64,000 nt of DNA from Pacificibacter maritimus (GTDB lineage Bacteria; Pseudomonadota; Alphaproteobacteria; Rhodobacterales; Rhodobacteraceae). The notes below the pieces were generated by a model, which saw nothing but the letters and a program-made list of their open reading frames with translations, was not told the origin of the DNA and did not search any database. The stretch is taken from assembly GCF_003814915.1 (NCBI RefSeq), contig NZ_RKQK01000006.1, forward strand, positions 1 to 64,000. Reading direction: 5' to 3'. Every line of letters starts with the position of its first letter. The first letter of the stretch is position 1. The position numbers and the translations under genes were made by a program. Shown here piece by piece: positions 1 through 64,000 of this stretch.

Positions 1-38
1 TTAGACTGCTTTGAAGAAATTGTAAGTGCTTGATCGAT

Positions 39-109
39 CACAAGAATAAGAGCGAAATTTGACTTTTTCGTGAGTGCTTCAACGCGCAGATTGCTCAATA
101 TTTTTGCAC
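39..109. repeat. Direct repeat, copy 1 (left edge)
   Basis: These 71 bases match 716-786 at a constant offset of 677 with roughly nine mismatches and no gaps. Weaker similarity continues left to base 1 (compare ttagac at 1 and at 677). Copy 2 is the upstream region of the minus-strand gene at 248-586. Copy 1 is therefore probably the upstream region of a paralogue that lies off the left edge in the same orientation. Confidence 0.8.
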
Positions 110-183
110 GCTAATTCTAGCGCTTTAAGTGATCCAATAGTGGATCGCAGACGTAAATCGCCCGGAATATCCACCTGCCCAAC

Positions 184-208
184 AAAAAGACGACCCCGAA
201 GGGCCGCC
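184..208 (-). terminator. Intrinsic terminator of the small secreted protein gene
   Basis: Read on the minus strand, an 8-bp stem (GGCGGCCC / GGGTCGTC, with two G-T pairs) closes a TTCG tetraloop and is followed directly by TTTTT. It lies about 40 bases after the stop codon of the gene at 248-586 and separates it from whatever lies to the left. Confidence 0.8.
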
Positions 209-247
209 TAATCGTCGAGAGGGAGTTGGTATGAATTCTAAGGGCGC

Positions 248-586
248 TTAGTCGATACGCGCGATCTCTTCGAGCGCAGCATCAACGCTGCCTGTGTTCA
301 AAACAGCGACGACATCTTGGCTGATGTTGTTTTTCAACTGAACTTTAACGTTTGTGTTGGCGCCAGCGTGTACAGCTGCAGACCCCAAAAGTTCGCCGCG
401 GCCGTCTGCATTCAATTCGTAAACGTCAACTGTGCCAGCAGATGTTGCACGAACAAGGTCAAGAGAAACATATGATTTCAGATTTTGGTTTGGGTTAGCA
501 AAGATGTGGTCAGATGCGAATGCGGTTGAACCAGCACCAACAAGAACAGCAGCAGCAACGAGAGTTTTTACAGTAGAGTTAAACAT
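248..586 (-). CDS. Small secreted protein of unknown function
   Basis: The product is 112 residues. The N-terminus (MFNSTVKTLVAAAVLVGAGS, then TAFASDH) is a clear Sec signal peptide with a likely cut after AFA-S, leaving a mature protein of about 88 residues. The mature part has no cysteine and alternates short hydrophobic and polar stretches, which suggests a small beta-rich periplasmic or surface protein. AAGGACT lies at a good distance before the ATG. The gene has its own terminator (184-208), and its upstream region is duplicated at 39-109, so a tandem paralogue probably lies outside the window. I do not recognise the family and assign no function. Confidence 0.75.
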   Translation of the reverse strand: MFNSTVKTLVAAAVLVGAGSTAFASDHIFANPNQNLKSYVSLDLVRATSAGTVDVYELNADGRGELLGSAAVHAGANTNVKVQLKNNISQDVVAVLNTGSVDAALEEIARID

Positions 587-715
587 TTTATAGTCCTTTC
601 AAGACGCCATAATTTGACGCGTTTCCAATTTATTTGGCAGCAGGCCAACTGGCTTGTTTGCTGCCTTGTCGTTGGATTTAGACATATCGGCGAAAAATGT
701 AAGCCCCTGATAGTT

Positions 716-786
716 CACAAGAATAAGAGCGAAAATTGACTTTTATGTGAGTGCTTCAACGCGCATATAACTTTATTTTTTTGCAC
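716..786. repeat. Direct repeat, copy 2 (upstream of the secreted protein gene)
   Basis: This is the partner of 39-109 at an offset of 677. It lies 130-200 bases upstream of the start codon at 586 on the minus strand, where a promoter and operator would be expected. The best-conserved parts are cacaagaataagagcgaaa and gtgagtgcttcaacgcgca. Confidence 0.8.
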
Positions 787-847
787 AGACGGAAATCAGT
801 TCATGGCGCGTTTATGGTGATCAAGTTGTGCATATCGCCTGTCTGGA

Positions 848-1873
848 TCAAAACCATATCGCGCTGGATTGCATCGCTCGCACCACGCTAGGCTGGCCAG
901 AAACGCCCATATGCGCGAACAGTTGTTTTGATGTGCTGCGCGCTGTTTCGATTGTCCAGCCCAATGTTTCGGCGGCTTGCGCCAATGTAAGACCGTCACA
1001 AAGTGCGACCGCCAGACGGGCTTCGCTGCGATTGAGTGCAAAGACATCCATCACCCGCGATAAGGGCAGGTCGCGCGCCAGTTTAGGAAAACGCACACAT
1101 CCCACCACGACCATATCGCCACCATAATTCATCACCGACAAAATCATCTGAACATGTCCAGACGCAGACAGCCGCACAGCTTGCGGCGCGGTCTCGCCAG
1201 CGGCGATAGCATTCAAGGCGGCCCGCATCTGTTGCGCCGCTTCGGGATCAAGCAGTAGGCGCCCGTCTGCACTTGTTTTGATGCCTGCCACAGCTTCGAG
1301 CTGATCGGGCAATCCTTCTGCGGTGGCGGTCATCTGACCCGTTTGTGCAAATAGAATCCAAGCCGCACCTAGCGCCGCCGAGGTTTGCTGTGACAATGTA
1401 TTGTGAAGACGCGTGCGCATGAGCGCCTGCCAACCATGAACAGTCGGAGCAAGGTAGGGCAACAGATTGGACAAATGTTGGCTATCGGCTGCGCGAAAGT
1501 CATCCGCGCGCCGCCTAAGGGTCAAGATCCCCCATGCATCAGCACCATTGCGCCAGCGGATGGACCGCAACGGATGCGTTTGATCGAGACCACTGGGCAG
1601 ATCGGATTGCGAATAGACGCGACTGGTCCGCATTTTGTCGCTGGCTTGTATATCAACGGTCCCTAGGTCATCGCCCAACTGCCAGCGCTGCACGCCTGCG
1701 CTGTCAATCAGATGCAACTGCACTGTGTCCGCATGAGATATGCGCGCCAAAACCGATAGGAATCCTGTCCAATCTCCGACACCACCATCGACACCTGTTG
1801 CAGCTTGCCTGTCACTTGTTTGGCCGAGCGCGACGTTAAACAGCGCTGTAAGAAGTTGGGTTTCATCTGACAT
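848..1873 (-). CDS. LuxR-type helix-turn-helix transcriptional regulator
   Basis: The product is 341 residues. The C-terminal 60 or so (SEARLAVALCDGLTLAQAAE, then a second helix with TIETARSTSKQLFAHMG) form a LuxR/GerE-type DNA-binding domain. The N-terminal 250 residues match no sensor domain I can name and have no signal peptide or membrane segment, so it is a cytoplasmic one-component regulator with unknown input. It is transcribed divergently from cysD, with a CCCCCATATGGGGG palindrome in the 103-base gap, so it may regulate itself, cysD or both. The gene to its left is also on the minus strand but 260 bases away with a separate upstream region. Confidence 0.8.
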   Translation of the reverse strand: MSDETQLLTALFNVALGQTSDRQAATGVDGGVGDWTGFLSVLARISHADTVQLHLIDSAGVQRWQLGDDLGTVDIQASDKMRTSRVYSQSDLPSGLDQTHPLRSIRWRNGADAWGILTLRRRADDFRAADSQHLSNLLPYLAPTVHGWQALMRTRLHNTLSQQTSAALGAAWILFAQTGQMTATAEGLPDQLEAVAGIKTSADGRLLLDPEAAQQMRAALNAIAAGETAPQAVRLSASGHVQMILSVMNYGGDMVVVGCVRFPKLARDLPLSRVMDVFALNRSEARLAVALCDGLTLAQAAETLGWTIETARSTSKQLFAHMGVSGQPSVVRAMQSSAIWF

Positions 1874-1896
1874 CTGTCATCACCTTATCTGCATGA

Positions 1897-1910
1897 CCCC
1901 CATATGGGGG
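1897..1910. promoter_or_regulatory. Perfect palindrome between the LuxR-type regulator and cysD
   Basis: CCCCCATATGGGGG is an uninterrupted 14-bp palindrome, 24 bases from the regulator start and about 66 from the cysD start. Its symmetry and place between divergent genes suggest an operator for a dimeric regulator. Which protein binds it is not known. Confidence 0.45.
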
Positions 1911-1976
1911 GTGTGAAGTGATCTTGGCAAGGATAAATACGGACAACAGTTCATTTAGAAATAAGAGAGAGGGCCT

Positions 1977-2879
1977 ATGGCCAACAAAACCCTCACACAC
2001 CTTCAGCGTTTGGAAGCCGAGAGCATCCACATTATGCGTGAAGTCGTCGCCGAGACAGAAAACCCAGTCATGCTTTACAGCGTTGGCAAGGACAGTGCTG
2101 TCATGTTGCATTTGGCGAAAAAAGCCTTTTACCCATCGCCGCCGCCCTTTCCTTTGCTGCACGTAGATACAACTTGGAAGTTCCAAGAAATGTACAAACT
2201 GCGCGACAAAGCGGCCAAAGAGGCTGGCATGGAATTGCTGGTCTACCAAAACCCAGAAGCGCAAGAGCGTGGGATCAACCCGTTTGACCACGGCAGCTTG
2301 CACACAGATATGTGGAAGACAGAGGGCCTAAAACAGGCGCTTGATAAATACGGCTTTGATGCGGCCTTTGGTGGCGCGCGTCGCGACGAAGAAAAAGCGC
2401 GTGCAAAAGAGCGCGTCTTCTCTTTCCGCTCAGCCAATCACCGTTGGGATCCAAAAAACCAGCGCGCTGAATTGTGGAACATCTACAACGCACGCAAAGC
2501 CAAAGGCGAAAGCGTTCGTGTTTTCCCGATTTCCAACTGGACCGAATTGGACATCTGGCAGTACATCCACTTGGAAGGAATCGAAATCGTTCCTTTGTAT
2601 ATGTCTGCGATGCGCCCAACCGTTGTGCGTGATGGCTTGACCATTATGGTTGATGACGACCGTTTCCCGCTGAATGGCGAAGAACCTGTGATGCGCTCTG
2701 TGCGGTTCCGTACACTTGGGTGTTACCCGCTGACTGGCGCAGTGGAAAGTGAGGCCACGACATTGCCTGAGATCATTCAGGAAATGCTGTTGACCACAAC
2801 CTCCGAGCGGCAGGGCCGCGCCATCGACCACGATCAAGCGGCTTCGATGGAAAAGAAAAAGCAGGAAGGCTATTTCTAA
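1977..2879 (+). CDS. cysD: Sulfate adenylyltransferase subunit 2 (CysD)
   Basis: The product is 300 residues, the usual CysD length. It is the catalytic subunit of ATP sulfurylase and makes adenosine 5'-phosphosulfate (APS) from sulfate and ATP in the cytoplasm together with the CysN GTPase. The ATP-pyrophosphatase loop is at residues 35-40 (SVGKDS), followed by [10 protein letters not shown] and the [15 protein letters not shown] segment typical of CysD. It is followed after 57 bases by cysNC on the same strand, forming a two-gene operon. No APS/PAPS reductase or sulfite reductase lies nearby. Confidence 0.97.
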
Positions 2880-2936
2880 GCGCTTTTTGCGCCCAAGATC
2901 GCCCTCTTTTTGCCCTTTCAGTTCAGGTGACTATTT

Positions 2937-4844
2937 ATGACGACCCCGGATCCTATCTATAAAACCGATGCTTTGATCGCTGAAAACATCGATCAGTATC
3001 TTGAAACACACCAGCATAAAACCATGCTGCGCTTTATCACTTGTGGTTCTGTCGATGACGGCAAATCCACTTTAATCGGTCGCTTGTTGTACGATTCAAA
3101 GATGATCTTTGAAGACCAACTTGCCACACTCGAAGCAGACAGCAAACGCTCTGGCACCCAAGGCGAAGAAATTGATTTCGCGCTTTTGGTTGACGGTTTG
3201 GCGGCTGAACGCGAGCAAGGCATCACCATCGATGTGGCCTACCGTTTCTTTGCCACTGAAAAGCGTAAATTCATCGTGGCTGATACGCCAGGTCATGAGC
3301 AATACACACGCAACATGGTGACAGGTGCGTCCACGGCTGACCTTGCTGTTATCTTGATCGACGCACGCAAAGGCATTTTGACCCAAACGCGCCGTCACAG
3401 CTATCTCGTGAAACTTCTGGGCATTCGCCACGTTGTTTTGGCTGTGAACAAAATGGATTTGGTCGATTACGATCAAGCCACATTCAACCAGATCGTTGCT
3501 GATTACCGCGAGTTTGCCGACACCATCGGCATCGAAGACTTCACAGCGATTCCGATTTCTGGCTTTAAAGGCGACAATATCACAGGCGCGAGTGAAAACA
3601 CGCCTTGGTATGAAGGCACAGCCTTGTTGCCGCATCTTGAAACAGTTTCTGTCGAAGATAGCCTAGAGCAAGCCGAGCCTTTCCGCATGCCTGTGCAGTG
3701 GGTGAACCGCCCGAACCTTGATTTCCGTGGTTTCTCTGGCTTGATCGCATCGGGCACAGTGCGCCCAGGTGATGAAATACGCGTTTTGCCATCGGGCAAA
3801 ACATCAACCATCGACAAGATCGTCACCTTTGACGGCGACCGCGACATGGCTGTTGCGGGTGAATCTGTCACGCTGACTTTGACCGATGAAATTGACTGTT
3901 CGCGCGGCCAAGTGATTGTCGCAGCGAAGTCTCCACTCGAAGTTGCGGATCAGTTCGAAAGCACATTGGTGTGGATGGACGAGCAAGAGCTTGTGCCTGG
4001 TCGTGCTTACTGGATGAAAATCGGGTCACAAACCGTTTCAGCCACCGTGCAAGAACCCAAGTACGAAGTGAATGTGAACACGCAAGAACACCTTGCATCG
4101 AAGACATTGGATCTGAATGCCATCGGCATCGCCAATATCACGACGGACCGTGAAATTCCTTTCGCATCCTACGATGAGTCACATGATCTTGGCGGCTTTA
4201 TTCTGATCGACAAGATCAGCAATCAAACGGTTGCCGCGGGCATGTTGCACTTCTCATTGCGTCGGGCGCAAAACGTACATTGGCAGGCCACTGATTTGGG
4301 CCGTGATCACCACGCCTCCATGAAGCACCAAAAAGCAGCGGTGCTTTGGCTGACAGGTCTGTCTGGGTCTGGCAAATCCACCATCGCCAATATCGTTGAG
4401 CAAAAACTGGCGCGGATGAACCGTCACACCTTCTTGCTGGATGGCGATAACGTGCGTCACGGATTGAACAAAGACCTTGGCTTTACCGAAGCGGACCGTG
4501 TGGAAAACATCCGCCGCGTTGGTGAAGTGGCCAAGTTGATGACGGATGCGGGTCTGATCGTGATCACCGCCTTCATCTCGCCTTACCGTTCAGAGCGTGA
4601 AATGGTGCGCTCTATGATGCAGCCAGGTGAATTTGTTGAAGTGTTTGTCGATACACCTTTGGAAGTGGCCGAAAGCCGCGATGTCAAAGGCCTGTATGCG
4701 AAAGCACGTGCGGGTGAGTTGAAAAACTTCACAGGCATCGACAGCCCTTATGAGCATCCTGAATCGCCAGACATGCGGATCGATACAACCGCAATGACGC
4801 CCGAAGAGGCGGCAGAGGCGATCATCGCGCGCCTTATCCCATAA
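2937..4844 (+). CDS. cysNC: Bifunctional sulfate adenylyltransferase subunit 1 / APS kinase (CysNC)
   Basis: The product is 635 residues and fuses two enzymes. Residues 1 to about 440 are the CysN GTPase with G1 GSVDDGKST (37-45), G3 [12 protein letters not shown] (near 116) and G4 NKMD (near 172), which drives APS synthesis by CysD. Residues from about 460 are APS kinase with the P-loop GLSGSGKST (near 472), which phosphorylates APS to PAPS. The product PAPS can feed sulfate reduction or act as sulfate donor to sulfotransferases. The fused form is common in alphaproteobacteria. A strong terminator follows the stop codon. Confidence 0.97.
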
Positions 4845-4863
4845 GGCATTGCGCAAAAATAGA

Positions 4864-4900
4864 CCCCCAAACCTGCCAGTCGGGTTTGGGGGCTTTTTTT
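4864..4900 (+). terminator. Intrinsic terminator of cysD-cysNC
   Basis: CCCCCAAACC (4864-4873) pairs perfectly with GGTTTGGGGG (4883-4892), with a 9-base loop and CTTTTTTT directly after. It lies 20 bases past the cysNC stop codon and before the convergent SorC-type regulator gene. Confidence 0.92.
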
Positions 4901-4917
4901 ATTGTATTTATTGAATT

Positions 4918-5874
4918 TTACTTGCTGTCTGTCAGGCGCTCAGCAGTGAATTTGTCTGTGATCAACAGGTCAATGATACCCGTTTTGAGTGCCGCGCGAA
5001 TTGCGTCGGTTTTCGCTTGGCCGCCTGCAAGGGCAATAACACGATCAACGTCCTTTTGCGCTTCCAAGGTCATACCGATAACGCGTTCGTCCAAGGGCGT
5101 TTTGACAAAAGCACCATCCGCATCAAAGAACCGCAAACTAATTTCACCGATCCCGCCCGCGTCTTTTATCTCTTCCAATTCACGCGATGAAAACACGTTG
5201 CCACTGCGCGCCAGCATGGTCGAAGGTTCGATCGCACCGATGCCCACGATAGTTAAGCTAAGTTTGCCAAACATATCCATCGTTTCACGCACATAAGGAT
5301 CGCTGAGCAAAACCAGCTTTGCTTCGCGTGATTGCGCAACACCTGGCGCGTTCAGCAAATGTGCTTCGGCACCCGTCAGGCGGGCAAGGCGTGAGGTCAG
5401 CTGCGTGGCATGGGTTTGCACGGTAGGATCGCCAACGCCGCCCATGATTTGTACCACATAGCGCGCTTTGCCGTTTTTCATCGGGTGGATATTATCAACC
5501 ATCTTCAAGATGGTTTCAGACCAACTGGATACCCCGATAATTTCGCCAGTTTGCAAGGTGGCCTCAAGAAAATGCGCTGCCGCCTCGCCAATGCGCGCCA
5601 TGATCGCCCCGTCGCGATCCTCTGAACATTCCACAACAATCGCTTCGGACAGACCATAATTTTGCCGCAAGGCCGCTTCGAGTTCAGCATAGGTGCCAGA
5701 AGGGGAGACAACCGTGGTGCGCACGATTTCTTCGTCTTGCGCTTTCTTCAGCATGCGTGAAACTGTTGCCTGCGAAATACGCAGGTGTTGTGCGATGCTG
5801 GCTTGGCGTTGCCCATCGACATAATACATCTGCGCGACACGGGCGATAAGGCGAAGCTCGTTGGTACGCGACAT
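4918..5874 (-). CDS. SorC/DeoR-type sugar-responsive transcriptional regulator
   Basis: The product is 318 residues, normal for the SorC family. The N-terminal winged helix (YYVDGQRQASIAQHLRISQ, then ATVSRMLKKA) is followed by a sugar-phosphate-binding domain starting near residue 60 with a GVSSW segment. Members bind a phosphorylated sugar intermediate and repress or activate the adjacent catabolic operon. AAGGGG lies seven bases before the ATG. The gene follows the FGGY kinase gene on the same strand, with a near-palindrome GTGAATA-TT-TATTCAC between them and related half-sites in the divergent promoter at 9154-9342. It is the likely regulator of the whole 5.9-14.5 kb module. Confidence 0.92.
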   Translation of the reverse strand: MSRTNELRLIARVAQMYYVDGQRQASIAQHLRISQATVSRMLKKAQDEEIVRTTVVSPSGTYAELEAALRQNYGLSEAIVVECSEDRDGAIMARIGEAAAHFLEATLQTGEIIGVSSWSETILKMVDNIHPMKNGKARYVVQIMGGVGDPTVQTHATQLTSRLARLTGAEAHLLNAPGVAQSREAKLVLLSDPYVRETMDMFGKLSLTIVGIGAIEPSTMLARSGNVFSSRELEEIKDAGGIGEISLRFFDADGAFVKTPLDERVIGMTLEAQKDVDRVIALAGGQAKTDAIRAALKTGIIDLLITDKFTAERLTDSK

Positions 5875-5892
5875 ATATTAGCCCCTTCTAAC

Positions 5893-5908
5893 GTGAATAT
5901 TTATTCAC
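5893..5908. promoter_or_regulatory. Candidate operator of the SorC-type regulator
   Basis: GTGAATA (5893-5899) and TATTCAC (5902-5908) are exact inverted arms around TT. The site lies 19 bases before the regulator start codon and touches the kinase stop codon. GTGAATATTTAT occurs again at 9312-9323 in the promoter of the transporter genes, which supports binding by the same protein. Confidence 0.65.
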
Positions 5909-7371
5909 TAAACGCTTTGCACCGTTCGGGCAATAGCCTTTCTCCACCGCGCAATGTCATCACTGCGCTGCAACGCGGGCAGATTGGCTGCGATCTGTGT
6001 TCCATGCCGCCCCAAGTTTGCCACTGTGGGGATGTCAGCCCAAAAACCTGTGGCCAAACCAGCCAAATAAGCCGCACCAATAGCAGAGGCTGAAGAGTTC
6101 TCCGATTGAATCACTGAATGGTCCAAATAATTCGCAACAAGCTGCATCAGAAACCCGTTATTGCTGGGGCCTCCATCTACGAAGAGGCGCCCAAAGTCTT
6201 GCGACGTCTGCGCCATAATTTCGAACACATCTTGCACCTGAAAGGCCATGCTCTCTGCGGCTGCCCGCGCTACTTGCGCAGGACCAGCCCCAAAAGACAG
6301 CCCGCAAATCAGACCTTGAGCCTCGGCGTCCCAATGGGGTGCGCCCAGACCAACATGGGCAGGCACCAAAGACACCCCGCCCGCGTCAGGCACTGATTGC
6401 GCCAATTCCAGCAAGGCTTCTATATTTTCCAATCCCAACAGTTTGGCAGCCCATGGCAATATGGAAGCACTCACGAGAATATTGCCTTCCAGCGCATAGG
6501 TTGGCCTGCCGCCAATAGACCAAGCGATGGTTGTGGTGATGCCTTTTGGGGGCGCAACAAATCTGGGCAAGGTCGTCATAACAGACGACCCTGTGCCAAA
6601 TGTGATCTTGCCATCGCCACTGTCAAAAGCCCCATGACCAAACAAAGCCGCATGTGAATCACCTATAGCCGACGCAATAGGAATGCCGTCAGGCAATCCT
6701 TGCACGCCTTTGGTGACGCCAAAAATATGCGATGAATCGTGAACCTTTGGCAGGATTGACATATCCACGCCAAACAGATCACACAGAGCATCGTCCCACT
6801 TTTGATCCACCAGATTAAACAATTGCGTGCGGGCCGCATTTGAACTGTCAGTGGCGTGAACTTGATGGCCAGAAAGTTTCCAGATCAACCAACTGTCAAC
6901 GGTGCCGATGCAGACATCAGTCTGGGGCGCAGCATGGTTTTGCACCAACCAAGCGGCCTTGGTGGCAGGAAACATAGGATCAAGCGGCAAACCTGTTTTA
7001 GCGATCACATCGGCTTCATGCCCCGCAGCTTTAAGCGCCTCGCATTGCGCAGCCGTGCGGCGGCATTGCCATGATATAACAGGGCCAAGCGGCGCACCTG
7101 TGACCCTGTCCCAAATCAAAATAGATTCCCGTTGGTTGGAAATACCAAGGGCTGTGATCTGTGTGTCAGGCGCTTTTGCCAGACAGGCCGCAATCGCTTT
7201 TTGCGTTGCGATCCAGATCTGTTCTGCATCTTGCTGCACCCAACCCGCTTGCGGGTGTTCAATGGGCACGGGGGCAGATCCGCTGGAGATGATTTGGCCA
7301 GCTTGCGACACAAGCACCGCTTTGGAATTGGTGGTGCCTTCATCGATGGCAAGAATAGCCTGATCTGCCAT
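5908..7371 (-). CDS. FGGY-family carbohydrate kinase
   Basis: The product is 487 residues. It opens with the FGGY ATP-binding motif IDEGTTNSKAVLV and has the C-terminal segment FVDGGPSNNGFLMQLVANYL of that family. It phosphorylates a sugar or polyol in the cytoplasm with ATP. It starts four bases after the transketolase C-subunit gene ends, so the two are co-transcribed. With a ketose-consuming transketolase downstream in the pathway and two sugar-alcohol-type dehydrogenases across the promoter, the substrate is most likely a ketose such as xylulose or apulose. Sequence alone does not separate these from glycerol or ribulose, so no symbol is given. Confidence 0.9.
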   Translation of the reverse strand: MADQAILAIDEGTTNSKAVLVSQAGQIISSGSAPVPIEHPQAGWVQQDAEQIWIATQKAIAACLAKAPDTQITALGISNQRESILIWDRVTGAPLGPVISWQCRRTAAQCEALKAAGHEADVIAKTGLPLDPMFPATKAAWLVQNHAAPQTDVCIGTVDSWLIWKLSGHQVHATDSSNAARTQLFNLVDQKWDDALCDLFGVDMSILPKVHDSSHIFGVTKGVQGLPDGIPIASAIGDSHAALFGHGAFDSGDGKITFGTGSSVMTTLPRFVAPPKGITTTIAWSIGGRPTYALEGNILVSASILPWAAKLLGLENIEALLELAQSVPDAGGVSLVPAHVGLGAPHWDAEAQGLICGLSFGAGPAQVARAAAESMAFQVQDVFEIMAQTSQDFGRLFVDGGPSNNGFLMQLVANYLDHSVIQSENSSASAIGAAYLAGLATGFWADIPTVANLGRHGTQIAANLPALQRSDDIARWRKAIARTVQSV

Positions 7372-7375
7372 ATAC

Positions 7376-8335
7376 TTAGGCCTTTCGTTTTAAGAGGGCT
7401 TGGGCGCTATTTGCGATGGCTGTCGGCGACATGCCAAAATCATCCAAAAGCGCATTGGCTGACGCTGTATGCGCAAAGACACCCGGCACACCAAGACGGC
7501 ACATTGGCACAGGTTGCCTGTCCACAACAACTTCTGCAACCGCACTGCCCAAACCCCCAAAGGTGGTATGTTCTTCGCATGTCACAATCGCGCCTGTTTC
7601 ACGCGCAGCGGCGACAATCGCATCCGCATCGATAGGGCGCACTGTTGCCATGTTCAACACCCGCACCGAAATACCCTGTTCTTTCAAAAGAGCGGCAGCC
7701 ATCATCGCGCGATGCGTCAAAACACCGTTGGCGATTATGGTAAGGTCGCCACCATCTTGCAACATATCCGCACGCCCGACCACAAATTCATGGGTCTGTG
7801 AAAACAAATCAGGCACGCCGACACGGCTAAGGCGCAAGAAACACGGGCCATCATGAGCAGCGGCCCATCTGATCGCTGCAGCGGTTTCATGACGATCTGC
7901 AGGGGCAATCACAGGAATGTTTGGCAAAGCTCTGATCCAGGCGAAATCTTCGATGGAATGATGCGTGGGGCCAAGTTCGCCGTATGCCATTCCAGAACTG
8001 ATGCCGACAAGTTTCACATTGGTTTGCGAATAGGACACATCGGCTTTGATCTGTTCGAGCGCGCGCCCAGTCAAAAAGGGAGAGGCCGCACAGACAAATG
8101 GGATCTTACCTGCATTGGCCAAACCCGCACCAACACCCACCATATTTTGTTCTGCGATGCCGACATTGATCAGGCGTGTGGGAAACTTGTCTTTAAAGCC
8201 CCCCAGCTTGGATGATCCAACGGAATCATTGCACACGGCGACGATATTTTCGTTGGTTTCGCCGACTGTTTCTAGGACGTTTGTGAATGCATCGCGGCAA
8301 TCATGCAATTTTGCATCTTGAAATGGATTGGTCAT
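7376..8335 (-). CDS. Transketolase, C-terminal subunit (split enzyme)
   Basis: The product is 319 residues and carries the pyrimidine-binding and C-terminal domains of transketolase. Recognisable segments are RLINVGIAEQNMVGVGAGLA, with the thiamine-activating glutamate in IAEQN, and GPTHHSIEDFAWIRALP. It needs the N-terminal subunit encoded just upstream (8332-9153); the genes overlap by four bases (ATGA), so translation is probably coupled. Split transketolases are a known variant, and some act on unusual ketose phosphates such as apulose 4-phosphate rather than in the pentose phosphate pathway. The linked kinase and transporter point to a dedicated catabolic role. Confidence 0.93.
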   Translation of the reverse strand: MTNPFQDAKLHDCRDAFTNVLETVGETNENIVAVCNDSVGSSKLGGFKDKFPTRLINVGIAEQNMVGVGAGLANAGKIPFVCAASPFLTGRALEQIKADVSYSQTNVKLVGISSGMAYGELGPTHHSIEDFAWIRALPNIPVIAPADRHETAAAIRWAAAHDGPCFLRLSRVGVPDLFSQTHEFVVGRADMLQDGGDLTIIANGVLTHRAMMAAALLKEQGISVRVLNMATVRPIDADAIVAAARETGAIVTCEEHTTFGGLGSAVAEVVVDRQPVPMCRLGVPGVFAHTASANALLDDFGMSPTAIANSAQALLKRKA

Positions 8336-9153
8336 TTGCTGGCCTCCTCAAGCTCTTTTAGGGCCTGTTCATATTGGGCTTGGTTGGGAACTTTGTGGTG
8401 CCATGCGACATTGTCAGACATAAAGGAAATGCCTTGCCCTTTGTTGGTATGGGCGACGATGCACTTGGGTTTACCCGCGGTGATCGTATCTGGCGACAAA
8501 GCAGCACAGATCTGATCCATATCGTGTCCGTCGATTTCTTCGACAGCCCAGCCAAAGGCCTCAAGCTTGGGCACCAATGGCGCGATGTTATTGGTGTCTT
8601 CCAATCTCGCGCCTTGTTGCAAACGGTTATGGTCAATGATCAAAGTCAGGTTGTCTAATTTGAATTGCGCGGCCGCCATAATGGCTTCCCAGTTCGACCC
8701 TTCTTGCATTTCGCCGTCGCCTGTAATGACAAATGTGCGCCAGTCGTCTCCGTTCAGCTTTGCGCCCGTGGCCATGCCGACACCGATAGGCAACCCGTGC
8801 CCAAGTGGCCCTGTGTTGGTTTCAACACCTGGGATTTTCACGCGATTTGGGTGACCGTTTAGGCGCGAATTGGGCTGAAGAAATGTTGAAATTTCTTCTT
8901 TGGGAATAAACCCCTTTTCCGCCAATACGACATAAAGCGCGAGCGCGGTATGCCCCTTACTAAGCACCAAACGATCACGTTTGGGATCAAGAGGGGATTT
9001 CGGGTCGACCGACATGGTGTCGAAATACAATGCGGTCAGGATATCCATCACCGACATTTCGCCACCAATGTGGCCAGCGCCCGCTTCAAAGACGCCCCTA
9101 AGATCACGGGCACGGTTTCGATTGGCGAGTTTGCTGAGCTCTGTTGGGGTCAT
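8332..9153 (-). CDS. Transketolase, N-terminal subunit (split enzyme)
   Basis: The product is 273 residues and carries the thiamine diphosphate-binding half. It has GAGHIGGEMSVMDILTALYF near residue 25, the SKGHTALALY segment, and the GDGEMQEGSNWEA motif near residue 145 that binds the diphosphate through Mg2+. It is the first gene of the minus-strand operon (N-subunit, C-subunit, kinase, possibly regulator). It is divergent from the ABC permease gene across a 189-base promoter region containing candidate SorC-family sites. Confidence 0.93.
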   Translation of the reverse strand: MTPTELSKLANRNRARDLRGVFEAGAGHIGGEMSVMDILTALYFDTMSVDPKSPLDPKRDRLVLSKGHTALALYVVLAEKGFIPKEEISTFLQPNSRLNGHPNRVKIPGVETNTGPLGHGLPIGVGMATGAKLNGDDWRTFVITGDGEMQEGSNWEAIMAAAQFKLDNLTLIIDHNRLQQGARLEDTNNIAPLVPKLEAFGWAVEEIDGHDMDQICAALSPDTITAGKPKCIVAHTNKGQGISFMSDNVAWHHKVPNQAQYEQALKELEEASK

Positions 9154-9186
9154 TTTTCGGCCTCTGCATAATTATTCGTCCATCAT

Positions 9187-9200
9187 TATTCATGCGAATA
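9187..9200. promoter_or_regulatory. Inverted repeat in the divergent promoter of the polyol module
   Basis: TATTC (9187-9191) and GAATA (9196-9200) are inverted arms around ATGC. They share the TATTC/GAATA core with the candidate operator at 5893-5908. The site lies between the divergent transketolase and permease genes, near the transketolase start. Confidence 0.45.
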
Positions 9201-9311
9201 GCCAAACGTCAAGTGAGATTCTCAGAAATTTCTTTATGCCATTTTTGCAAATTTCCACTCTTGGCAAGCTTGACAGATGAAAATACCTCAGCTAGGCATT
9301 TTTCATCAAGT

Positions 9312-9325
9312 GTGAATATTTATGC
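9312..9325. promoter_or_regulatory. Second candidate SorC-family site, before the ABC permease gene
   Basis: GTGAATATTTATGC repeats the first 12 bases of the 16-bp operator at 5893-5908. It ends about 18 bases before the permease start codon, a position where bound protein would block transcription or initiation. Confidence 0.5.
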
Positions 9326-9342
9326 TTGCAAGGGAGGATATG

Positions 9343-10320
9343 ATGACCGCAGCGCCTATTCCGAAGGATGCAAAACCTAATATACGTGAGCTTTTCTCAC
9401 TCAGTGGCGCAACGGGCCCTTTCATAGGCCTGATTTTACTCTGCGTCTTTCTGTCCATCGCAACAGATTCATTTCTGTCCTTTCGGAACTTTCTGAACAT
9501 TCTGGATCAGATCACCGTTCTTGGCATTCTGGCCGTCGGCATGACCTTTGTTATCTTAATCGGCGGAATCGACTTGGCCGTTGGATCTGTTCTGGCCCTC
9601 GCGATGATGGTGCTTGGCTATCTTAATGTCACCGCAGGCCTGCCAATGGGGATTGCTATCTCAGGCGCTTTGCTCGCTTGCGCCCTATCTGGAGCTTTCG
9701 CAGGCATTATGATCGCTGAATTCAAAGTGCCTGCCTTTATCGCGACCCTCGCAATGATGTCTATCGCACGCGGTGTGGCCAATATGATTACGAACGGATC
9801 TCAGATCATCGGTTTCCCAGCTTGGTTCAATATGGGCGCGATCATTCGATATGGCGGCTTTCTAACCATGACTGTCGCCGTGATGCTGGTCGTTTTTGCC
9901 GCTGCAATCTTATTTCAACGCTACCGTCAAGGCGGGCGCGAACTCTATGCAATTGGCGGAAACCCAGAAGTCGCCCGCCTTGCGGGTATCAGCGTAAAGC
10001 GCAAAACCATCGCTGTTTATACCGCGTGCAGTGTGCTTGCTGGCCTTGCGGGGGTCTTGTTAGCAGCACGCCTAGATTCCGTACAACCCAGCTCTGGCGT
10101 GGCCTATGAACTCGATGCCATCGCGGCAGTGGTCATCGGCGGCACCAGCCTATCGGGCGGCACTGGCGGCGTTGGCGGAACTTTGATCGGTGTCTTGATC
10201 ATCGGCGTTCTGCGCAATGGCCTAAACCTGCTCAGCGTTTCGCCATTCTTGCAGGCGGTCATTATTGGCGCTGTCATCTTGCTGGCTGTGGTGGCGGAAA
10301 CCTTTAAACACCGCCGCTAA
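9343..10320 (+). CDS. ABC transporter permease, ribose/sugar type (RbsC-like)
   Basis: The product is about 325 residues from the chosen start and is very hydrophobic, with eight to ten predicted membrane segments and the family signature GGIDLAVGSVLALAMMVLGY. It forms the inner-membrane channel for a sugar or polyol with the ATPase at 11409 and the binding protein at 10426. I place the start at 9343 because GGAGG (9333-9337) sits five bases before it; an in-frame ATG at 9340 and another at 9322 are worse placed. The order permease, binding protein, ATPase differs from the usual rbs order. Confidence 0.92.
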   Translation: MTAAPIPKDAKPNIRELFSLSGATGPFIGLILLCVFLSIATDSFLSFRNFLNILDQITVLGILAVGMTFVILIGGIDLAVGSVLALAMMVLGYLNVTAGLPMGIAISGALLACALSGAFAGIMIAEFKVPAFIATLAMMSIARGVANMITNGSQIIGFPAWFNMGAIIRYGGFLTMTVAVMLVVFAAAILFQRYRQGGRELYAIGGNPEVARLAGISVKRKTIAVYTACSVLAGLAGVLLAARLDSVQPSSGVAYELDAIAAVVIGGTSLSGGTGGVGGTLIGVLIIGVLRNGLNLLSVSPFLQAVIIGAVILLAVVAETFKHRR

Positions 10321-10328
10321 AATTTTCG

Positions 10329-10348
10329 GCGCCGCGGGGAGGCGGCGC
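10329..10348 (+). repeat. Intercistronic hairpin between permease and binding-protein genes
   Basis: GCGCCGC (10329-10335) pairs with GCGGCGC (10342-10348) around GGGGAG. There is no following T-run, so it is more likely an mRNA-stabilising or processing stem than a terminator. It lies between genes that must be expressed at different levels. Confidence 0.55.
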
Positions 10349-10425
10349 AGGAACCTACGCTCATATCCGAGCGCTCTAAAGACCAAAGCAAGTCTTTGGC
10401 ATCACTCAACACGGAGGAAACACTT

Positions 10426-11370
10426 ATGAAATCTACCCTAAAGGCAGCTCTTATCGCCTCGGTCGCAACATGTGCCACAAGCGCAGCCACCGCAGAAGGT
10501 GTCGGTGGCATCAATAAAATCGGCCTCGCTGTGCCAAATTTGCAAGCCGACTTTTTCAACCAGATCAAGCTGGGTGTCGAAAGCTACGCAACCAAGCTGG
10601 GTATCGAAGTTATCGTTGTAGATGCCAAAAACGACACCGCGACCCAAGTAAGCCAAGTCCAAGATTTGATCACGCAAGGCATTGATGCCTTTATCTATAT
10701 CCCAGCAGGGGCGGCTGCCGCCGCAGTGCCAACACGTTTGGCCCGCGCAGAAGGTATTCCCGTGATCAACGTAGACCGCGAACCAGATGGCGCGCCAGGT
10801 GATACAGTGATCTATGGCGAAAATGTCGTCTCAGCTTACCAAGTGTGTAATCACATCATCGAACTCGCGGGCGGCGAAGGCAAAATGGTGACCATCCACG
10901 GTCAAAAAGGAACAACTCCAGAAGTTCAGCGTTTTGAAGGCTGTAAAATGGCCATCGATGAAAATCCTGGCGTGGAACTCGTCGCCCAACAGTGGAGCCA
11001 ACAGTGGTCACCTGACGAAGGCTTCAACATCGCGCAAAACATGCTGCAAGCGAACCCAGACATCACCATCATCTTTGGCCAAGCTGATGGTCTGGCAATG
11101 GGCGCTGCAAAAGCCGTCGAAGTTGCGGGCCTTGCGGACCAAGTCATCATTGGCGGCTATGATGGTGACGGCGCAGCGCTGGAATCTCTGGTCGCATGCG
11201 ACACGCCGTTTATCGTGACCGCAACGCAAAGCACGCAGGCTATGGGCGTCTTGGCTGTGAATTCGGCGATTGCTGTGGCCAACGGTGCATCCGTACCCGC
11301 GCGTCAAATTCCGAATGCGGTTTTGACCACTTGTGACGATGCGGCTGCCTTTGTCGAAAAGCACCCATAA
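10426..11370 (+). CDS. Sugar ABC transporter substrate-binding protein
   Basis: The product is 314 residues from the ATG at 10426. I chose this start because GGAGG lies just upstream and the N-terminus MKSTLKAALIASVATCATSA is then a signal peptide cut near TAEG; a longer frame from 10396 would hide it. The mature protein is a type I periplasmic binding protein of the ribose/galactose class (VPNLQADFFNQIKLGVESYA, later GYDGDGAALESL). It captures the sugar or polyol in the periplasm for the permease at 9343. Confidence 0.93.
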   Translation: MKSTLKAALIASVATCATSAATAEGVGGINKIGLAVPNLQADFFNQIKLGVESYATKLGIEVIVVDAKNDTATQVSQVQDLITQGIDAFIYIPAGAAAAAVPTRLARAEGIPVINVDREPDGAPGDTVIYGENVVSAYQVCNHIIELAGGEGKMVTIHGQKGTTPEVQRFEGCKMAIDENPGVELVAQQWSQQWSPDEGFNIAQNMLQANPDITIIFGQADGLAMGAAKAVEVAGLADQVIIGGYDGDGAALESLVACDTPFIVTATQSTQAMGVLAVNSAIAVANGASVPARQIPNAVLTTCDDAAAFVEKHP

Positions 11371-11408
11371 ACCGCAGGTCCCCAACCCATAGATCAGAAA
11401 GCAGTGCC

Positions 11409-12902
11409 ATGACCCAAACTGGAAAAACACCGATCCTATCTTTGCGCGGAATTCGTAAATCTTACGGACCTATCCAAGTGTTGCACGGGATTGATTTGGA
11501 TGTTGCCCCAGGTGAAGTTGTGGCCCTGCTAGGTGAAAATGGCGCAGGAAAATCGACGGTTTCAAATGTCATGTCTGGCACGGTCCTCCCAAGTGCTGGA
11601 GAAATGACTTGGCAGGGCGCGCCCTATGCGCCCGCCAACCCCCGCGAAGCCATTGATGCAGGCGTCGGCATGATCCACCAAGAACTGCTGTTGCTACCGC
11701 ATATGTCTATCGCTGAAAATATGTTTGTCGGGCGCTACCCGATGAAAGCTGGCCGTCTTGATCGGCGCGAAATGGAACGCCGTGCAGGCGCGGGCCTGCA
11801 ACGTCTGGGGTTGGATATTTCGCCCAAGCGCCTTGTAGAAGGGCTGTCCACCGCCAGCCAACAGCTCATTGAAATTGCAAAAGCCCTGACTTTAGGGTCG
11901 AAACTTTTGATCTTGGACGAACCGACAGCGGCCCTTGGTGGCGAAGAAACCAAGCTTTTGTTCAAGCAAATCGAAAGGGTCAAAGCCGAAGGTGTGGGCA
12001 TCGTCTATATTTCGCATCGTTTGGAAGAAATCAGACAAATCGCTGACCGTATCGTTGTAATGCGCGATGGCGTAAAGGTCGAAGAATTCCCATCAGCCGA
12101 TGTCCCCGTGCGCCAAATCGTTGAAGCCATGGTGGGGCGCAGTATGGATCAAATGTTCCCACCTTTGGCGACACCGACCAGTGAAACCGTGCTTGAAATC
12201 GCAGGACTGTCATCGCCGACAGGTCAATTTGAAGATGTGAATTTTACGCTGAAAAAAGGTGAAATTCTGGGGGTCGCAGGGCTGGTCGGGGCAGGGCGCA
12301 CCGAATTGGTACGCGCCATTGCTGGTGCCGACGCTATCAAATCTGGGACGATCACCCTGAACGGTAAAGATGTCACGCCTCGATCCCCCAAAGAGGCAAT
12401 CCAAAACGGCATCGTTTTGGTGCCCGAAGATCGCAAATTGCAAGGCATCATCGTCGATCACAAGATTCGCGAAAACATCGCCTATTCGAACTTTGACGCC
12501 GTTAGCACCGCAGGTTGGATCAGTACCAAAAAGGTAACAGCCTTTGCCGATGAAAACATCGCCAAGTTTGGCGTCAAAGGCTCGGGTCGCCAGAATGTCG
12601 GCGAAATGTCTGGGGGCAATCAGCAAAAAGTCGTGATTGCCAAATGGCTGGCGCGCAACCCCAAAGTTGTATTGCTTGATGAACCAACGCGCGGCATTGA
12701 TGTCGGTGCGCGGTCTTCAATCTACGAAATTATCCACGAGCTTGCCGAGGCAGGCGTTGCTGTGATTGTGGTCAGCTCTGACCTTGAAGAAGTGCTTGGC
12801 GTGTCCAATCGCATTTTGGTCATGGCAGCGGGGCGCCAAGCGGGCATTTTGGATCACAGCGAGGCAAATGATGTCTCAATAATTGAATTGGCAACAGCCT
12901 AA
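11409..12902 (+). CDS. Sugar ABC transporter ATP-binding protein (RbsA-like)
   Basis: The product is 497 residues with two nucleotide-binding domains, as in RbsA/XylG. The first has Walker A GENGAGKST and Walker B LLILDEPTAAL. The second has the degenerate GLVGAGRTEL loop normal for this family, an intact signature (SGGNQQKVVIAKWLA) and VVLLDEPTRGID. It powers the permease at 9343 and lies 38 bases after the binding-protein gene in the same operon. The first dehydrogenase gene follows after 15 bases. Confidence 0.95.
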   Translation: MTQTGKTPILSLRGIRKSYGPIQVLHGIDLDVAPGEVVALLGENGAGKSTVSNVMSGTVLPSAGEMTWQGAPYAPANPREAIDAGVGMIHQELLLLPHMSIAENMFVGRYPMKAGRLDRREMERRAGAGLQRLGLDISPKRLVEGLSTASQQLIEIAKALTLGSKLLILDEPTAALGGEETKLLFKQIERVKAEGVGIVYISHRLEEIRQIADRIVVMRDGVKVEEFPSADVPVRQIVEAMVGRSMDQMFPPLATPTSETVLEIAGLSSPTGQFEDVNFTLKKGEILGVAGLVGAGRTELVRAIAGADAIKSGTITLNGKDVTPRSPKEAIQNGIVLVPEDRKLQGIIVDHKIRENIAYSNFDAVSTAGWISTKKVTAFADENIAKFGVKGSGRQNVGEMSGGNQQKVVIAKWLARNPKVVLLDEPTRGIDVGARSSIYEIIHELAEAGVAVIVVSSDLEEVLGVSNRILVMAAGRQAGILDHSEANDVSIIELATA

Positions 12903-12917
12903 AAGTAAGGATTTCCC

Positions 12918-13700
12918 ATGAACCGATACACAGATAAAACAGTGGTTGTGACAGGTGGCAACAAAGGGATCGGCTTTGCGATTGCCAAACGCTTTGCCGA
13001 TGAAGGCGCCAATGTGGTGATCGGATCTTTTGAGCCGCAGGTCGATGAAGCCGCAGCAGAATTGCGCAAAGCAGGGGCATCTGCCATCGGTGTTATCTGT
13101 GACGTGACAGATAAATCTGCCGTGATCGATATGTATGAGCGCGCCGAAACTGAATTCGGCAGCATCGACATTTCAGTGCAAAACGCTGGTGTCATCACCA
13201 TCGCCAAAATCGAAGATCTGACCGAACAAGAATGGGATGCCAACCTAAACGTCAACACAAAAGGGGCGTTCCTGTGTTGCCAAGAGGCGATCAAGCGGAT
13301 GCGCAAATCTGGCAAGGGCGGCAAGTTGATTAACATGGCCTCAGGTCAGGCGCGCGATGGGTTCATCTATACACCGCATTACGCCGCCTCCAAATACGGT
13401 GTCATGGGCATGACCCAAAGCATCGCCAAAGAAGTTGCCCTTGATAATATCACTGTGAATGCGGTCTGCCCCGGCATCATCCAATCGGATATGTGGGACT
13501 ATAATGACCGCGTTTGGGGCAAGATGATGGGCAATTTTGGACCGGGCGAATTGATGGAAAGCTGGGTGCAAAACATCCCAATGAAACGCGCTGGCGAAGG
13601 CAAAGATGTCGCCGCCCTCATCGCCTTTCTGGCCAGCGAAGATGCATCTTATATCACAGGCCAAACCATCAATGTTGATGGCGGCTTGATAATGTCCTGA
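12918..13700 (+). CDS. Short-chain dehydrogenase/reductase (polyol type), first of two
   Basis: The product is 260 residues. The NAD(P)-binding motif is TGGNKGIG (residues 12-19) and the catalytic Tyr-Lys pair is in HYAASKYG near residues 154-158. Conserved QNAGV and DGG near the C-terminus confirm the family. It presumably oxidises a sugar alcohol to a ketose, or reduces the reverse, in the cytoplasm. AAGGA precedes the start. It sits in the same operon as the ABC transporter and a second such dehydrogenase, so the module may handle two stereoisomers or two sequential oxidations. Confidence 0.9.
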   Translation: MNRYTDKTVVVTGGNKGIGFAIAKRFADEGANVVIGSFEPQVDEAAAELRKAGASAIGVICDVTDKSAVIDMYERAETEFGSIDISVQNAGVITIAKIEDLTEQEWDANLNVNTKGAFLCCQEAIKRMRKSGKGGKLINMASGQARDGFIYTPHYAASKYGVMGMTQSIAKEVALDNITVNAVCPGIIQSDMWDYNDRVWGKMMGNFGPGELMESWVQNIPMKRAGEGKDVAALIAFLASEDASYITGQTINVDGGLIMS

Positions 13701-13715
13701 TCCACTTAAAAGGCG

Positions 13716-14516
13716 ATGACCAACATGACGACACCAACTTTAAATGCACCCGCTCTGTTCGATTTGTCTGGCCGTGTCGCATTTGTGACAGGCGCAGGCA
13801 GCGGCATCGGGCAACGCATCGCCATGGGTCTGGCCCAATGCGGTGCGGATGTGGCTTTACTCGATCGTCGCACAGATGACGGTCTGGCCCAAACTGCCGA
13901 TTTCATTGCCGCCCTTGGGCGTAAATCCTTGCAAATCGCTGCAGATGTCACGTCAGAATCGGCCCTTGCAGATGCTGTTGCTCAAACGCAAAAAGATCTT
14001 GGCCCGTTACAGTTGGCCGTGAACGCCGCAGGAATAGCCAATGCCAATGCCTGTGAAGACATGGAAGAAGATCAATATCAAACCTTGATGGATATCAACA
14101 TGAAGGGGATTTGGCTCACATGCCGTGCGCAAGGCCGCGCAATGATCGCGCACGGGCTTGGCGGCTCTATCGTGAACATCGCCTCTATGTCGGGTGTCAT
14201 CGTCAATCGTGGCCTGATGCAGGCCCATTACAATGCCTCAAAAGCGGGCGTTATCCATATGTCAAAATCCTTGGCGATGGAATGGGTCGATCGCGGCATT
14301 CGTGTTAACACCATCAGTCCAGGTTACACAGCCACGCCCATGAACACCCGTCCAGAAATGGTGCATCAAACCAAAGAATTTGAAAGCCAAACCCCGATGC
14401 AACGTATGGCCAACGTCGATGAAATGGTTGGCCCTGCGGTCTTTTTACTGTCCGATGCCGCCTCTTACTGCACAGGTGTCGATCTTTTGGTCGATGGTGG
14501 ATTTTGCTGCTGGTAG
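13716..14516 (+). CDS. Short-chain dehydrogenase/reductase (polyol type), second of two
   Basis: The product is 266 residues with the coenzyme motif TGAGSGIG near residue 25, VNAAG, and the active-site YNASK near residues 172-176. It resembles sorbitol/xylulose-type reductases and is clearly a different subfamily from the dehydrogenase 15 bases upstream, so it is not a recent duplicate. An ATG three codons in (13725) is an alternative start. It is the last gene of the transporter operon and is followed by a hairpin at 14546-14576. Confidence 0.9.
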   Translation: MTNMTTPTLNAPALFDLSGRVAFVTGAGSGIGQRIAMGLAQCGADVALLDRRTDDGLAQTADFIAALGRKSLQIAADVTSESALADAVAQTQKDLGPLQLAVNAAGIANANACEDMEEDQYQTLMDINMKGIWLTCRAQGRAMIAHGLGGSIVNIASMSGVIVNRGLMQAHYNASKAGVIHMSKSLAMEWVDRGIRVNTISPGYTATPMNTRPEMVHQTKEFESQTPMQRMANVDEMVGPAVFLLSDAASYCTGVDLLVDGGFCCW

Positions 14517-14545
14517 GCTGCGCTTGAATAGCCCTAGAGTTTGCC

Positions 14546-14576
14546 GCAAGCCCGCTCCCTCGTGGGCGGGCTTTGC
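14546..14576 (+). terminator. Probable terminator of the polyol transporter operon
   Basis: GCAAGCCCGC pairs with GCGGGCTTTGC apart from one bulged T, around a 10-base loop. There is no long T-run after it, so termination may be weak or work by another means. It lies 30 bases after the last dehydrogenase gene and before the convergent yaeQ gene. Confidence 0.55.
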
Positions 14577-14603
14577 GCTATGAAACTCAGCGGCTCCGTG
14601 CCC

Positions 14604-15140
14604 TTATTTCAACTGTTCAGGCGTAATATAGACGATGCTGTCATCGGCACTGACCATGATTTCGCCGTCTTGAATATTGACCTGTAACCGCATGGATCGA
14701 CCAGCCAAATCACTTAAAGCGGCGGTGTCTGTCTGTGATAGATTGATCACTTGCAGATTGTCAAAACGGGTGGTGCTGTTTTTGATTTTATCCCACCACA
14801 CCGCAGCAGGATTCCCGCCATAGCAATAGACGATCACCTGCTTGGATTTACCGCAAGATTGCCGCACGATCTTTTCACTTGGCAATCCCAAAGCGACCCA
14901 CAGTTCCAGCTCGTCACTTAGACTTTTTTGCCAAATATCAGGTTCGTCATCGGTCGATAAACCCTTGGTCATTTCAAGTTGTTCACTGGCATTCAGCGCA
15001 AAAGCAAGCAAGCGCACCATCAAACGTTCGTCGGTTTCAGAAGGATGCTTGGCAACCGTCAGCTTATGAGTCTCATAATAGTGACGATCCATGTCACAAA
15101 CAGATAGCTCAACTTTGTAAATCGTGGCTTTTTGCGCCAT
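14604..15140 (-). CDS. yaeQ: YaeQ family protein
   Basis: The product is 178 residues, the standard length of YaeQ. The opening ATIYKVELSVCDMDRHYYET and the segments PSETDERLMVRLLAFALNA and QVIVYCYGGNPAAVWWDKIK are diagnostic. YaeQ has a nuclease-like fold and an uncertain cellular role; older links to transcription antitermination are not well founded. It stands alone, convergent with the polyol operon and divergent from the binding-protein gene at 15449. Confidence 0.93.
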   Translation of the reverse strand: MAQKATIYKVELSVCDMDRHYYETHKLTVAKHPSETDERLMVRLLAFALNASEQLEMTKGLSTDDEPDIWQKSLSDELELWVALGLPSEKIVRQSCGKSKQVIVYCYGGNPAAVWWDKIKNSTTRFDNLQVINLSQTDTAALSDLAGRSMRLQVNIQDGEIMVSADDSIVYITPEQLK

Positions 15141-15448
15141 GTTTTGCCCCTAAACCAATTCAGATGTCCGTGCTTACGGCCTGCGCCACTATTGTGAAAG
15201 GCAAAAGCACTTTTCGTCTGGCAGACACATCCAAGCAATCGAGAGACACAGCAGGCCTATAATCTTTCTGTGTGGCCTGATGGCGCATAAACTCATCGGC
15301 TGCGCACATTAGAATTTAACATAATCTTGATTATTCGCCATGTTCCGACATGACAAACTTTCAGAATGTTAGCCTTTTACATTTAACCAGAAAAAAATGG
15401 TTGGTCGCTACACCTTCCACATATTGCATTCATATTCGGGAGTTTTAA
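15141..15448. other. Intergenic region between yaeQ and the binding-protein gene
   Basis: This 308-base gap holds the divergent upstream regions of yaeQ and the gene at 15449. The last 120 bases are AT-rich and should contain the promoter of the binding-protein/chemoreceptor pair; a GGGAG ribosome-binding site sits at its end. A weak inverted repeat (AACCA, run of A, TGGTT) lies near 15385-15403. I see no open reading frame or RNA gene. Confidence 0.5.
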
Positions 15449-16600
15449 ATGCGGAATTTTGCGAAAATAGTCACGGTTGCGGCCTTTAGCTTTGCAACTG
15501 CGGCAAGCGCGGATCAAGGCGTCAGCGATACAGAAATCAAATTTGCACAGGTGGCAGCCATCGAAGGCCCCGCCGCAGCCCTAGGGACAGGAATGCAATC
15601 AGGCATTCTTGCAGCCTTCGCAGAAGTTAACAGTGCAGGCGGCGTGTTTGGCCGCACCCTAACCTTGGACAGTATTGATGATGGTTATGAACCAAGCCGT
15701 TCAATCGACGCCGTCAAATCTGTCATTCAGTCGGACGAGTATCTGGGGCTTATCGGCCCTGTAGGAACCCCAACAACCAAGGCAACGCAACCTATCGCGA
15801 CCGCGGCCGATATGCCTGTCATTGGCCCTTTCACTGGGGCTGGTTTCTTGCGTGACCCCGCGTTGAAAAACGTCATCAATATGCGTGCATCATACGATGC
15901 TGAAACAGCTGCATGGGTCGACCACCTTGTTGATGATTTGGGCTATAGTAATATTGCAATCCTCTATCAAGATGATGGGTTTGGGCGTGTCGGACTGAGC
16001 GGTGTGACAAAAGCTCTTGATGCACGCGGCATGGCACTTTCTGCCACAGGTACTTACACGCGAAACACCGTCGCTGTAAAATCTGCATTGCTGGAAATTC
16101 GCAAAGCAAAACCCGAAGCCATAGTTATGGTGGGCGCCTACAAACCCTTGAGTGAGTTTGTAAAGCTAGCAAAAAAAATGCGCATGGATCCCACCTTTGT
16201 AACGATATCCTTTGTGGGATCGAAAGCCCTCTCCACAGAACTCGGCACAGATGGTGAAGGCGTGATTATCAGCCAAGTGGTGCCGCAACCATGGGACACT
16301 TCAATCCCCGTCGTTGCAGATTATCAAGCTGCGCTAAAAGCTCATGACCCATCAGTCGAGCCTGGATTTGTATCACTCGAAGGGTATTTGACAGGTCGCC
16401 TCGCAATCGAAGCCCTGAAAGCAGCTGGATCAGACCTCACCCGCGAGACCTATCTATCGGCGATGTCAGGCCTTCGGGATGTCGACTTCGGCGGCTTTCC
16501 AATGGTTTTCGGCCCCGGTGATAACCAAGGATCAGACGGCGTTTTCTTAACAAGAATCCTACCAGATGGGTCTTTCGAATCGGTCTCACCTACAAGCTAA
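15449..16600 (+). CDS. Periplasmic binding protein of the branched-chain amino acid ABC type, without transporter
   Basis: The product is 383 residues with a signal peptide (MRNFAKIVTVAAFSFATAAS, cut before ADQG). The mature part matches the Leu/Ile/Val-binding family (VSDTEIKFAQVAAIEGPAAA, LIGPVGTPTTKATQP). No LivHMGF permease or ATPase is near it; the next gene, 55 bases downstream, is a large chemoreceptor, and a hairpin lies between them. The likely role is to present a ligand to that receptor, as TorT does for TorS, rather than transport. A binding protein serving a distant transporter cannot be excluded. The ligand is unknown. Confidence 0.88.
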   Translation: MRNFAKIVTVAAFSFATAASADQGVSDTEIKFAQVAAIEGPAAALGTGMQSGILAAFAEVNSAGGVFGRTLTLDSIDDGYEPSRSIDAVKSVIQSDEYLGLIGPVGTPTTKATQPIATAADMPVIGPFTGAGFLRDPALKNVINMRASYDAETAAWVDHLVDDLGYSNIAILYQDDGFGRVGLSGVTKALDARGMALSATGTYTRNTVAVKSALLEIRKAKPEAIVMVGAYKPLSEFVKLAKKMRMDPTFVTISFVGSKALSTELGTDGEGVIISQVVPQPWDTSIPVVADYQAALKAHDPSVEPGFVSLEGYLTGRLAIEALKAAGSDLTRETYLSAMSGLRDVDFGGFPMVFGPGDNQGSDGVFLTRILPDGSFESVSPTS

Positions 16601-16607
16601 ACATCTG

Positions 16608-16635
16608 CGTTGGGCGGCAAACAGGCGGCCCAACG
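16608..16635 (+). repeat. Intercistronic hairpin between binding-protein and chemoreceptor genes
   Basis: CGTTGGGC (16608-16615) pairs exactly with GCCCAACG (16628-16635) around 12 bases. There is no T-run after it. It starts eight bases after the binding-protein stop codon, where it could protect that part of the transcript so that binding protein exceeds receptor. Confidence 0.65.
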
Positions 16636-16655
16636 ACTTGCCACAAATTTGAATC

Positions 16656-19439
16656 ATGGACACATCGGCTATGCCCCGTATTATTTCTCGTACCTTTCAC
16701 TCTTTGGTCGCTAGATCCGCACTCCTTTTAATGGTGTTGGCGGGGCTGATCGTCGCAGTGCTTCTTACCAGTTGGCTTGTTTTTCAAAAAATCGACACTC
16801 AAATGACCGTCCTTAAGGCCGAGCGTATGCCCGAACTGGAAGGTAGTTCAAATGTCATTGCGGCAACGGATGCGACCCGTGGCCTCCTAACATCCACTCT
16901 ATTCGCTCACGATCAAGCAGCCTTAGAAATTCAGGCCAAAGCTGCACAGGATATTTTTGCAAATTTCAATGCAGCCGTCGCCAGCCTCTCGCCCGCGACT
17001 GCCGCCTCAATGCGACCTACTTTGGAAGAAACAAAAGTTGCGGTATCTGATCTCTTAGAGGCCCGCTCCCAAGAATTTGCCGTCAGCGCAGCGATGATCC
17101 AAGCGATCCAATCCGCAGCAACAAGCGCAGAGATGACGAGCATTCTGATCGAGGAAGCGAATGACAACGCATTCTTTGACATGACATTAAATAGCGAAGA
17201 CAGCATAGCGACTATCGACGAGACCCTGACTCGTCTTGTCGACGATAATTTTGGCCAGTTTCAGGCTGCCCTCGCCATCCGCGGTGAGACCAATCTGATT
17301 GCAGGCCTTGCCATTGCATACAGTCAGGACAGCCGTTCGAATATCAGCACAATTATCGCGGATCTCGCAGCATCGTCGATCGACCGATTGGAACACTTGC
17401 TTGAGCAGGCGCAAAATATTCCTGCTTTTGCTGAAGTGGTCCCAACGACCGAGAACGCAATTTCAACATTTCGCACAGTTTTCAAAAGCGGTGTAAGCAG
17501 CAGAAATCAATCAGAAGTGCTCTCTGCGCGTTTGGCCGTAGACACAGTTCTGTCCCCTGCCCTCGACGATATCTATTTCGACCTTGTTATTGCGAGTGAT
17601 GAGGCCAAAGATACGAACCAAGCGGCACTTAAAGAATTGGTCGAGGGAGGTGTCGAAAGCATGCGGGTCAACGCAAGCTTAGACGCCGCCACAAAATACT
17701 ACTTTACCTTGCTTTTGCAGGTTTCCTCTGCACAAAGCATCGCAGAATTGGATCTACGCCAATCGGATCTATCCGCTTTGGCTGAGAACATCTTAAGATT
17801 AAAAGCCGATACTGAATTTGACCAACAAGCCGACCTCATAGCGCTGCTTGCGCTGGCGGATTCCGAAACAGGCTTGCGCGCCAAGCGTTTATTGGTCCTT
17901 GATGCACGATCGGCCGCACTCAGCGCGGCACAAGATGCGACACTCGCCGTTGACGCTATTGCAGCCGAAACATCTCGGTTCTCAGAAACTGTGTTCACAA
18001 AAATTGAAGACACCGCTGAATACTTGGCCCAAAGCGTCGATGGTGCCCGTGCTCAGCTTGTCAATATCGCCTATATCGCTTTGGCAATCGTCATGATTGT
18101 TCCAGTTTTCCTCTGGATATACATCACGCGTCCAATTTCGCGCGTGACCGCAGTTACCGAACGTCTCGCTGGTGGCGATCTATCCGAAATCACAGGATTG
18201 CCTGCCAACCAAGGCGAACTTGGCCGCATGTCGCTGGCGCTGCATGTCTTTCGTAACAAGGCGTTGGATGCAATCAAAATGCAACAAGAAGAACGCGAAC
18301 GCGAACGCGCCTTATTGGAAGCCGAGCGCACACTTGAACAAACGCGCCTGCAAGACGAACGCCAAAGAGCTACTGAAAAAGCGGAGCGTCAAAGACTTGA
18401 ACGCGAACAAGAAGCTCAACGAGATGCTGAAACAAAAGAGCGCCAGCAATTGGAAATGGCGGACCGTATTGCACGCATGGAAGAGCAAGCAATTGTTGTC
18501 GACGACCTCGCGCAAGGGCTCAAAAAATTGGCAAGTGGTGACCTCACCTTCCACATTCAACGCGACTTTCCTGAAGCATATAAAGCTTTGCGGAATGACT
18601 ACAACGCGGCGATCGAAAACCTCGCTCAGATTGTTCATCAGCTTAAAGGCTGCTCGCATACAATAGAAGGCAACTGCATGGAAATCGCGGAAGCATCCAC
18701 CGATCTCGCGCGCCGCGCCGAAACAAATGCGTCAACTTTGGCGGAAACGGCTGCATCCGTGGATCTATTGACCCAAAGCGTGACCGAAGCTGCACAAAGC
18801 GCCGATGACGCCAACAACACGCTGCAACATGTTCGAAAACAAGCCAAAATCAATCACGACATCATGAATCAAGCTAAATCTGCGATGGAGCAAGTCGAAA
18901 CGGCCTCCGAAAAAATCACGTCTATTGTTGACATAATTGACTCGGTCGCATTCCAAACCAATTTGCTTGCATTAAATGCGGGGATTGAAGCGGCGCGTGC
19001 CGGCAAAGCAGGTCAAGGGTTTGCGGTTGTGGCCTCAGAAGTGCGTACGCTTGCACAACGATGCAGCCAAGCCGCCAGTGAGGTGAGCTCTGTCGTAGAA
19101 GAAAGCACCAGAACCGTTCGCAAAGGGGTAGAATTGGCCGTGAACGCAAACAGCGCCATGGGTGAGATTAATTTGGGAATTGACCAAATTTCACAGATTG
19201 TCGAAAGCCTCACCAAATCGGCAACGGGGCAGGCCATCAGTCTAAAAGAGATCAACTTGTCCGTGCAGAACTTGGAACAATCAACGCAGCACAATGCTGC
19301 AATGTTCGAAGAGACATCGGCGTCAAATCACTTGCTCAATTCAGAAGCACTCGCGCTATCGCAGATTGTTAAATCGTTCTCAATCGGGGAAATTGCACAG
19401 ATTGAAGCGCATAATAGCGATACGCGCATCGCGTCATAG
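16656..19439 (+). CDS. Methyl-accepting chemotaxis protein with a large periplasmic domain
   Basis: The product is 927 residues, almost twice a typical chemoreceptor. After a membrane segment near 17-42 comes an all-helical periplasmic region of about 425 residues, then a second membrane segment near 469-491 (YIALAIVMIVPVFLWIYI), a HAMP domain, a highly charged coiled coil (about 550-630, rich in Glu/Arg/Gln), a second HAMP-like unit with ASGDLTF, and the signalling hairpin (AFQTNLLALNAGIEAARAGK, then GQGFAVVASEVRTLAQR). The periplasmic part is of a size and helical character like TorS sensor domains, which bind a periplasmic binding protein. No C-terminal CheR-tethering pentapeptide is present. 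It is co-directional with the binding protein just upstream. No other che genes are in the window. Confidence 0.93.
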   Translation: MDTSAMPRIISRTFHSLVARSALLLMVLAGLIVAVLLTSWLVFQKIDTQMTVLKAERMPELEGSSNVIAATDATRGLLTSTLFAHDQAALEIQAKAAQDIFANFNAAVASLSPATAASMRPTLEETKVAVSDLLEARSQEFAVSAAMIQAIQSAATSAEMTSILIEEANDNAFFDMTLNSEDSIATIDETLTRLVDDNFGQFQAALAIRGETNLIAGLAIAYSQDSRSNISTIIADLAASSIDRLEHLLEQAQNIPAFAEVVPTTENAISTFRTVFKSGVSSRNQSEVLSARLAVDTVLSPALDDIYFDLVIASDEAKDTNQAALKELVEGGVESMRVNASLDAATKYYFTLLLQVSSAQSIAELDLRQSDLSALAENILRLKADTEFDQQADLIALLALADSETGLRAKRLLVLDARSAALSAAQDATLAVDAIAAETSRFSETVFTKIEDTAEYLAQSVDGARAQLVNIAYIALAIVMIVPVFLWIYITRPISRVTAVTERLAGGDLSEITGLPANQGELGRMSLALHVFRNKALDAIKMQQEERERERALLEAERTLEQTRLQDERQRATEKAERQRLEREQEAQRDAETKERQQLEMADRIARMEEQAIVVDDLAQGLKKLASGDLTFHIQRDFPEAYKALRNDYNAAIENLAQIVHQLKGCSHTIEGNCMEIAEASTDLARRAETNASTLAETAASVDLLTQSVTEAAQSADDANNTLQHVRKQAKINHDIMNQAKSAMEQVETASEKITSIVDIIDSVAFQTNLLALNAGIEAARAGKAGQGFAVVASEVRTLAQRCSQAASEVSSVVEESTRTVRKGVELAVNANSAMGEINLGIDQISQIVESLTKSATGQAISLKEINLSVQNLEQSTQHNAAMFEETSASNHLLNSEALALSQIVKSFSIGEIAQIEAHNSDTRIAS

Positions 19440-19790
19440 CGCGCCTGCTGCGCATCAAAAATTGCGCAATGACTAAAAAACTAGAAATGCCCTCGCACCT
19501 TGCAGAGGCATTTCTAGTCCGCAGTACACCAAAATCTCTAAACCGAGAGCGCCTGCGATTGGCATCGACAATAGCGCGGATAAGGTTTTGCGGCTGAAAG
19601 CAGCTGATCACATTTATTATTCAACACTCTCTAATCAAAGGACGAAGACGTCACAAATGAGGTGCCCCCTGTTTTGGTATCGGCGTCAGATAGTTGCAAT
19701 CATGGCCCACAATCGCAGTCGGCGCAGGTTTACTTTAGCATCAAAGTTCGGATAATGATGTTTGTTCACATTGCGCTCAAAGGGGTTTTT
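19440..19790. other. Intergenic region between chemoreceptor and IclR regulator
   Basis: These 351 bases hold an inverted repeat at 19481-19517 and the upstream region of the IclR gene. An open frame runs from 19662 into the IclR gene but has no family resemblance before residue 44 and no ribosome-binding site, so I treat it as non-coding. Confidence 0.5.
19481..19517 (-). terminator. Inverted repeat with a T-run on the minus strand
   Basis: CTAGAAATGCCCTC pairs with GAGGCATTTCTAG apart from one extra C. On the minus strand TTTTTT follows directly, while on the plus strand no T-run follows. It looks like a terminator for leftward transcription, although the neighbouring genes run rightward; it may also block read-through from antisense transcripts. 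Confidence 0.5.
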
Positions 19791-20549
19791 ATGACCAACG
19801 CCACGGACATTATCGGATCATTTGCCAAGGGATTGCGCGTGTTGGAATGTTTCGGGGCAGATCGACCGCGCCTTGCGATCGCAGAAGTGGCCGCTCTGAC
19901 GGGGTTTGATCGCGCCACTGCAAGGCGGTGTTTGCTGACGCTGCACCACGAAGGTTATGCCGCCTATGACGGTAAATATTTCACCCTAACGCCACGGGTG
20001 TTGCGCCTTGGCATGGGCACTTTGGCCGCCCTGCCCTTGCCGCAAATTGTGCAACCTTGGTTGGATCAGTTGTCGGATCAGATCGGCCAGTCTTGTTCAG
20101 TATCCATCCTTGACGACACCGATATCGTTTATCTGGCGCGTGCTGCGCAACGCCGCGTGATGTCGATTGGATTGATGCCAGGATCGCGTTTGCCTGCGCA
20201 TTGCACCTCTATGGGCCGTATACTTTTGGCCGCCCTGCCCCCAGCCGAAGCCCGCGCCTTAATAGACCGTATGGACCTGACCCCGCGCACGGTGCATTCG
20301 CTCAATGATCCCGATGACATTATGACCGAACTTGGCCGTGTGCGCGATCAGGGCTATGCTGTGATTGATGAAGAAATCGAACTGGGCCTGAAATCGATCG
20401 CCGTACCCGTCTATGATGCTCGCGGGCGCATGGTCGCAGCCCTCAACACTGGCATGGCCGCTTTGCACGCCACGCCTGACACCATCGGTGACACCTATTT
20501 GCCCGCCTTGCTTAAAATGCAAGACGGTTTGCGGCGCGTTCTGCCCTAG
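19791..20549 (+). CDS. IclR-family regulator, pca/pob-type
   Basis: The product is 252 residues from the ATG at 19791, preceded by AAAGGGG. The longer frame from 19662 adds 43 residues unlike any IclR start. Residues 1-70 form the winged helix (FDRATARRCLLTLHHEGYA). The effector domain contains GLMPGSRLPAHCTSMGRILL, typical of PcaR/PobR-like regulators of aromatic acid catabolism. No pca genes are nearby, so its target is unknown; the extradiol dioxygenase operon at 43.5 kb has its own GntR regulator. It is convergent with yaaA, 10 bases away. Confidence 0.88.
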   Translation: MTNATDIIGSFAKGLRVLECFGADRPRLAIAEVAALTGFDRATARRCLLTLHHEGYAAYDGKYFTLTPRVLRLGMGTLAALPLPQIVQPWLDQLSDQIGQSCSVSILDDTDIVYLARAAQRRVMSIGLMPGSRLPAHCTSMGRILLAALPPAEARALIDRMDLTPRTVHSLNDPDDIMTELGRVRDQGYAVIDEEIELGLKSIAVPVYDARGRMVAALNTGMAALHATPDTIGDTYLPALLKMQDGLRRVLP

Positions 20550-20559
20550 CCCCTGCCCT

Positions 20560-21327
20560 TTAGATGTCGCGTGAAAACACAACTGTTTTCGCGTCAGATT
20601 GCGCGGCTTGATAGACATATCCACCCGCATCAAAATCCTGCAATCCTTTTGGGTCAAGCACACGGTTTTCAACTATGAAACGCGCCATAGCACCGCGGGC
20701 TTTCTTGGCATAAAAACTGATCACTTTTTCAGTACCGTCTTTGCGCTCTAAAAACACAGGCGTAATCACTTTGGGTTTCAAAGCATCTTGATTCACGGCT
20801 GAAAAATATTCCGTCGATGCACAATTCACCACAAAATCGGCCCCTGCCGCTTTCGCCGTTTCATTCAGACTTTTTGCGATTTTATCACCCCAGAAGGCAT
20901 ATAGGGTCTTGCCTTTGGGTGATGCCAAACGACTGCCCATTTCCAAACGGTAAGCTTGGATCGCATCCAGCGGGCGCAGCACGCCATATAACCCAGACAA
21001 AATCCGCAAATGATCCTGCGCATAGCTCACTGCATCCTCATCCAAACTTTGCGCATCAAGCCCCGTATATGTGTCACCCGCAAACATATACATCGCCTGC
21101 TTTGCCGTCTCAAAATCAGGGTCATCAGAAAAATCAGCAAAGCGCTTTACGTTCAATTCAGCCAGTTTTTCACTGATCCCCATCAGTTTGCGCAGATCCG
21201 CCACATCAAGCCCCCGCGCAATCTGCACCAATTCCTTGGTCTCAGCGGTAAAGCTTGGATCAGTTCGGTCGCGCCCGATCACAGGATCCATATCAAGTTT
21301 TTTCGCTGGGGATATCACGGCAAGCAT
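20560..21327 (-). CDS. yaaA: Peroxide stress protein YaaA (DUF328)
   Basis: The product is 255 residues from the ATG at 21327. I chose this start because the family begins M-L-x-x-ISPAKxLD (here MLAVISPAKKLDMD); a longer frame from 21372 adds 15 unrelated residues. Other family segments are LSGLYGVLRPLDAIQAYRLE and YAKKARGAMARFIVENR. In E. coli YaaA limits free iron and DNA damage during peroxide stress; it is cytoplasmic and binds DNA. It is a single gene, convergent with the IclR regulator and followed on the same strand, further upstream, by the replication initiator. Confidence 0.95.
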   Translation of the reverse strand: MLAVISPAKKLDMDPVIGRDRTDPSFTAETKELVQIARGLDVADLRKLMGISEKLAELNVKRFADFSDDPDFETAKQAMYMFAGDTYTGLDAQSLDEDAVSYAQDHLRILSGLYGVLRPLDAIQAYRLEMGSRLASPKGKTLYAFWGDKIAKSLNETAKAAGADFVVNCASTEYFSAVNQDALKPKVITPVFLERKDGTEKVISFYAKKARGAMARFIVENRVLDPKGLQDFDAGGYVYQAAQSDAKTVVFSRDI

Positions 21328-21414
21328 TGGCATTCTCTCAATCGGTTGTTCAATCTGGGCATCGGTGACCAACTACATAGAGGCCCCCTGACAAAGGGCA
21401 AGATCAGCTGCACC

Positions 21415-22644
21415 CTATGCAAAGGCTTCGGGATCAATTTCTTGCCAAAAGGCGATGATCTCTGCGTGGTTCAGTGATGACACCCAGCCGTAGTTTTCAA
21501 AATCCAATAAGGCCGCACCCTCTAGCTTAGAGCTAAACAAACGTTTGTCCGCATCGCGTTGCGTTGGACTGCGCCCATTCACCAAACCTTGTAAAATTTC
21601 CAAACGCCGCGCACGCTCTGCCCCTTGGGCACTTAAGGTCACGGGCGCGCTTTGGTTTCGCGGCGAAACCGTGGTGCCGCTAAAATCTTGAGTCAAGGCT
21701 GCGCGCAGATAGCTGACAGGGTTCTTAACACTCCCCTGCCCCGCTACGTAATCCAATTGTTTGCGCACATAGGCTTCGTCATGTTCTTTCATCCATTGCA
21801 AAGCCAAACGATCACTGACCCCCAAGGCACGCATGCGTTTGTACAAATCAGACCTGCGCACCCCCTCGCCATCGTCCAAATCCAAAATCGACAGTTGCGG
21901 ATTTTCGGCAATCTTGAACCGAATTTCAGACACAGACCGCCCGACCCTTTTGGTTTCAGGCGTCACCACAATATTCGATGTTTTATTCACCTCAGCCACA
22001 GCGGGTTTGATGATCTTGGCATTCAGATGTTTATAAACCTCATAATACGGGCTGTCAGACACCCCCATGAGCCTGCGAAACAAATCCAAAGACCACCAGC
22101 CTGTCGAGCCCGTGCGCACAAACCGATAACAATTTTCATATAGCGCCAAGGCATGGCCAGATGTGAATTTGCGTTGAATGTTCAAATTGATCAAAGCAAA
22201 GACTTTTGGATCATCCAGCTTCTGCGCCAAAGCAGGCGAATAGGCATATTCGCAAATGCCGCCTTTCAATTTGGCGTAACTCAACAAAGACGAAACGCCC
22301 CATTCTTGGCGTCCTTCTTCATCCAGCATATCCCATTCGGCTACGGTTTCTGCCAAGCCGCGCAATGACTGTTTCAACGTCTCCATATCGTTGGAATTAT
22401 AGCCGATCATCATGCATAAAGTCCGCGCATCAATCTGATGCACTTGCTGGCTCATCAAAGTGTCATAGGCGTTGAGCAACAAAACATTCGACAGCTTGCG
22501 TTGTAATAGCGTCAGCTTTCCTGATACGTGAATAGCGGCGACATTCTTTTTCACCGCCCCGCGGCGCAAAGACCCCGAGAGCTTATCTTTTTCAATACTG
22601 TCCATGGCCTGCTTGCCCTCATCCGTCTGGGCTTGTTTGTTCAA
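21415..22644 (-). CDS. Plasmid replication initiator protein (Rep_3-like)
   Basis: The product is 409 residues. From about residue 35 it shows the initiator winged-helix fold (LTLLQRKLSNVLLLNAYDTL, then FTSGHALALYENCYRFVRTG), followed by a second winged helix and a linker to a C-terminal domain of about 130 residues. Such proteins bind iterons and open the origin of low-copy plasmids. The divergent parAB genes and the repeat-rich gap at 22645-23183 confirm a replication locus. Roseobacter replicons with this arrangement are called RepA- or RepB-type in the literature; I cannot tell which class from the sequence alone, so I give no symbol. Confidence 0.85.
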   Translation of the reverse strand: MNKQAQTDEGKQAMDSIEKDKLSGSLRRGAVKKNVAAIHVSGKLTLLQRKLSNVLLLNAYDTLMSQQVHQIDARTLCMMIGYNSNDMETLKQSLRGLAETVAEWDMLDEEGRQEWGVSSLLSYAKLKGGICEYAYSPALAQKLDDPKVFALINLNIQRKFTSGHALALYENCYRFVRTGSTGWWSLDLFRRLMGVSDSPYYEVYKHLNAKIIKPAVAEVNKTSNIVVTPETKRVGRSVSEIRFKIAENPQLSILDLDDGEGVRRSDLYKRMRALGVSDRLALQWMKEHDEAYVRKQLDYVAGQGSVKNPVSYLRAALTQDFSGTTVSPRNQSAPVTLSAQGAERARRLEILQGLVNGRSPTQRDADKRLFSSKLEGAALLDFENYGWVSSLNHAEIIAFWQEIDPEAFA

Positions 22645-22693
22645 GCCTCATCTACGATTCGTATTCTTTTACGTGTTAGCAGTATTTCGCATA

Positions 22694-22726
22694 AGGTGCC
22701 CGCAAACAAGTTTTGTTTTGGCACCT
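22694..22726. repeat. Inverted AGGTGCC / GGCACCT pair beside the rep start
   Basis: AGGTGCC (22694-22700) and GGCACCT (22720-22726) are exact inverted arms 19 bases apart, about 50 bases upstream of the rep start codon. They probably bind the initiator for autoregulation or replication. Confidence 0.55.
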
Positions 22727-22958
22727 GAACACTGCTCCCCGTAGACAGGTACCTTAAAGCCCCAGCGCCTTTTAAAGGAACCCAAATACAGGAAATAATG
22801 CGATCAATGATTCACTGCCTGCAAACCGATTCGCACGAAAGAGACACTAAACAATCATTTTGAGTGTCTAATCTTCGACTTCCCGCGCTGAACCCGAGAA
22901 TCGGCACCTAAAATCCCGCAAAAGGGTGCCTTTGATCCTGTATTTGGTCCCCTGTCAG

Positions 22959-22970
22959 CCTGTATACAGG
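22959..22970. repeat. Perfect palindrome CCTGTATACAGG in the origin region
   Basis: This 12-bp palindrome contains the CTGTAT/ATACAG core also present in the inverted pair at about 22782 and 22935. It overlaps a GGCACC element and borders the AT-rich stretch. It could be a Rep- or partition-protein site. Confidence 0.55.
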
Positions 22971-23183
22971 CACCAATATACATTTAAGCTATTGTAATAT
23001 ATACATTTATACCGACGTAAAGATTCTTAAATTCTTCTAAAAAGAACTAAACAGGGTCTGTTGTTTTCTAATTTTTAAATTATGATCTGGGTTAAGCTTC
23101 AATTGGATTCACTTTACCTCTCTTACGTGCTATAAAATATAGAACATAGCATAAAAATGCGAACATGAGCAGGTACGGAACAG

Positions 23184-24599
23184 ATGGCAACAGGTCCTAA
23201 GGGTAAAGAGTCCCTTCCCCCATATTTCAATATTGATCCTAAGGCGGCAGCAGAAAAACTGGCAGAGCCTATTCACACAGCGCGTTTTGCCAAAGCGGCA
23301 GCTTTCGCGGGGCGTGGTCGTGATGATCTGGCGAAACGAGGTTATGCCCCAGACGGCAAAAAGCGTCTACGTAAGTTTTCGATTTGGGAAATCTGTAAAT
23401 ATCTCATACCTGTTGCGCCCGCGCATTTGCGGCGCGTTTTGAAAGCACATCCAGATTTGCCACAAGGCGACGGGGCCAGTAATTCCAAGTGGTTCACGCT
23501 AGAAGACGTTTTAACGCTGCGCGAACATTTTGCCAAAGAAGGCGCACCCAATCGCGAATATACCTCTTGGCGCCCTGAAGGATTGCCAGCAAAGGTCGTT
23601 GCTGTAGCAAATTTTAAAGGGGGCGTTGGCAAGACCTCAACAGCAGCTCATTTGGCCATGTCAGCTGGCCTTGATGGCTACAAAGTTTTGGTCATCGATT
23701 TGGACAGCCAGGGGTCAATGACATCCATCATGGGCGGGCAAGTTGCTGATGAATGGGAAACAGCTTTCCCGCTTTTGGCACGGGATTATGCGCAGGCTTT
23801 GCAACGTGAAAATACCGTGCGTGAAGCTGCGGGTCAGGCGCCTTTTCCATTTGACGAAACCCTGACAGAAGCGCTTGAGGTTTCGCCGCGAAACTTGGTG
23901 CAGAAGACCCATTGGCCCAATATCGACCTCATCGGTGCACAGCTGAATTTGTATTGGGCGGAATTTCAGGTTCCTGTTTGGCGTATGCAATTGAGGTCTT
24001 GGGCTTTGTGGGATTCACTGTCAAATGCCTTAGATGAAGGTGGGCTACTGGATGAATACGACATCATCTTGCTCGATACGCCCCCCGCACTTGGGTACCT
24101 GACCATCAACGCTTTGGCGGCTTCTGATATCTTACTTGTACCGCTTGGTGCGTCCTTCTTGGAATTCGATTCCACGGGGCGTTTCTTTGATATGATCTAT
24201 TCTACCTTTGCCTCAATTGAAGAGGGCGAAAACCGGATCAGGCGCGCTGATGGTCTGCCAGAAATGCGCTTTGAATGGGATGCCGTGCGCGCTTTGATTA
24301 CGCGCTTTGATGCCTCGCAACAAACTGATTTGGCCAATGTCATCCAAGCCTATTTCGGGGATTTCATGACCACCTATCGCCAAGATGTCACGGCCATGGT
24401 TGGACAAGCGGGTGAACAAGTGTCGGGCATTTACGAGACCGATTATCGGGACTTCAATCGCGATACTTATGTGCGCGGACGCGAGACATTTGATCAAACT
24501 TGGGCCGAGATTAAGCAAGTGATTTTGGGCACATGGTGGCGGGATCTTCAAATGGCAGAAGCCGAAAAGCAAGAGGGTGATGACAATGGCAAAGCGTAG
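23184..24599 (+). CDS. parA: Partition ATPase ParA (RepA-like)
   Basis: The product is 471 residues. Residues 1-130 form an N-terminal region with a predicted helix-turn-helix (KRLRKFSIWEICKYLI) that lets such proteins repress their own promoter. The ATPase begins with the deviant Walker A FKGGVGKTST near residue 148, continues with VLVIDLDSQGSMT, and has YDIILLDTPPALGYLTINAL near residue 292. It segregates replicon copies with ParB. It is divergent from rep across the origin and overlaps parB, so the two are co-translated. Confidence 0.95.
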   Translation: MATGPKGKESLPPYFNIDPKAAAEKLAEPIHTARFAKAAAFAGRGRDDLAKRGYAPDGKKRLRKFSIWEICKYLIPVAPAHLRRVLKAHPDLPQGDGASNSKWFTLEDVLTLREHFAKEGAPNREYTSWRPEGLPAKVVAVANFKGGVGKTSTAAHLAMSAGLDGYKVLVIDLDSQGSMTSIMGGQVADEWETAFPLLARDYAQALQRENTVREAAGQAPFPFDETLTEALEVSPRNLVQKTHWPNIDLIGAQLNLYWAEFQVPVWRMQLRSWALWDSLSNALDEGGLLDEYDIILLDTPPALGYLTINALAASDILLVPLGASFLEFDSTGRFFDMIYSTFASIEEGENRIRRADGLPEMRFEWDAVRALITRFDASQQTDLANVIQAYFGDFMTTYRQDVTAMVGQAGEQVSGIYETDYRDFNRDTYVRGRETFDQTWAEIKQVILGTWWRDLQMAEAEKQEGDDNGKA

Positions 24600-25674
24600 A
24601 AAATTGGTTGCACCATCTGCGACAGATCTGGATCAAATCGAACAAGAGTTTCGCGGCGAAACCCCATCGCGCAGTCCGCTCAGCGTCCCAATTGCACAGG
24701 TTGCTGCCGAAGCCGCCAGCGCCCATGACCCGCGGAGCTTGGAAATGCGGGCGCAAGCGGCCAAAAATGAAACTGACGCTAAAACTTTGCACGAGGCCCA
24801 GTCTAAAGGTCTGATTATAATAGAAATACCAGTCTCTGACATCCACGCAGATGCGCTTGTTCGGGATCGCGTCGTCTTAGACGCAGAACAAATGAACGAG
24901 TTGCAACTGTCAATCGCCAAAAGTGGTTTGCGATTGCCGATTGAGGTGTTCGAACTGGCCCAGACGGATACGGATCAACCCTACGGGTTGCTATCGGGCT
25001 ACCGCCGTTTGCATGCGATCAAAGCCTTGCGTGACCTGACTGGCGATCCGAAATATGACACGGTAAAAGCCATCCTGCGCGACCCCGACGCAATGGGTGG
25101 AACTTTTGCGGCTATGATCGAAGAAAACGAAATTCGCGCCGCATTAAGCCATTTCGAACGCGGCCGCATTTCTGTGATTGCCGCTCAGCAGGGCGTTTTT
25201 GAAAACACCGAAGCAGCCGTGAACGGTCTGTTCCCAATGGCGTCAAAAGCCAAACGGTCTAAAATTCGCTCCTTTGCGCTAATCTTTGAAGAGCTAGGCG
25301 ATATGCTGAAATTCCCCGATCTCATCAAAGAGAAAGAGGGTCTGAAAATTGCCGCCGCTTTGCGTGACGGATATGAGGCAAAACTGCGCAACGAATTGGC
25401 GCTTCATTCCCCCACTGACCCCGCGCATGAGGCCGCCATTCTAGACACTGCTTTGGCTGGGTTAGACCCTGTAAAGCCAAATCCAAAAAAGGGGGGGCGT
25501 CCGAAGAAAACGACCGCGGGGGCAGGGCGGTCGGTGACGCTAAAGTCGGGTGTGCAATTGACCAGTGACCATGATGGTTCGGGGTGGTTGATCCGTGTGA
25601 ATGGAAGCCGCGTGGATCGGGAATTGATCGAAGTCGCAATGGGTGAATTAAGCCGTTTGCTTGATGCGGATTGA
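24586..25674 (+). CDS. parB: Partition protein ParB (RepB-like)
   Basis: The product is 362 residues from the ATG at 24586 (MAKRRKL); GTG at 24577 and ATG at 24580 are alternatives, and all overlap the end of parA. The N-domain contains PVSDIHADALVRDRVVLDAE and SGYRRLHAIKAL, the latter aligning with the ParB arginine patch, and MIEENEIRAALSHFERGR. The central part binds centromere sites. The C-terminus carries a basic stretch (PKKGGRPKKT) before the dimerisation segment. With ParA it ensures stable inheritance. The centromere sites were not identified with certainty. Confidence 0.93.
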   Translation: MAKRRKLVAPSATDLDQIEQEFRGETPSRSPLSVPIAQVAAEAASAHDPRSLEMRAQAAKNETDAKTLHEAQSKGLIIIEIPVSDIHADALVRDRVVLDAEQMNELQLSIAKSGLRLPIEVFELAQTDTDQPYGLLSGYRRLHAIKALRDLTGDPKYDTVKAILRDPDAMGGTFAAMIEENEIRAALSHFERGRISVIAAQQGVFENTEAAVNGLFPMASKAKRSKIRSFALIFEELGDMLKFPDLIKEKEGLKIAAALRDGYEAKLRNELALHSPTDPAHEAAILDTALAGLDPVKPNPKKGGRPKKTTAGAGRSVTLKSGVQLTSDHDGSGWLIRVNGSRVDRELIEVAMGELSRLLDAD

Positions 25675-25856
25675 TCATTTCGCCCCGACGATGAGCGTGA
25701 AATTGGATGACTGAATCAGATTGCTCAAACAGATAGGGCAGGGTGGGATCGTTCAAATTTAGGGTAAATCTGAATAAGATAGGATCGCTCTCTCCAGCCG
25801 CTGTTAACTTTTTACCGCCATTCTACCCTCAGGTTTTTCAAGTGTTGGGGGCAACA

Positions 25857-26414
25857 ATGGGTACTCGGGGTGAAGGGGGCGGTCATGGTGACTGGTCAAT
25901 ATTGAGATTGGCGTGGGGTAAAACCGCGCAGGCTGAACGCAATGTGGACGGCCTGCGCGTCAAAAAAGATAAGAGGACAGGGTGGGCTGGCGTCGCGCAA
26001 TTTAGTCGCTTCTGTTTCTTTTGTGCAATTTTATTGGCGCCACAAGCCGAGGCACAAAAGGCCCAAATCATTCGCAACGATGCAGGTGGCAATGTGAGCC
26101 GCTATCTGATGGATGTCGGAACGGCTGCAGCCTTTGGCAAAGCGGTGAAGATCGATGGGTGGTGCGCTTCGGCCTGCACACTTTATCTAGGATCGCCCTA
26201 CACATGTGTGACGCGCAGAGCGACCTTGGCATTTCACGCACCAAGGGGCGGATCAGCCGCACAAAACCGACATGCCGCACAGGTGATGGCGGCAAAATTG
26301 CCGCGTCCCGTCGGTCGGTGGTTTTTGCAAAATGCGGCGCATCTGACAGGCAACAATCATTTGACCCTATCGGCGCAGCAGTTGGTTCGCATGGGCGGTG
26401 CGCGCTATTGTTAG
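25857..26414 (+). CDS. ClpP-like periplasmic or membrane-associated protein of unknown role
   Basis: The product is 185 residues from the ATG at 25857, which follows TTGGGGGC; a longer frame opens at 25743. A hydrophobic stretch (FSRFCFFCAILLAPQAEAQ) about 50 residues in looks like a late signal peptide. The rest resembles the Clp protease-like family of secreted proteins: NDAGGNVSRYLMDVGTAAAF followed by WCASACTLYLGSP, where CASAC is the usual place of the serine nucleophile, then FHAPRGG. It lies between parB and the polysaccharide genes, and I cannot link it to either. The start is uncertain. Confidence 0.6.
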   Translation: MGTRGEGGGHGDWSILRLAWGKTAQAERNVDGLRVKKDKRTGWAGVAQFSRFCFFCAILLAPQAEAQKAQIIRNDAGGNVSRYLMDVGTAAAFGKAVKIDGWCASACTLYLGSPYTCVTRRATLAFHAPRGGSAAQNRHAAQVMAAKLPRPVGRWFLQNAAHLTGNNHLTLSAQQLVRMGGARYC

Positions 26415-26541
26415 CGCAGCCTTGGTGTAAAATACCTGTAAAGTGGCAAAAGCGTTGATTTTTCAAAGTACCGTGCGTAAACCCCACTGAAAGCTGGCAC
26501 GACACAAAAAGGTGTGATGCTGCTGGGCGGCGAAAGGGGCT

Positions 26542-27207
26542 ATGGTGAAATATTTACGTCATATCATTGCTGCGATCGCGGTGGTGTTACTTGGTGCCGT
26601 CGGCGTATTGTGGCGTTCAGAATTTTCAGTGGTTTTTTCGATGCCAGATGGCGCCGAGGTATTTGTCGAGGCTGAACAGGGCCTGCTGCAGCTGCCAAAG
26701 GCGGGATCTAATTTCGCCGCCTATAAGCAAATGCTCCAGTGCGACGAGTGGATGACATCGGTTTTTGGGGCGTTTTCCAGTGCCTATGCGCATGAAAATA
26801 TTGCACAGGCCTGTGGCGCGCGGGCCGAAGAAATTTTAGCAAGTTCGCCATCTTTTTCATCGGCTCATTTGGTGAAGGCTGGCGCTGCGCGCAAGCTTGG
26901 CGATATTCCGGCGGCAGTGAATGCGCTGGCAATATCGCAATCTACGGCCCCAAGTGAGGGCGCGCTGGCAACACGGCGCTTGCGCACTGCGTTTTTGATC
27001 GGTTCTGATGCATTGGGTGATGCTGCGGCACAAGATGTTTTGATTGCTGTCGATCAAGGGCGTTACCGCCAGTTTGTGGCGCAATATTATTGGGCCTATC
27101 CAGATCATCGTGATTGGCTTTCGAATGTGCTTGAAGGGCTTGACGCTCAGCAGATGCGGCGTGTTTTTGGCGCCATTAAACAAGCAGCGCCGGGGGCAGG
27201 GCAATGA
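26542..27207 (+). CDS. Membrane-anchored protein of the exopolysaccharide operon
   Basis: The product is 221 residues. A single membrane segment near residues 7-24 (HIIAAIAVVLLGAVGVLW) is followed by a soluble, helix-rich, alanine-rich domain on the periplasmic side that may form TPR-like hairpins. GAAAGGGG precedes the ATG. The stop overlaps the start of the O-antigen ligase gene by four bases (ATGA), so the two are translated together. It is probably an accessory factor for polysaccharide polymerisation or export; I do not recognise the family. Confidence 0.75.
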   Translation: MVKYLRHIIAAIAVVLLGAVGVLWRSEFSVVFSMPDGAEVFVEAEQGLLQLPKAGSNFAAYKQMLQCDEWMTSVFGAFSSAYAHENIAQACGARAEEILASSPSFSSAHLVKAGAARKLGDIPAAVNALAISQSTAPSEGALATRRLRTAFLIGSDALGDAAAQDVLIAVDQGRYRQFVAQYYWAYPDHRDWLSNVLEGLDAQQMRRVFGAIKQAAPGAGQ

Positions 27208-28688
27208 TGGATTTTGATGGGTTGCGCCCACAAGCTGTTCAACACATCGCTACGCGGGATGAGGAAAAGCCCGTATCCTTGTTTGATTTCGAGGTCGTAG
27301 AGATTGCTGAGCGTGGATGGAAAGATTCCCCCAGAGCGGCGTCTTTGTTGAATGACCGCATGGCTATTGCGTTGGGCATGTTTTTGTTTCTTGTTCCTGT
27401 GCCATACGGTGCCAACAGGCCATTGGCATGGTTGGTCGCGATAGGAATTATATCTGCGATGGCTTTGGTATATTTGGTGGTTTTTCCCATTTTATCACCA
27501 CGCCAACCCATGCAGATTCGCAATTACTGGAAAGTTTTGGTGCCAGGTCTGTTGGCGATCGTTTATGCGATGATGCAGCTTTTACCGATTTCATTTGGCG
27601 GTGTGATGGAGCTGCCCAGTCTGGTCTTACCCAACAGTTTAACGGTGTCGCCATCTGCGACTGTGTTGGGTATTTTGCGCATGTTGTCCTATGCTTTGTT
27701 GTTTGTGCTGGTGTCTGAGGTGTGTTCGAACCGTCGTCGCACGGAACGTTTATTGAAATGGGTGTTTTTCGGAATTGTGGCTCATGCGCTTTGGGCGTTG
27801 CTGTCTTTGGGCGTTTTCAACGACACTTTGCTGTTTCAAGACAAGACAGATTATGTGGGCTATGCGACGGGCACTTTTATCAACCGTAATTCGTTTGCCA
27901 CCTTTATGGGGATGGGCATGGTGATCGGGGTTGCCTTGATTGTGATGGACATTCGGATGCCCACACATAGACGGTCAAAGCGCAGTTCGAAGCATAAGGG
28001 TATCACGATTGAGAACGTCTTTTTGATGCTTTTGGTTGGTGTGATTTTTGGTGCATTGCTGGCATCGGCATCTCGTTTGGGGTTGTTCGCATCATTGCTG
28101 GGCGCATGGTTCACGGCGTCGGCTTTGATGTTGCGCACGGGGGTGCGCGTGTCACGTGTGCTTTGGGGGTCTGTCTTAGCGGGCGGTATTGGGCTTGCGG
28201 TTATTTTGACACTGGCGGGATCTGCAGTGTTGGAACGTTTGGTTTTTACGCTGGTAAATGCAGAAGGGCGCAGCGAGATTTACAGGCAAACGCTTGACAT
28301 GATTGCATCGCGGCCTTGGGCAGGCTTTGGTTTGGACAGCTTTCAAATGTCGTTCGAGCTGTTCCACACGCCTGAGCTATCGACTGCTTTCGTATGGGAT
28401 AAGCCGCATAACACGTATCTGACACTTTGGACCGAGCTGGGTGTCATCGCGGGTAGTCTTCCCCCATTGGCCGCTGCAATCGCCTTTGTTTTGATGATTA
28501 AAACCCTGCGCGATCCAGAACGCGCGGCGGTGCCCGCTGCTGCTGCGAGTGGCGTGATTGTTGTTGGCGCTGTGCATTCCTTGGGGGATTTCAGCCTGGA
28601 GATCGCAGCTAACACCTATGTGTTTGTGGCTATCGTTGCTTTGGGGCTAGCGCGCCGGCGTTACCAAAACAGGGGGCGCGGACAATGA
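27204..28688 (+). CDS. O-antigen ligase/polymerase family protein (Wzy-like)
   Basis: The product is 494 residues with ten to twelve predicted membrane segments from about residue 55. A large periplasmic loop carries the Wzy_C signature region: GTFINRNSFATFMGMGMVIG, then MIASRPWAGFGLDSFQMSF and KPHNTYLTLWTELGVIAG. Such proteins join oligosaccharide units in the periplasm. The first 50 residues are a cytoplasmic extension that is unusual for the family. It overlaps both neighbours by four bases in a tight operon with the Wzc-like protein, which favours a role in exopolysaccharide polymerisation over lipopolysaccharide ligation. Confidence 0.9.
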   Translation: MMDFDGLRPQAVQHIATRDEEKPVSLFDFEVVEIAERGWKDSPRAASLLNDRMAIALGMFLFLVPVPYGANRPLAWLVAIGIISAMALVYLVVFPILSPRQPMQIRNYWKVLVPGLLAIVYAMMQLLPISFGGVMELPSLVLPNSLTVSPSATVLGILRMLSYALLFVLVSEVCSNRRRTERLLKWVFFGIVAHALWALLSLGVFNDTLLFQDKTDYVGYATGTFINRNSFATFMGMGMVIGVALIVMDIRMPTHRRSKRSSKHKGITIENVFLMLLVGVIFGALLASASRLGLFASLLGAWFTASALMLRTGVRVSRVLWGSVLAGGIGLAVILTLAGSAVLERLVFTLVNAEGRSEIYRQTLDMIASRPWAGFGLDSFQMSFELFHTPELSTAFVWDKPHNTYLTLWTELGVIAGSLPPLAAAIAFVLMIKTLRDPERAAVPAAAASGVIVVGAVHSLGDFSLEIAANTYVFVAIVALGLARRRYQNRGRGQ

Positions 28689-29461
28689 GCAAATCCCACC
28701 ATAGCCAGAACACACCTGTTCGTAAAATTTTACGCTTGGCTGATATGCCCGCAGCCATCTACGCTATCGGTGATATCCACGGATGTTTGGCGCTTTATGA
28801 TGCGTTGGAAAAAGAAATCGTTGCTGATGCCGCTGCCTTTGACGGGCCAAAGTTGATCATCTGCTTGGGTGATGTGGTGGATCGTGGCCCAAACACATCT
28901 GGTACGTTGGACCGCTTGATGGGCCCCGCGCCCGAAGGATTTGAGCGTCTCGTTTTGCGTGGTAACCACGAAGATATGATGGCGTCTTTCATCACCGCGC
29001 CAGAACGCATGATGGAATGGTTGGATTTTGGTGGTGAAGAAGCGCTGGCGTCCTATGGCATTCGCCCCAATACCTCTTCTGGATTTCGTGCCGAACGCAA
29101 ACTCTTGCGCCATAAATTGCGTACAGGCATTCCAGCAGAGCACCTAAATTTTATCAATGATATGCCCCTCGCGCTTGAGGTTGGCCATTTACGGTTTGCG
29201 CATGCTGGATATGCTTTGGCCAAACCTGCGCAAAAACAGTTGTCAGACTTTCTGTTATGGGGGCCACCGAGCCGCGTCGACAGTCACAGCGGTGATGAAA
29301 TTTTAATCCATGGGCATGTGATTGTGGATGACATTGAGGTGCAAAAAAATCGCATCAACTTGGATCTTGGCGCCTACAAGTCGGGCAGGCTTGCCGCGAT
29401 GCGGTTTACCGCTATAAAAGGCGAGAATAAGGTGATTGAGGTCACCAAAAGCAAACTCTAA
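28685..29461 (+). CDS. PPP-type serine/threonine (or tyrosine) phosphatase in the polysaccharide operon
   Basis: The product is 258 residues and cytoplasmic. The metallophosphoesterase motifs are all present: GDIHG (residues 29-33), GDVVDRG (near 60) and GNHE (near 94), followed by a late HGH motif. It removes phosphate with a two-metal centre. The start overlaps the ligase stop (ATGA), and the Wzc-like tyrosine kinase follows after 27 bases. Polysaccharide operons normally carry a low-molecular-weight or PHP phosphatase to reset Wzc, so this protein may fill that place with a different fold. Its true substrate is unknown. Confidence 0.88.
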   Translation: MSKSHHSQNTPVRKILRLADMPAAIYAIGDIHGCLALYDALEKEIVADAAAFDGPKLIICLGDVVDRGPNTSGTLDRLMGPAPEGFERLVLRGNHEDMMASFITAPERMMEWLDFGGEEALASYGIRPNTSSGFRAERKLLRHKLRTGIPAEHLNFINDMPLALEVGHLRFAHAGYALAKPAQKQLSDFLLWGPPSRVDSHSGDEILIHGHVIVDDIEVQKNRINLDLGAYKSGRLAAMRFTAIKGENKVIEVTKSKL

Positions 29462-29488
29462 AGTCACGATTAGAAAGCGGAAAAATTT

Positions 29489-31612
29489 ATGACCGACACC
29501 CAAGATTTTATTGATCCGCGTGATGTGATTGCCTTGCTGCGCCGCCAATTGCGTTTGATTGCTGTTGTGACTGCAATCTTTGTGGCTCTTGCCTTTATCT
29601 ATGTGACACAAGCAACGCCGCTTTACACGGCATCTGCCTTACTGAAAATTGATCCGCAAGAAACCAATATTTTAAACCCAACACAAACTGGTAATACCAA
29701 TTCATCAATCGAATCTACTCGGCTTGAGACAGAAGTTGAAATCCTAAAATCCAGTAGTCTCGCTATAAAAACGATTGAAAAACTAAACTTGGTGTCCTCG
29801 AGTGAATTTGGGCCATCCATTTCTTTGACAGATAAGTTCAAAGCCGCTTTGGGGTTTGATTTGCCCCCAACCCCATCACAAGACGCACTCATGAATGCGT
29901 CCATAAGACGGGTAAAAGACGCGATGTCTGTGCGCCGCCGTGGCTTGACATATATTGTGTCTGTGGACGTCACAACATCTGATCCAAAGCTCTCTGCGGA
30001 TGTGGCCAATGCCCATGCGCAAACATATATCGAAGATCAAATTTCAGGGCGCTCTGATGTGTCGATTGCGTCGCGCGATGTGTTGCAAAGCCAACTTGAA
30101 ACTGCGCGTCAAAGCCTGTCTGCGAGCAATAATTCATTGCGTGAGTACATCAGCGAAAACCTAACGCGTTTGGCTGAAGAAAGTGGCAACGCCACATTGT
30201 TGCAAATCGGCGAACAGCTTCAGGCGCTTGGGCAGCCCAGTGAAACTTACACGACAGCTCAAATCGCGTTGGAAACGCAAGATTGGCAAAGTTTGGCGCA
30301 GGCAGTCGGTGATAATGCGATGATGTCTATTGAATCGCAACGCCAAGCTTTGCTGGCGCGTTTGGGCACGGCGGAAGCTGGAAGTGATCAGGCTTTTGAT
30401 TTGACTTCAGGGTTGGAACGTCTTGAAGAGCAGTTAAAACAACGCGGCGCGCAGGCGGTTGCGAATTTGGACAATTCGGAGCAAGCGCGGTTTGCCCTGT
30501 TGGATGACGCTCAAAATGCAGTGTTGGAAAGTGAACTGAGTGCGGCGACTTTGACGGATATCTATTCATTGCAGCAAGATGCGCAAATCGCGCAACGTCA
30601 ATATGACCAGTTGCTGTCGCGCATCCGCGACCTTGAAACCCAAGCGGTTTTGCAAGTGGCCAACAGCCGCGTCGTTTCGCAAGCTTTGGTGCCAAATGGC
30701 CCCTCTTTCCCGAATAAAAAACTGACACTCGCGTTGGCTTTGATTCTTGGTCTGGGGATCGGCATTGGTATCGCTTTGTTGAAAGAGTTCTATTTTGGCG
30801 GCATCACGTCAGCGCATCAGCTTGAAAATGTTTTGCCGGTTAAAATTGCGGGTGCCATTCCAAATCTGCCCAATGCTGAAGTAGGGGAATCTTTGGCAGA
30901 TCGTGTGATTACAGAACCGATGTCACCCTTTGCTGAGGCTTACAGGAAATTGCGGGCGAGCATCGACGAGGAATTGGATGAGGTTGAAGGCAGCAAAGTT
31001 ATTTTGGTGACTTCTGCTTTGGCAGCGGAGGGTAAATCAACATCTGCATTGGCTTTGGCGCGCACTTATTTTACGGCTGGTAAATCTGTTTTGTTGATTG
31101 ACGCCGATTTGCGCAACCCGAGTTTGCACAAGTTTTTCAACGCAACGCCTGAGAGCGGTTTGATCGATTATTTGATCGCGCAAAACAAACCTAAAGCTGC
31201 GAATGGAGATGATGTCGATGCGGATGCAACGACCTTGAACCAGTTTTATGTTTTGGACCCTTTGTGCAATCTGGGTGTGATTATTGGTCATAAAAAGCCG
31301 AATGTTCCAACTGACGCACCTTTGCAATCGACGGCCTTTATCAAAATGCTCAAGCAAGCGCGCAAAAGCTTTGATATTATTATCGTCGATTCCGCCCCGT
31401 TGTTGCCTGTTGTGGACACGCGTTATATCGCGCCGCATGTTGATGCGGCTGTCATGTGCGTGCGTTACGGTGTGCCCAGCCAATCTGAAGTGCGCAGCGC
31501 ATCCGAACAATTGATGTCCGCATCGCGTGGACGGGCCAAGACGATGGCCGTGTTGAGTTGTTCTGAAAGTAAGAGCCGCACCTACGGATATGATGGATAT
31601 TACGGTGCATAG
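29489..31612 (+). CDS. Polysaccharide co-polymerase / BY-type tyrosine kinase (Wzc/ExoP-like)
   Basis: The product is 707 residues. The N-terminal Wzz domain is bounded by membrane segments near 20-39 and 411-433, with a coiled-coil-rich periplasmic part between. The cytoplasmic kinase has Walker A SALAAEGKST near residue 510, Walker A' VLLIDADLRNPSL and Walker B FDIIIVDSAPLLP. The C-terminus ends in a tyrosine cluster (SRTYGYDGYYGA) for autophosphorylation. It controls chain length and export of exopolysaccharide in the inner membrane. It is the last gene of the operon from 26542. Confidence 0.95.
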   Translation: MTDTQDFIDPRDVIALLRRQLRLIAVVTAIFVALAFIYVTQATPLYTASALLKIDPQETNILNPTQTGNTNSSIESTRLETEVEILKSSSLAIKTIEKLNLVSSSEFGPSISLTDKFKAALGFDLPPTPSQDALMNASIRRVKDAMSVRRRGLTYIVSVDVTTSDPKLSADVANAHAQTYIEDQISGRSDVSIASRDVLQSQLETARQSLSASNNSLREYISENLTRLAEESGNATLLQIGEQLQALGQPSETYTTAQIALETQDWQSLAQAVGDNAMMSIESQRQALLARLGTAEAGSDQAFDLTSGLERLEEQLKQRGAQAVANLDNSEQARFALLDDAQNAVLESELSAATLTDIYSLQQDAQIAQRQYDQLLSRIRDLETQAVLQVANSRVVSQALVPNGPSFPNKKLTLALALILGLGIGIGIALLKEFYFGGITSAHQLENVLPVKIAGAIPNLPNAEVGESLADRVITEPMSPFAEAYRKLRASIDEELDEVEGSKVILVTSALAAEGKSTSALALARTYFTAGKSVLLIDADLRNPSLHKFFNATPESGLIDYLIAQNKPKAANGDDVDADATTLNQFYVLDPLCNLGVIIGHKKPNVPTDAPLQSTAFIKMLKQARKSFDIIIVDSAPLLPVVDTRYIAPHVDAAVMCVRYGVPSQSEVRSASEQLMSASRGRAKTMAVLSCSESKSRTYGYDGYYGA

Positions 31613-31780
31613 AGGAAAATGCGTGAAAAACGCGCGTTTTGTGTTAAAAATAAGACTATTCGGTTGCGCTTAGGGATATCTACTTTGACCGATTCTAAAA
31701 ACTGATGTACTTAGAGACTGAAAGAGTGCGGCGGGTGGCCGTGATTCTGTGTAACCTCGTCTTACTTTAAGGTGTTAACA

Positions 31781-32110
31781 ATGAAAAAGCTTCTTGCAAT
31801 CGGTGCAGTATCAATCGCTGCTACTTTCTCAACCCCAGTTTTTGCTGCTGTGACTGAAGCGCAGGTTTCTGCTGCGATCAACGCATGCATTGCAACGCCT
31901 GCTTCTTGTGCTGCTGTTCTCGGCGCACTTGATTTGACAGGCATGTCACCAGCGGCACTCGCAGGTGTTTCTGCTCAGCTTCAGGCAGCTGCGGCGACCG
32001 TTGCTGCGTCCAACCCTGCTTTGAGCCAAGGCTTTACACAGCTAGCGTCTGCAGTTGAAAGCGGTTCAGTTGACGCGCAAGTTGTCGCTCAATTGGGCAG
32101 CCCTAACTAA
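31781..32110 (+). CDS. Small secreted alanine-rich protein
   Basis: The product is 109 residues from the ATG at 31781, which is preceded by AAGGTG; an in-frame ATG at 31772 lies inside the ribosome-binding region. The signal peptide MKKLLAIGAVSIAATFSTPV ends near FAA. The mature part is helical and rich in Ala, Val and Ser, with two cysteines (NACIATPASCAAV) that could form a disulfide. It has its own terminator and a 168-base upstream gap, so it is probably a separate, strongly expressed gene. It sits beside the exopolysaccharide operon and could be a matrix protein; that is a guess. Confidence 0.78.
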   Translation: MKKLLAIGAVSIAATFSTPVFAAVTEAQVSAAINACIATPASCAAVLGALDLTGMSPAALAGVSAQLQAAAATVAASNPALSQGFTQLASAVESGSVDAQVVAQLGSPN

Positions 32111-32133
32111 GCTGACTTCTATAAGAATTAGAG

Positions 32134-32162
32134 CGCGGCAGAGAAATCTGTCGCGTTTTTTT
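32134..32162 (+). terminator. Intrinsic terminator of the small secreted protein gene
   Basis: CGCGGCAGA pairs with TCTGTCGCG (one G-T pair) around a GAAA tetraloop, followed by TTTTTTT. It lies 24 bases past the stop codon. Confidence 0.92.
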
Positions 32163-32199
32163 ATGTTTCTAGGGCTCAGGCGACAAAGAGGGTTCCTTT

Positions 32200-33147
32200 G
32201 TGTTTGTGAATGACTTTCAAAAATCAATTACCCTACGCCATCTGCGCGTGATTTCTGCTTTGGCCGACCTTAAATTGGTCGCGCGGGTTTCTGAGGCCTT
32301 GAATGTCACGCAGCCAGCTGTGTCGAAACAAATAGCAGAGCTTGAACGTATCGTCGGGGCGCCCATCGTGATCCGCGATCGCAACCGCCTATTTTTGACG
32401 CCGATCGGTGAACGGCTTGCAGAGCACGCAAAACTGACCTTAAATCAAATAGACCGCGCAGCTTTCGATATCGAAGCCGCCGCCAGCGGTGTGTCTGGTG
32501 CGGTGTCTATCGGCGTGGTCAGTTCCATCACGACCACCTTGCTGCCCAATACAATCGCTTTGTTCAAACGCAATACACCTTTAGCAACTGTGTCGGTTGT
32601 GGAAGGTCACTTTTCAGAGCTCTACCCCAAACTCGAAGATGGTACTTTAGATGTCTTGATTGCGCGCGTTTGGCAGCCGCAAGAATTGCCTGGCATTGAT
32701 CAAATGGCTCTGTTTACCGAACCCGTCGTCGTCGTGGCAGGGCGCGGTCATCCGCTCACACAACAGGCCGCGTTCGACTGGTCTGATCTGACGGATGTGC
32801 CTTGGATTTTACCGCAGACCGATTCAGTTGCGCGCAAAGCGATTGATACGCTTTTTGCGGAAAACGGACAAAGGCCGCCGAGCAATATTATCGCTTCGGG
32901 GTCTCTGGCTTTGAACTTGGAACTGTTGCGCACAATGCCTGCGCTTGGATTTTTGCCGCAAGGCATGGCGCAAACCTATGCCACGCGCGGTGACGTCGTG
33001 CCCTTGCCAATTAACACTCACGGGCTTTTGTCTGAGGCACGGTGCTTTTGGCGGGTCGATCAATTGGCCTCAAACAGGGCACTGTCTTTATTTTTGAAAT
33101 GCGTCAAGCAGGCGACCGATGAATTAAAAACCATTCCATTTGGTTAA
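32200..33147 (+). CDS. LysR-family transcriptional regulator
   Basis: The product is 315 residues, standard for the family. The N-terminal winged helix is at about residues 12-70 (LVARVSEALNVTQPAVSKQI) and the rest is the periplasmic-binding-like effector domain. The start is GTG at 32200, with another in-frame GTG at 32206. It lies 129 bases upstream of the amidase gene on the same strand, so it probably controls the amidase-TRAP-oxidase cluster. LysR genes are often divergent from their targets; here the order is tandem. Confidence 0.9.
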   Translation: MFVNDFQKSITLRHLRVISALADLKLVARVSEALNVTQPAVSKQIAELERIVGAPIVIRDRNRLFLTPIGERLAEHAKLTLNQIDRAAFDIEAAASGVSGAVSIGVVSSITTTLLPNTIALFKRNTPLATVSVVEGHFSELYPKLEDGTLDVLIARVWQPQELPGIDQMALFTEPVVVVAGRGHPLTQQAAFDWSDLTDVPWILPQTDSVARKAIDTLFAENGQRPPSNIIASGSLALNLELLRTMPALGFLPQGMAQTYATRGDVVPLPINTHGLLSEARCFWRVDQLASNRALSLFLKCVKQATDELKTIPFG

Positions 33148-33199
33148 GGTTGCGCCTACAAAATCTATTGTTACTTTTCTTTAAGCCGTGATTAACTAC

Positions 33200-33224
33200 A
33201 CAACCAACTGAAATTTTTGGTTGT
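33200..33224. promoter_or_regulatory. Inverted repeat upstream of the amidase cluster
   Basis: ACAACCAA (33200-33207) and TTGGTTGT (33217-33224) are exact inverted arms nine bases apart. The site lies between the LysR gene and the amidase gene and could be the LysR binding site or an mRNA hairpin just before the strong GGGAGG. Confidence 0.5.
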
Positions 33225-33241
33225 TTGGGAGGACACCGTCT

Positions 33242-33280
33242 ATGTTTAAAATGACCTTCAATGGGGTGGCGCAGCTATGA
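33242..33280 (+). CDS. Possible 12-codon leader peptide coupled to the amidase start
   Basis: ATG at 33242 is preceded by TGGGAGG at a good distance and opens a 12-codon frame (MFKMTFNGVAQL). Its TGA overlaps the amidase ATG at 33277 (ATGA). The strongest ribosome-binding site in this gap therefore belongs to this tiny frame, and the amidase may be translated by coupling. It is too short to confirm as a gene, and the amidase may instead use the internal GGGGTGG. Confidence 0.35.
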   Translation: MFKMTFNGVAQL

Positions 33281-34806
33281 CCGCGTCAGAGCTTGTCGCG
33301 CTGCCAGCAAAAGAAGTGTTGAAGCGTTTTAAACAGAAAACCCTGACGCCAAGTGATTATCTCACCGCTTGCTTGTCTCACATCGAACAGGTCAATCCGC
33401 AGATTAATGCGCTGACGGCGATGGATTCTGATGCTGCGGTTAAGGCAGCCGAACTGGCAACCATGCGCTATGCAAAAGGCCAGCCAATAGGGCCGCTTGA
33501 TGGTTTGCCGATTGGCGTAAAAGATCTGCAAGACACCAAAGGCCTGCTCACAACCCACGGCAGTCAACGCGGACGCGCTTATGTGCCTGACGCAGATATG
33601 CCGCTGGTTGCACGATTGCGCGCAGCTGGTGCTATTGTTTTGGCCAAAACCAATGTGCCCGAAATGGGGGCAGGGGGGAACAGCCGCAACCCTGTGTGGG
33701 GGGCAACGGCGAACCCGTTCGACGCAAATAAACTGGCAGGCGGATCTTCTGGCGGGTCGGCAGCGGCTTTGGCTGCAAACCTATTGCCGATGTGTACGGG
33801 GTCCGACACAGGAGGATCATTGCGTTTGCCTGCTGCCCTTTGCGGCGTTCCAGGATATCGCCCCTCTGTTGATGTGATCGCGCATCCGACCCGTCCTGTT
33901 GGCTGGTCGGGTATTTCTGTGCTTGGCCCAATGGTGCGCACGATTGATGATTTATTGTTGATGCTTGATATTTGCCAAAACGCAGATGCCAATGATCCTT
34001 TGTCTATTCCAGCGAAAGCGGGTCGTTTTGGGGACATTACGCCCCGCGATCTAAGCGGTCTGCGTGTGGGATATAGCGAAGATTTTGGCGGCGCTGCGGT
34101 TGATCAAGGTATTCGAGAGACCTTTAAGGCCCGTGTGGCGCATCTTGCCCCACATGTGAAAGCCTGTGTTGCAGTTGATATGAACTTGGGCGACATGGAC
34201 CGCGTGTTTGACATTTTGCGCGCTGAAAGTTTTGTCGCGGCCTTTGACAAGGGCGTGCAAGACACACCTGAAGACTTTGGTCCGCATATCATTGAGAATG
34301 TAGAATTGGGCCAAACATTCAGCTTGGCTGATCGCGCTTGGGCGCATCTGGAACAGACCCGCATCTTGCGCAAATTTAATGCGCTGATGACAGAGTTTGA
34401 TGTGATTTTGATGCCAACCGTGCCTGTGTCACCGTTTGAATGGACCACATCGCATCCTGAAATGATCGACGGAACCAAGATGGATATCTATTACCGTTGG
34501 TTGGCTTTAACTTATCGTGGGTCATTGATGGGCGGGCCATCGATCACGCTTCCAGCGGGGCGGGATCACCACGATATGCCCTTTGGTTTGCAACTGTTAG
34601 GCGCTGTACGTGGGGATGAGGCGCTTTTGTCGATCGCAAAATCTGTTGAGACTTTGTTTGCGGCCAGCCCAGAAACTGCGCGACCTGTACCTGATTTGCA
34701 AAACATTCCGCCGACCCAAACGGATTTGCGCGCCTTTGTCACGCACCCCCCGATTTTCAAAACCGATCAAGGCGATGAGTCCTTGGCCCTTAGTACCGCT
34801 GTATAG
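33277..34806 (+). CDS. Amidase (amidase signature family)
   Basis: The product is 509 residues. The Ser-Ser-Lys triad is visible: Lys in GVKDLQDTKG near residue 83, the first Ser in GGSSGG near 155-160, and the nucleophile in TGSDTGGSLRLPAALCG near 178. There is no signal peptide, so it acts in the cytoplasm, hydrolysing an amide or N-carbamoyl-type bond to an acid and ammonia. It heads a cluster with a TRAP transporter, a DadA-like oxidase and RidA, so the imported substrate is probably an amide-linked or amino compound. Confidence 0.92.
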   Translation: MTASELVALPAKEVLKRFKQKTLTPSDYLTACLSHIEQVNPQINALTAMDSDAAVKAAELATMRYAKGQPIGPLDGLPIGVKDLQDTKGLLTTHGSQRGRAYVPDADMPLVARLRAAGAIVLAKTNVPEMGAGGNSRNPVWGATANPFDANKLAGGSSGGSAAALAANLLPMCTGSDTGGSLRLPAALCGVPGYRPSVDVIAHPTRPVGWSGISVLGPMVRTIDDLLLMLDICQNADANDPLSIPAKAGRFGDITPRDLSGLRVGYSEDFGGAAVDQGIRETFKARVAHLAPHVKACVAVDMNLGDMDRVFDILRAESFVAAFDKGVQDTPEDFGPHIIENVELGQTFSLADRAWAHLEQTRILRKFNALMTEFDVILMPTVPVSPFEWTTSHPEMIDGTKMDIYYRWLALTYRGSLMGGPSITLPAGRDHHDMPFGLQLLGAVRGDEALLSIAKSVETLFAASPETARPVPDLQNIPPTQTDLRAFVTHPPIFKTDQGDESLALSTAV

Positions 34807-34817
34807 AAAGACTTCCC

Positions 34818-36101
34818 ATGTGGTTCATTCCAATCGTTTTTGTGGTCCTTTTGATCAGCGGCACGGCCTTTGCCTATTTGATGGGGGCAGTGTCTGTTGT
34901 GACATTTATCGCAGTCGACAAAACGCAATTCCTGTCGATCTTGCCGCAACGGATTTTTGCACAGCTTGATGTGTTTTCTTTCATGGCGATGCCTTTGTTT
35001 ATTCTAACGGCTGAAATCATGAGTCGCGCTGGTGTCACCCGCAGCCTGATTGATTTTGCCATGTCGTTGGTTGGCAGGTTTAAGGGCGGTTTGGGCCATG
35101 TAAATATTCTGACCAGTGTGTTTTTTGCGGGTATTTCTGGATCTGCGGTTGCCGATAGTGCGGCTTTGTCGCGGACCTTTGTGCCTGAAATGAAAGCACG
35201 AGGCTATGACCCCTATTATGCGGGTGCGATCACTGCGGCATCTTCGATGATCGGGCCGATCATTCCGCCATCGATTATTATGATTTTGTACGGTGGTTTA
35301 ACGGGCGCCTCTGTCGCGGCTTTGTTTGTGGCGGGCGTTGTGCCGGGCATCATTTTGGCTGTCGCTTTGTTGGCGTTGAATGCGTTGATCGCCCATTTAA
35401 AAGGCCATCCTGGTGGCGCGGCCTATGATGTACCAAAGTTCATTCCTAGCCTGTTGCGCGCAGCCCCAGCATTATGTTTGCCCGTGGTGATTTTGGGATC
35501 ATTGGTGTTTGGCCTTGCGACGCCAACCGAAGGGTCAGCTATCGCCGTTTTGGTCGCTTTGATTGCGGGTCAATATTACACAGGGATCAGTCGCGCGATG
35601 ATTTATGACGCGCTTGAAGCTACAGCGCGCATGACGGGCACGATCTTTATTATTTTGGCGGCGATTTCTGTGTTGGGCTATTTGGCGGGTCAAATGGGGT
35701 GGTCACAGGCCTTGGCAGATTGGGTTGCAGCCTTTGGTCTTACAGGGCCAAAATATCTGTTTTTCCTTGTCGGCGTCTTTTTGATCGCAGGTATGTTTAT
35801 GGACACGCCTGTGGCTTTGACGCTGTTGATCCCGCTGTTTGCACCCCAAGCCTTAGAACAAGGTATCAGCCCGATCCATCTTGGCATTGTGCTGTGTTTC
35901 AACCTTTGTGTGGGCTTGATCACGCCGCCTTTGGGTAAGTGTTTGGTCGTGGTATCAGCGATGACCAACCTAAACTATTGGCGCTTGGCCTATACGGTTA
36001 TGCCGTTTATTATCGTTCAAATTCTGGTGCTTATGGCGCTTGTCTACTGGCCTGATCTTAGTCTCGCATTGCCGCGACTGTTCGGCTTTTCTGTGAATTA
36101 A
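34818..36101 (+). CDS. dctM: TRAP transporter large permease (DctM-like)
   Basis: The product is 427 residues with about twelve membrane segments and the DctM signatures FFAGISGSAVADSAALSRTF and SSMIGPIIPPSIIMILYGG. It is the channel subunit of a sodium- or proton-driven TRAP importer. It begins 11 bases after the amidase stop. The order here is M, P, Q, whereas P, Q, M is usual and is found in the second TRAP system at 54.5 kb. Confidence 0.95.
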   Translation: MWFIPIVFVVLLISGTAFAYLMGAVSVVTFIAVDKTQFLSILPQRIFAQLDVFSFMAMPLFILTAEIMSRAGVTRSLIDFAMSLVGRFKGGLGHVNILTSVFFAGISGSAVADSAALSRTFVPEMKARGYDPYYAGAITAASSMIGPIIPPSIIMILYGGLTGASVAALFVAGVVPGIILAVALLALNALIAHLKGHPGGAAYDVPKFIPSLLRAAPALCLPVVILGSLVFGLATPTEGSAIAVLVALIAGQYYTGISRAMIYDALEATARMTGTIFIILAAISVLGYLAGQMGWSQALADWVAAFGLTGPKYLFFLVGVFLIAGMFMDTPVALTLLIPLFAPQALEQGISPIHLGIVLCFNLCVGLITPPLGKCLVVVSAMTNLNYWRLAYTVMPFIIVQILVLMALVYWPDLSLALPRLFGFSVN

Positions 36102-36119
36102 ATTTAAGGGAGGACTAAC

Positions 36120-37094
36120 ATGAAACTTAAAGCACTCACACTGGCCGCACTTGTTGCAATGGCCACATCCGCATCCGCCGAGGTTAAAATCGCCTTGGAC
36201 AGCGCCCCTGATCTTGAGGCATCTGGGTCTTACAACTGGGCCAATGCCTTTGGCACGGCCTTGATCGAAGGCGGCATGGATGTGCGCGAATTGCCACGCG
36301 GCGCGATTGGCAATGAAGCTGAAAAATTCGACCAACTGTCGACAGGCCTTTTGGAAGTGTCTTTGTCAGATGTGCGTGCGATCGCACAGGTTGATCCATT
36401 TATCTATGGTGTTCGCTTGCCGTATATCTTTGATGACATCGCACATATGGATCGTGCCTTGGCTGCTGGGAATGTGTTCGAACGCATCAATGAAAACTTG
36501 GCCAAACAAGATGTAATGCTTTTGGCCTTGGCCCCGCTTGGGCCATCATCTGGCGTGATCACAACCAAGCAAGCCGTGCGTAGCCCTGCTGATATGTCTG
36601 ACCTGCGGATGCGCGCCTTGGATGATGCGCAGATCGCAATGTACGAAGCTTGGGGGTCTGCGGGCACAATCGTGCCGTGGAGCGAAGTCCCCGCAGGGCT
36701 GCAAACAGGCGTGATCGACGGTTACCTGAATTCGCCGTTCATCCCTGTGACATTCGGTCAAACCGATTTTGTTAAAAACTTCGCAGATGCGCGCGTTATT
36801 TGGCCATTGCGTGCGGTCTTGGTGTCAAAGCTTTGGTACGATGATCTATCCGATGAAGAGCGCGCGACAGTCGATGCAGCCGTGGTCACCGCCGATGCGG
36901 CGACACGCGCATGGCTGGCATCAGCATCTGAAAAAGGTTTGACGTCTTTGGAAGAAAATGGTGTCACAGTTCAACGCCTAACAGATGAAGAACGCGTTGT
37001 CTTCCGCGAGGCGTCCAAGCCTGTGTACGAGTCAGACCTAATGCCTGCTGAAGATGTAAAAATCTGGACAGACCTGTCCGAAGGCAACCGCTAA
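36120..37094 (+). CDS. dctP: TRAP transporter substrate-binding protein (DctP-like)
   Basis: The product is 324 residues with a signal peptide (MKLKALTLAALVAMATSASA). The mature protein has DctP features, including the conserved arginine region DLRMRALDDAQIAMYEAWGS and QTGVIDGYLNSP, where most members have Glu or Asn contacts for a carboxylate ligand. It captures the substrate in the periplasm. A terminator-like hairpin (37106-37134) separates it from the small permease gene, which would keep the binding protein in excess. Confidence 0.93.
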   Translation: MKLKALTLAALVAMATSASAEVKIALDSAPDLEASGSYNWANAFGTALIEGGMDVRELPRGAIGNEAEKFDQLSTGLLEVSLSDVRAIAQVDPFIYGVRLPYIFDDIAHMDRALAAGNVFERINENLAKQDVMLLALAPLGPSSGVITTKQAVRSPADMSDLRMRALDDAQIAMYEAWGSAGTIVPWSEVPAGLQTGVIDGYLNSPFIPVTFGQTDFVKNFADARVIWPLRAVLVSKLWYDDLSDEERATVDAAVVTADAATRAWLASASEKGLTSLEENGVTVQRLTDEERVVFREASKPVYESDLMPAEDVKIWTDLSEGNR

Positions 37095-37105
37095 AAACCA
37101 TTGTG

Positions 37106-37134
37106 GCGGGCCAAATATCTGGCCCGCTCTTTTT
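37106..37134 (+). terminator. Terminator-like hairpin between dctP and dctQ
   Basis: GCGGGCCA pairs with TGGCCCGC around six bases and is followed by TCTTTTTG, a convincing intrinsic terminator. Because dctQ and further genes of the same pathway follow, it more likely acts as a partial terminator that lowers downstream expression. Confidence 0.8.
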
Positions 37135-37152
37135 GCCGAAAGAGACCTAATC

Positions 37153-37680
37153 ATGCGTAATTTGATCTTAAATGTGAGCAACGGCATTCACAGTGTCACG
37201 CGCCAGATCGCGGTCTTTGCTGTCGCCTTGATGTTCGTAACGGTGATGATTCAAATCGTGGCGCGCTACGTGTTTTCTCAACCGCCCGTTTGGACCGAAG
37301 ACGTGGCACGCTATGCGATGGTCTGGACAGGTCTTCTGGGGGCGACCCTATCGTTTAAATCGCGGTCTGATGCAACTTTGATGGATAGCGTTTTTCCCGC
37401 GCGACCCCACTTTATGGGGTTGGTTTCAGAAATTATTCAAAGCACAGCGATTTTGACCTTTATCCTGCCTGTGGTTTACTTTTGTTTCATGGGGCTGCGA
37501 GGCGGATTTGCCAAGGGCTATTTGGCACGCCAATCAGGGCTGACAGCAGATACTTTAGGTATTCCAATGGTGTGGATTTCTGTCTCTGTCCCTATCGCAA
37601 TGATCATCATTTTGATCCATTTGGCCGCGCGTTGGGCTGGCGATGCTGGCGATAGCCAACAGGGCGCGCAGCTTGACTGA
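37153..37680 (+). CDS. dctQ: TRAP transporter small permease (DctQ-like)
   Basis: The product is 175 residues with four membrane segments and the family segment VWTEDVARYAMVWTGLLGAT. It pairs with DctM in the inner membrane. It lies after the hairpin at 37106-37134 and before the oxidoreductase gene, in the same direction as both. Confidence 0.9.
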   Translation: MRNLILNVSNGIHSVTRQIAVFAVALMFVTVMIQIVARYVFSQPPVWTEDVARYAMVWTGLLGATLSFKSRSDATLMDSVFPARPHFMGLVSEIIQSTAILTFILPVVYFCFMGLRGGFAKGYLARQSGLTADTLGIPMVWISVSVPIAMIIILIHLAARWAGDAGDSQQGAQLD

Positions 37681-37713
37681 TCAGGCATATTCTGACGCTT
37701 TAGGGTCTAAGCC

Positions 37714-38943
37714 ATGACTGAGCTGGCGATCTTTGGCGCGGGGTTTCTGGGTGTATCAACCGCCATAGCGCTGCGGATGCGCGGCGCGCAGGTTGTGTTG
37801 ATCGACAAATCAGACTTGGGCGCGGGCGCGAGTTTTGGCAATGCGGGCATCATTCAATCCGAAGCCTTGTCGCCCTTTCCCATGCCGCGCGATCTACCTA
37901 CAATTTTACGCACAGTCTTGGGTTTGAATCCAAATGTGTCTCTACGGTTTCCGTCTGTGATGAAGTCTTCACAGGCTTTGGCGCAGTATTATTTTGCCTC
38001 GACTGATGCGGGTGTTGCGCATGCTTCGAAAACCTATGCAGGTTTAATTCGTCAAGCGACCCAAGCGCATTTGGACTTGGCAAAACTTTCTGGCGCGTCT
38101 GAACTGTTTCACACGGGTGGCTATCGTATGCGGTTCACATCGCATGATGATTTCAATGCCTACAGTGAGGCCCACGCACAAATCGCGCAGGATCACGATT
38201 TACCCTATCGGATTTTATCGTCATCCGAGTTTGCAAAGGCAGAGACAGGGATCACTGACGCGGGGGTAGGGGCCTTTGAATGGTCTGGCCCCTTGCGCGT
38301 GGCCAAGCCGCAAGAGTTGTTGCAAAGCTATTTTGATTATTTCAAATCGATCGGCGGCGAAATGGCGCGTGGCGATGCTTGTGATCTGCAGCCTAGGGGG
38401 CAAGGTTGGCGTGTTCCGACAAGCACGGGTATTATGGATGTTTCGAAAGTAGTCATCGCCACAGGGGCGCAAACGCCAGAGGTTTTGCGTGGCCTTGATC
38501 TATCGGTGCCGATGATTGCCAAGCGCGGGTATCACGCTGTCGTGCAAGGGGGCGCTGCCCTGTCAGTGCCATTGCTGGATGTTGAACAAGGCGTTGTGTT
38601 GTCACCACAAGGTGCTGATATTCGGATACATACGGGGGCTGAACTTGGTGGGGCGGGCCCGCGTAAAAATAGCCCGCAACTGCGCCGTGCGCTTAAAGTG
38701 GCGCAGCGTTTGTTTGGCGTTGATCCAAATCCTGTTTCAACATGGAGCGGCGCGCGGCCCTGTATGCCAGATATGCTGCCTGTGATGGGGGCATCAACCA
38801 AGCACAATGGCCTGTGGTACAACTTTGGTCATGGGCACCAAGGGCTAACACTTGGGCCAGTTTCGGGTCGCATGATCGCCGAGGCACTGTTGGAAGACTT
38901 GCCTTTGCCGACCAGCCTGAGCCCTGCAAGATTTTCCATTTAA
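37714..38943 (+). CDS. FAD-dependent oxidoreductase, D-amino acid dehydrogenase-like (DadA family)
   Basis: The product is 409 residues. The dinucleotide-binding loop GAGFLG (residues 8-13) is at the N-terminus with the acidic end of the second strand (VVLIDKSD) and GASFGNAGII, typical of DadA-like flavoproteins. The C-terminal GLWYNFGHGHQGLTLGPVSG also fits. It oxidises an amine or D-amino acid to an imine at the membrane or in the cytoplasm. RidA next door would hydrolyse that imine, so deamination of the product of the amidase is a reasonable reading. Confidence 0.9.
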   Translation: MTELAIFGAGFLGVSTAIALRMRGAQVVLIDKSDLGAGASFGNAGIIQSEALSPFPMPRDLPTILRTVLGLNPNVSLRFPSVMKSSQALAQYYFASTDAGVAHASKTYAGLIRQATQAHLDLAKLSGASELFHTGGYRMRFTSHDDFNAYSEAHAQIAQDHDLPYRILSSSEFAKAETGITDAGVGAFEWSGPLRVAKPQELLQSYFDYFKSIGGEMARGDACDLQPRGQGWRVPTSTGIMDVSKVVIATGAQTPEVLRGLDLSVPMIAKRGYHAVVQGGAALSVPLLDVEQGVVLSPQGADIRIHTGAELGGAGPRKNSPQLRRALKVAQRLFGVDPNPVSTWSGARPCMPDMLPVMGASTKHNGLWYNFGHGHQGLTLGPVSGRMIAEALLEDLPLPTSLSPARFSI

Positions 38944-38960
38944 CACAGTAAGGAAACGCG

Positions 38961-39293
38961 ATGCCTCATTTGACTCCCGCATACCGCGATGGCGAAACTT
39001 TGTATTTGTCTGGCGCGCTTGGGTTCGGTTCTGATGGCCAGATCTCTGGCGACATTACCGAACAAACGCAAAAGACTTTGGAAAACCTAGAAGCCGTTTT
39101 GAAAGACAATGGCGTGGACCGCAACAGCGTGATGCGCTGTGGTGTATACCTGACAGACACTGCGAATTTCGCGGCTTTTGATGCGGCATATGCTGCGTTT
39201 TTTGGCGATCACTTGCCTGCGAGATCCACCATCATTTGCGGGCTGGCGCTCGACACTGCGCTGATCGAAATTGATGTGATTGCCAAGGGCTAA
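38961..39293 (+). CDS. RidA family enamine/imine deaminase
   Basis: The product is 110 residues, the full RidA length. It has the conserved arginine in PARSTI that holds the carboxylate of the enamine, and the ending IEIDVIAKG. RidA proteins form trimers and hydrolyse reactive imine or enamine intermediates. It follows the flavin-dependent oxidase by 17 bases, which suggests a dedicated partner for its product. A strong bidirectional terminator follows. Confidence 0.92.
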   Translation: MPHLTPAYRDGETLYLSGALGFGSDGQISGDITEQTQKTLENLEAVLKDNGVDRNSVMRCGVYLTDTANFAAFDAAYAAFFGDHLPARSTIICGLALDTALIEIDVIAKG

Positions 39294-39296
39294 AAC

Positions 39297-39336
39297 AACG
39301 AGAGGCGCGGTTTCAAAATATCGCGCCTCTCGTTTT
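39297..39336. terminator. Bidirectional terminator between convergent operons
   Basis: AACGAGAGGCGCG (39297-39309) pairs perfectly with CGCGCCTCTCGTT (39322-39334). TTTT follows on the plus strand and a T-rich stretch on the minus strand. It ends both the RidA operon and the convergent CoA-transferase operon. Confidence 0.9.
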
Positions 39337-40486
39337 ATTCTGATTTGCCTGCCCCCAAACAGGGCGCAGCGGAATCGTGTTTTAGGGTGCTGCGCGAAAA
39401 TTTGATCGGGCTGCGCAGGCCTGGCAGCCCATCAGGCTGAATTTTCAACCCGCGTGCTTCGATCTGTGGTTCGGCCAAAGCTTCTGCGACTGAATTGATT
39501 GGCCCTACGGGAACCCCCGCTTTTTCAAGCAGCGCAATGGCATCCGCTTTGGTATAGCGCGTGGTGATTTTGGTGAGCTCAGCACAAAGGGCATCACGAT
39601 GTTCGACACGGGCTTCATTGGTTTGATACCGTGGATCTTGCGCCAGATCCGCACGATCAAGGGCACGGCACAGCATGTCAAATTGTCGATCATTGCCGCA
39701 AGCGATAATGAAATGCCCGTCAGAACTGGGAAAGACCTGATAGGGCACGATAGAGGGATGGGCATTGCCCATGCGGGTTGGTTGTGTGCCAGTCAATAAA
39801 TGCGCTGAGGCCTGATTGGCCAAAACGCCGACACCACAATCGAGCAAAGACATATCGATATGCTGACCCAAACCTGACTGCGCGCGGTCATGCAAAGCGG
39901 CCTGAATGCCGATGACGCCGTAAAGCCCAGTGAAAACATCGATCCAAGCAACGCCCACTTTTTGCGGATCACCATCAGGTGCGCCTGTAAGGTCCATGAT
40001 GCCACTCATGCCTTGGATCAGAAAATCATAGCCAGGTTGATGTGCGCGCGGACCTGTTTGGCCGAACCCCGTGACCGAAGCATAGATCAATTTCGGATTG
40101 TCCTTGGCCAGCGTTTCATAGTCTAACCCATATTTTTTCAATCCGCCGACTTTGAAATTTTCGATCAAAACATCGGCTTCTGAAATCAATGCTTTCAAGT
40201 TTTGCAGTGCTTTAGGGTCTGAAAAATTACAAACCTGTGATGACTTTCCCCGATTGGCGGCATGAAAATATGTCGAGACAGTTTCAACTGATCGATCATC
40301 GCATGTGCGGTCAAAAAACGGCGGGCCCCACCTGCGGGTATCATCGCCCTCGGGGGCTTCGATTTTGATCACCTCGGCCCCAAGATCGGCCAGCGTCTGC
40401 CCGATCCAAGGCCCAGCTAGAATGCGCGCAAGTTCGATAACTTTGATGCCTTCAAGCGGGGGGCGTGTCCTTGCAGCCTGCGTCAT
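39335..40486 (-). CDS. gcdG: CaiB/BaiF-type CoA-transferase, probably glutarate CoA-transferase
   Basis: The product is 383 residues of the class III CoA-transferase family ([40 protein letters not shown]), with the catalytic aspartate region [14 protein letters not shown]. It starts overlapping the glutaryl-CoA dehydrogenase stop by four bases. In Pseudomonas and mammals the same pairing activates glutarate to glutaryl-CoA using succinyl-CoA. The third partner, a LysR gene, is divergent at 41794, as in gcdR-gcdH-gcdG loci. Confidence 0.87.
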
Positions 40487-41682
40487 ACAAAGGCCTGCTC
40501 GCCAGTAATAGCGCGCCCCAAAATTAAGGCATGCACATCATGGGTGCCCTCATAGGTGTTCACGGTTTCCAAATTTTGCGCATGGCGCATCACGTGGTAA
40601 CTGTTTTGAATGCCATTACCGCCGTGCATGTCACGGGCTTGGCGGGCGATGTCTAAGGCTTTGCCAGCATTGTTGCGCTTGATCATCGAAATCATTTCAG
40701 GCGCGAGATTGTTCTGATCCATCAACTGGCCAACTCTGAGTGAGGCTTGCAATCCCAATGTGATCTCGGTCTGCATATCTGCCAGCTTTTTTTGGTAAAG
40801 CTGTGTGGCGGCAAGTGGTCGGTTGAATTGATGGCGCGCCAATCCGTAATCGCGTGCCCTAAAGAAACAGTCCTCAGCCGCGCCCAAAACACCCCAAGAA
40901 ATGCCAAAACGCGCCGCGTTCAAGCAGCCGAATGGCCCACTCAAACCTTGAGTATTGGGCAGCAAGGCATCTTCGCCAACTTCGACATTCTGCATGATAA
41001 TCTCACCCGTGATCGATGCACGCAGGGATAGTTTGCCGTCAATTTTCGGAGTGCTAAGCCCTGTCATGCCGCGCTCTAAAATAAAGCCACGGATTTTGCC
41101 GTTATGAGCATCGGACTTGGCCCAGATGATAAAGACATCCGCAATCGGGCTGTTGGAAATCCACGTTTTGGCGCCATTGATCACATAGCCGTTTTCGGTT
41201 TTTGTCGCAGTTGTTTGCAGACTGCCCGGGTCTGATCCCGCTTCGGGTTCTGTTAATCCAAAACAGCCGATGGTTTTGCCTGCGATCAGGTTGGGTAAGA
41301 ATTTCTGTTTTTGCGCTTCTGACCCGTAGCTGTAAATCGGATGGATCACCAAAGACGATTGCACAGACATCATGGACCTATAGCCGCTGTCGACACGTTC
41401 TATTTCACGTGCGACCAATCCGTAGCTGACATATGATGCCCCTGCGCCGCCATATGTGTCGGGCACTGTGATGCCCAGTAATCCGCTTTCGCCCATTTCG
41501 CGAAAGATTTCTGGATCGGTCTTTTCGTTTAAATAAGCGTCTTCGATCCGTGGTTGCAGTTTATCAGCTGCATAGGCTGCGGCGGTGTCGCGGATCATTT
41601 GTTCTTCTGGCGAAAGTTGCGCATCCAGAAAAAACGGATCTTGCCAGTTGAATTCAGCTTTGGACGCTTGCGGTTTGGTCAT
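40483..41682 (-). CDS. gcdH: Glutaryl-CoA dehydrogenase
   Basis: The product is 399 residues of the acyl-CoA dehydrogenase family. The C-terminal [19 protein letters not shown] contains the catalytic glutamate in the place used by glutaryl-CoA dehydrogenases, and the N-terminal [20 protein letters not shown] is typical of them. It oxidises and decarboxylates glutaryl-CoA to crotonyl-CoA, passing electrons to ETF. This is the last step peculiar to lysine, tryptophan and glutarate breakdown. It leads the two-gene operon with the CoA-transferase. Confidence 0.95.
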
Positions 41683-41793
41683 GGTTTCAGTCCCTTTTGG
41701 GGTGATAATATATGATGTTACATTGATTTTATCTCTGTTTCAGGCAAATAAAACCGACTAAACTGCATCTATACATTCTGAAATGGAATAGTC

Positions 41794-42681
41794 ATGCGCC
41801 CCAGACGTTTTTTGCCATCGATGAAATTACTGCTCGCTTTTGATGCTGTGATGCGCCACGGGTCGATCACGCGTGCAGCACAGGAATTGGATCTGACACA
41901 AAGCGCAGTCAGCCGTTTGATTTTGAGTTTGGAAAAGCAGCTTGGTAAGGATTTATTTCAGCGCACAGGGCGTAAGCTGGTGCCAAATACCATCGCCCAT
42001 CGGTATCAAAATGATGTGGCGCGGGCCTTGGATATTGTGCAGCGCTCCAGCATGGGGGTGGTTGCAAATCCAGACGGCGGCACATTGTCTTTGGCGGTCT
42101 TGCCCACTTTTGCCTCGCGTTGGTTGGGGCCGCGTTTGGCGGAATTTCTGAAAACGCGCCCTGGTATCGCGGTGAACCTATCCACGCGTTTGCAGAAATT
42201 CGATTTCGCGGATGAGGCCTTTGATGCTGCGATTTTATTTGGCCCAAGCGATTGGGATGAGGTGCATGCGGTGAAGCTGTTTGATGAAAAGCTGACAGCC
42301 TGCGCCGCCCCCGATTATTTGCGTCAATTTGCAGTGCGCGGCGTTCAAGATTTGGCCAATCATTCTCTGTTGCATCTGGAAAGTCGCCCAACGGCGTGGC
42401 GCGATTGGATGGGGGCGCAGGGTGACGTGGATGTGGATCATCAAGGAATGATTGTCGATCAGTTTTCTATGATGATCCAAGCTGCGATTTCGGGTTTGGG
42501 CATCGCGCTTTTGCCAGATTACTTAGCTCAAATAGAAATATCGGAAGGTCGCCTCGCCCCTGTGTTACGCCAAGCTGTGCCTGTGTCTGGGGCCTATTGG
42601 TTGATCTGGCCCGAAGGCCGTGTGCAAGACCAAGCCTTGGCTGCGTTTCGTGACTGGATTTGTGGCCAAGGGGGTGGGTGA
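41794..42681 (+). CDS. gcdR: LysR-family regulator of the glutarate genes (GcdR/GcvA-like)
   Basis: The product is 295 residues with an N-terminal winged helix (HGSITRAAQELDLTQSAVSR) and an effector domain. Its N-terminus (MRPRRFLPSMKLLLAFDAVM) resembles the GcvA subgroup. It is divergent from gcdH across 111 bases, the standard place for a LysR regulator of the neighbouring operon. The symbol rests on that context. It ends one base before the convergent GntR gene. Confidence 0.8.
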   Translation: MRPRRFLPSMKLLLAFDAVMRHGSITRAAQELDLTQSAVSRLILSLEKQLGKDLFQRTGRKLVPNTIAHRYQNDVARALDIVQRSSMGVVANPDGGTLSLAVLPTFASRWLGPRLAEFLKTRPGIAVNLSTRLQKFDFADEAFDAAILFGPSDWDEVHAVKLFDEKLTACAAPDYLRQFAVRGVQDLANHSLLHLESRPTAWRDWMGAQGDVDVDHQGMIVDQFSMMIQAAISGLGIALLPDYLAQIEISEGRLAPVLRQAVPVSGAYWLIWPEGRVQDQALAAFRDWICGQGGG

Positions 42682-42682
42682 T

Positions 42683-43354
42683 CTAGGGCTTGGGCGTGAG
42701 TTTTTGGATCGCATGTTGAGCGGTGTCGCGGATATGTGCTTCAAGCAGATATTTGGCTTTTGGCACATCGCGGGCAAGCACAGCATTTTTGATTTCTAGG
42801 TGTTCCGCAAGCTTAATTTGATCGCGCCCTGCCGTCGCCAGCTTGGTGATAAAACGGTAGCGATCCAACTGGTTGAACATAATAGAACGCAGACGCACCA
42901 GCCATTGACTGTTGCAAGCCGAAATCAGGGATTCGTGAAACTCGCGGTGGCGTTCGACCCATTCTTCGTGGCGTTCCATGCGTTTTTCCCACGGCAGGCT
43001 TTCGATCAGACTTAGGCGATGGTGGGCGGCAACAATCGTGCTTTCCCATTCGTCGTCACCCGTCTTGATTGCCTGTTCCAAAGCACGGGTTTCCAGTTCG
43101 AGATAAAGTTCAATAATCTCCGCAAGTTCGGTGGCAGAAACTGGGGCCACGCGAAACCCTTTGCCAGCGTCAACGGTGACGAAGCCTTCGGACAGTAACA
43201 ATGTCAAAGCCTCGCGCAGCGTGCCGATACCGACTTCATATCGCTTGGTTAGTTCGGCGAATTTTAGGCGGCTTTCGGGTTCAAAAGCGCTGCTGACGAT
43301 ATCAAGGCGCAGGCGACTTGCGAGGTCACGATCGGTTTGAGATCTTTTGGTCAT
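42683..43354 (-). CDS. GntR-family (FCD) transcriptional regulator
   Basis: The product is 223 residues. The N-terminal winged helix (VGIGTLREALTLLLSEGFVT) is followed by an all-helical FCD effector domain with metal-binding candidates such as His in HREFHESLI. It usually represses and is released by a carboxylate. It is divergent from the FAH-hydrolase operon, whose promoter carries TATTTTCGAAAATA, and the same core recurs before the second gene at 44422-44433, so both sites are its probable operators. Confidence 0.9.
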   Translation of the reverse strand: MTKRSQTDRDLASRLRLDIVSSAFEPESRLKFAELTKRYEVGIGTLREALTLLLSEGFVTVDAGKGFRVAPVSATELAEIIELYLELETRALEQAIKTGDDEWESTIVAAHHRLSLIESLPWEKRMERHEEWVERHREFHESLISACNSQWLVRLRSIMFNQLDRYRFITKLATAGRDQIKLAEHLEIKNAVLARDVPKAKYLLEAHIRDTAQHAIQKLTPKP

Positions 43355-43490
43355 TCTTTCCTCGCACAGGGCTGGGCCTTTTTAGCTGGCTTTCTCTACA
43401 GCGTGTTCCGCAGAAGTTCAACTTATCTCGACAAGAATACCAGCCATATTGGAAATCTTGGATGGTTGATTACGGTGATGATACATGTAT

Positions 43491-43503
43491 TATTTCGTAA
43501 ATA
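43491..43503. promoter_or_regulatory. Imperfect copy of the GntR operator
   Basis: TATTT and AAATA are inverted arms around CGT, five bases before the perfect site at 43508. It may be a second, weaker binding site for the same regulator. Confidence 0.45.
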
Positions 43504-43507
43504 AAGA

Positions 43508-43521
43508 TATTTTCGAAAATA
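43508..43521. promoter_or_regulatory. Probable GntR operator before the FAH-hydrolase gene
   Basis: TATTTTCGAAAATA is a perfect 14-bp palindrome, 12 bases before the start codon at 43534, so bound repressor would cover the transcription or translation start. A near-identical copy lies at 44421-44434. Confidence 0.75.
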
Positions 43522-43533
43522 AAGAGGTGCGGC

Positions 43534-44382
43534 ATGAAGTTTGTTTCATTCACGATCGATGGTGTTGCGATGTGGGGAACGGTGAAGGGTGATGTTATCA
43601 CGGCTTTGGGACAAGCGGGCAGTGCGGTCCCCAGTTTGCGGTCTTACTTGGACTGTGATCCGCGGCCAAAATTATCAGAACTTGCCTGTGGCACATTTGC
43701 GCTGGGTGAGGTCTCTCTTTGTCCTGTGATTCCAAAATCGGATATGATTGCGCTTGCGGCTGTGAATTATCGCGAGGGAGATGTTAACCCAGAGTCTGCA
43801 CCGCAATTCCCTGTTCTTTTTCTGCGCTTGTCGTCATCGCAAATTGGGCATGAAGCGCCACTTATTCAGCCGCGTGAGTCGCAAAAGCTTGATTTCGAAG
43901 GCGAGCTTGCGGTGATCATCGGCAAGGCAGGGCGTTATATTTCTAGGGAAAACGCTTATGATCATGTCGCAGGCTATGCAGTATATAATGATGCGAGTGT
44001 GCGCGATTGGCAAAAGCATTCACATCAATTCACAGCTGGAAAAAACTTCACGGGAACGGGGGCATTCGGCCCTTTTATGGTCACGCCTGATGCTGTGCCC
44101 GCGCTTGAGTCTGGGCTGGCGTTAACCACAAAAGTGAATGGCGAGATTAAGCAAAGCACCGATACGTCAAAGATGATTTTCGATGTTCCCTATCTTATCA
44201 ACTACATCTCGACTTTTGCGCCGCTCGCCCCTGGGGATGTGATCGTAACAGGGACATGCACTGGATTTGGCATCACGCGGAACCCGCCCGAATTCTTGAG
44301 AATTGGGGATGTTGTAGAAGTGGAAATTGACGGCATCGGTCGGCTGCGCAACACAGTGCAAGCCGCGCCTGACAGCAATTAA
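43534..44382 (+). CDS. Fumarylacetoacetate hydrolase-family protein
   Basis: The product is 282 residues. The metal-binding acidic residues are in KLDFEGELAVIIG, and GYAVYNDASVRDWQ and GDVIVTGTCTGFG are family hallmarks. Members hydrolyse, decarboxylate or dehydrate 2-oxo acid enols; HpaG-like decarboxylases and 2-keto-3-deoxy-sugar acid dehydratases both belong here. It is the first gene of the operon under the GntR-type operator, directly before an extradiol dioxygenase, which favours a ring-cleavage product as its substrate. Confidence 0.9.
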   Translation: MKFVSFTIDGVAMWGTVKGDVITALGQAGSAVPSLRSYLDCDPRPKLSELACGTFALGEVSLCPVIPKSDMIALAAVNYREGDVNPESAPQFPVLFLRLSSSQIGHEAPLIQPRESQKLDFEGELAVIIGKAGRYISRENAYDHVAGYAVYNDASVRDWQKHSHQFTAGKNFTGTGAFGPFMVTPDAVPALESGLALTTKVNGEIKQSTDTSKMIFDVPYLINYISTFAPLAPGDVIVTGTCTGFGITRNPPEFLRIGDVVEVEIDGIGRLRNTVQAAPDSN

Positions 44383-44420
44383 GGGCCGTATATTTCGACA
44401 AAACTTTCAGCAATTAAATA

Positions 44421-44434
44421 AATTTTCGAAAATA
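44421..44434. promoter_or_regulatory. Second GntR operator copy, before the dioxygenase gene
   Basis: AATTTTCGAAAATA differs from the site at 43508-43521 in one base and contains the palindrome ATTTTCGAAAAT. It lies in the 111-base gap after the FAH gene, which suggests a second regulated promoter inside the operon. Confidence 0.7.
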
Positions 44435-44493
44435 TTTGATTGATAGAAAATAATCTGCTACGCATGATGAAAGTCGGACTTTGGAGGGGAATG

Positions 44494-45396
44494 ATGACAT
44501 TTCTGGTAAATGACATCGGGCATATTCAATTGAATGTTGTGGATGTTGAAAGCTTCGTGGAAGAGGCAACGCAGATCTTAGGGCTGCGCGTCACACGCGC
44601 TGAAGCGGATCAAATGTGGCTGACAGCAGGAGGGCGCGATGTCGAAATCGTGTTGCACCGTGCCGATGAAAATTCGATGCGCTCTTTGGGGTTCGAGACG
44701 CCAGATGCTGACAGCGTAGCGTTGATCAAAGAACGGGTTGAGGCAACGGGCTGTAAAATTGTGAGCGACACGCCCAGCCTAGATGTTTGCGAAGCTGGCG
44801 TATCTTTCACAACACCCGAGGGCCATTTGTTTGAGGCGCATTCGCCGATCAAAGGTCACATCTATGGGGGGCGCGTCGCGCCGAAAGGTATCAACGCCAT
44901 CGGTCTGGATCATGTAAATATCCTGTCGCCTGATCCCGTTGCGACACGCAACCAATTGGAAACAATCTTTGGTCTGCGCCTTTCAGAACGACTGGCCAAT
45001 GACAATCTGTCTTGGATGCGCGGCGGCAATGGGTTGCACCATATTTTGGGTGTCGTGCGCGGCATCACGGGCCTGCATCACTATTCCTTCGAGATCGAAG
45101 AATTCACAGATTATAACCGTCTTGGTGATTTGCTGGACACCATAGATAAACAATATGTCTGGGGGCCTGGTCGGCACCGTCCGGGCGACAATAACTATGC
45201 GTATTATTTCGATACCTGTGGCGCGATCTGCGAGATTTCGCACGGCATGGCCAAGGTCACTGATGAGGCGCGGTTTGAGCCCAATGTCATCACCAATTTG
45301 AAACGCCCCGAAAATGTGCGCGACATGAATGTTTGGGGCACGCCTGCGCCAAAACCATGGTTAGAGCACGAGTTTCCGTGGGCCAAACACGGGTAG
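44494..45396 (+). CDS. VOC-family extradiol dioxygenase-like protein
   Basis: The product is 300 residues from the ATG at 44494, which follows GGAGGGG; the longer frame from 44440 has no ribosome-binding site. Two vicinal-oxygen-chelate modules are visible. The likely iron ligands are His in GLDHVNI, His in TGLHHYSFEI and Glu in AICEISHG of the second module, as in type I extradiol ring-cleavage enzymes such as biphenyl-2,3-diol dioxygenase. It probably opens a catecholic ring with O2. No ring-hydroxylating oxygenase is in the window. Confidence 0.85.
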   Translation: MTFLVNDIGHIQLNVVDVESFVEEATQILGLRVTRAEADQMWLTAGGRDVEIVLHRADENSMRSLGFETPDADSVALIKERVEATGCKIVSDTPSLDVCEAGVSFTTPEGHLFEAHSPIKGHIYGGRVAPKGINAIGLDHVNILSPDPVATRNQLETIFGLRLSERLANDNLSWMRGGNGLHHILGVVRGITGLHHYSFEIEEFTDYNRLGDLLDTIDKQYVWGPGRHRPGDNNYAYYFDTCGAICEISHGMAKVTDEARFEPNVITNLKRPENVRDMNVWGTPAPKPWLEHEFPWAKHG

Positions 45397-45462
45397 CATT
45401 CGCTCTTTCGCGTATGCCGTTTCCACCCTTTGGGAAGACTTGCAGATCATGGTGATCCGCAC

Positions 45463-45480
45463 GGCCCAATGTGTTGGGCC
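45463..45480 (+). repeat. Intercistronic hairpin between dioxygenase and hydrolase genes
   Basis: GGCCCAA and TTGGGCC are exact arms around a TGTG loop. There is no T-run, so it is a stem in the transcript rather than a terminator. It lies midway in the 144-base gap. Confidence 0.6.
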
Positions 45481-45540
45481 AAGGCAAATTGCGCGGAGGA
45501 CACACTCCAACATTCCGCTTGCAAGGTAGGGAGAGAGACC

Positions 45541-46428
45541 ATGCAAATACCATTAGATTACACCTCAGACGGGTTGAACATATCAGGCGTGCTTCATGTG
45601 CCTGATGGCTATGTTGATGGTCAACCTTTGCCCACTTTTCTGGTTTTACACGGATTTGTTGGTACCAAAGATGAATCCCACGCTGAACTGCAAGCGCAAA
45701 TGTTGGAAGATATGGGATATTGCGCTTATCGCTTTGACATGCGTGGCTGTGGTCAAAGCGAAGGCGCGCGCGGCGATGTGCGGTGCTTTGATCAGGTTGC
45801 GGATACCAAAAATGCACTGACCTTTATTTCGCAACGCCCAGAGGTTGCCAGCGATCAGATTGGTGTCATCGGCCATAGTTTCGGGGCTGCAGTCGCGGTT
45901 TACACCGCGGGTATTGATGATCGTCTTGCCTGTTGCATTTCATCTTGCGGTTGGGGCGATGGTCACAAGAAATTCCGTGGTCAGCACCCAACGCCTGAAG
46001 ACTGGAACAAATTCACAGGTATCTTGGAACAGGGACGCGCGCAGAAAGAGGCGACAGGGGAAAGCTTATGGGTCTCGCGTTTCGATGTGGTGCCAATCCC
46101 CGAAGCCTTGCGCAAAAATCTATCGCCGAAGGCTATTTTCGAAGTGACGGCGGAAACCGCGCAAAGCATGCATGATTTCCGTGCCAATGATGTGGTCGGT
46201 AATATAGCGCCACGGCCTTTGTTGCTGTTTCACACAGCTGGTGATGTGATTACGCCGATGGAACAATCTTTGGGGTTGTTTGAAAAGGCGGGTAAGAATG
46301 CGGAATTGATGATCGTGACGGGCACATCGCATTTTCCGCTGTCCGAAGCGGATGCACCGCGCACCCATGTGTTGATCCAAAGTTGGTTGTCGAAATTTTT
46401 CCCAAGCCCGCTTGGGGAGGCTGCATGA
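45541..46428 (+). CDS. Alpha/beta hydrolase
   Basis: The product is 295 residues from the ATG at 45541 after GGGAGAG; the frame is open further upstream but without family resemblance. It has the oxyanion segment LVLHGFVGTKDE, the nucleophile elbow GHSFGA, a late aspartate (HTAGDVITP) and histidine (GTSHFPLS). It may hydrolyse a ring-fission product, ester or lactone in this pathway. Its stop overlaps the next start (ATGA). Confidence 0.88.
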   Translation: MQIPLDYTSDGLNISGVLHVPDGYVDGQPLPTFLVLHGFVGTKDESHAELQAQMLEDMGYCAYRFDMRGCGQSEGARGDVRCFDQVADTKNALTFISQRPEVASDQIGVIGHSFGAAVAVYTAGIDDRLACCISSCGWGDGHKKFRGQHPTPEDWNKFTGILEQGRAQKEATGESLWVSRFDVVPIPEALRKNLSPKAIFEVTAETAQSMHDFRANDVVGNIAPRPLLLFHTAGDVITPMEQSLGLFEKAGKNAELMIVTGTSHFPLSEADAPRTHVLIQSWLSKFFPSPLGEAA

Positions 46429-47462
46429 CTTTAATCGCGCCAGATAAGTTGCAAGGCTTTGCGCAAGATTTGCTGACAGCGGGCGGATTTGCAGCTGAAC
46501 ATGCCGCAAAGACGGCAGAAGTTCTGGTCTGGGCCAATTTGCGCGGCACTGAATCTCATGGGGTTTTGCGGATACCGCGCTATCTTGAAATGATAACTGA
46601 AGGCATCATTGATCCCACGGCGAAGCCTGAGGTGGATTGTCAAAGCGGTGCGATTTCAGTGCTCGATGCACACCGTGCCCCTGGCATGTCATCAATGAGC
46701 CAAGCTATGGATTTGGCACAGCAGTCAGCGTCACAATTTGGCATCGGCTGCTGTGTGGCGCGCAATATCAGCCATGCGGGCGCTGTTGGATATTACGCAG
46801 CGCAGGCAGCAAGCGGTAATATGATTGGCATTGTGATGACCGCTTCAGGACCGTTGATGGCCTATCATGGATCTTGCGACGCGGGGGTTTCCACCAATCC
46901 AATCGCGATAGCAGCGCCAAGTTCGGGCGATCCGATCGTGTTGGATATGTCGACTTCGGCTGTTGCTTTGGGCAAAATTATGCAGGCGCGCGATGCGGGG
47001 CAAGATATTCCACTGGGGTGGGCGATCGATGAATACGGCATGCCAACAACCGAATCGGATCGCGTGAAAACCCTCGTGCCTATGGCAGGGCCAAAAGGGT
47101 CGGGTTTATCGCTGATGATTGAAATCATGTGTTCGTTATTGGCCTCGAACCCTGTGATTGCGCCTGTGCTTAGGGGCGAAGCAGGAGGGATGAACGGCAT
47201 CGCGATTGCGTTAGATATTGCGCGCTTTGGTGCCTTGGAGCTGTTTGTTGAAAATATTGAAAACCTATCTAACGCTCTGAAATCACTCAATCCTAGCAAA
47301 GGCGTTGATCAGATCCGCTTGCCAGGGGAGCGCGGATTTGCATCGGCGAAATCCCGTGGGCAAAACGGAATTCCGCTTGCGGATGGCACATGGCACAAGC
47401 TGATAAGCTTAGCCGACAAGTTAGGCATTGATCCATCTGTGTATAAGGCGGGTCATTCATGA
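46425..47462 (+). CDS. Ldh2 family NAD(P)-dependent 2-hydroxyacid dehydrogenase
   Basis: The product is 345 residues from the ATG at 46425, preceded by GGGGAGG. The family hallmarks are RGTESHGVLRIPRYLEMI, VARNISHAGAVGYYA with the catalytic His, and PKGSGLSLMIEIM. Relatives include malate/L-lactate, ureidoglycolate and 2,3-diketo-gulonate dehydrogenases. In this operon it probably oxidises or reduces a 2-hydroxy/2-oxo acid after uptake by the TctBAC transporter. Confidence 0.92.
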   Translation: MTLIAPDKLQGFAQDLLTAGGFAAEHAAKTAEVLVWANLRGTESHGVLRIPRYLEMITEGIIDPTAKPEVDCQSGAISVLDAHRAPGMSSMSQAMDLAQQSASQFGIGCCVARNISHAGAVGYYAAQAASGNMIGIVMTASGPLMAYHGSCDAGVSTNPIAIAAPSSGDPIVLDMSTSAVALGKIMQARDAGQDIPLGWAIDEYGMPTTESDRVKTLVPMAGPKGSGLSLMIEIMCSLLASNPVIAPVLRGEAGGMNGIAIALDIARFGALELFVENIENLSNALKSLNPSKGVDQIRLPGERGFASAKSRGQNGIPLADGTWHKLISLADKLGIDPSVYKAGHS

Positions 47463-47479
47463 CGGATAAGGGAGGCGAC

Positions 47480-47938
47480 ATGAAAACAGGCAAAAAATTT
47501 GCACGGCTCGAACCGATGTTTGGATCATTGGCGTTGATTGTGGCTGCGTGTTTTGTGCTGGGGATTGGCTGGGGATATTCCGCAGGCAAACTCACGCAGA
47601 TGGGGCCAGGGTATTTTCCACGTATCGTTGGCTTTGCTCTTTTGGGATTTGGCGCCTTGTCGCTGTATAGCGATGTGACCAATCCGACCGTTTCGAATAC
47701 GCGGTTTGAATGGCGAAATTTGGCTTTTGTCTGTGCGAGTATTCTAACATTTGCGGCTCTGATTGATCGGGCTGGCTTGGTGCCTGCCACATTTGTGTCG
47801 GTTGCCTTGGCCACCATCGCGGACTCTCAAAACAGTGTCAAATCCACGCTTATTTACACCCTATGCGTCTGCCTTTTTGCATGGGGGCTTTTTATTCATG
47901 TTCTGGAATTGCCGCTTTCGGCATTTGGGAGAGGGTAG
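47480..47938 (+). CDS. tctB: Tripartite tricarboxylate transporter small subunit (TctB-like)
   Basis: The product is 152 residues from the ATG at 47480, which follows GGGAGG; another in-frame ATG at 47459 overlaps the previous stop. Four membrane segments and GPGYFPRIVGFALLGFGALS fit the family. It pairs with TctA in the inner membrane. Order B, A, C with tight spacing shows one operon. Confidence 0.88.
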   Translation: MKTGKKFARLEPMFGSLALIVAACFVLGIGWGYSAGKLTQMGPGYFPRIVGFALLGFGALSLYSDVTNPTVSNTRFEWRNLAFVCASILTFAALIDRAGLVPATFVSVALATIADSQNSVKSTLIYTLCVCLFAWGLFIHVLELPLSAFGRG

Positions 47939-49429
47939 ATGCTTGAGAACTTTCTTCTTGGGCTGAACACAGTCATGGACCCTAGCGTTTTTGTTTACGC
48001 TGTGGTTGGGGTCATCATCGGTCAGTTGATTGGCGTTTTGCCTGGTATTGGCGCGATCACGGCGATCTCATTGCTGCTGCCTGTGACCTTTCATTTGGAC
48101 GCGACCACATCAATCATCATGCTTGCGGGCATTTATTATGGTTCGCAATACGGCGGCTCTATTGCGTCGATTTTGCTGAACTTGCCAGGCACACCTTCAT
48201 CGGTTGTCACCTGTTTGGACGGTTATCCGATGGCGCAAAAGGGCCAAGCAGGCAAGGCGCTGTTTATCACGGCTACGTCTTCATTTGTTGGCAGCTGTAT
48301 CGGCGTTGGCATCGTGATTATGGCGGCTATCCCTATGTCGATCTTTGCCCTGAAATTCGGTGCACCAGAATATGCGTCACTGGTGTTTTTAGGCCTTCTG
48401 GCGGCCACAATGATCGCCACGGGATCGCAAATTCGATCTTTGGCGATGGTTGCTTTGGGGATCTTTTTCGGGCTGATCGGGTCTGACATCAGTTCGGGCG
48501 CTTACCGCTTTGTTTTGATCCCTGAAATGGCGGATGGAATCAGCCTTGTGTCCTTGGCAATGGGTTTGTTTGGCTTGGGTGAGGTGATCAAAAACATCGG
48601 CCAGAAAAAACGCCGTGCGATTGATGTGAAAATCACCCTTAAAGATATATTGCCCAGCCGAGCCGAAGCCAAAGGGCTGGTCGGGCCGTTGCTGCGCGGG
48701 GGCGGGTCTGGGAGTTTCTTTGGGGCCTTGCCGGGAACAGGGGCTGCGATTGCGTCTTTCATGGCTTATGCGATTGAAAAACGTGTGTCTAAAACCCCTG
48801 AAAAATTCGGCAAAGGCGCGCTGGCGGGGTTAAGTGGACCAGAGGCTGCAAACAATGCCGCAGCGCAAACCAGCTTTATTCCTACGCTGACCCTTGGCGT
48901 GCCAGGCGATGCAGTCATGGCCTTGATGATTGGCGCGCTGATCTTGAATGGCGTGATCCCTGGTCCGAATTTAATGACCAACGAGCCTGCGCTGTTTTGG
49001 GGGGTGATCGCCAGCTTTTTGATCGGTAACATCATTCTATTTGCGATCAACCTGCCGCTTATTCGCTTTTGGGTCATGCTTATTCGCATCCCGTATAACA
49101 AGCTTTACCCCATCGTGATCTTGATGATTTCGGCTGGCGTTTATTCGCACCGCAATTCCGTCGTTGATGTGATCATGACGCTCATGTTCGGGGTGCTGGG
49201 CTATGTGTTGCGGCGCTACCGTTTTGAAGCCGCACCCGTGTTGCTTGGCTTTGTTTTAGGGCCAATGCTTGAGGAAAATTTCCGCCGCACAATGTTGCTT
49301 TACGGTGGGGATTTCACGGTCTTTTTGACGCGTCCTATTTGCGCTGTTTTCACGGGGCTGGCCGCGCTGATTATCGCTTTTTCAATCTTTAGCACTGTGC
49401 AAAAGGGAAAAGCCAATAGGTCTGTTTAG
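47939..49429 (+). CDS. tctA: Tripartite tricarboxylate transporter large permease (TctA-like)
   Basis: The product is 496 residues with about twelve membrane segments and the duplicated TctA signatures GVLPGIGAITAISLLLPVTF with YYGSQYGGSIASILLNLPGT, and later FFGALPGTGAAIASFMAYAI. It is the channel for a carboxylate driven by an ion gradient. It directly abuts tctB. Confidence 0.96.
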   Translation: MLENFLLGLNTVMDPSVFVYAVVGVIIGQLIGVLPGIGAITAISLLLPVTFHLDATTSIIMLAGIYYGSQYGGSIASILLNLPGTPSSVVTCLDGYPMAQKGQAGKALFITATSSFVGSCIGVGIVIMAAIPMSIFALKFGAPEYASLVFLGLLAATMIATGSQIRSLAMVALGIFFGLIGSDISSGAYRFVLIPEMADGISLVSLAMGLFGLGEVIKNIGQKKRRAIDVKITLKDILPSRAEAKGLVGPLLRGGGSGSFFGALPGTGAAIASFMAYAIEKRVSKTPEKFGKGALAGLSGPEAANNAAAQTSFIPTLTLGVPGDAVMALMIGALILNGVIPGPNLMTNEPALFWGVIASFLIGNIILFAINLPLIRFWVMLIRIPYNKLYPIVILMISAGVYSHRNSVVDVIMTLMFGVLGYVLRRYRFEAAPVLLGFVLGPMLEENFRRTMLLYGGDFTVFLTRPICAVFTGLAALIIAFSIFSTVQKGKANRSV

Positions 49430-49483
49430 GGCCAAATGCTCGCGCGTCTGAGCTTTGATGAGACGCACCAAAGGGAGGAAACT

Positions 49484-50443
49484 ATGTCTATCAAATTACG
49501 AATTGCTTTGCCGATATTGGCAGCTCTTGCAGCACCTGTTTTTGCCGCGGATTACCCTGAAAAAACGATCCGTCTTTACCATGGCTTTGGTCCAGGTGGA
49601 AACGCTGACACCGTTGCGCGCATTGTTGCAGAGGAAATGAGCCAAGGTTTGGGTCAACCTGTTGTTGTGGAAAGCAAGCCGGGTGCGGGGGGCACTGTGG
49701 CGTCTGATTTCATTTCAAAAGCTGATCCTGATGGGTATTCATTGCAGCTTATGGTTGGGGGGCATTCGGTCGCAGCAGCGCTTTACAACGAGTTGCCCTA
49801 TGACGCGAAAGAGGATTTCACCTTTATTTCGACCATCGGGAAATTCCCGTTTTTTGCAGCCACGCAGGCGGGGGCATTTGACGATATGGCTGACCTTGTT
49901 GCGCAGGCCAAAGAAAAGCCAGGTTCAATCAAAATTGGCCATGCGGGTGTGGGGTCTACCCAGCATTTGTCTGGCGAATTGTTGGGGCTTTTGTCTGGCG
50001 CCGAGTTTTTGCACATTCCGTATAAAGGCGGCGCTGCGGCATCCACGGCTTTGCTGGGTGGTGAGGTCGATTTGATGATTGACGCAGGCACCAGCACGCG
50101 GGGCCAAGCCGAAGCGGGCACATTTGACATTCTGGGGGTGACATCTGGCGAACGCTGGGATGACGCTACCGATGTGCCAACAATTTCTGAAACAGTGGCT
50201 GAGGGCTATGACGTTTTGTCATGGACTGGATTGGGCGGACCAGCAGGCTTGTCCGATGATGTTGTCGCGACTTTGAGTGCAGAAATGGCGCGCGTGATGG
50301 CCTTACCATCTGTGCAAGAAAAAATCACCGCCTTGGGTGCGAAACCATCCGCGTCTACGCCAGAAGAATTCCGCACGCTGGTTGAAACCCAGATCGGGGT
50401 TTGGACGACTGTTGTGAAAGATGCAGGCGTAGAAAAGCGTTAA
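49484..50443 (+). CDS. tctC: Tripartite tricarboxylate transporter substrate-binding protein (TctC/Bug-like)
   Basis: The product is 319 residues from the ATG after GGGAGGAAAC. The signal peptide (MSIKLRIALPILAALAAPVF) ends near AADYPEK. The mature protein has Bug features: VESKPGAGGTVASDFISKAD and HIPYKGGAAASTALLGGEVD. Bug proteins bind carboxylates such as citrate, nicotinate, terephthalate or protocatechuate. An aromatic acid is plausible given the dioxygenase upstream. A hairpin follows the stop. Confidence 0.93.
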   Translation: MSIKLRIALPILAALAAPVFAADYPEKTIRLYHGFGPGGNADTVARIVAEEMSQGLGQPVVVESKPGAGGTVASDFISKADPDGYSLQLMVGGHSVAAALYNELPYDAKEDFTFISTIGKFPFFAATQAGAFDDMADLVAQAKEKPGSIKIGHAGVGSTQHLSGELLGLLSGAEFLHIPYKGGAAASTALLGGEVDLMIDAGTSTRGQAEAGTFDILGVTSGERWDDATDVPTISETVAEGYDVLSWTGLGGPAGLSDDVVATLSAEMARVMALPSVQEKITALGAKPSASTPEEFRTLVETQIGVWTTVVKDAGVEKR

Positions 50444-50454
50444 ACCGATAGTGC

Positions 50455-50482
50455 GCCCCGCCTGTTTATTCGCATGCGGGGC
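50455..50482 (+). repeat. Hairpin after the tctC gene
   Basis: GCCCCGC (50455-50461) pairs exactly with GCGGGGC (50476-50482) around 14 bases, without a T-run. It starts 12 bases after the tctC stop, and the operon continues beyond it. Confidence 0.6.
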
Positions 50483-50506
50483 CAATTTCACAGGAGCACA
50501 TCGCCC

Positions 50507-50893
50507 GTGTCACAGTCCGATACATCGCAACCCACAGCACAAGATATGATGGCGTCCATGTTGGGGCTTAATCTTTACGTTGTCATCACCCAGCCTGTGC
50601 GCGGCGAAGGCATTGCAGAACGTCTAAAAGATCACCTGAACTATCAGATTAAGTTGGAACAAGAGGGCAAGCTTTTTGGCGCTGGCCCGATGTTTGGCGA
50701 GGATGACGATAGGCCCGAGGCGGGGCTGATTATCTTGCGCGCCAAAGATCGTGACGAAGCGCGCGCCTTGGCCGATGCAGACCCTTTTCACAGCTCTGGC
50801 CTGCGCAGCTATACCTTGAAACGCTGGAAGCTGAACGAAGGGTCGATGACCTTTAAAGTGAATTATTCAGACCAAACCATGAGCGTGCTTTAG
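50507..50893 (+). CDS. YciI-like domain protein
   Basis: The product is 128 residues from a GTG at 50507, 11 bases after AGGAG; the open frame from 50474 lacks a ribosome-binding site. The YCII fold is seen in KDHLNYQIKLEQEGKLFGAG and LADADPFHSSGLRSYTLKRW, with the His-Asp pair of the family. Some YCII proteins are muconolactone isomerase-like or dehalogenase-like enzymes; the role here is unknown but tied to the operon. Confidence 0.8.
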   Translation: MSQSDTSQPTAQDMMASMLGLNLYVVITQPVRGEGIAERLKDHLNYQIKLEQEGKLFGAGPMFGEDDDRPEAGLIILRAKDRDEARALADADPFHSSGLRSYTLKRWKLNEGSMTFKVNYSDQTMSVL

Positions 50894-50924
50894 GCCAATT
50901 TGGCGAAGCCCGAGGAGGCAAGAA

Positions 50925-52361
50925 ATGACAAATCCAAAACTAAATCTCATCGCGGGATCATGGGTCGAGGGCGCAAGCGTGCCGAATGTAAATCCATCGG
51001 ATACATCCGACATCGTGGGGCATTTTTCGCAGGCGAGTGCATCGGACACCCAGCGCGCAATCCAAGCAGCCAAGGCGGCGTTTCCCGAATGGTCGCGCAG
51101 TGGTATCATGCAACGTCATGCGATTTTGCGCAAAACATCCGACGAAATTCTAGCCCGTAAAGAAGAGTTGGGCACGTTGCTGTCCCGTGAAGAGGGTAAA
51201 ACCCTAGCCGAAGGGATCGGCGAAACCGTGCGTGCGGCGCAGGTTTTCGATTTTTTCGCAGGCGAAGCCTTGCGATTGGCGGGCGAAGTTATGCCCTCTG
51301 TGCGCCCTGACATTGGCGTGGAAATAACCCGTGAACCTGTGGGCGTTATCGGCCTGATCACGCCGTGGAATTTTCCGATTGCGATCCCCGCATGGAAGAT
51401 CGCGCCAGCGCTCTGTTACGGCAATACCATCGTGTTCAAGCCTGCCGAACTGGTGCCCGCAAGTGCTTGGGCTATCGTGGATATTTTGCACCGCGCGGGC
51501 CTGCCCGAAGGGGTGATGAACCTTGTCATGGGCAAGGGGTCCATCGTCGGTCAAGAGATTGTTGAGAGCGCCGATGTTGATGCGATCAGCTTTACAGGGT
51601 CGGTCGGGACAGGCGCGCATATTGCCAAAGCATCTGTGCCGTTCATGCGAAAATTGCAAATGGAAATGGGCGGTAAAAATCCCATGATCGTGTTGGAAGA
51701 TGCCGATCTGGATTTGGCCGTCACGACGGCTGTGAACTCCGCTTTTTATTCTACAGGTCAGCGTTGTACGGCGTCATCACGTATCATTGTGGATGAGCCG
51801 ATTTATGATCGTTTTCTCGTGGCCATGTCTGAACGTTTGGCCGCAACACGGGTTGGCAATGCGCTTGATCCTGAAAGTCACATCGGCCCTGTTGTGGACC
51901 AATCGCAGCTTGATCAAAATATGGCCTATGTCGACAAAGGCAAGGCCGAAGGCGCGCGTTTGGTCACGGGTGGTGAGTTGGTCAAACGTGACACTGAAGG
52001 TTTTTACATGACACCCGCGCTTTTCGCGGACTGTTCAAATGACATGACTATCGCGCGCGAAGAAATTTTTGGCCCTGTTGCCGCTGTGATCCCCGCTAAA
52101 GGTTATGATCACGCGCTTGAGATTGCCAATGATACCCCCTTTGGTCTGTCTGCGGGAATTTGTACCACAAACCTGCGCTATGCGACCCATTTCAAACGCA
52201 ATTCGCAGGCGGGCATGGTGATGGTCAATCTGCCCACCGCAGGTGTTGATTTTCATGTGCCATTTGGGGGGCGCAAAGGATCGAGCTTTGGACCGCGTGA
52301 ACAGGGATCCTATGCCAGCGAATTTTTCACCACTGTCAAAACGTCCTACACATTGGCCTAA
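50925..52361 (+). CDS. NAD(P)-dependent aldehyde dehydrogenase
   Basis: The product is 478 residues. The catalytic Cys is in GQRCTAS near residue 281 and the general-base Glu in MEMGGKNP near 247, with NFP in TPWNFPIAIP. The C-terminal FGGRKGSSFGPREQGSYASE is typical of 2-oxoglutarate-semialdehyde dehydrogenases but also occurs in semialdehyde dehydrogenases of ring-cleavage pathways. It is the last gene of the GntR-controlled operon and oxidises the semialdehyde intermediate to an acid. Confidence 0.93.
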   Translation: MTNPKLNLIAGSWVEGASVPNVNPSDTSDIVGHFSQASASDTQRAIQAAKAAFPEWSRSGIMQRHAILRKTSDEILARKEELGTLLSREEGKTLAEGIGETVRAAQVFDFFAGEALRLAGEVMPSVRPDIGVEITREPVGVIGLITPWNFPIAIPAWKIAPALCYGNTIVFKPAELVPASAWAIVDILHRAGLPEGVMNLVMGKGSIVGQEIVESADVDAISFTGSVGTGAHIAKASVPFMRKLQMEMGGKNPMIVLEDADLDLAVTTAVNSAFYSTGQRCTASSRIIVDEPIYDRFLVAMSERLAATRVGNALDPESHIGPVVDQSQLDQNMAYVDKGKAEGARLVTGGELVKRDTEGFYMTPALFADCSNDMTIAREEIFGPVAAVIPAKGYDHALEIANDTPFGLSAGICTTNLRYATHFKRNSQAGMVMVNLPTAGVDFHVPFGGRKGSSFGPREQGSYASEFFTTVKTSYTLA

Positions 52362-52510
52362 TGCGCGCGGGACCAGTTGTGCGTGTATGGGGTGATGCGT
52401 ATTTGCTTAGAAAAAAGTCGTTTTTTAGGTAAGTATTGCTGACATAATTGACCTATCTCGTGGGAGTGTGTCTGTGGTAAATTTGGGCGTGACGATATGA
52501 TGTTTTACGA

Positions 52511-52528
52511 TTAAAGAGCGTGCTTTAA
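52511..52528. promoter_or_regulatory. Inverted repeat upstream of the methyltransferase gene
   Basis: TTAAAG and CTTTAA are exact arms around AGCGTG, ending 22 bases before the start codon at 52551. The TTAAAG half resembles the half-sites of the uronate operator at 54440, so a shared or related regulator is possible. Confidence 0.4.
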
Positions 52529-52550
52529 CCGTAAATCCTAGGATCAGGCA

Positions 52551-53456
52551 ATGTCAGTTATTACCCTTATTGATGGCGGTATGAGCCGTGAATTGCAGCG
52601 CTGCGGTGCCACATTAGCTCAACCTGAATGGTCGGCTTTGGCCTTGATCCATCAGCCTGAAATCGTGCGCAAAGCCCATGAAGAATTCATCAAAGCGGGC
52701 GCCGAAGTTATCATCGCCAATAACTATGCGGTTGTGCCGTTTCACTTGGGTGAGGATCGGTTTGCAGCTCAGGGCGGTGCATTGGCACATCTGGCAGGGC
52801 AGCTCGCGCGCGAAGCCACTCAGATCAACCCATCAGTAAAGGTTGCAGGCGCTTTGCCGCCCGCCTGTGGGTCATATGTGCCCGATCAATTTGATGCCGA
52901 TAAGGCGCGTGCCATCCTGTCTGTTTTGATCGAAAATATGGATGCGAATGTCGATCTTTGGATCGCTGAAACCATGAGCAGCCTTGAAGAGGCCCGCGTG
53001 ACCGCGCAAGCCGCCAAAGCGTCAGACAAACCCTTGTGGATGGCCTTTTCATTGCGCGATGATCTAGCGCCTGAGCAAATGCCCACACCACAATTGCGCT
53101 CGAATGAAGCCGTAGAAGATGCGGTAAAACTGGCCATTGATATGGGCGCTAAGGCTGTTTTGTTCAACTGTTCCATGCCCGAAGTTATGAAGCAAGCCAT
53201 TGAAGTTGCAGCACAAGTTTTGCGTGACCTCGGTCGTGAAATTCCCATTGGCGTTTATGCCAATGCCTTTGCGCCAGTAGATGAACCACTTGCCGCCAAC
53301 GAAGCCCTGAATGTGGTGCGCGCAGACCTTGATCCAGCGGGGTATTGCATCTGGGTGGATCAATGGATTGCGGCGGGCGCGACAATTGTGGGGGGATGCT
53401 GTGGCATTGATGCCCCTCATATTGCGGCTTTGCACGCGCACCTGAAAGCGGATTGA
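52551..53456 (+). CDS. Homocysteine S-methyltransferase family protein
   Basis: The product is 301 residues. The three zinc-ligand cysteines are present: one in LFNCSMPEVM and two in IVGGCCGIDAPHI. The N-terminus LIDGGMSRELQRCGA is typical. Family members transfer a methyl group from S-methylmethionine, betaine or a similar donor to homocysteine. It stands alone between two catabolic operons, with a 189-base upstream gap containing an inverted repeat at 52511-52528. No methionine genes are linked, so the methyl donor is open. Confidence 0.9.
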   Translation: MSVITLIDGGMSRELQRCGATLAQPEWSALALIHQPEIVRKAHEEFIKAGAEVIIANNYAVVPFHLGEDRFAAQGGALAHLAGQLAREATQINPSVKVAGALPPACGSYVPDQFDADKARAILSVLIENMDANVDLWIAETMSSLEEARVTAQAAKASDKPLWMAFSLRDDLAPEQMPTPQLRSNEAVEDAVKLAIDMGAKAVLFNCSMPEVMKQAIEVAAQVLRDLGREIPIGVYANAFAPVDEPLAANEALNVVRADLDPAGYCIWVDQWIAAGATIVGGCCGIDAPHIAALHAHLKAD

Positions 53457-53483
53457 TCTCCACATTATGCGCCAAGGCTGACG

Positions 53484-54383
53484 CTATTCAAATGTATTCG
53501 CGCTGCGATTAACCGATGCATTCAGCGTGGCCTTAGCCGAGCTTAGGTGGACCTTTAGGGCTTCGAGAGCTTCATCTTCGCGTTTTAAAAGCAAGGCTTC
53601 GATGATGCGCAGATGTTCTTTGGCTGCCACCAAATTGCGTTCCTTTTCGTCTGATTTATTCCATCTGAAATGGTAGTGGAAAATCAAAGTAATGGCGTCT
53701 TGAAAGCTGCTGAAAAATCGGTTGTCTGCCGCGTCATTTAGCAGCCTGTGAAAACGTGAATCCAATGCAGGAAAATCGTTGAAATTGGTTTTGTATTGCT
53801 CAACAAATTTCAGGTGCTCCGTATGCATTCTGTGCAACATGGGCCAGAATCGGTGATCATCAGGCAATAGAATGAGCTTTTCGATGGCACGCAGCTCAAA
53901 CATGCTGCGCACTTCATGCAGGTCTTCGGCGTATTTTTTACTGAAACCCTCCAAAATCCAACTTTTTTGCGGCTCTTTTTTGATGAATTCAAACCGGCTC
54001 ATGCGCAGCAAAAATTCACGAACGGCAGAGTTTGAAACGCCAAATTCCTTGGCTAAAGCTGTCTCTGAAAACCGATGGTTTTTATCAAAGCGACCTGCCA
54101 GAACCTTTTCCATAAAAGCAGCTTCGATGCTTTCATCTGTGGTTAGAATGGCATCGGCTGCGAAATAGTCTTGCGCACTAGGGCTTTGAATAAGATGCCA
54201 ATTTGTCCCATCTGGTCGGATGATTTCATGGTCTTGCAAGGCCTCAATAACACGGCGCGCTGTGTTGCGGCTGACATCTAATCTGTTGGCCAAATCTGAT
54301 ACGGATCGAAAGCTTTGGCCTGAATTCAACAGATCAAGCGTGTCGTTGTAGCAGCGTTTGTAAAGGCGGTCTGAGCGGGCCAT
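53484..54383 (-). CDS. FCD-domain GntR regulator with two winged-helix domains
   Basis: The product is 299 residues, longer than the usual 230. Residues 1-65 form one winged helix (SVSDLANRLDVSRNTARRVI) and residues about 85-145 a second (FSETALAKEFGVSNSAVREF), followed by the all-helical FCD domain with His residues that usually bind metal and ligand. Two DNA-binding domains in one subunit are unusual for the family. It is divergent from the TRAP-uronate operon across 98 bases holding a 20-bp palindrome and an extra half-site, and is its likely repressor. Confidence 0.87.
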   Translation of the reverse strand: MARSDRLYKRCYNDTLDLLNSGQSFRSVSDLANRLDVSRNTARRVIEALQDHEIIRPDGTNWHLIQSPSAQDYFAADAILTTDESIEAAFMEKVLAGRFDKNHRFSETALAKEFGVSNSAVREFLLRMSRFEFIKKEPQKSWILEGFSKKYAEDLHEVRSMFELRAIEKLILLPDDHRFWPMLHRMHTEHLKFVEQYKTNFNDFPALDSRFHRLLNDAADNRFFSSFQDAITLIFHYHFRWNKSDEKERNLVAAKEHLRIIEALLLKREDEALEALKVHLSSAKATLNASVNRSANTFE

Positions 54384-54411
54384 GATTGTCCTTGATGCTG
54401 TTTTTTAATAG

Positions 54412-54419
54412 TTAAAGAC
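54412..54419. promoter_or_regulatory. Extra half-site of the uronate operator
   Basis: TTAAAGAC repeats one arm of the palindrome at 54440-54459, about 40 bases (four helical turns) away on the same face of the DNA. It lies close to the regulator's own start codon. Confidence 0.45.
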
Positions 54420-54439
54420 AGTTGACCATGGCAATTCAA

Positions 54440-54459
54440 GTCTTTTATCGATTAAAGAC
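54440..54459. promoter_or_regulatory. Probable operator of the TRAP-uronate operon
   Basis: GTCTTTTATCGATTAAAGAC is a 20-bp palindrome with one mismatched pair. It lies 22 bases before the dctP start codon and between the divergent regulator and transporter genes, the expected place for the FCD regulator to bind. Confidence 0.7.
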
Positions 54460-54481
54460 ATGAAGGACTAGGGAGGAAACA

Positions 54482-55474
54482 ATGTCTATTCACAAAACAC
54501 TGACCCGCCGCGGGGTCACGATGAGCCTTGCCTTGGTATTGGCATCAACAGCAGCATTACCAACATTTGCTGGCGAAGTTTTGAAGTTTGGCCATGTCTA
54601 TGAAACAGGCACACCATTTCACGAGGCCGCGTTGCGGGCTGCTGACGCGTTTGAGGAAGCGACAGGCGGCGAGCATAAGATCGAGGTTTTCCCAGCATCA
54701 CAGCTTGGTAAAGAAAGCGCGCTGAATGAAGCTTTGGCGCTTGGCACTGTAGACATTATTTACACTGGTCCTGCGTTTATGTCGCAGTCCTATCCACCGA
54801 TTGCGATTTCCGATTTCCCGTTCACATTGCGCGGCGTTGATCATTGGAAAGCCTATGCGGAATCTGATCTGTTTGGTGAATTGTCTGAAGGCTACACACA
54901 GGTCACAGGCAATGTCGTGGCTGCGATGACCTATTATGGGTCGCGCCATGTGACAGCGAACAAGCCTATTTTGGCGCCCTCTGATATGGAGGGTTTGAAA
55001 ATTCGCACACCGAATGCCCCCGCATACCAGTTGTTCCCTGCTGAAACGGGCGCAAACCCGACACCAATGGCCTTTGCTGAGGTGTATCTTGCTTTGCAAC
55101 AAGGTGTTGTAGATGCGCAAGAAAACCCGCTGCCCACAATTCAGTTCAAAAAATTCCACGAGGTGCAGTCTGATATCAACCTTACAGGTCATATCATCAA
55201 CTCACTCGTCACAATCGTGTCGCCGATGACCAAAGCCAAACTTGGCGATGATTACGCAAAGCTGGAAACATCGTTGCAAGGTTCCGCAGGCTGGGCCACA
55301 GATGCGATCGTAGCATCAGAAGAAGAACTGGTTGGTTGGTTCAAAGACCAAGGCACTAATGTCAACGAAGTTGACCGCGCGCCATTTATTGAAGCCGTCG
55401 CGCCAGCCTTGACCAGCGCAGACATGCCATGGGACGCATCCATCTATGAGCGTCTGCAAGCCATCGAAGATTAA
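54482..55474 (+). CDS. dctP: TRAP transporter substrate-binding protein (DctP-like), uronate operon
   Basis: The product is 330 residues with a signal peptide (MSIHKTLTRRGVTMSLALVL and on to TFAG). The mature protein has the DctP hallmarks MEGLKIRTPNAPAYQLFPAE, containing the arginine that binds carboxylates, and ALQQGVVDAQENPLPTIQFK. GGGAGG precedes the ATG. The downstream enzymes point to a hexuronate or aldonate as ligand. A hairpin follows the stop before dctQ. Confidence 0.95.
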   Translation: MSIHKTLTRRGVTMSLALVLASTAALPTFAGEVLKFGHVYETGTPFHEAALRAADAFEEATGGEHKIEVFPASQLGKESALNEALALGTVDIIYTGPAFMSQSYPPIAISDFPFTLRGVDHWKAYAESDLFGELSEGYTQVTGNVVAAMTYYGSRHVTANKPILAPSDMEGLKIRTPNAPAYQLFPAETGANPTPMAFAEVYLALQQGVVDAQENPLPTIQFKKFHEVQSDINLTGHIINSLVTIVSPMTKAKLGDDYAKLETSLQGSAGWATDAIVASEEELVGWFKDQGTNVNEVDRAPFIEAVAPALTSADMPWDASIYERLQAIED

Positions 55475-55491
55475 GACAGTCGCAAATGATT

Positions 55492-55519
55492 TTAAGAGGC
55501 TCCTTGAGGGGCCTCTTAA
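55492..55519 (+). repeat. Intercistronic hairpin between dctP and dctQ (uronate operon)
   Basis: TTAAGAGGC (55492-55500) pairs exactly with GCCTCTTAA (55511-55519) around a 10-base loop, with no T-run after it. It begins 17 bases past the dctP stop and probably stabilises the dctP message. Confidence 0.7.
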
Positions 55520-55536
55520 CCCTTGGGAGGGACAGT

Positions 55537-56082
55537 ATGACACGAGAGAATTCAGCACATGCGGTCAGCGATGATCGCATCGAGGCTTTGCTACAAGAAC
55601 AAGAACAACAAGAGGCGTTGGATGGCCCACGCGTGCCGTTCAAATGGTACGATTCCGTTGCCCTTGCACTGTTTGTTGGCTTGTTTGCAGTTGTATTTTT
55701 ACAGTTCTTCACACGCTATGTGTTGAATGATTCCATTGCATGGACTGAAGAAGCCGCACGGTATTTGCTGATTTGCTTGGCCTTTGTCGGCAGTATCAAA
55801 TGCCAGCTCCTTGACAGCCACATCCGTTTGGAAGTGGTCGATCAAATGATGCCGCGCTTGGTGAAGCCGCTGAAAATCTTTTCTCTCGTAGCGGTTGCAG
55901 GCTTTGGCGCTTTTGCCGCTTGGTCGATCTGGCAATTGATTGCGCGGACAAGTTATCAGCAAATGATTTCTTTGCCCTTCCCCAAATATTACCTTTACGC
56001 CGTTGTGCTTGCAGCTATTGGCATCTTTTGCCTCGTCTGCGCAGGCCAACTCATTGCGCTTGTCAAAGGAGACAAGAAATGA
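55537..56082 (+). CDS. dctQ: TRAP transporter small permease (DctQ-like), uronate operon
   Basis: The product is 181 residues from the ATG at 55537 after GGGAGG; an upstream frame to 55486 runs through the hairpin and is not coding. A hydrophilic, Glu/Gln-rich N-terminal tail of about 40 residues precedes four membrane segments; IAWTEEAARYLLICLAFVGS is the family motif. Its stop overlaps the dctM start (ATGA). Confidence 0.9.
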   Translation: MTRENSAHAVSDDRIEALLQEQEQQEALDGPRVPFKWYDSVALALFVGLFAVVFLQFFTRYVLNDSIAWTEEAARYLLICLAFVGSIKCQLLDSHIRLEVVDQMMPRLVKPLKIFSLVAVAGFGAFAAWSIWQLIARTSYQQMISLPFPKYYLYAVVLAAIGIFCLVCAGQLIALVKGDKK

Positions 56083-57359
56083 CCCTTGCTTTTCTGTTTA
56101 TTGCGCTCTTTGGCTTGATGCTTTTGCGTGTGCCAATCGCATTTGCGCTTGGGCTGTCATCCGTTGGATATATCTTGCTGGAAGGCATGCCGCCCGTGTT
56201 GTTGATGCACAATATGATCAACGGCATGGATAGCTTTCCTTTGCTCGCGATCCCGTTTTTCATTCTCGCGGGGGCTTTGATGAATTCGTCGGGTGTGACA
56301 AGTCGCATTTTTGGCTTTGCCCGTGCAATTGTCGGTTGGATGCATGGCGGTTTGGGCCATGTTAACGTTGGCGCTTCGATCATTTTTGCGGGCATGTCAG
56401 GGGCGGCTGTGGCCGATGCTGGCGGGCTTGGTGCGATTGAAATCAAAGCCATGCGCGAAGCAGGTTATGACGATGATTTTTCAGTTGGTGTCACGGCTGC
56501 CTCATCCACAATCGGTCCGATCATTCCGCCCTCTTTGCCTTTGGTTATTTTTGGCGTGATGGCCTCGGTTTCAATTGGCGATCTGTTTGTCGCGGGCATT
56601 GTGCCTGGCCTGATGATGGCTGGATCTTTGATGCTGATGGTCTGGTATATTTCACGCAAACGCGGCTATCCAACCGATGAAGGTTTCTCGATCTCCAATG
56701 TAGGGCGCAAATTTGTATCGGCCTTTTTGCCGCTGATGACGCCTGTGATCATTGTAGGCGGTATTGTGTCAGGAGCTTTCACCCCGACCGAAGCCGCCGT
56801 GTGTGCTGCCGCCTACGCCTTGGTTTTGGGTGTATTTGTGTACCGCACCATATCGTTGAAATCTTTTGTGAATGTGTCGATTGAAACCATTGAAACCACG
56901 GCATCGGTTTTGATGATTGTCGGCACAGCTACTGTTTTTGCATGGATTTTGACCGCCAATCAGGTCGCAGGGCAATTTGCCGATTTGTTGCTTGGAATCA
57001 CAGACAACAAACATCTGATCTTGTTGATGATCATGCTTGTCGTTTTGATCGTCGGTCTGTTCATGGAAACGATTGCCGCGATTTCTATTCTGGTGCCTGT
57101 CTTGTTGCCGATCGCTGTGCAGCTTGGCATCGACCCTGTGCATCTGGGTGTCATCGTTATTCTCAACCTGATGATCGGGCTTCTAACGCCTCCTGTCGGC
57201 ATGGTTCTTTTCGTGCTGTCCAAGGTCTCTGGCGTGCCATTTGAAAAATGTGTGCGCGCGACCATGCCCTTCCTCATTCCACTGGTGGCAGTGCTTTTGC
57301 TGCTCACTTTCGTGCCCCAACTCACACTTTGGCTGCCTTCTGTGGTCAAAGGTCTTTAA
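56079..57359 (+). CDS. dctM: TRAP transporter large permease (DctM-like), uronate operon
   Basis: The product is 426 residues from the ATG at 56079, which overlaps the dctQ stop; the longer frame from 55920 is antisense-like noise in front of the gene. It has about twelve membrane segments and the DctM signature IIFAGMSGAAVADAGGLGAI followed by SSTIGPIIPPSLPLVIFG. It imports the uronate or aldonate with ion symport. Confidence 0.95.
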   Translation: MTLAFLFIALFGLMLLRVPIAFALGLSSVGYILLEGMPPVLLMHNMINGMDSFPLLAIPFFILAGALMNSSGVTSRIFGFARAIVGWMHGGLGHVNVGASIIFAGMSGAAVADAGGLGAIEIKAMREAGYDDDFSVGVTAASSTIGPIIPPSLPLVIFGVMASVSIGDLFVAGIVPGLMMAGSLMLMVWYISRKRGYPTDEGFSISNVGRKFVSAFLPLMTPVIIVGGIVSGAFTPTEAAVCAAAYALVLGVFVYRTISLKSFVNVSIETIETTASVLMIVGTATVFAWILTANQVAGQFADLLLGITDNKHLILLMIMLVVLIVGLFMETIAAISILVPVLLPIAVQLGIDPVHLGVIVILNLMIGLLTPPVGMVLFVLSKVSGVPFEKCVRATMPFLIPLVAVLLLLTFVPQLTLWLPSVVKGL

Positions 57360-57371
57360 AAAGGTAATCCC

Positions 57372-58373
57372 ATGCAATCTTTGGTTTGTATCGAACCCCA
57401 TAAACTTGTTCTCAAAGAGGTCGAAGAAGCTGTGGTGCCCGAAGGCTGGGTGCCGTTGGATATCTTACGTGTCGGCATTTGCGGAACGGATTACCATATC
57501 TTTTCAGGCACGCAGCCTTACCTAAGCTATCCGCGTGTCATGGGTCATGAAGTGTCAGCCCGCGTGGCGCAAAGCTACACTGGGACCGACTTTAAACCCG
57601 GTGATCTGGTTGTGGTGAACCCATACATTACATGCGGCGCCTGTCGTGCCTGTTCCGTTAATCGACCCAATTGTTGCGAAAACATTTCTGTTGTGGGCGT
57701 GCATGCAGATGGGGCTATGGCTGACCGCTTTGCCATGCCAGCTTCGAACCTTATCAAGGGTGACGGGCTGACTGCTGATCAAGCGGCTATGGTGGAATTT
57801 TTGGCCATCGGTCGTCACGCTGTGGCCAGATCACAGATCAAACAGGGCGAAAAAGCCCTTGTGGTGGGCGGTGGACCAATTGGTTTGGCGGCTGCTTTAT
57901 TTGCGCGCTTGGCGGGCGGCGATGTGACTGTTGCCGATATGTCAGATGACAAGCTTGATCTGTTGCAGCGCGACTTTGGCTTGAACACATTGGACGCCAA
58001 AGATCAGGCTTTGATGGACGCACAAGAAATTTCTTACGACAAAGTCTATGACGCAACTGGGCATATCGGTGCTATGAACAATGCGCTGCGCTACGTTGGC
58101 CATGCGGGCACGTATACTTTGGTGAGTGTGGTTAAAGGGGATCTGCAATTTGCCGATCCAGAATTCCACAAACGCGAAACGACTTTGCTGGCCTCGCGCA
58201 ATGCTTTGGCTGCAGATTTCGAATATGTCGTTGATGCGATTGTGCAAGGTAAGATCGATACAGATAAGTTGGGCACGCATCGCACGAATTTTGCCAAAGC
58301 CCCTGAAGATATCAAAGACTGGGCGCAGGACCGTGATAAGGTGATCAAGGCGCTTATCGAGGTGGCATCATAA
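57372..58373 (+). CDS. Zinc-dependent dehydrogenase, probably L-gulonate/L-galactonate 5-dehydrogenase
   Basis: The product is 333 residues of the medium-chain dehydrogenase family. The catalytic zinc ligands are in GICGTDYH and MGHEVSA, the structural zinc cysteines in CGACRACSVNRPNCC, and the NAD-binding loop is VVGGGPIGLAAAL. It resembles the enzymes that oxidise L-gulonate or L-galactonate to D-fructuronate or D-tagaturonate. The next two genes encode the reductase and dehydratase that would use exactly those products. The stop shares one base with the next ATG. Confidence 0.85.
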   Translation: MQSLVCIEPHKLVLKEVEEAVVPEGWVPLDILRVGICGTDYHIFSGTQPYLSYPRVMGHEVSARVAQSYTGTDFKPGDLVVVNPYITCGACRACSVNRPNCCENISVVGVHADGAMADRFAMPASNLIKGDGLTADQAAMVEFLAIGRHAVARSQIKQGEKALVVGGGPIGLAAALFARLAGGDVTVADMSDDKLDLLQRDFGLNTLDAKDQALMDAQEISYDKVYDATGHIGAMNNALRYVGHAGTYTLVSVVKGDLQFADPEFHKRETTLLASRNALAADFEYVVDAIVQGKIDTDKLGTHRTNFAKAPEDIKDWAQDRDKVIKALIEVAS

Positions 58374-59470
58374 TGGTCTTGCAAACACAGGTTTTACAAT
58401 TCGGCACCAGTCGTTTTTTACAGGCTCATGCAGATTTGTTTTTCTCGCAGGCGGATGCAGACATGACCGTCACAGTTGTGCAGTCATCTGGTGATACGTC
58501 GCGCCAGCACCGCCTTGCGGCTTTGGCTGACCCAAGCGGGTTTCCTGTGCGCGTGAAAGGTTTGGAACAGGGTCAAGAAATTGACCGTGAAGAACGTGTC
58601 ACCAGCGTCAAACAGTGTTTTTCTACGGCCCAAGATTGGGACGATGTTTGCCGCGTTGGCGCGGGCGTTTCCTATATTTTATCGAATACATCTGACCGTG
58701 GCTACGATGCGCAGCCCAGTGATCTGGATGCGCAATTCACCAATGATATGAGCTTTCCTGCCAAGCTCACCCATTTGCTGCACTATCGATTCAAAACAGG
58801 GGCGAAAGCGCCTACTTTACTGCCCACAGAGTTGATTCCAGACAATGGTGATGTGTTGAAAACGCGCGTGCTCGATTTGGCTGAAGCTGTGTTCAATGAT
58901 GTTGCTTTTGCGACGTGGTTGCAGGCCATGCCTGCGGCGAATTCGATTGTTGATCGTATTGTATCTGAACCAATTGAACCCGCAGGTGCAGTCGCAGAAC
59001 CCTATGCGTTATGGGCCTTGCAAAAGGCAGATGGACTGTCTTTGCCATTTACCCATCCCGCAATTGAATGGGTTGACAGCTTGGAAGAAGCCGAACGCCT
59101 GAAACTGCATATCCTCAATTTGGGGCATACATATATTGCGGATTTATGGCAGGTGAAAGACTGGCCCAAAGACATGAATGTTTTGGATTTCATGCGCGGG
59201 GATCACTGCGCTGATTTGATGCATCTCTATGAAACCGAAGTGATCCCAGCCTTTGCGCTTAAAGGGCTTGAATCCAAGGCGCGCGCCTATGTGGCCACCA
59301 CGGTTGATCGCTTTGCCAATCCGTTTTTGGATCACCGCATTGCGGATATCGCGCAAAATCACGGGCAAAAAATCGACCGCCGAATTGGCGCATTTGTCAG
59401 CTGGATTCACGCGACTGATCCCGAGTGCAGGTTGCCAACCTTGTCGGCGATACTCAAAAAGGGGACTTAG
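58373..59470 (+). CDS. Short UxaB/UxuB-type mannitol dehydrogenase-family reductase
   Basis: The product is 365 residues, about 120 shorter than E. coli UxaB or UxuB. The core is kept: FGTSRFLQAHADLFF at the N-terminus, KLHILNLGHTYIAD with the catalytic Lys-His region, and ATTVDRFANPFLDHRIADIA. It reduces tagaturonate to altronate, or fructuronate to mannonate, with NADH. UxaA follows directly, which favours altronate. Both ends of the gene are tightly linked, so the short length is not a frameshift artefact. Confidence 0.88.
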   Translation: MVLQTQVLQFGTSRFLQAHADLFFSQADADMTVTVVQSSGDTSRQHRLAALADPSGFPVRVKGLEQGQEIDREERVTSVKQCFSTAQDWDDVCRVGAGVSYILSNTSDRGYDAQPSDLDAQFTNDMSFPAKLTHLLHYRFKTGAKAPTLLPTELIPDNGDVLKTRVLDLAEAVFNDVAFATWLQAMPAANSIVDRIVSEPIEPAGAVAEPYALWALQKADGLSLPFTHPAIEWVDSLEEAERLKLHILNLGHTYIADLWQVKDWPKDMNVLDFMRGDHCADLMHLYETEVIPAFALKGLESKARAYVATTVDRFANPFLDHRIADIAQNHGQKIDRRIGAFVSWIHATDPECRLPTLSAILKKGT

Positions 59471-60970
59471 ATGACCGAGGCACCAAGCTTGATCTTTTTG
59501 GACAGAGAAGACAGTGTGGCCGTTGCACTGTCAGATATGGCGCAAGGAGAGACCCGCCACGATATTACAGCGCTTGATGCTATCCCGCGCGGTCACAAAA
59601 TTGCGGTAAAACCCATGAAAGCGGGCGACCCTGTGGTGAAATACGGGTATATCATGGCCACGGCATCGCAAGATATTGCGGTGGGCGCCCATGTGCATGT
59701 TCACAATTGCCGCTTGCCTGATAGTCATTCTGAGCAGGCGATGACGAAAGAGCGCAGCCTAAAAGCGCCTAATCGTCAAAGCTTTATGGGGTATAAACGT
59801 CCAGATGGCCGCGTTGGCACCCGCAATTACATCGGGATTATGGCGTCAGTAAATTGTTCGACAACCGTTTGCGATGCCATCGCAGCTGAAGCCAACCGCG
59901 TGCTTTTGCCCAAATACCCAAATATCGATGGGTTCGCGCCTATCGTGCATGACCAAGGCTGCGGCATGGCCAATCAGGGCGAAGGCTTTGACACTTTGGT
60001 GCGCACGCTCAAAGGCTACCGCGATCATCCGAATTTTGGTGGTGTTTTGATTGTCGGCTTAGGTTGTGAGGTCAATCAACTGACGCTCTACCAACGCACC
60101 GATTGGACCAAAGCGCGCTTTCAAACCCTCAACATTCAAGACGTCGGCGGGTCGCGCTCTGCCATTCGGCGTGCTGTGGAATTGCTTGAACCGATCGCAG
60201 CACTGGCTGCGCAAGATCAACGATCAGAACAATCTGTGGCCCATCTCACACTTGGCATGCAATGCGGTGGCTCTGACGGGTTTTCGGGTATCACCGCAAA
60301 CCCCGCTTTGGGGGTTGCCTCAGACATGTTGGTGGCCGCAGGCGGTACATCCATTCTGTCTGAGACCCCTGAAATTTTTGGGGCAGAACATCTTTTGATC
60401 GCACGCTCCGATCTTGCCACAGGCGACAAAATTCGTGCGATGATTGACTGGTGGCGCGACTACGCAGAACGCAACAATGCATCGCTTGATAACAATCCCT
60501 CTCCTGGCAACAAGAAGGGCGGCTTGACCACGATTTTAGAAAAATCCTTGGGCGCTGTGGCCAAGGGCGGACTGGCCCCTGTGTCGGGCGCTTATGCTTA
60601 CGGCGAAAAGATTGATCGTCATGGATTCGTCTACATGGACAGTCCGGGCTATGATCCAGTTGCAGCGACAGGGCAGGTGGCTTGTGGCGCGAATTTGATC
60701 GTGTTCACAACAGGTCGCGGGTCGTGTTTCGGCGCAAAACCCACGCCTTCGATCAAGCTGTCATCCAACAGCCAGCTTGCGCGCTCTATGCCCGAAGATA
60801 TCGATTTGGATTGTGGTGTCGTGATCGAAAAAGGCATCAGCCTGACCGATATGGGCCAGCAGATTTATGACCTCATGCTGGATACGGCTTCGGGCAAAAC
60901 CACTGTGTCTGAGGATCTGGGGTATGGTGACAATGAATTTGTACCATGGAAAATCGGCGCAGTGCTCTAA
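59471..60970 (+). CDS. uxaA: Altronate dehydratase (UxaA family)
   Basis: The product is 499 residues. An N-terminal SAF domain (about 1-95) is followed by the UxaA catalytic domain beginning near MGYKRPDGRVGTRNYIGIMA, with conserved cysteines in VNCSTTVCDAIA, HDQGCGMANQGEGFDTLVRT and LGMQCGGSDGFSG. It removes water from D-altronate to give 2-keto-3-deoxygluconate, using iron or another divalent metal. The kinase and aldolase for that product are not in this window. It starts right after the reductase stop. Confidence 0.95.
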   Translation: MTEAPSLIFLDREDSVAVALSDMAQGETRHDITALDAIPRGHKIAVKPMKAGDPVVKYGYIMATASQDIAVGAHVHVHNCRLPDSHSEQAMTKERSLKAPNRQSFMGYKRPDGRVGTRNYIGIMASVNCSTTVCDAIAAEANRVLLPKYPNIDGFAPIVHDQGCGMANQGEGFDTLVRTLKGYRDHPNFGGVLIVGLGCEVNQLTLYQRTDWTKARFQTLNIQDVGGSRSAIRRAVELLEPIAALAAQDQRSEQSVAHLTLGMQCGGSDGFSGITANPALGVASDMLVAAGGTSILSETPEIFGAEHLLIARSDLATGDKIRAMIDWWRDYAERNNASLDNNPSPGNKKGGLTTILEKSLGAVAKGGLAPVSGAYAYGEKIDRHGFVYMDSPGYDPVAATGQVACGANLIVFTTGRGSCFGAKPTPSIKLSSNSQLARSMPEDIDLDCGVVIEKGISLTDMGQQIYDLMLDTASGKTTVSEDLGYGDNEFVPWKIGAVL

Positions 60971-61196
60971 GCCCTTGCGCCGCTTTGTGATTTCGATCCT
61001 TTGAACAAGGCTTTGCGTCTGTTACCTTGCGGCACTTATGGTCATAATATTGTGACCGTTTTTGCCCTAGTTGTCTTGCTTTCGCGGCCCTACTTACAGG
61101 GCATGAAAGCGCGCTACGCTGTGTCACCTTTTAGAAGTGACACAGCTGGCTGCGACACTGGATATGCGCCGCATATCGCAACACAAGGACGCTTCA

Positions 61197-62354
61197 ATGA
61201 ACAATTTTGATTTTCACAATCCCACACGCATTCTCTTTGGCAAAGGTCGTATCGATGATCTGGATGGCCAAGTGCCAGCTGATGCAAAAGTATTGATTTT
61301 GTTTGGCGGCGGCAGTGCCGAACGAACGGGTGTACTGGCCAATGTGCGCAAAGCCTTGGGCGACCGCGAAGTGGTTGAGTTCAGCGGTATCGAACCAAAC
61401 CCGCGCTATGAAACTGCGATCAAAGCGGTTGATGTGATCGCCGAAAACGGTGTCACATTCATTCTTGCTGTGGGGGGCGGTTCTGTCATTGATGCGGCCA
61501 AATTTATTGCGGCTGCCGCAAAATATGATGGCGACGCTTGGGATATTTTCACATCCTTTGGTGGTGTGATTAAAGACGCACTGCCCTTCGGGACTGTGTT
61601 GACCTTGCCTGCCACAGGGTCAGAAATGAACACAGGTTCCGTTATTACGCATTTGGGCAAAGCGGCAAAATTGCCGTTCCGCAGCCCGCATTGTGCGCCT
61701 GTGTTTTCGATCCTTGATCCTGAGTTGACTTACACACTGCCTGATCGTCAAATCGCCAACGGTGTGGCCGATGCTTTTGTGCATGTGATCGAACAATATC
61801 TGACCTATCCTGTGGGCGCGCCTGTGCAAGATGGGTTTTCCGAAACCTTGCTGCGCACTTTGATTGATCTTGGCCCGAAAGCGCTTGAGACACCCAAAGA
61901 TTACGATATCCGCGCCAGTTTGATGTGGACAGCGACTTTGGCCTTGAACGGTTTGATCAGCGCAGGTGTGCCACAAGACTGGGCGAGCCATATGATTGGT
62001 CACGAAATCACAGCGTTCAACGATACAGATCACGCCCGCACCTTGGCAGTGGTTTTGCCATCTTTGATGCAAGATCAACGCGAAGCAAAACGTGAGAAAT
62101 TGCTGCAATATGCCGCCAATGTCTGGGATATCCGCGAAGGGGATGACGACGCGCGTATTGATGCTGCGATCAAGGCCACGGTCGATTTCTTCCATGCGAT
62201 GGGGATTGATACAAAGCTAAGCGATTACAATGTTGGTGCAGATGATATCGACACCATCATCAACGCATTGACAGATCACGGCATGACGGAGCTTGGCGAG
62301 CACGGCAAAATCACGCCAACAGTTGCGCGCCGTATCTTGGAAGCCGCTCTATAA
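61197..62354 (+). CDS. Iron-containing alcohol dehydrogenase (YqhD-like)
   Basis: The product is 385 residues from the ATG at 61197, which follows AAGGA; the frame from 61137 adds 20 residues unlike the family. The opening NFDFHNPTRILFGKGRI is the YqhD/BDH signature. The NADPH-binding segment is AVGGGSVIDAAKFIA, and metal ligands lie in DAFVHVIEQYL and SHMIGHEITAFNDTDHARTL. It reduces short-chain and lipid-derived aldehydes. It lies 226 bases after uxaA with no visible operator, so it is probably a separate transcript. Confidence 0.93.
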   Translation: MNNFDFHNPTRILFGKGRIDDLDGQVPADAKVLILFGGGSAERTGVLANVRKALGDREVVEFSGIEPNPRYETAIKAVDVIAENGVTFILAVGGGSVIDAAKFIAAAAKYDGDAWDIFTSFGGVIKDALPFGTVLTLPATGSEMNTGSVITHLGKAAKLPFRSPHCAPVFSILDPELTYTLPDRQIANGVADAFVHVIEQYLTYPVGAPVQDGFSETLLRTLIDLGPKALETPKDYDIRASLMWTATLALNGLISAGVPQDWASHMIGHEITAFNDTDHARTLAVVLPSLMQDQREAKREKLLQYAANVWDIREGDDDARIDAAIKATVDFFHAMGIDTKLSDYNVGADDIDTIINALTDHGMTELGEHGKITPTVARRILEAAL

Positions 62355-62391
62355 ACGGATCATGAGATCACTGCCGATTATATTCGGCTGT

Positions 62392-62428
62392 CGGATGGCG
62401 CTAGATAACAAGCGCCATCCGTTCTTTT
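62392..62428 (+). terminator. Intrinsic terminator of the alcohol dehydrogenase gene
   Basis: CGGATGGCGCT pairs perfectly with AGCGCCATCCG (11 bp) around an 8-base loop, followed by TTCTTTT. It lies 38 bases after the stop and just before the convergent rmlA. Confidence 0.92.
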
Positions 62429-62437
62429 GTCGACTTT

Positions 62438-63307
62438 TTATATCAAACTTTTCAGATACTTACCGTAATCGGTTTTCTTAAACGTATCGGCATGTTTGCG
62501 TAACGTATCGGCATCAATCCATCCCGAGTGATATGCGATTTCTTCAGGGCAACCCGATTGCATCCCTTGGCGTTTTGACAAGGTGCGCACAAAGTTCCCA
62601 GCATCCAAAAGGGATCCATGGGTGCCTGTATCAAGCCAAGCATAGCCACGTCCCATCCGTTCAACGGTAAGAGTGCCATCGGCCAAATATGTTTCAAGCA
62701 GGGTGACGATTTCGACCTCACCGCGCTGTGATGGTTTGATTTGTTTGGCACGACGCGGGGCGTCTCCGTCTAGAAAATACAGACCTGTAACGGCGTAATT
62801 TGATGGCGGTACATCTGGCTTTTCGATGATCTGTTCTACCGTGCCATCTGTGTCAAATTTGACCACACCGTAGCGTTCAGGGTCGGCCACATGGTATCCA
62901 AACACAGTGCCCCCATCGGCTTTGCTGTCGGCCGCTTGCAGCATTTCTGGCAAACCATGGCCAAAGAAAATATTGTCGCCCAAAACCATCGCAGAAGGGG
63001 CACCATCTAAGAAGTCTTCCGCCAAGATATAGGCCTGCGCCAAACCATCAGGCGAGGGCTGTTCGATGTAGGTAAAAGAGACACCCCATTGGCTGCCATC
63101 GCCCAAAAGGCGTTTAAATTGGGACTGATCTTCAGGCGTTGTGATCACGGCAATTTCGCGAATACCTGACAACATCAAAACCGAAATTGGGTAATAGATC
63201 ATCGGCTTGTCGTAGATCGGCATTAACTGTTTTGAAATGGCCATGGTCAGCGGATATAGGCGTGTGCCTGATCCGCCAGCCAAGATAATGCCTTTGCGTT
63301 GGGTCAT
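62438..63307 (-). CDS. rmlA: Glucose-1-phosphate thymidylyltransferase (RmlA)
   Basis: The product is 289 residues, the standard length. The nucleotide-binding motif LAGGSGTRLYPLTMAISKQL is at the N-terminus, with MLGDNIFFGHGLPEML and GRGYAWLDTGTHGSLLDAGN further on. It makes dTDP-glucose from dTTP and glucose 1-phosphate, the first step to dTDP-L-rhamnose. Its start overlaps the rmlD stop by four bases, so translation is coupled. The sugar nucleotide feeds lipopolysaccharide or exopolysaccharide synthesis. Confidence 0.97.
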   Translation of the reverse strand: MTQRKGIILAGGSGTRLYPLTMAISKQLMPIYDKPMIYYPISVLMLSGIREIAVITTPEDQSQFKRLLGDGSQWGVSFTYIEQPSPDGLAQAYILAEDFLDGAPSAMVLGDNIFFGHGLPEMLQAADSKADGGTVFGYHVADPERYGVVKFDTDGTVEQIIEKPDVPPSNYAVTGLYFLDGDAPRRAKQIKPSQRGEVEIVTLLETYLADGTLTVERMGRGYAWLDTGTHGSLLDAGNFVRTLSKRQGMQSGCPEEIAYHSGWIDADTLRKHADTFKKTDYGKYLKSLI

Positions 63308-64000
63308 TGAGTGATCTCCAATTCTTTTAGTACATCAGCCAAATCCACGGCCCAGTCGGGGCGTGCGATGCCAAAGTTTGTGTGTAGCGTTGTGCAATCA
63401 AGTCGTGAGTTATGGGGACGCGTTGCAGGTGTTGGATAGGCGCTTGCGGGGATATCAGTCACGGTGACTTTGCGCCCAGAATGATCAAAAACAGCACGCG
63501 CAAAGTCCGCCCAGCTGACATCCTCGCGTCCTGAGAAATGATAGGTGCCAAATTGTGGCACATCAGCGCGTGTTTTAAGTTGCTCTGCGATCTCAATACA
63601 GGCCTTTGCCACTGAACAGGCTGAGGTCGGCCCTCCGATTTGATCGGCCACCACATTCAGAGCGTTGCTTGTTTGCGTTAGTCGCAAAATGGTTTTGACA
63701 AAGTTTTTGCCGTGGGCGGAGAACATCCAAGAGGTTCGCAAAATTGCGTGACGTGACCCTGCGGCACGAATGCCGTCTTCGCCTGCTAATTTCGTACGCC
63801 CGTAGGCGCAGAGTGGCGCTGTAGGGTGATCGGGGTGAAAGGGCGTGTTGCCTGCGCCATCAAAGACGTAATCCGTTGAAACATGTACCAAGGGAATGTC
63901 GAGTTCAGCGCTGGCGCTTGCCATTTCTGCGGGTGCCGCGCCGTTAACCAGTGCAGCTGTAGCTTCATCATCTTCCGCGCTATCCACCGCCGTGTAGGCG
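63304..64000 (-). CDS. rmlD: dTDP-4-dehydrorhamnose reductase (RmlD), N-terminus cut by the window edge
   Basis: At least 232 residues of the C-terminal part are present. The frame runs to the last base as AYTAVDSAEDDEATAALVNG, which is the usual NAAAYTAVDxAE region near residue 70 of RmlD, so roughly 65 residues lie outside. The family motifs VHVSTDYVFDGAG and YGRTKLAGE (catalytic Tyr-Lys) are seen. It makes dTDP-L-rhamnose with NAD(P)H. rmlB and rmlC would be expected just to the right. Confidence 0.95.
   Translation of the reverse strand, partial: AYTAVDSAEDDEATAALVNGAAPAEMASASAELDIPLVHVSTDYVFDGAGNTPFHPDHPTAPLCAYGRTKLAGEDGIRAAGSRHAILRTSWMFSAHGKNFVKTILRLTQTSNALNVVADQIGGPTSACSVAKACIEIAEQLKTRADVPQFGTYHFSGREDVSWADFARAVFDHSGRKVTVTDIPASAYPTPATRPHNSRLDCTTLHTNFGIARPDWAVDLADVLKELEITQ

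Follow-up and report, generated by a model that had tools for sequence, protein, structure and literature searches.

The window, i.e. the whole 64,000 nt stretch that was analysed (positions 1 to 64,000 of contig NZ_RKQK01000006.1 of Pacificibacter maritimus, which is related to the marine Roseobacters), carries two neighbouring ORFs on the forward strand, one for a binding protein (SBP; 15449-16600) and one for a methyl-accepting chemotaxis receptor (MCP; 16656-19439). The SBP stop and the receptor start are 55 nt apart, and the ORF list agrees with the original prediction in both coordinates and spacing. The following features were assigned:

15449..16600, + strand: Peripla_BP_6 (LivJ-superfamily) SBP of 383 aa without an adjacent transporter gene (Peripla_BP_6, E 1.6e-53)
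15449-15511, + strand: SBP signal peptide, Sec-type, residues about 1-21 (by eye)
16608..16635, + strand: RNA hairpin directly after the SBP stop codon (8-bp perfect outer stem, no T-run, window z -3.0)
16656..19439, + strand: methyl-accepting chemotaxis receptor of 927 aa (MCPsignal, E 1.5e-38)
16707..16793, + strand: first TM segment, residues about 18-46 (hydropathy)
16794..18041, + strand: periplasmic all-helical sensor, McpZ/TorS-like, residues about 47-462 (structure model)
17130..17438, + strand: copy 1 of the apparently duplicated helical unit, residues 159-261 (internal repeat)
17532..17885, + strand: copy 2 of the apparently duplicated helical unit, residues 293-410 (internal repeat)
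18042..18140, + strand: second TM segment, residues about 463-495 (hydropathy)
18120..18257, + strand: HAMP domain 1, residues 489-534 (26.9 bits against a Pfam cut-off of 25)
18507..18623, + strand: probable HAMP domain 2, residues 618-656 (E 0.15, below the Pfam cut-off)
18825..19280, + strand: MCP signalling domain, residues 724-875 (family match)

According to the ORF list and family typing, the pair is adjoined by two SDRs, YaeQ and an IclR-type regulator. Upstream, at a distance of 2.5 kb, lies the end of a sugar-type ABC operon that includes a Peripla_BP_4 protein of its own. This operon contributes one of the 15 BPD_transp_2 matches in the genome, so that the claim of an SBP with no transporter holds in the sense that none is adjacent. 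The contig, which also has Rep3, ParA and ParB-like genes, is probably a plasmid, and a close copy of the receptor was absent from all 19 same-genus genomes; therefore, both genes were probably gained together in a single block. At the position of the intergenic hairpin, the nine other pairs that were folded have hairpins of unrelated sequence, with z-scores of -1.7 or lower at nine of the ten loci (the exception being L036, z 0.02).

The receptor has the layout of an SBP-dependent chemoreceptor, i.e. an MCP signalling domain and HAMP behind two TM segments, in a genome with chemotaxis and motility genes (three MCPs, CheW, CheB, CheD and flagellin). Its periplasmic part spans about 415 residues between the hydropathy peaks and is modelled as all helix, which bears out the large all-helical sensor (about 425 residues) expected at the outset. 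The second HAMP is considered probable since curated MCP models extend over this stretch, despite the Pfam score below cut-off. The double HAMP and charged coiled coil had been called unusual; however, they look ordinary, as large numbers of MCPs without this sensor match only that stretch, and they were rejected as a special feature.

The sensor model (pLDDT 88.7, pTM 0.61) found its best PDB fold match in McpZ of Sinorhizobium meliloti (8f7n; E 1.3e-4, probability 1.00, rmsd 12.7), which was the sole match with E < 0.001 among 846 PDB fold matches. The TorS matches were weaker (3i9w with probability 1.00, TMt 0.64 and E 0.11; 3o1h_A with E 0.013), the first of them ranking behind Rad50 matches (E 0.010 and 0.012). 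The model thus matches the TorS fold that had been proposed for it, but weakly and less well than that of McpZ. Searching PDB sequences with the sensor profiles gave nothing useful, McpZ not being found at E 10, and at E 1 the window receptor matched neither the TorS sensor domain (PF21689) nor the HBM profile nor any other sensor family. PF21689 was likewise not among the best 25 of 30 families listed for the other 19 members of sensor set A1, 16 of the 20 members of which match the general four-helix family 4HB_MCP_1 (best E 2.6e-7).

A link to TorS is nevertheless suggested by a receptor from another family of the class, L182, which sits behind an SBP 66% identical to that of the window. 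The profile of the window sensor matches the class-level sensor profile (E 4.1e-29), and L182 itself matches PF21689 above the cut-off (1.7e-10, covering 109 of 275 positions) as well as TIGR02956 TorS (9.4e-27, far below the cut-off of that model and partly over TM and HAMP). Among the four SBP-linked class receptors typed for PF21689, one match lay above the cut-off and one below, and two receptors had no listing. Judged from sequence, L182 would therefore bridge the window sensor to the TorS profiles, the putative homology to TorS running through that one receptor only. Within the window sensor, residues 159-261 resemble residues 293-410, i.e. the sensor appears to contain one module twice (100-120 residues long here, compared with about 150 in the class-level relatives), while TorS-size kinase sensors appear to hold it once, which would explain why the window sensor is larger than that of TorS. 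Taken with the helix lengths of the model, the repeat points to three helical modules in a McpZ-like stack. The sensor therefore appears to belong to the TorS family in a wide sense, with one module apparently duplicated in tandem.

The pairing of the two genes is widely conserved. A related MCP follows all 15 close SBP homologues (63-76% identity) of the genome-contig scan, a set that overlaps with the family set (L044 and G196 being one sequence). In the family survey (394 genomes drawn from 393 genera), whose tallies are lower bounds since three to four candidates of the first look were scored per genome, 25 of 37 SBP places are followed by a same-strand MCP with a related sensor (gaps of -133 to +164 nt, with starts as assigned), four adjoin histidine kinases and seven have no adjacent receptor, as judged from partly typed ORFs; conversely, such an SBP lies directly upstream of 22 of 35 receptor places but not of the other 13, one of which is at a contig end. 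Considering that 15 of 15 close homologues and 25 of 37 SBP places precede a related MCP, the pairing is more than chance. Elsewhere in the class, an SBP lies directly upstream in six of 11 sensor matches (five at 46-66% identity; four families). The adjacency is thus kept across the family, where the original prediction had suggested looking for it, and in other alphaproteobacterial families. The 92 genes flanking 25 pairs, judged from partly typed ORFs, fell into 68 clusters, none of which is common to more than six loci. In a wider phylum sample (20 regions read, covering 21 of 33 places not seen before, with L223 ending at a contig end), the SBP was found beside one MCP, two GGDEF and one GGDEF-EAL receptor, the downstream genes being taken as raw ORFs from DNA that was frequently rich in GC. 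Receptor outputs therefore vary while the SBP stays. A literature search over titles and the beginnings of abstracts, with few subscription journals, returned no description of this SBP-chemoreceptor pairing.

Sequence divergence of the SBP correlates with that of the sensor (r 0.70; partial correlation given the cytoplasmic part 0.57, 0 of 2000 permutations), five of the 42 pairs having been left out, i.e. L111 (same strain as L044) and L085, L086, L154 and L122 (whose sensors are divergent or truncated). However, HAMP 1, which lies inside the cell, correlates with the SBP as well (r 0.68), and coevolution as proof of contact was therefore rejected. The pattern would rather mean that SBP, sensor and HAMP 1 stay joined as a unit and that the signalling end is swapped, i.e. 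linkage and not contact.

Receptor paralogues are also found beside transporter genes. In 13 of the 19 same-genus genomes they are divergent to urtA (13 of 13 loci), with urt transporter genes behind urtA in the four regions read, and in one case a related receptor and a liv-type permease gene are 1.3 kb apart. The notion of an own genomic module therefore fits the pair itself but not the related receptors beside the urtA of a transporter operon.

Glu226 of LivJ, its ammonium contact, corresponds to Ser254 in 41 of 42 MCP-paired SBP rows, and Tyr150 of LivJ corresponds to Phe178 in 41 of 42 (one strain being included twice in both cases). For LivJ Tyr202, the alignment leaves the matching position uncertain by one column, and the residue was left out of the argument. 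Because the ammonium-binding Glu is replaced by Ser, a LivJ-like amino-acid ligand was rejected, and the earlier term 'amino-acid-type' describes the family of the SBP but not its ligand. Against that rejection stand annotated AzlCD and Lrp/AsnC genes behind the pair in Phaeobacter (L002), with similar genes in L098. This substitution, the repeated sensor module and the urtA-divergent paralogues are new beyond the first reading of the locus.

Taken together, we consider it probable that the two genes encode a chemoreceptor which depends on its binding protein, in the manner of TorT/TorS, and in whose sensor one module is duplicated. The genes, the conservation of their pairing, the helical model with its likeness to McpZ and TorS, the repeat within the sensor and the presence of flagellin and chemotaxis genes are computed results, whereas we infer contact, docking site, direction of the signal and chemotaxis output. 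The conserved pairing, the helical model, which matches McpZ best and TorS more weakly, and the sequence bridge through L182 partly support the TorT/TorS-like chemotaxis unit of the original prediction. In such a unit, the secreted Peripla_BP_6 protein would bind a solute in the periplasm and rest on the tall helical sensor of the receptor, probably on its membrane-distal part, the duplicated module giving a McpZ-like stack. Docking may occur both with and without ligand, since TorT-TorS complexes have been solved in both states according to their PDB titles. Opening and closing of the SBP, driven by the ligand, would alter the sensor, and this change, relayed by TM2 and HAMP, would reach the MCP tip and set CheA activity. 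Counting against this are the 13 receptors that lack such an SBP immediately upstream, the seven SBPs with no adjacent receptor, and a case from Pseudomonas aeruginosa, in which three SBPs whose genes lie close to those of the kinases AgtS and AruS do not activate these kinases (PMC11113362).

Both the 15 BPD_transp_2 permease matches and the 13 of 35 receptor places lacking this SBP immediately upstream would fit a helical sensor that binds a small molecule directly, like the HBM receptors, with the SBP feeding a transporter encoded elsewhere and the adjacency reflecting a shared substrate instead of contact. We regard this as improbable, given that no flanking gene, as clustered from partly typed ORFs, is common to more than six of the 25 pair loci, that relatives of the SBP are found beside receptors with four kinds of output and that TorS, related via L182, is known from complexes with TorT, as named in PDB titles. 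The SBP may also serve both the receptor and a transporter, as the maltose-binding protein of E. coli serves both Tar and the maltose transporter. Such a dual role, compatible with a binding-protein-dependent chemoreceptor, is suggested by the receptors divergent to urtA and by the one near a liv-type permease gene; since no Liv-type permease operon adjoins the SBP in the window or in the two annotated pair loci (L001 and L002), it is possible but rather unlikely. In L002, an AzlCD pair lies behind the receptor. Finally, the plasmid-type genes of the contig and the lack of a close receptor copy in the 19 same-genus genomes would also be seen if the genes were mere neighbours by descent and transfer, without functional link, which is very unlikely because the pair is kept in different families of the class and amid flanking genes that are mostly unrelated from locus to locus, and SBP relatives repeatedly adjoin other receptor types.

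Returning to the binding-protein-dependent chemoreceptor, it is tempting to speculate, at a little short of an even chance, that the tri-modular helical sensors of alphaproteobacterial chemoreceptors, perhaps including McpZ, are dedicated readers of LivJ/UrtA-superfamily SBPs, these sensors having arisen when a TorS-like module was duplicated in tandem. The SBP would then be the conserved half, recruited repeatedly for outputs of the chemotaxis, kinase and c-di-GMP type; the candidate docking site would be the distal module, with its conserved Asp236, Asp304 and Phe308; and the same family would mediate urea chemotaxis via UrtA. If true, this would give large helical chemoreceptor sensors a testable ligand class, i.e. 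a protein and not a small molecule, show how a sensor of TorS size may have become larger through duplication of one of its parts, and predict urea chemotaxis via UrtA in relatives of P. maritimus.

Several known systems resemble the pair in part. HBM chemoreceptors such as McpS and McpK have helical two-module periplasmic sensors and bind small ligands directly; the HBM profile, however, was not listed for the window receptor at E 1. McpZ, with a sensor of three stacked four-helix modules, is the best fold match and also a chemoreceptor, although the window sensor profile does not find it at E 10. The SBP-reading chemoreceptors of E. coli have smaller sensors and share their SBPs with transporters. 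They are activated by loaded SBPs (PMC9602780) and thus resemble the window pair in the response to an SBP that we propose for it. In Corynebacterium glutamicum, the binding protein GlnH and the transmembrane protein GlnX, which are proposed to signal jointly (PMC9769921), differ in their output, which is the kinase PknG and not an MCP. TorT/TorS, a TMAO-sensing SBP with a histidine kinase (PDB 3o1h, 3o1i and 3i9w), shares with the window pair an SBP and, beside it, a receptor with two TM segments whose periplasmic sensor is tall and helical, a likeness consisting of the weak fold match and the sequence bridge through L182 (PF21689, TIGR02956). The window sensor differs in its about 415 residues with an internal repeat. 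No gene for a TMAO reductase stood out among the ORFs around the pair. Furthermore, the window SBP belongs to Peripla_BP_6 whereas TorT is RbsB-like, and the output is an MCP instead of a histidine kinase, suggesting that the receptor may work like TorS without being one.

The ORF calls placed the binding protein and chemoreceptor genes exactly where the original prediction had them, with the same 55 nt between them, and no terminator-like site was found in this gap. The pair and its surroundings comprise the following features:

15449-16600, + strand: gene for a 383-aa solute-binding protein (SBP); full Peripla_BP_6 domain (E 1.6e-53), Sec-type signal peptide assigned by eye
16608-16635: hairpin directly 3' of the SBP stop codon
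16656-19439, + strand: gene for a 927-aa MCP chemoreceptor; HAMP domain at residues 489-534, second HAMP probable at 618-656, MCP signalling domain at 724-875
19782-20549: gene for an IclR-type regulator behind the receptor gene, above the cut-off of the PcaR/PcaU/PobR family
21415-25674: genes for a Rep3 initiator, a RepA/ParA-like ATPase and a ParB-like protein

The solved structures closest to the SBP are 4kv7 (9e-68), 3lop and 4m88, and its top NCBIfam model, a branched-chain amino acid SBP, scores far under cut-off (58.8 vs 477 bits). In the receptor, TM segments at about residues 18-46 and 463-495 enclose ~415 residues. The genome (3.08 Mb, eight contigs, with the window as the initial 64 kb of contig C6) encodes three MCPs, CheW, a CheW-domain protein of CheA size, CheB, CheD and flagellin. 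The window contig is probably a plasmid, since the Rep3, ParA/RepA-like and ParB-like genes lie on it; the same pair is found on plasmids of Thioclava (locus L001) and Phaeobacter (L002).

Adjacency of the two genes, the conservation of which had been proposed as a check, was indeed found across relatives: in the SBP scan of the genome contig set, all 15 SBP relatives (63-76 % identity) are followed by an MCP relative on the same strand. Among 394 family genomes from 393 genera, the sensor profile of the window receptor family (A1, E ≤1e-50) matched at 35 places in 33 genomes and the SBP (E ≤1e-60) at 37 places in 34 genomes, both tallies being lower bounds. Of the 35 receptor genes, 22 have the SBP gene immediately before them; conversely, 25 of the 37 SBPs precede an MCP whose sensor is related (A1 E 3.4e-21 or better), four precede a histidine kinase (genomes G152, G033, G102:C5 and G252), one is fused with an MCP signalling domain in a single ORF (G282), and for seven ORF inspection showed no adjacent receptor gene. 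With three MCPs in the window genome, the pairing expected by chance is, we infer, clearly much rarer than one in 37. The 92 genes flanking the 25 pairs fell into 68 clusters, and no flanking gene was common to more than six pairs; six Roseobacter loci have most flanks in common, L002 has the flanks of L098, and a few further loci have one or two flanking genes in common. At class level, 12 of 240 genomes matched A1 at E 1e-8, including the window genome, and six of the 11 others have an SBP directly upstream; identity is 46-66 % in five of these, which come from four families with one genus represented twice, and 29 % in the sixth. At phylum level, 35 of 299 genomes have the SBP at E 1e-60, and four of 20 regions (one incomplete) carry a TM-bearing receptor directly downstream, i.e. 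one MCP, two GGDEF and one GGDEF-EAL protein.

The periplasmic part, predicted to be all-helical, is all helix in an AlphaFold2 model of receptor residues 40-470 (16 sequences, pLDDT 88.7, pTM 0.61), and one of its helices spans 112 residues. The top Foldseek match in the PDB was the sensor of the Sinorhizobium meliloti chemoreceptor McpZ (8f7n; E 1.3e-4, probability 1.00, TMq 0.45, TMt 0.52, rmsd 12.7), the only one of 846 matches below E 0.001, followed by two Rad50 chains (E 0.010 and 0.012, probability 0.69 and 0.63) and, behind these, TorS (3o1h_A, E 0.013, probability 0.99, TMt 0.28; 3i9w, E 0.11, probability 1.00, TMt 0.64). The McpZ sensor reportedly consists of three concatenated four-helix bundles. 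Neither McpZ nor TorS came up when PDB sequences were searched with the sensor profiles; 16 of 20 A1 members match the general four-helix sensor 4HB_MCP_1 of Pfam at E 1 or better (best 2.6e-7), and the window receptor does not at E 1. A receptor from another family (L182), encoded behind an SBP 66 % identical to that of the window, matches A1 at 2.2e-37, the TorS_sensor_domain PF21689 above cut-off (1.7e-10, profile positions 1-109 of 275) and TIGR02956 TorS far under cut-off (9.4e-27, partly over TM and HAMP). In sequence terms, this receptor is a bridge from the window sensor to TorS. Among the other three SBP-linked class receptors typed, L181 matched PF21689 below cut-off (6.3e-4), and for L178 and L187 it was not listed.

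The class-level group profile (A4, five sequences), which aligns with A1 over 482 columns (E 4.1e-29), contains two adjacent stretches of ~150 residues that align mutually (E 2.6e-28, 33 % identity). Within the window family, the stretch 159-261 aligns with 293-410 at E 3.2e-7 (probability 93), against a best P of 1.4e-3 in 100 column shuffles, and no match between a window copy and an A4 copy is weaker than 4.6e-12. Over their full length of ~310 residues, the kinase sensors (A3, four sequences) align with A4 (E 2.5e-36), which has ~156 extra columns, and their single stretch is matched by either A4 copy (2.8e-12, 5.7e-19). Because window copies match the kinase stretch directly only weakly (P 0.004-0.005), the link of the repeat from window to kinase sensors rests on A4. 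We read the window-type sensor as what would be a TorS-size sensor with one module tandemly duplicated. Stacked helical modules in general may account for part of the repeat signal, because control segment 41-149 also aligns with copy 2 (E 2.9e-6, probability 88); the match of control 400-470 to copy 2 (7.8e-10 over 21 columns) is trivial because its stretch overlaps this copy, and the remaining three controls gave E 0.012 to 0.2.

No close copy of the window receptor was found in 19 other same-genus genomes, 13 of which hold a paralogue (26-30 % identity over nearly all of 658 queried residues), in all 13 cases (L004-L015, L017) divergent to urtA of a urea ABC transporter. In four regions read by eye (L049, L050, L053 and L054), genes resembling the rest of urt come after urtA; UrtA of L049 matches Peripla_BP_5 at 5.9e-158. 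These large receptors plausibly read UrtA and are candidate urea chemoreceptors.

Conservation by module was compared over 37 pairs, with module limits inferred from helix lengths. The commonest residue accounts for 0.58 of distal helix 3, 0.54 of distal helix 6 and 0.49 of helix 4 but only 0.28 of helix 5; helices of the middle part have 0.37-0.48 and those near the membrane 0.32-0.46. Ile233, Asp236, Leu289, Asp304 and Phe308 are retained in 95-100 % of the 37 paired receptors; in the 13 urtA-linked receptors, the commonest residues of these columns are Glu (46 %), Asp (23 %), His (46 %), Glu (62 %) and Ala (38 %). This pattern suggests a candidate partner-specific surface on the distal part, but it could be the mark of two clades. 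Distance correlations between SBP and sensor gave no decision on the docking part, because the SBP is tracked equally well by HAMP 1, which lies inside the cell, and by the sensor.

Thirteen of the 35 family receptors lack this SBP directly upstream. One is divergent to urtA (G015), one has a liv-type permease gene 1.3 kb away and an SBP-like ORF near (G346), and another, intact, has an SBP remnant upstream (G396, L158:6997-7599); two lie near TRAP DctP genes (G170 at 3.5 kb, G340 adjacent), in G129 a Peripla_BP_4 gene is 2.3 kb away, and the G337:C13 receptor sits at the end of its contig. No SBP was seen near the remaining six, their neighbouring genes being untyped. Single ORFs of ~700 aa combine an MCP signalling domain with a C-terminal Peripla_BP_6 (L091:6925-9024 in G126, L156:6137-8263 in G282), possibly as soluble chemoreceptors with a captured binding protein; L091 showed no clear TM segment. 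At L087, L088, L089 and L155, SBP relatives (41-51 % identity) sit between an upstream response-regulator gene, in L087 with SpoIIE and HATPase domains and in the other three assigned by eye, and a downstream histidine kinase whose sensor is of TorS size. Receptor-less SBP relatives (57-64 %) at L148, L149, L150 and L152 lie directly behind a gene for a 523-544-aa protein, with PBP_like_2 and OmpA domains in the two typed (L148, L149).

In ten pairs chosen by hand, a hairpin of at least 8 pairs directly follows the SBP stop codon, the sequences being unrelated; folding relative to shuffles gave z -1.7 to -6.0 in nine and 0.02 in L036. In transport operons, hairpins between SBP and permease genes raise the SBP level, and those found here could raise SBP over receptor level.

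As to the ligand, the label 'amino-acid-type' fits the Peripla_BP_6 domain but not the residues at LivJ Glu226, which we take to be the ammonium contact, and Tyr150: these are Ser254 and Phe178, each in 41 of the 42 rows of an alignment with E. coli LivJ and LivK. Hints from neighbours disagree among themselves. AzlCD and Lrp/AsnC genes adjoin the Phaeobacter pair, and the PcaR/PcaU/PobR-type regulator behind the window pair makes a link to aromatic acids possible. More distant SBP relatives (37-41 %) have an M20-type amidohydrolase downstream in four of the 20 phylum regions (L218, L224, L225 and L228), apart from the four with receptors; in L218 it follows three consecutive SBP genes. This enzyme may hint at N-acyl or amide ligands for the distant group.

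It is established that SBPs can activate chemoreceptors (PMC9602780, PMC11113362), and gene adjacency need not mean activation (PMC11113362). Titles and abstract starts of the literature searched gave no description of McpZ-like sensors paired with a neighbouring SBP, of a repeat linking McpZ-like to TorS-size sensors or of urtA linkage of large receptors. Therefore, as far as this search goes, we consider the arrangement a new form of a known activation: the window pair probably works like the TMAO-sensing SBP TorT and its histidine kinase TorS, with a putative SBP-reading chemoreceptor.
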